Shown here in pieces: positions 1 to 12,071 of a stretch of DNA of 12,071 nt (its first letter is position 1; each line of letters starts with the position of its first letter). The DNA is from Chitinophagaceae bacterium (GTDB lineage: Bacteria; Bacteroidota; Bacteroidia; Chitinophagales; Chitinophagaceae): assembly GCA_025455205.1 (NCBI GenBank), contig JALOMZ010000018.1, forward strand, positions 1 to 12,071, in the 5' to 3' direction. The notes below the pieces were generated by a model. That model searched no databases and had not been told where the DNA came from. It saw nothing but the letters and a program-made list of their open reading frames with translations. Position numbers and translations under genes: made by a program.

Positions 1-8
1 GAACTTCA

Positions 9-221
9 TCAGGTCGTCCTTTGTTTGCCCTCCATATCCTGCGAGAACACAATGGCGCCGGGCGGGCAGGCAGCTTCGCAACGTCGGCACCAGATGCAGA
101 GGCTTTCCTCAAACCCAATCAGACCCCGGTAATCATCGGGCTTGAAGGTGGGCTCAAAAGGATACCGGGTGGTAACGGGTTTCTTGAAGAGGTTTTCTAT
201 GGCTGTGAGGAAGGTATTCAT
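9..221 (-). CDS. echF: Ech hydrogenase ferredoxin-like subunit EchF, short, one cluster motif
   Basis: This is the last ech gene read in the window and matches the N-terminus of EchF/NuoI-type polyferredoxin subunits, which pass electrons from ferredoxin to the hydrogenase small subunit. The start at 221 (70 aa) is preferred over an upstream ATG at 257, because 257 lies inside echE and because residues 5-23, with NLFKKPVTTRYPFEP-like wording, align with the start of known EchF proteins. One CxxCxxCxxxCP motif is visible (C42, C45, C48, C52). Family members are usually about 120 aa or more with two such motifs. Here tandem stops (TGATGA, 11-6) end the frame 18 residues after C52. It lies 11 bp after echE with an A-rich leader. 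Either the protein is truly short, or one base is missing near position 10: inserting a G there would give RTTWMKF and continue the frame. Identity is fairly sure, integrity is not. Confidence 0.75.
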   Translation of the reverse strand: MNTFLTAIENLFKKPVTTRYPFEPTFKPDDYRGLIGFEESLCIWCRRCEAACPPGAIVFSQDMEGKQRTT

Positions 222-232
222 GGCTTGTTTTT

Positions 233-1321
233 TTAACGGGCGGTGCACGACAGGCAAGGGTCGTATGAAGCAATGATGGCGGGGGCTGAGCCATATTCAT
301 TTCCCCGGAAGGCCTCCACCATGGCAGCTACATTGCTGAAGGTAGGGGCCTTTATCTTCAGTCGTTCCAGTACCTGTGTTTTATTGCCTTTGGCGTAGTA
401 GAACAATTCTCCCCGCGGTGCTTCCAGCCTCACCACGGCTTCGCCATCGGGGAAGGCCTTGGTTTCTGTTACAATGGGGGTTTCAGGTAATCCGTTGATG
501 ATATTGCGGATGATGCTGATGGATACATACAGTTCGCGGATGCGCACCATGTTGCGGGCATACACATCGCCGCTGGTTTCGGTTACCATTTCAAAGCCGG
601 CTTCCTTCCAGGGCAGCAGGTCTTCGGTTTCGTTTCGCACATCCACGGCCAGGCCCGCAGCCCGGGCAAAGGGGCCAACCACATTCAGGCGCAGGGCTGT
701 TTCGCGGCTGATGGCACCCACGCCCTTGTTCTTGAGCGAAAGGGTCCAGTTGTTGCGGAAGATGTCGGCCAATTCTTCCAGTTGCGGCATGAAATGATCA
801 AGGCGACGCAATACCTGGTTGGCCACTTCCGGCTTCAGGTCGCGGGCCACACCGCCAACAATGGAAAAATCGTACTGGATGCGGTTGCCGCAGATGGCTT
901 CCAGCAGCTCCATGGAGAATTCGCGGTACTGCATCGTTTTCATGAACAATGCCTCAAAGCCTGAATTCTCAGCCACATGGCTCAGACACAGCAGGTGTGA
1001 ATGGATGCGGTCCAGTTCAATCACCAGCATGCGCAGGTATTTGGCGCGTTTGGGTATTTCAATCTTCAGTAGTTTTTCCGCCACCTGGGAATAGGCGGTG
1101 GTGTGGGAAATGGAGCAAAGCCCGCACACCCTGCCTACCACAAAACTCACCTGCCTGAACTTGAACTTGGTGCAGCAGGCTTTTTCAATGCCACGGTGCA
1201 CATAGTACACATTGGCATCGGTATGCACGATCTTTTCGTTTTCCGTGGTGAACTTGAAGTGCAGGGGTTCCAGCAGGGAAATGTGTTGCGCTCCAACCGG
1301 TATTTCATATTGTTGTGCCAT
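233..1321 (-). CDS. echE: Ech-type energy-converting [NiFe] hydrogenase large subunit EchE
   Basis: Catalytic large subunit of a membrane-bound group 4 [NiFe] hydrogenase, homologous to NuoD/Nqo4 of complex I. It is predicted to reduce protons with electrons from ferredoxin, or the reverse, at the cytoplasmic face of the membrane. At 362 aa it matches EchE (about 360). The Ni-Fe ligands are all visible: RVCGLCSISH gives C66 and C69, and the extreme C-terminus DPCLSCTAR gives C356 and C359. The HRGIEKA motif (42-48) is typical of the NuoD/EchE fold. The protein ends exactly at the Arg of the second motif, so there is no C-terminal peptide to be removed by a protease. This is known for some group 4 large subunits such as CooH. 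A Cys pair at 49-50 (ACCTKF) is unusual. It starts 2 bp after echD and sits in canonical echABCDEF order. True complex I NuoD lacks these cysteines, which rules it out. Confidence 0.93.
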   Translation of the reverse strand: MAQQYEIPVGAQHISLLEPLHFKFTTENEKIVHTDANVYYVHRGIEKACCTKFKFRQVSFVVGRVCGLCSISHTTAYSQVAEKLLKIEIPKRAKYLRMLVIELDRIHSHLLCLSHVAENSGFEALFMKTMQYREFSMELLEAICGNRIQYDFSIVGGVARDLKPEVANQVLRRLDHFMPQLEELADIFRNNWTLSLKNKGVGAISRETALRLNVVGPFARAAGLAVDVRNETEDLLPWKEAGFEMVTETSGDVYARNMVRIRELYVSISIIRNIINGLPETPIVTETKAFPDGEAVVRLEAPRGELFYYAKGNKTQVLERLKIKAPTFSNVAAMVEAFRGNEYGSAPAIIASYDPCLSCTAR

Positions 1322-1323
1322 AA

Positions 1324-1665
1324 CTACTTGTTCTTTCTGAGCGGTCCGCTGTCAAAATCGGGTTCCAGTACAAAGCCCTTTTCTGAACCTTCAATACGTA
1401 TATCCATAAGATCTACCAGTTCAGCTTCGGCCACCCAGGCTGATGCTACGATGCTGCGTATGGAGGGAATGGTGGCATCGGGGGAGGCGAGGGCAAAAAA
1501 GGTAGTGGTATCATAGGGCGGGGCATAGTGGCTGAAGAACCATTGGATCTCCAACTGCTGACCCAGGTCTACCGCATTCATTACCATGAAGTGGTGCTGC
1601 TCAGGATCATAGAACCGGCCTATATCTTCCTGCACGGTATCGAGGGAGGTGGCAATCTTGTTCAT
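1324..1665 (-). CDS. echD: Ech hydrogenase subunit EchD (NuoC-like)
   Basis: A small (113 aa) soluble protein in the position of EchD, which is related to the NuoC/30 kDa subunit of complex I and supports docking of the large subunit. The recognisable family region is in the second half (about residues 65-105): IPSIRSIVASAWVAEAELVDL followed by a D-I-x-x-x-G stretch and FVLEPD, which corresponds to the NuoC signature around a conserved Trp and Glu/Asp-rich segment. Sequence conservation outside this part is weak, as is usual for EchD. Its ATG overlaps the echC stop as ATGA (1662-1665), and its TAG lies 2 bp before the echE start, so translation is probably coupled on both sides. Assignment rests on length, the partial motif and the gene order. 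Confidence 0.82.
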   Translation of the reverse strand: MNKIATSLDTVQEDIGRFYDPEQHHFMVMNAVDLGQQLEIQWFFSHYAPPYDTTTFFALASPDATIPSIRSIVASAWVAEAELVDLMDIRIEGSEKGFVLEPDFDSGPLRKNK

Positions 1666-2189
1666 ACGGTAGGGGTTGGGGTAATGGATGCCGCAACATG
1701 CCGGCGGTTGAGTTGTTCATCTTCGGCAATCGGCTGCGTATTCAGCCTTACGGATGCTTCCATGTCTTTGTTCTTCTGTTCAAGAATGGCGAGCGCCTGC
1801 ACCACCCCGTCGATGATCTGTTCGGGGCGGGTACCGCAACCGCATACATACACATCCACCGGAATGAACTGGTCTACGCCGCCTTCGCAGTTGTACATGC
1901 CACGGAAAACGCCGCCGGTGCTGGCGCAGGCGCCGCATGCTACCACTACTTTCGGCTCCGGCATCTGGGCGTAGATCTCCACCAGTCGCTCGCGTGAACG
2001 CTTGGTAACCGGACCCGTCACCAGCAGTATGTCCGATTGTTTCGGATTGCCTGTGTTAATCATCCCAAATCTTTCAATGTCATACTTGGGGGCCAGGCAG
2101 GCCAATATTTCAATATCGCAGCCATTGCATCCGCCGGCATTATAGTGCAGGATCCAGGGCGATTTTTTTCTGTAGGTGGCCAGTTTCAT
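1662..2189 (-). CDS. echC: Ech hydrogenase small subunit EchC (NuoB-like)
   Basis: Electron-transfer small subunit of the energy-converting hydrogenase, homologous to NuoB/Nqo6. It carries the [4Fe-4S] cluster next to the NiFe site. The four ligands can be assigned as C21 and C24 in GGCNGCDIE, C88 in ACGACAS, and C118 in CGCGTRPE. Most relatives have a Pro two residues before the last ligand (xPGC); here it is a Cys (C116), giving an extra thiol beside the cluster. The core ends near residue 145 and is followed by a roughly 30-residue polar tail (KNKDMEASVR onward, ending in TPTPTV) that is not part of the NuoB fold. Length is 175 aa. The start overlaps the echB stop by 4 bp (ATGA) and the stop overlaps the echD start in the same way, so this is tightly coupled operon translation. 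Confidence 0.93.
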   Translation of the reverse strand: MKLATYRKKSPWILHYNAGGCNGCDIEILACLAPKYDIERFGMINTGNPKQSDILLVTGPVTKRSRERLVEIYAQMPEPKVVVACGACASTGGVFRGMYNCEGGVDQFIPVDVYVCGCGTRPEQIIDGVVQALAILEQKNKDMEASVRLNTQPIAEDEQLNRRHVAASITPTPTV

Positions 2190-3025
2190 GATAGGCTGTT
2201 GATGAGCAGGTTGATAAAGGCAAGCGAGAAGGATACGCCCAGCGAGAAGCGCAGCATCTGCTTGTAGTTGACCCGGGCGGTGGCATTATCCAGCGCGTTG
2301 AGGTAGATAAAGGTGAAGAGCATGAGGCCGATGCCGAGCAGGATATTGCTGCCGGCAAACAGATACACCAGGGTATAGGAGAAAATATAGTCCAGCCATT
2401 TGGCAGTATAAACAGCTTCGTAGTATATGCCGGAAAACTCCAGCTCCACACCGCCGGTTACTTCCTGGTGGGCTTCGGCTACGTCGAAGGGGGATTTTTT
2501 AAGTTTAATGGGCAATACCAGCAGCAGGGCCACAAAGGCAAGCGGCATCTTGTACAGCAGGGGTTGCGGATGGTGGAATGCGGCGCTGGCTTCAAAACTG
2601 CCGGTGATCATGTACATGGATACGGCAATCAGGATCAGCACGGGCTCATATGCAATGATGCTGAGGGCGGTACGGTTGGCGCCCAGGTGGCTGAATATGG
2701 ATCGGGTGCTGTATCCTGCCAGTATGATCAGTGCGGTGTAGAGGAGGTGCAGGAAAATGACCAGGATGAGGTCGCCACCCAGCAGAAATACCCCGAGGGC
2801 GTACCATAGCGATACAAAATGCATAATGCCCAGGAAGGCATGGGCAGAGTGCACCACCATGCGCCGTTTGTCGGCCAGTTTCAGGAAATCGTAAAATGGT
2901 TGCAGCACTGGCGGACCAATGCGCCGTTGCATGCGCGCCCTGATCACCCGCTCCAAACCGTATACAAGTCCGCCGAGAAAGGGAGCAAGGATAATCAGTA
3001 TTATGGCAATGAATGTATGGCTCAT
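2186..3025 (-). CDS. echB: Ech hydrogenase membrane subunit EchB (NuoH-like)
   Basis: Integral membrane subunit homologous to NuoH/Nqo8. In complex I and Ech it anchors the soluble arm and forms the entry to the ion-translocation path. At 279 aa it shows about eight hydrophobic segments. It carries the two best-known family motifs: GLERVIRARMQRRIGPP at about residues 23-39, and the cytoplasmic loop SPFDVAEAHQEVTGG followed by VELEFSG (about 172-195), rich in the conserved acidic residues thought to couple electron transfer to ion movement. I chose the ATG at 3025 (MSHTFIAIILI) because it gives a clean first membrane helix and lies 11 bp after the echA stop. The longer frame back to 3160 would overlap echA by over 100 bp and adds a non-homologous stretch. 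Confidence 0.92.
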   Translation of the reverse strand: MSHTFIAIILIILAPFLGGLVYGLERVIRARMQRRIGPPVLQPFYDFLKLADKRRMVVHSAHAFLGIMHFVSLWYALGVFLLGGDLILVIFLHLLYTALIILAGYSTRSIFSHLGANRTALSIIAYEPVLILIAVSMYMITGSFEASAAFHHPQPLLYKMPLAFVALLLVLPIKLKKSPFDVAEAHQEVTGGVELEFSGIYYEAVYTAKWLDYIFSYTLVYLFAGSNILLGIGLMLFTFIYLNALDNATARVNYKQMLRFSLGVSFSLAFINLLINSLS

Positions 3026-3036
3026 ACAAGTGGTAT

Positions 3037-4902
3037 TTAGATCAGGGCTGCCACCAGCAGGGCACCAAAAAGCACCACGCCAATGGTAATGGCATAGGGA
3101 GTGGCTTTGTCTGCGGTCAGGTAGAAGGAGGAGAATGAATAGTTCACTTTTTCGCCGCACATGTATTCCCGGGTGCGGTCTACATGCCGGAAGTGAATGA
3201 ACATGGCTGCAATGATGGCGGCAGGGAGCAGGAAGAAGGCAATGAGGGGCGGAAGCACGGGCAGCTTCATGGTATCAACAAAAATGCTCCATCCCTTGAT
3301 CATCACGGTAACGTCCTGTGCCGAAGCGGCTGCTGCCACAGGGGCAAAAAAATGGGTGAGCAGCAGGGGCAGCCCAAAAATGCTGAGGGCAATAAGCGCC
3401 AGCAGGGCATAGATGGTGCCGGTATAGGTTTTGCCGGTTTTTTCAAATTGCACCCGATCGTGCTCGCCCGATCTTGCAATCAGCAGACCAATCACCTTGG
3501 TGTAGAGCAGCGTGAGCACGGCGCTGCCGCATACTACCGCTATGAGGGTGAATGCGCCCAGCAGCCTGGCATCCACGGCATAGCTGCCCAGGGTTTCAAT
3601 GCTCAGCCACTTGCCTATGAAGGCGCCAAAGGGCGGCAGCAACAGGCTCATAAATCCAATGGTGGTGACCAGGGCGGTGAAGGGGCCGCTTTCGCCCAGC
3701 CGGTCCATATCCGAAGTATTCTTGAGGTGGAATACCCGCTCCAGGATGCCTGCATTCAGGAAGAGCATGCTTTTTGAAATGCCGTGGAAGAGCATGAGTG
3801 CGAGGGAAGCTACCACGGTAACGGGGGTGCCCAGGGCTCCCATCATTATCATCAGGGCCAGCAGGGCAATGGTGGAATGGGCGAGTATGCGTTTGAAGTT
3901 ATCCTGTGCCAGTGCTCCCACGGCGGCCGCAATAAATACGAAAGCGGTAAGCGCTATAATGGCCGATGCCAGGGGGGTGTCTTTCAGTGCCGGCGACAGC
4001 CTGAGTATCATGAAGGGGGCAATTTTCACCATGGTGCTGGAGTGCAGCAGGGCGCTCACCGGGGTGGGAGCCACCATGGCACCCAACAGCCAGCTGCTGA
4101 AGGGAAGCTGGGCGCCTTTGATAAGCGCGGCCATGCTCAAAAGGGCCAGGGGCAGCAGCAGGCCTCCGGCCGGTGCCAAGGCCAGCAGGTTGCTGAAACT
4201 GGCTTCGCCAGATCCGGAGCGCAGCAGGAAAAAGATGGCACCCAAAATGGCCAGTCCGCCCACCTGGTTCATCCAGAGCGCGGTTATGGCATTGGCGCGC
4301 GATTCTGCATCCTGCCGGAAGCTGATAAGCAGGAAGGATGCCAGCGTGGTGAGTTCAAAAAACAGGAAGAAATATTCCAGGTTGTCAGCACAAACCACCA
4401 GGTTCATGGCGCCAATAAACCAGAATATGATGGACAGAAAATATTTTTTCCGGAACGGGCTGCAGGGTTCTTCCTCAATATACCGCAGGGAATAGATGGC
4501 AATGATGCCGCTGATCACATTGATGAGGATGAACATGAACGCGCTGAGCTCATCCACCATCAGTTGGGGTGCAGCCGTGGCAGGCATGTTGTTGAGCAGG
4601 TAGACAAGTCCACCTAACTGCAGCATGGTAAGCAATCCCACCAGGATGCTTTTTCTTTTAATGGCAATCCATCCGAAAAAAAGCAGGAGCAGCAGATCGG
4701 CGCCGGCCACCACTTCGTTGATGTAGTGTGGCAGGGTGATGCCAACAGCGCTGTTGGTGTTGGCGTAGGCGAATACAGACAGGATGGAAAGGATGATGGC
4801 GGCTGCAATGACCATCCATTTGGCTAATTGCCTGGGAAGGATGAGGAGGAGCAGGCTTACTGCCAGCGGAAGGCCAACCAGGCCTGCTAATAGAGATTCC
4901 AT
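3037..4902 (-). CDS. echA: Ech hydrogenase ion-pump membrane subunit EchA (NuoL/Mrp antiporter-like)
   Basis: Large (621 aa) polytopic membrane protein of the NuoL/NuoM/Mrp-antiporter family, predicted to pump H+ or Na+ when the hydrogenase turns over. About 14-16 hydrophobic segments are visible. Key family features are present: a membrane Glu in LFFELTTLASFLL, Lys residues in ALIKGAQLPF and HSSTMVKIA, the PTPVSALLHS loop, a membrane His in LAHSTIALL, and a Lys in FHGISKSMLFLNAG. The C-terminus has a charged HFRHVDRTREYMCGEK segment and a last helix, as in EchA. I chose ATG 4902 (MESLLAGLVGLPL). The in-frame ATG at 4932 lies inside an 11-bp inverted repeat and adds a basic stretch before the first helix. 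It is the first gene of the ech operon, 143 bp from hoxW. Other antiporter-like subunits are possible in theory, but order and length point to EchA. Confidence 0.92.
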   Translation of the reverse strand: MESLLAGLVGLPLAVSLLLLILPRQLAKWMVIAAAIILSILSVFAYANTNSAVGITLPHYINEVVAGADLLLLLFFGWIAIKRKSILVGLLTMLQLGGLVYLLNNMPATAAPQLMVDELSAFMFILINVISGIIAIYSLRYIEEEPCSPFRKKYFLSIIFWFIGAMNLVVCADNLEYFFLFFELTTLASFLLISFRQDAESRANAITALWMNQVGGLAILGAIFFLLRSGSGEASFSNLLALAPAGGLLLPLALLSMAALIKGAQLPFSSWLLGAMVAPTPVSALLHSSTMVKIAPFMILRLSPALKDTPLASAIIALTAFVFIAAAVGALAQDNFKRILAHSTIALLALMIMMGALGTPVTVVASLALMLFHGISKSMLFLNAGILERVFHLKNTSDMDRLGESGPFTALVTTIGFMSLLLPPFGAFIGKWLSIETLGSYAVDARLLGAFTLIAVVCGSAVLTLLYTKVIGLLIARSGEHDRVQFEKTGKTYTGTIYALLALIALSIFGLPLLLTHFFAPVAAAASAQDVTVMIKGWSIFVDTMKLPVLPPLIAFFLLPAAIIAAMFIHFRHVDRTREYMCGEKVNYSFSSFYLTADKATPYAITIGVVLFGALLVAALI

Positions 4903-4909
4903 GACGGCG

Positions 4910-4940
4910 AATTTTATATGCCAGCGACGCATATAAAATT
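4910..4940. repeat. Perfect 11-bp inverted repeat upstream of echA
   Basis: Arms AATTTTATATG (4910-4920) and CATATAAAATT (4930-4940) are exact reverse complements separated by 9 bases. The element ends 8 bp upstream of the chosen echA start. It could be a repressor or activator operator, or a 5' leader hairpin that would cover the alternative ATG at 4932. The high A/T content contrasts with the GC-rich surroundings. Confidence 0.7.
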
Positions 4941-4964
4941 AGCAATCGGCAGAGGGGCAATACA

Positions 4965-4976
4965 TGACGACCGTCA
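4965..4976. repeat. Palindrome TGACGACCGTCA upstream of echA
   Basis: Perfect 5-bp arms (TGACG and CGTCA) with a 2-base centre, 63-74 bp upstream of the echA start. The size and symmetry fit a dimeric regulator half-site pair. No particular regulator can be named from sequence alone, and a 12-bp palindrome may occur by chance. Confidence 0.35.
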
Positions 4977-5003
4977 CGCTTTGATATGATCGGTATTAGC
5001 TGT

Positions 5004-5025
5004 GGCCGCCGGAAGGTTTGCGGCC
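5004..5025 (-). repeat. GC-rich hairpin after hoxW
   Basis: Arms GGCCGC (5004-5009) and GCGGCC (5020-5025) are exact reverse complements with a 10-base loop, starting 20 bp beyond the hoxW stop. It lacks a following run of T in the direction of transcription, so it is not a standard intrinsic terminator. It could slow transcription or protect the hox transcript end. Confidence 0.35.
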
Positions 5026-5045
5026 TGCTGCAGGTATGATGATAC

Positions 5046-5540
5046 TCAGGTTGCTTCCGCAGGGCTGGTATTCAGGGTTGGATGCTCTTGCAGGAGGCGG
5101 GAAAAGAAGTCCAACGCCCGGCCCAGGTTTCCGGATGCTTCGGTACTGAGCCCCACATGGAGGTCCCATTGCAGGCCGGTAATGGAAAGTATCCAGGCTT
5201 CCGGCTGCTGCTGGTACAATTCGCGGCAGAGATAAAGGATGGTCTCCGGGCTTTGCACGTGGCTGGAAAAGAAATAATGACCGGCTGGGAAGCATGAATT
5301 CCATGCATAGCCACCGGGATGGTGCTGGTGAGAGGCATCCACAAAAACAACGGATGGATAACGGCAGATCAGCAACGCGTCTTCCACCTGCAACTGGTAA
5401 CGCCATTCAACGTCCAGCCCTTCTATTGATAGCTGGCTCACTGCCTGGGCAAAACGCCACCCCAGGCCGTCATCGCCACGGCCTTCATTGCCGATACCAA
5501 TCACCAGCAGCCGATCGTTAGATGTTTCTGGTGCGTGCAT
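5046..5540 (-). CDS. hoxW: [NiFe] hydrogenase maturation protease HoxW
   Basis: Endopeptidase of the HybD/HycI/HoxW family (164 aa, usual size). It removes the C-terminal peptide of the large subunit after nickel insertion. The nickel-sensing residues known from HybD (Glu, Asp, His) are matched by E19 in GIGNEGRGDDGLGW (15-28), D68 in VVFVDAS, and H94 in SSHVQSPETIL. The ATG at 5540 places the start 23 nt inside hoxH, in another frame, so protease and substrate are probably translationally coupled. A later GTG at codon 13 would cut into the first beta strand and is less likely. HoxH carries a 26-residue extension whereas EchE has none, so HoxH is the expected substrate. Confidence 0.9.
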   Translation of the reverse strand: MHAPETSNDRLLVIGIGNEGRGDDGLGWRFAQAVSQLSIEGLDVEWRYQLQVEDALLICRYPSVVFVDASHQHHPGGYAWNSCFPAGHYFFSSHVQSPETILYLCRELYQQQPEAWILSITGLQWDLHVGLSTEASGNLGRALDFFSRLLQEHPTLNTSPAEAT

Positions 5541-6972
5541 CGAGGAGATTTCCCTGGTGATCAAATAGTTCTGCGCGCAGGGGCATTTTCCCCAGGGCCT
5601 GGGTGGCACAGCTCAGGCAGGGATCGTAGGCCCGTATGGCCACTTCTACCTGGTTGAGCATACCCTCTGTAACCTGCCCTTTGCGGCTGATGACATTTTG
5701 CGCCACCCATTTGACGGCGGTATTCATGGCATCATTGTTATGGGTGGTGGATACAATGAGGTTGCAACGGGTGATCCTTCCCTTGTCATCCACTTCGTAA
5801 TGATGGGTAAGGGTGCCCCGCGGAGCTTCGATGATGCCGATGCCTTTGTTTCTGGGTGTTCCTTTACGCAGGAGATCCCCGCCCATAAGTTCCGGATCAT
5901 GCAGCAGCTCTTTCATGACTTCAGCACTGTGCAGGATTTCGATGAGGCGGGCCCAGTGGGCATACATCGTACTGTTGTTGGTTCTTTTTCCCGTGAAAGC
6001 CACAAAATCCTGCCGGGCCTGATCGGCCAGCGGCGTGCCAATGAAATCGCATACATTCATGCGGGCCAGCGGTCCCACGCGGTTCCAGCCCTTTTCGCGG
6101 CCTACCTGTTTCAGGTAGGGAAATTTCATATAAGACCATTGTGCCACCGCTTCGGAGAAGTAATCCTGGTATTCATCGGTGGATATGTCATCCAGGGTAC
6201 GCTGCCCTTCGCTGTCAACAGCCCGCAGCCTGCCATGGTAGAGGTCCAGGCCACCATTGGTATCCACCATGCCCAGGTGGCCCGATGGAAAGGCCGCAAA
6301 TTCATCCAGCAGCCGGCGGTTCTTTTCGTGGTAGCCTTTGATGAAGCCAACCATTTCCTGCGACCATTCAATCATGGTGTCTATGGAGGGGATGTTCAGG
6401 CCATCCAGGAAATAGTTCCTTTCTTCCGGCGTGAATGTTTTGTATACCCCGCCAGGTACTGCCAGGATGCCATGGATGCGCTTGCCGGCAACGGCTTTGA
6501 TGATCTCCTGCCCGAATTTTCGCATGGTGATGCCTTTCACTGCCAGTTCCTTGTTTTCCAGGGCTACTGCTACAACGTTTCGCTTGTCGGCCGGGGCATC
6601 CATGCCAAAAAGCAGGTCGGGGGAAGCCAGGTAGAAAAAGTGCAGGGCGTGCGACTGAAATACCTGTCCGTAATGCATCAGCCTGCGCAGCTTGGTGGCA
6701 GTTGGCGACAGGTCTTCGGGGTCTACCCCCACAATCTGGTCAATGGCTTTGGCGGCAGCCAGGTGGTGGCTTACCGGGCAGATGCCACACAGGCGTTGCA
6801 CCAACACGGGTGCCTCCCAGTAGGGGTGGCCCTGCACAAAGCGCTCAAAACCGCGGAACTCCACAATATGAAAGAAGGAGTCGCGTACCTGCCCGTATTC
6901 ATCGAGGTGAATGGTTACCCTGCCGTGGCCTTCTACCCGGGTTACCGGATCTATGGTAATCTTTCTATTCAT
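5518..6972 (-). CDS. hoxH: NAD-reducing [NiFe] hydrogenase large subunit HoxH
   Basis: Catalytic large subunit of a group 3d soluble bidirectional hydrogenase, oxidising H2 or reducing protons in the cytoplasm. At 484 aa it matches Cupriavidus HoxH. Visible motifs are TRVEGHGR with E14 near the N-terminus, RLCGICPVSHH with Ni ligands C62 and C65, a conserved APRG stretch in IGIIEAPRGTLTHH, and DPCLSCATQALG with ligands C452 and C455. Residue 458, just after which relatives are cut by the protease, is Gln, where the usual residue is His. The 26 residues that follow (A459-I484) are a typical cleavable extension. I start at ATG 6972 (MNRKITIDPVTRVEG), 13 bp after the hoxUY stop. The longer frame back to 7071 overlaps hoxUY and has no homology. 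Confidence 0.95.
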   Translation of the reverse strand: MNRKITIDPVTRVEGHGRVTIHLDEYGQVRDSFFHIVEFRGFERFVQGHPYWEAPVLVQRLCGICPVSHHLAAAKAIDQIVGVDPEDLSPTATKLRRLMHYGQVFQSHALHFFYLASPDLLFGMDAPADKRNVVAVALENKELAVKGITMRKFGQEIIKAVAGKRIHGILAVPGGVYKTFTPEERNYFLDGLNIPSIDTMIEWSQEMVGFIKGYHEKNRRLLDEFAAFPSGHLGMVDTNGGLDLYHGRLRAVDSEGQRTLDDISTDEYQDYFSEAVAQWSYMKFPYLKQVGREKGWNRVGPLARMNVCDFIGTPLADQARQDFVAFTGKRTNNSTMYAHWARLIEILHSAEVMKELLHDPELMGGDLLRKGTPRNKGIGIIEAPRGTLTHHYEVDDKGRITRCNLIVSTTHNNDAMNTAVKWVAQNVISRKGQVTEGMLNQVEVAIRAYDPCLSCATQALGKMPLRAELFDHQGNLLDARTRNI

Positions 6973-6985
6973 GGCTGTGCGGGGG

Positions 6986-8260
6986 TTAATCGTATTTGAA
7001 TTCGGGGTATAGTATGGAGTATTCTTCACCCCACAGCAGGTTTTTGACGGCCTTCCAGATATGGTTGGCATCTGGCGGGCATCCCGGGATATGGTAGTCG
7101 ATCTTCACAATTTCATTGCATGCATATACGCGGTCAAGGATCTTGGGAAGGTCTTCATGATAGGGGATGATATGGGCGCCCGGTTCTCCGGTGGGGCTGT
7201 TGAGATAGGCTTCTTCCAGGCATTCGCCCAGCGGAATGCCGTTGCGCATGGTGGGAAGGCCACCCCATACGGCACATTCTCCTACCGATACCAGCAGGTC
7301 GCAATGTTCACGGAAGAGACGCAATGTTTCCACGTTGTCCGAATTGCAAACACCGCCTTCAATAAGGCCTATATGGCAGCGCGAAGTGAATTGTTTGAAA
7401 TCGGTGAGGGGTGATTTGTCAAACGACACCAGTTCCACCATGTCGAGCAGGTCTGTGTCAATGTCCAGCATGGACATATGGCACCCAAAGCAACCAGCCA
7501 GTGAGGTAGTGGCCACTATCTTCTTCTCCATAACCGGTGTGCGGGTGCGGGCCGATTCTTTGCGTCTGCCATAATCCCTTTGCACGGATTGGTTGTCGAA
7601 CTTCCGCGTTCCAAATGGCATGGACAGGCTGTTGTTGCGCACAATGATGGCCCCGGTAGGACAGATCTCCATGGCATGCAGGGCCTGCGCTTCGCTGAGC
7701 TGCGCTTCCTGCTCATAATCGATGCCCACTACAGTGTCGTTGCCCCTGTTCTGGTAATTGAATACCCGCTTGCCGGTTTCTGTTTTTACATCCACCACAC
7801 AGCGCAGGCATTTGATGCACCGGTTGTGTTCCATCACCATGCGGCGGGGCTGGAAGTCGATGCGTCTGTCTTCAAACACATGCGGAAACCGGGTGGCGGC
7901 AATGCCCAGTTCGTAGCCCATGTGCTGCAGGTCGCAGTTGCCGCTCTTTTCACAGGCCGGGCAAACATGGTTGCCTTCTGCAAACATCATTTCCACCACG
8001 GCCTTGCGGGTGTCCTGCAATTCGGGGGTGTTTACTTCCACCACCAGTCCTTCGGAGATCCGTTCGGTGCAGGCAGGGGCATATTTCCCATTGATCCTGC
8101 AGGTGCAAATGCGGCAGGTGCCCAGCGGAGGTTCAATATGTTCGTAATAGCAGAGGGAGGGAATGAAAATGTTGTTGGCCCGGGCTACTTCCATCAGATT
8201 GCTGCCCTTTTCTGCCTGTATGGATTGTCCATCTATGGTTATATGCACGAGTTCAGGCAT
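6986..8260 (-). CDS. hoxUY: Fused HoxU-HoxY: diaphorase iron-sulfur subunit joined to hydrogenase small subunit
   Basis: One 424-aa reading frame holds two proteins that are separate in Cupriavidus. Residues 1 to about 237 are HoxU: an N-terminal [2Fe-2S] domain (C37, C49, C52, C64), a GNHVCPACEKSGNC segment (H98, C100, C103, C109) and a [4Fe-4S] part with CIKCLRC and a later ICPTGA. Residues 244-424 are HoxY, the hydrogenase small subunit with the proximal [4Fe-4S] cluster: GCFGCHMSMLDID (C257, C260), SVGECAVWGG and IPGCPPDA. They are joined by an Arg-rich stretch (about 227-243) with no stop codon. M244 could act as an internal start. The start at 8260 follows the hoxF stop by 4 bp and fits HoxU homologs; an upstream in-frame ATG at 8305 lies within hoxF. 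The product would wire electrons from HoxF to HoxH. Confidence 0.92.
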   Translation of the reverse strand: MPELVHITIDGQSIQAEKGSNLMEVARANNIFIPSLCYYEHIEPPLGTCRICTCRINGKYAPACTERISEGLVVEVNTPELQDTRKAVVEMMFAEGNHVCPACEKSGNCDLQHMGYELGIAATRFPHVFEDRRIDFQPRRMVMEHNRCIKCLRCVVDVKTETGKRVFNYQNRGNDTVVGIDYEQEAQLSEAQALHAMEICPTGAIIVRNNSLSMPFGTRKFDNQSVQRDYGRRKESARTRTPVMEKKIVATTSLAGCFGCHMSMLDIDTDLLDMVELVSFDKSPLTDFKQFTSRCHIGLIEGGVCNSDNVETLRLFREHCDLLVSVGECAVWGGLPTMRNGIPLGECLEEAYLNSPTGEPGAHIIPYHEDLPKILDRVYACNEIVKIDYHIPGCPPDANHIWKAVKNLLWGEEYSILYPEFKYD

Positions 8261-8264
8261 GGCA

Positions 8265-10004
8265 TCAGATTTTATATTGATCGTAAGCTGCGGTGGCGGC
8301 GTCAAGGTCGAATTTCAGGTTGAGGCCATTGTAGGTCTTGTCCATCCTTTCCCGGAAATACGCGTTGAATTTTTCCATGGCATAAATGAGGCTGTTGGTG
8401 GCCGTTTTACCCAGTCCGCAGCGGCTGGTATTCTTCATGATGATGCCCCATTGTTTCAGTTCTTCCAGGTCTGTTTCATTGGCCAGCCCGTTGTTCAGCC
8501 GTTCCAGTTTGCGCTGAATGATGAAATTGCCGGCGCGGCAGGGGGTGCAAATGCCACAGGATTCCGACCGGAAAAACGACGCATAGTTCAGCAGTACTTT
8601 CACCAGGTCGCGCTGCCTGTTGAAGATCATGAAGGATCCGCCGGAACGTATGTCTTTGCGTGCCAGCAGGTCGAGCATGGAAATGCGACGGTATTTGTCT
8701 TTGATGGAAATGCATTCGCCGGATGGGCCGCTCACCTGGATGAAATAGGGATCCTCTGCTTCGCAGAGTTCCAGCAATTCGGCCACCGTCATGCCCCATT
8801 CAATTTCATAGATGCCGGGCAGTTTGCAGTCGCCGGATACACTCAGCAACTTCACGCCGGGTGAGCCGGGTATGCCCAGCTGGGTATAGGCTTCAGTGCC
8901 CAATGCGAGGATGCGGGCGGCCGCACAGAAGGTCTCTACATTATTGATGACCGTAGGTTGCTGCAGGTAGCCTTTTTCCACCGGGAAATACCATTTTGTT
9001 CTGGGCTCACCCCGCTTGCCTTCGAGCGATTCCAGCAGCGCTGTTTCTTCGCCGCACACATAGGAGCCTGCGCCCATTTGTACCCGTATGTCAAAATCAA
9101 AGCCTTTGATGCCACAGCAATCTTTTCCCAGCAAGCCGGCGGTACGGTACTGCTGTATGGCGGTCTCCATACGGGGAAGCAGCCAGCGGTATTCACCCCG
9201 CAGGTAGATGATGCCGCAGGAAGCGCCAATGGTGTAACCACAGAGCAGCATCCCCTCGATGATGGTATTTGATTGGGTATTGATGAGCACCCGGTCTTTG
9301 AATGTGCCCGGTTCGCCTTCGTCGGCATTGCATACAACGTATTTAGGCGCAGCTTCCTGCTCCCGGGCGGCCAGCCATTTCTTCCAGGTGGGGTAGTAGG
9401 CCCCGCCACGGCCCGATAGTTCGGCCTTCTTTAAGGCCTCCAGTACACCTTCGGGGCCCAGGGTGACGGCGCGGCTGAGGGCGGAACCCGGATGGAATTC
9501 CCGGAAGAACACGGTTCCGTTGCCAGAAGGGGCATAACGAATATTGTCGGCCGGAATGTCGCAAATCTGCGCCGGGTCTGCACCCTGCTTCAGCGCCTGG
9601 ATGATATCCTTCACCTTGATGGCGTTCAGGTTGGTGAAGGGATAGAAATTGATGAGGGCAGCAGGCTCCTGGTCGCTCAGGCCAATGCAGGGGGTGTGGA
9701 ACAGGCCAAATGTGCCCGTGCGGTCAACAGAGCCCAGGCTGGCGCCGGTTTCCCTTTCCAGGGTCTCCAGAATGCGGCCGGAGCCTTTCAGTTCAGCAAT
9801 GATACTTGTATTTAAGTAGATAGTGTTTTTTCCGGTAGGCTTGCGGTGGAAGAAATGATAAAATGAAATGATGCCTTCCACTTCAATGGCAGCAAGGTCA
9901 AATTCGGCGCTCAGTGCCGCCACATCTTCGTCCCTGATATATCCATGAGTCAGCTGGAGGTCCCAAAGACGGTTCATCATTTGGGTTTGCAGGGGTTCTT
10001 GCAT
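8265..10004 (-). CDS. hoxF: NAD-reducing hydrogenase diaphorase subunit HoxF with N-terminal HoxE-like domain
   Basis: A 579-aa flavoprotein that carries out NAD+/NADH chemistry for the soluble hydrogenase, built like Cupriavidus HoxF: a HoxE/NuoE-like domain (about 1-150) fused to a NuoF-like domain. Similarity is strong, for example FGLFHTPCIGLSDQEPA. The HoxE part keeps only one of four cluster cysteines (C106; the others are N65, A70, S110), as in Cupriavidus, so it should bind no [2Fe-2S]. The NuoF part has NADEGEPGTFKDR, GEETALLESLEGKRGEPR, and the [4Fe-4S] ligands C483, C486, C489 and C529. Oddly, the FMN/NADH glycine loop reads GRGGAYYPTWKKW (198-210) where the family has GRGGAGFPTGLKW, and PPFP reads WYFP. 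First gene of the hox operon; start at 10004, with alternatives at 9980 and 9977. Confidence 0.93.
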   Translation of the reverse strand: MQEPLQTQMMNRLWDLQLTHGYIRDEDVAALSAEFDLAAIEVEGIISFYHFFHRKPTGKNTIYLNTSIIAELKGSGRILETLERETGASLGSVDRTGTFGLFHTPCIGLSDQEPAALINFYPFTNLNAIKVKDIIQALKQGADPAQICDIPADNIRYAPSGNGTVFFREFHPGSALSRAVTLGPEGVLEALKKAELSGRGGAYYPTWKKWLAAREQEAAPKYVVCNADEGEPGTFKDRVLINTQSNTIIEGMLLCGYTIGASCGIIYLRGEYRWLLPRMETAIQQYRTAGLLGKDCCGIKGFDFDIRVQMGAGSYVCGEETALLESLEGKRGEPRTKWYFPVEKGYLQQPTVINNVETFCAAARILALGTEAYTQLGIPGSPGVKLLSVSGDCKLPGIYEIEWGMTVAELLELCEAEDPYFIQVSGPSGECISIKDKYRRISMLDLLARKDIRSGGSFMIFNRQRDLVKVLLNYASFFRSESCGICTPCRAGNFIIQRKLERLNNGLANETDLEELKQWGIIMKNTSRCGLGKTATNSLIYAMEKFNAYFRERMDKTYNGLNLKFDLDAATAAYDQYKI

Positions 10005-10108
10005 AGCCTGTATGTTTTAGGTGTCAGGCGGCAGCGGCGTTGGGTGCCGTTGGGGCAAAACAATCAAATCCTGCCTAGCAGCGGGGTGCGGCAAGCAGGC
10101 CGGAGAAA

Positions 10109-10137
10109 GGAATCCAACATCAAAGCTGATGCATTCC
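10109..10137. repeat. Imperfect hairpin in divergent region
   Basis: GGAAT pairs with ATTCC, and inside it CATCA pairs with TGATG, giving a 10-bp stem interrupted by an internal loop (CCAA against C) with a 4-base AAGC tip. It may be a leader RNA structure or simply chance. Confidence 0.3.
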
Positions 10138-10148
10138 GGTAGTGTTTT

Positions 10149-10163
10149 TGATGACATTCATCA
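10149..10163. repeat. Inverted repeat TGATGA-CAT-TCATCA, possible operator
   Basis: Perfect 6-bp arms at 10149-10154 and 10158-10163 with a 3-base centre, about mid-way between the two divergent starts (140-154 bp from each). Position and symmetry suit a dimeric regulator acting on both operons. It does not match the FNR site TTGAT-N4-ATCAA because the spacing is 7. Confidence 0.4.
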
Positions 10164-10205
10164 TAACTGCCCTGCTAATGGATCGATAGCTTCGAGCCCA
10201 CTTTT

Positions 10206-10218
10206 GGTCACCTTGACC
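10206..10218. repeat. Short inverted repeat GGTCA-CCT-TGACC
   Basis: Perfect 5-bp arms with a 3-base centre, about 84 bp upstream of the 10302 start. It is a candidate regulator site on the plus-strand side, of low weight because it is short. Confidence 0.25.
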
Positions 10219-10301
10219 CCTGCATGTGAAGCGAATTGCACATATGGCCTGGCAGCGTAAGCGCTGTTACTATTTCTCCACCCGTTATCTAATCTTATTG
10301 T

Positions 10302-10811
10302 ATGACGAGCCATCAAACGGTTCATGCCAAAGAACTGTCGAAGACCGATCCGCGTGTGAAGCTGATAGCCACCAAAATCAAGAAGGAAAACCGGCAGCCG
10401 GATGCATTGATTGAAATCCTGCATACGGCACAGAATGCCTATGGCTACCTGCCCAAAGAGGTGCTGACCTTTATTGCCAGGGAATTGCGGCTCCCTCCTT
10501 CGCGGGTGTATTCTACCGTTACTTTTTATCATTTCTTCTCGCTGAAATCGAAAGGAGAGCATACCTGCCTGGTGTGCACCGGCACCGCCTGCTATGTGAA
10601 GGGGGCACAGGCCCTGCTCAACAAACTGGAGCAGGAGTTTGGACTGCGGCCCGGCATGGTAACCCCCGACGAGAAAATGGGGGTGCAGGTGGCCCGCTGT
10701 ATAGGTGCATGCGGGCTGGCGCCGGCCGTGGTTATAGACAATGAAGTTATGGGCAAGGTGAGCGAGGAATCGATCATACAATCCATCCGGGAAAAAACAG
10801 GAACCTTATGA
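10302..10811 (+). CDS. hydC: NuoE/HydC-like [2Fe-2S] subunit of an NAD-linked oxidoreductase
   Basis: A 169-aa thioredoxin-fold ferredoxin of the NuoE family (24 kDa subunit of complex I, HydC of bifurcating hydrogenases, FdsG of formate dehydrogenases). All four cluster ligands are present, C92 and C97 (CTGTAC) and C133 and C137 (CIGAC), with a helical N-terminal domain (ILHTAQNAYGYLP, then VTFYHFFS). This contrasts with the degenerate copy inside HoxF. The stop overlaps the next start (ATGA, 10808-10811), so it works with the NuoF-like protein that follows. It is transcribed away from the hox genes. The NuoE family is certain. The symbol hydC depends on the unseen catalytic gene; NuoE of a complex I or a formate dehydrogenase subunit are alternatives. 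Confidence 0.85.
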   Translation: MTSHQTVHAKELSKTDPRVKLIATKIKKENRQPDALIEILHTAQNAYGYLPKEVLTFIARELRLPPSRVYSTVTFYHFFSLKSKGEHTCLVCTGTACYVKGAQALLNKLEQEFGLRPGMVTPDEKMGVQVARCIGACGLAPAVVIDNEVMGKVSEESIIQSIREKTGTL

Positions 10812-12071
10812 ACCGACATGAGTTGCAGGCAATGGCCACACAGGCCAAAATGAAACAACAGCAAGCCAAACACAGGATCTGCGTGTGTTGCGGCGCCAGC
10901 TGCATCTCCTCCGGCGCGGAGGAAGTGCTGAAGAAATTGCAGGCAGAGGTCAGCAGCCGGGGCCTGGAGCAGGAGGTAGAGGTGATCCCTTCCGGTTGCA
11001 TGGGACCGTGCAACCAGGGGCCGCTGGTGAAATGGCTGCCGGAAAACACCATTTATCAGCGCGTTGATTGCCATAACCTGGAAAGGATCGTGCAGGAGCA
11101 ACTGGTAGAGGGCCGGCCCATAGAAGACCTGTTGTTGTTTGCCGATTCCAGGGAAAAGCCTTTCCTGAACGCAGATGAAGATCCATTTTTCAGCAAGCAG
11201 CTGAAGATTGCCCTGAAAGACTGCGGCGACATCAATCCGGAAAATATCGAAGACTACCTGGCGGTAGGCGGCTACCAGGCCCTTGACAAGGCCCTGTTCC
11301 GCATGTCGCCGGAAGAAGTGATTTCCGAAGTGAAGCAGAGCCGTATAAGGGGCAGGGGAGGTGCAGGTTATCCCACCGGCCTGAAATGGGAAACCGTATA
11401 CCGGTATGTATCAGACCAGAAATATGTGATCTGTAATGGCGATGAGGGGGATCCCGGTGCTTTCATGGACCGCAGCGTGCTGGAAGGAAATCCGCACCGC
11501 GTGCTCGAAAGCATGGCCATTGCCGGGTATGCCATTGGTGCCAGTAAGGGCTATGCCTATATCCGCGGTGAATATCCGCTGGCTATCAAGCGTATTGAAC
11601 TGGCCATTAAGCAAGCTACCAAACTGGGACTATTGGGCAAGAATATCCTGGGCTCTCCCTTCTCCTTTGAGGTGGAAGTGCGCATAGGCGCCGGCGCTTT
11701 TGTGTGCGGGGAAGAAACGGCCCTTATTGCATCCATTGAGGGCAAGCGGGGAACGCCCCGGCCGCGTCCGCCTTTTCCGGCTGAATCCGGCTTGTGGGGC
11801 AAGCCCACATTGATCAATAATGTGGAGACTTTTGCGGCCATAGCGCCTATTGTACTGAAAGGCGGAGAGTGGTACAGCGAAACAGGCACGGCCAAAAGTG
11901 CAGGTACCAAGGTGTTTGCGCTGGCCGGCAAGATCCGTTACTCCGGGCTCATTGAGGTGCCCATGGGTACTACGCTCCGTGAAATTGTATTCGATATAGC
12001 CGGCGGCATGCAGCAGGATGGCGAATTCAAAGCGGCCCAAACCGGCGGACCATCTGGCGGATGCATTCCTG
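10808..12071 (+). CDS. hydB: NuoF/HydB-like NADH-binding flavoprotein, cut by window end
   Basis: The first 421 residues of a NuoF-family subunit that binds FMN and NAD(H). It opens with an extra thioredoxin-like [2Fe-2S] domain (about 20-100) whose ligands are visible as C27 or C28 with C32 (CVCCGASC) and C64 and C68 (CMGPC). Such a domain occurs in HydB of electron-bifurcating [FeFe] hydrogenases and is absent from plain NuoF. The flavin site is canonical: GRGGAGYPTGLKW (182-194), NGDEGDPGAFMDR, CGEETALIASIEGKRG and PPFPAESGLWGKPT. The last residues, GGPSGGCIP, are also HydB-like. The [4Fe-4S] CxxCxxC and any C-terminal ferredoxin domain lie beyond the window. It overlaps the preceding gene by 4 bp. 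Most likely HydB; an NAD(P)-linked formate dehydrogenase beta subunit is the main alternative. Confidence 0.85.
   Translation, partial: MNRHELQAMATQAKMKQQQAKHRICVCCGASCISSGAEEVLKKLQAEVSSRGLEQEVEVIPSGCMGPCNQGPLVKWLPENTIYQRVDCHNLERIVQEQLVEGRPIEDLLLFADSREKPFLNADEDPFFSKQLKIALKDCGDINPENIEDYLAVGGYQALDKALFRMSPEEVISEVKQSRIRGRGGAGYPTGLKWETVYRYVSDQKYVICNGDEGDPGAFMDRSVLEGNPHRVLESMAIAGYAIGASKGYAYIRGEYPLAIKRIELAIKQATKLGLLGKNILGSPFSFEVEVRIGAGAFVCGEETALIASIEGKRGTPRPRPPFPAESGLWGKPTLINNVETFAAIAPIVLKGGEWYSETGTAKSAGTKVFALAGKIRYSGLIEVPMGTTLREIVFDIAGGMQQDGEFKAAQTGGPSGGCIP

Follow-up and report, generated by a model that had tools for sequence, protein, structure and literature searches.

In anaerobic bacteria, [NiFe] hydrogenases of group 4e oxidise ferredoxin and, coupled to this, produce H2, according to the available text of PMC6776011; they are described as reversible ion pumps in that of PMC5037454. 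In Methanosarcina barkeri, which has Ech, Frh, and Vht, H2 acts as a carrier between hydrogenases, with Ech as one source; hydrogen cycling has been termed controversial since 1981 (available part of PMC6030560). Among NAD-linked enzymes of group 3d, the soluble NAD-reducing hydrogenase HoxFUYH of Cupriavidus necator is encoded in the order hoxF-U-Y-H-protease, and the cyanobacterial enzyme has a separate HoxE subunit (HoxEFUYH), which in Synechocystis has been suggested to be required for reactivity with ferredoxin (PMC11647496, available text). Both Ech and Hox hydrogenases are named in the part of a Thiocapsa genome paper available to us. We found no paper on such a Hox-Ech locus in Chitinophagaceae in a search that lay outside most subscription journals.

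The stretch analysed (the window) is an entire 12,071-bp contig of a Chitinophagaceae MAG that is 61.7% complete. ORFs and profile matches placed HoxF, a fused HoxUY, HoxH, HoxW, EchABCDE, and a cut EchF on the minus strand (the hydrogenase termed Hox1, followed by Ech) and a NuoE/NuoF-like pair, its second gene cut by the contig end, on the plus strand (Table 1). Mechanical ORF starts were replaced by the in-frame Met that matched the lengths of relatives' genes. The divergent arrangement of hoxF1 and hoxE2 is also found in four relatives. HoxW and EchA are separated by 143 bp in the window, and a simple, Bacteroidota-like promoter pattern had no match in this gap or anywhere else among the 6 gaps and 5 divergent regions scanned.

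Table 1. Predicted genes and the divergent intergenic region of the window, with the basis of each assignment
Feature	Position	Strand	Basis or remark
echF, incomplete	9..221	-	first 4Fe-4S motif kept, remainder lost at contig end
echE, [NiFe] large subunit	233..1321	-	RVCGLC and DPCLSC motifs
echD, NuoC-like	1324..1665	-	ORF, profiles
echC, NuoB-like small subunit	1662..2189	-	ORF, profiles
echB, NuoH-like	2186..3025	-	ORF, profiles
echA, NuoL/antiporter-like	3037..4902	-	ORF, profiles
hoxW, hydrogenase maturation protease	5046..5540	-	TIGR00072
hoxH, Hox1 [NiFe] large subunit, C. necator-like group 3d	5518..6972	-	ORF, profiles
hoxUY fusion, diaphorase small subunit and hydrogenase small subunit	6986..8260	-	ORF, profiles
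hoxF of Hox1	8265..10004	-	NuoE-like N-terminal domain fused to NuoF-like domain
intergenic, divergent, between hoxF1 and hoxE2	10005..10301	.	297 bp
hoxE of Hox2	10302..10811	+	cluster cysteines kept
hoxF of Hox2	10808..12071	+	cut at contig end after residue 421

By its sequence, Hox1 is a group 3d-like hydrogenase and is predicted to reduce NAD+ with H2, in agreement with an earlier sequence-only reading of this DNA, whose guess at the phylum also holds. HoxF, HoxU, HoxY, and HoxH are all present in one gene run, arranged as in C. necator, and identity to the C. necator proteins is 51.7% for HoxH, 46.5% for HoxF, 44.6% for the HoxU half, and 51.1% for the HoxY half. HoxH keeps its nickel ligands (RLCGIC and DPCLSC) and a C-terminal tail after DPCLSC, with a protease gene present, and its best PDB chain, 5xf9_D, is named as an NAD-reducing hydrogenase. 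HoxW scores 47.9 bits against TIGR00072 (cut-off 47.45) and shares 38.7% identity with its counterpart, the protease of C. necator; it has no Pfam match. Unlike in C. necator, HoxU and HoxY are fused; the single ORF seen previously is confirmed, and fusion occurs in 67 of 81 cases (the window counted, with 10 split and 4 not assessable). The two systems differ further in that ech follows hox in some Chitinophagaceae, whereas none is annotated in a 13.5-kb C. necator stretch. In the HoxH tree, the window protein lies inside a supported Bacteroidota/Balneolota set; the tree held no rows for groups 3a to 3c, and its sole outgroup, from group 1, sits on a very long branch and is too distant for rooting. 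The HoxH sequences of Hox2, the second hydrogenase discussed below, formed one supported set, and the Hox1 rows needed two changes. Three loci (L064, L111, and L115) were left out because their translated stretch held at least two stops, and lone stop letters were removed from rows having one.

The six-gene ech operon recognized earlier stands in part. EchA to EchE are complete and follow the EchABCDEF subunit order of Ech, and the nickel motifs of EchE are kept, but EchF is truncated: its frame departs from the sequence shared by relatives and runs into a stop within the final ~20 bases of the contig. Five relatives (L041, L042, L048, L049, and L050) have EchF ORFs of 159 to 189 aa, and two 4Fe-4S motifs are present in the three examined by letters (L042, L048, and L049). 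The EchE chain stops 3 residues past its last Cys and so has no cleavable tail. EchE is set apart from complex I NuoD by the nickel motifs, which it has and the full NuoD2 of genome G413 lacks; the NuoD of the window's own MAG is a 276-aa internal fragment, uninformative on these motifs. EchE was also split from NuoD in a small tree, whose long branches limit it to that division. Its assignment to group 4e is a prediction that draws on scores, the order of the genes, and names given by JGI, with "ech hydrogenase" carried by 20 of the 120 EchE homologues listed (of 2212). A described counterpart is an operon on a Butyrivibrio fibrisolvens plasmid, which orders its subunit types as the window does and which we take to be Ech, a name that its record does not use. 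EchB, EchC, and EchE score best with this operon among the references tried, and EchC is 53.9% identical to its NuoB-like subunit, but EchE is only 35.4% identical (275 bits); an Azospirillum enzyme with a different gene order gave 39.8% identity and 249 bits. Ech is predicted to oxidise ferredoxin with ion translocation. The system also differs from known Ech in its setting: the host bacteria are Bacteroidota that have terminal oxidases, the ech genes are linked to hox, and in some cases genes for 2-oxoacid:ferredoxin oxidoreductases lie beside them.

The plus-strand pair had been read as the start of a bifurcating-type NuoE/NuoF module, which would make it a HydC/HydB diaphorase belonging to a bifurcating hydrogenase or to a formate dehydrogenase. 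Such a pair would resemble those of HydABC and NiFe HydABCSL in having NuoE/NuoF-like diaphorase subunits, and PDB scores are high: the window HoxF2 piece best matches HydB chain 7q4v_B (526 bits) and then NiFe chain 7t2r_B (510 bits), and the HoxH2 of relatives best matches 7t2r_D (506 bits). We take 7q4v_B and 7t2r_B to be chains of bifurcating enzymes. The surroundings in relatives speak otherwise. In all four fetched relatives with the divergent layout (L047, L049, L050, and L051), HoxU-HoxY-HoxH follows the pair, which stands at the same position as the HoxE/HoxF of these complete HoxEFUYH operons and is 72 to 87% identical to them. The full HoxF2 of L049 (546 aa; the window gene is cut) aligns to residue 529 of 599 in 7q4v_B and 527 of 597 in 7t2r_B and so lacks the C-terminal stretch of HydB, presumably a 2[4Fe-4S] domain. 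Over 381 residues, this protein shares 69% identity with the HoxF of Acaryochloris (the reference being a 395-aa piece); the corresponding values are 48.6% for HoxU2, 43.7% for HoxY2, and 51.9% for HoxH2. Nor did the hydA gene suggested as a check appear, since no [FeFe] hydrogenase was found among 16 genomes, the 61.7%-complete MAG of the window included. The bifurcating HydCB assignment was rejected on the synteny of the four relatives, the HoxF2 C terminus, and the missing [FeFe] enzyme, and we now regard it as highly improbable. Since the relatives' genes, the L049 protein, and the [FeFe] search agree, the pair most likely encodes the HoxEF of a second group 3d-type [NiFe] hydrogenase, Hox2. 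HoxE2 scores 223.9 bits against a HoxE cut-off of 224 bits, and no second HoxH was found in the incomplete MAG. The system differs from cyanobacterial HoxEFUYH in standing divergent from Hox1-Ech in four Chitinophagaceae; the window itself has hoxE and a partial hoxF. An ordinary complex I, named by the earlier reading as a finding that would refute it, was likewise rejected: the relatives have HoxU-HoxY-HoxH next, and the MAG's own NuoD gene lies with a NuoF-like match on contig C379.

The neighbourhood recurs in Chitinophagaceae, as a synteny search proposed earlier had sought, but not always as one block. EchE was found in 9 of 394 family genomes and window-type HoxH (at least 73% identity) in 10, with both together in 8 (Fisher p 3e-14, uncorrected for kinship). 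Some HoxH at E<=1e-100 accompanies all nine EchE genes, compared with 28 of 394 genomes overall. Among 80 loci fetched by HoxH, 11 show same-strand Hox1-Ech linkage; no ech gene lies in the fetched flanks of the other 69, many of which are short. HoxH and EchE are about 20 kb apart in G413, whereas G219 and G037 carry Hox1 and Ech on separate long contigs. Opposite-strand genes stand between them in L041, L048, L050, L051, and L117. A single transcript is therefore not general. The unlinked cases would suit a reading in which Hox1, Hox2, and Ech are separate, uncoupled makers or users of H2 placed near shared hyp genes, and hyp genes do adjoin hox or ech in L033, L037, L042, L117, and L134. 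Such independence would not account for the choice of partner, however: eight of nine EchE genomes carry the window type of HoxH, which is the rarer type (10 of 394, compared with 23 of 394 for the type with 42 to 45% identity), and we think this reading quite unlikely.

Ferredoxin sources are widespread in these genomes. All 16 carry POR_N genes, which in 14 lie within a frame of more than 1000 aa, and the PFOR of the window's own MAG scores 1807.7 bits against TIGR02176. KorD-VorB-KorB-KorC follows EchF and HypA in 4 of the 12 loci with room for these genes and does not do so in the other 8. Rnf was rejected as a ferredoxin:NAD route, with RnfC above its curated cut-off in 0 of 16 genomes and in 4 of 14 control genomes. 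COX1 is present in 15 of 16 genomes, all but the window's own incomplete MAG, and NuoD-type genes besides EchE in 15 of 16, G007 having EchE only. The three-way hydrogen/redox hub envisaged by the sequence-only reading thus loses its HydCB arm; co-occurrence of Hox1 and Ech beyond expectation, PFOR in the MAG, and the failure to find RnfC favour the rest.

From these genes, electron flow through H2 between Ech and Hox1 is plausible. PFOR and other 2-oxoacid:ferredoxin oxidoreductases would supply reduced ferredoxin, Ech would oxidise it, forming H2 and pumping ions, and Hox1 would carry electrons from H2 to NADH, which could feed complex I. The net effect would be an Rnf-like ferredoxin:NAD+ step with H2 as the carrier. 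In M. barkeri Vht recaptures H2 outside the cell (PMC6030560, available part), whereas the partner here would be a cytoplasmic NAD-linked Hox. A role for Hox1 at the NADH end would suit its NuoE-like domain, which is short of most cluster cysteines: it keeps one of the four of HoxE2, as do 62 of 69 full-length HoxF1 sequences, the other 7 keeping two. This argument is a matter of degree, because C. necator HoxF, which belongs to an NAD-specific enzyme, keeps two of the four. Hox2 retains HoxE and, like the Synechocystis enzyme, could pass electrons between H2 and ferredoxin or NAD(P)H. That the locus encodes such H2-centred ferredoxin/NAD(H) exchange, in a Chitinophagaceae bacterium with respiring relatives, is our preferred reading, which we judge to be evenly poised. 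More tentative, and somewhat on the doubtful side, is the broader proposal that, in Bacteroidota that respire oxygen, Hox1 and Ech are packaged together genetically as a replacement for Rnf, joined in some lineages by a 2-oxoacid:ferredoxin oxidoreductase, with H2 as an internal carrier that need not exit the cell.

Because the enzymes are reversible, the direction of Hox1 and Ech would depend on oxygen and H2. In reverse, Hox1 would make NADH from external H2, and Ech would spend the ion gradient to reduce ferredoxin for reductive carboxylation by 2-oxoacid:ferredoxin oxidoreductases or other biosynthesis. Group 4e is termed physiologically reversible in Table 1 of HydDB (PMC5037454, available text), and the Kor/Vor genes behind Ech would serve such a use. 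The distribution of COX1 fits H2 uptake, as do a group 1-like hydrogenase in the window's own MAG and strong group 1-like PF00374 matches in G413 and G421. Yet G037, G418, and G419, three among the 10 genomes searched, have no PF00374 genes other than those of Hox1 and Ech, leaving no separate enzyme for uptake, and we consider reverse use unlikely, if a serious minority reading. The forward flow from Ech to Hox1 draws support from such relatives, in which Hox1 and Ech are the sole [NiFe] hydrogenases. Ech-type enzymes are found repeatedly in Chitinophagaceae that have terminal oxidases, such as Ginsengibacter hankyongi (L048, genome G077); if H2 does link ferredoxin and NAD in a respiring cell, hydrogen cycling becomes testable in a named strain. 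G413 additionally has an apparent complex I cluster without NuoEFG, possibly another exit for ferredoxin electrons.

The Hox and Ech genes that the sequence-only reading had claimed are present in the window, namely those for the NAD-reducing hydrogenase of the group 3d type (Hox1; HoxF, HoxUY, HoxH, and HoxW), EchA to EchE, and EchF in part. Complex I profiles matched the Ech subunits mostly below the curated cut-offs, with EchC lying over one NuoB subfamily cut-off (141.9 versus 116), and both nickel motifs are present in window EchE and absent from a full-length NuoD of genome G413. The EchF frame is lost within the terminal ~20 bases of the contig (window 9-28), more likely through a contig-end assembly error than a true break; EchF ORFs in relatives have 159 to 189 aa. 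The HoxU-HoxY fusion is found in 67 of the 81 loci, the window counted as one of them; 10 loci have separate genes (four of these loci labelled Bacteroidales, six from other groups), and the remaining 4 were not assessable.

Genes of the window, with coordinates where available
Feature	Position	Strand	Remarks
HoxF (Hox1)		minus	579 aa
HoxU-HoxY fusion	6986-8260	minus	
HoxH, then HoxW		minus	after the HoxU-HoxY fusion
EchA, B, C, D, E, then first part of EchF		minus	after HoxW
NuoE/HoxE-like gene		plus	
NuoF/HoxF-like gene		plus	421 residues; cut by the contig end

Sequence comparison makes HoxEF of a second hydrogenase, of the HoxEFUYH type (Hox2), the most likely identity of the plus-strand pair. 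A search for the same synteny, proposed in the sequence-only reading, showed that the divergent layout of the window recurs in 4 of 80 loci fetched by HoxH match (L047, L049, L050, and L051), and that ech genes lie downstream of HoxH on the same strand in 11 of the 80. The two proteins of the pair are 72 to 82% and 83 to 87% identical between the window and the four divergent loci, and each of these loci runs on from the pair into HoxU, HoxY, and a second HoxH with 44 to 45% identity to window HoxH. Among the 10 ech-bearing loci with upstream sequence, the pair occupies that place in 4 and not in L041, L042, L045, L046, L048, and L117. Curated-profile scores fall slightly under the cut-offs for HoxE (223.9 in the window and 222.3 in L049, against 224) and for L049 HoxU (332.8 against 333), and over 381 residues L049 HoxF2 shares 69% identity with HoxF of Acaryochloris. 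G007 (L036), G033 (L037), and G008 (L038) carry complete HoxEFUYH runs of this type at other places; no second HoxH was found in the window's own MAG, a negative of little weight at 61.7% completeness. The pair had previously been read as a bifurcating-type NuoE/NuoF, part of a HydCB-type enzyme, in keeping with the best PDB matches of HoxF2 (HydB 7q4v_B and NiFe chain 7t2r_B) and of HoxH2 (7t2r_D), chains of enzymes that we take to be bifurcating. However, full-length HoxF2 of L049 is shorter, ending at the equivalent of residue 529 of 599 in 7q4v_B and 527 of 597 in 7t2r_B, and a search of 16 genomes, the window's own included, found no [FeFe] hydrogenase. Together with the HoxU-HoxY-HoxH continuation, these results argue against a bifurcating enzyme and for HoxEF.

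The two diaphorases differ in their cysteines. HoxE2 has five cysteines at aligned places, and we take cysteines 92, 97, 133, and 137 to be cluster ligands. Of these four, one is kept in 62 and two are kept in 7 of the 69 full-length HoxF1 proteins (window included), and C. necator HoxF keeps two. Earlier work pointed to a need for HoxE in ferredoxin reactivity, according to PMC11647496. From the cysteine counts and this suggested need, Hox1 would be expected to be NAD-only and Hox2 to be ferredoxin-capable.

The window is the entire contig C263 of a 2.36-Mb MAG (397 contigs, 61.67% complete), so no extension is possible within its own genome. Among named genomes, the best matches to window HoxH are in Chitinophagaceae MAGs (80 to 84%) and in one genome labelled only Bacteroidota (85%), and HoxH of the named strain Ginsengibacter hankyongi (L048, where Hox1 and Ech are neighbours) is 82% identical. 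G007 was placed in the genus of the window, and one 14,829-bp contig is common to G007 and L046, a Chitinophagaceae MAG locus. These matches place the host in Chitinophagaceae, Bacteroidota. Of 394 family genomes, 9 encode EchE (E<=1e-60) and 10 encode window-type HoxH (at least 73% identity, a line drawn after viewing the list); 8 genomes have both, 1 EchE only, 2 window-type HoxH only, and 383 neither (Fisher p 3e-14, uncorrected for relatedness among the genomes). In G166, the ninth genome with EchE, HoxH is of the 45% type in place of the window type. At order level EchE turned up in 4 of 396 genomes and at class level in 1 of 395, with the window's own genome among the positives; both samples overlap the family sample. 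The Hox1-ech gap measures between roughly 110 bp and roughly 8 kb, with opposite-strand genes inside it in L041, L048, L050, L051, and L117. In G413 (which contains L043) HoxH and EchE share a strand, with about 20 kb between them, and in G219 and G037 they lie on separate long contigs; the assemblies of G267 and G306 are too fragmented for a linkage call. In a PF00374 search of 10 genomes, Hox1 and Ech were the only members in G037, G418, and G419.

Hox1, Hox2, and Ech are each a known enzyme kind. What is new, as far as literature searches reach, is Hox/Ech packaging in Chitinophagaceae with terminal oxidases, in some members with two Hox lineages arranged divergently and in some with 2-oxoacid oxidoreductase genes. 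A KorD-VorB-KorB-KorC run follows EchF and HypA in L042, L045, L049, and L050 (which stops within KorB) and is absent after Ech in eight loci with room for it (L039, L041, L048, L130, L132, L133, L134, and L135); L122 and L131 were too short to assess and were left out. POR_N proteins are encoded in 16/16 genomes, in 14 of them inside a frame of >1000 aa, and the window's own MAG has a full PFOR. COX1 is found in 15/16, the only miss being that incomplete MAG. The HydDB paper (PMC5037454) presents group 3d as passing electrons back and forth between H2 and NAD, and group 4e as ferredoxin coupled and reversible, and a study of Methanosarcina barkeri (PMC6030560) gives genetic support for hydrogen cycling, with Ech among the H2 sources. 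In the inferred chain, electrons from 2-oxoacids would pass to ferredoxin, Ech would use the ferredoxin to form H2 and an ion gradient, and Hox1 would convert the H2 to NADH for respiration.

RnfC scored above the cut-off in 0/16 genomes, the weaker matches lying mostly in NuoF/HoxF-like frames, and NuoD-type genes besides EchE occur in 15/16. G413 carries an apparent complex I cluster without NuoEFG (G413:C4:1105001-1125000, L166; read by eye, with NuoB and NuoD confirmed) ~20 kb from PFOR, possibly a ferredoxin-using complex I and another exit for ferredoxin. A flavin reductase-like gene precedes this cluster. In 8/16 genomes, one contig carries both a PFOR-sized gene and a second gene of the NuoD type.

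Other hydrogenase or hydrogenase-like genes were also seen. Contig C322 of the window's own MAG (L032:1-3354) holds a large subunit piece of a third [NiFe] hydrogenase, which best resembles profile PRK10170 (565 bits; the whole-protein cut-off is 1101), and, by eye, an apparent small subunit and the start of a hypB-like frame at the contig end. In L079, L084, L087, and other Flavobacteriaceae loci, a stretch on the opposite strand a few kb from HoxH weakly matches part of HoxH (~26 to 31% identity) and is perhaps another hydrogenase large subunit.
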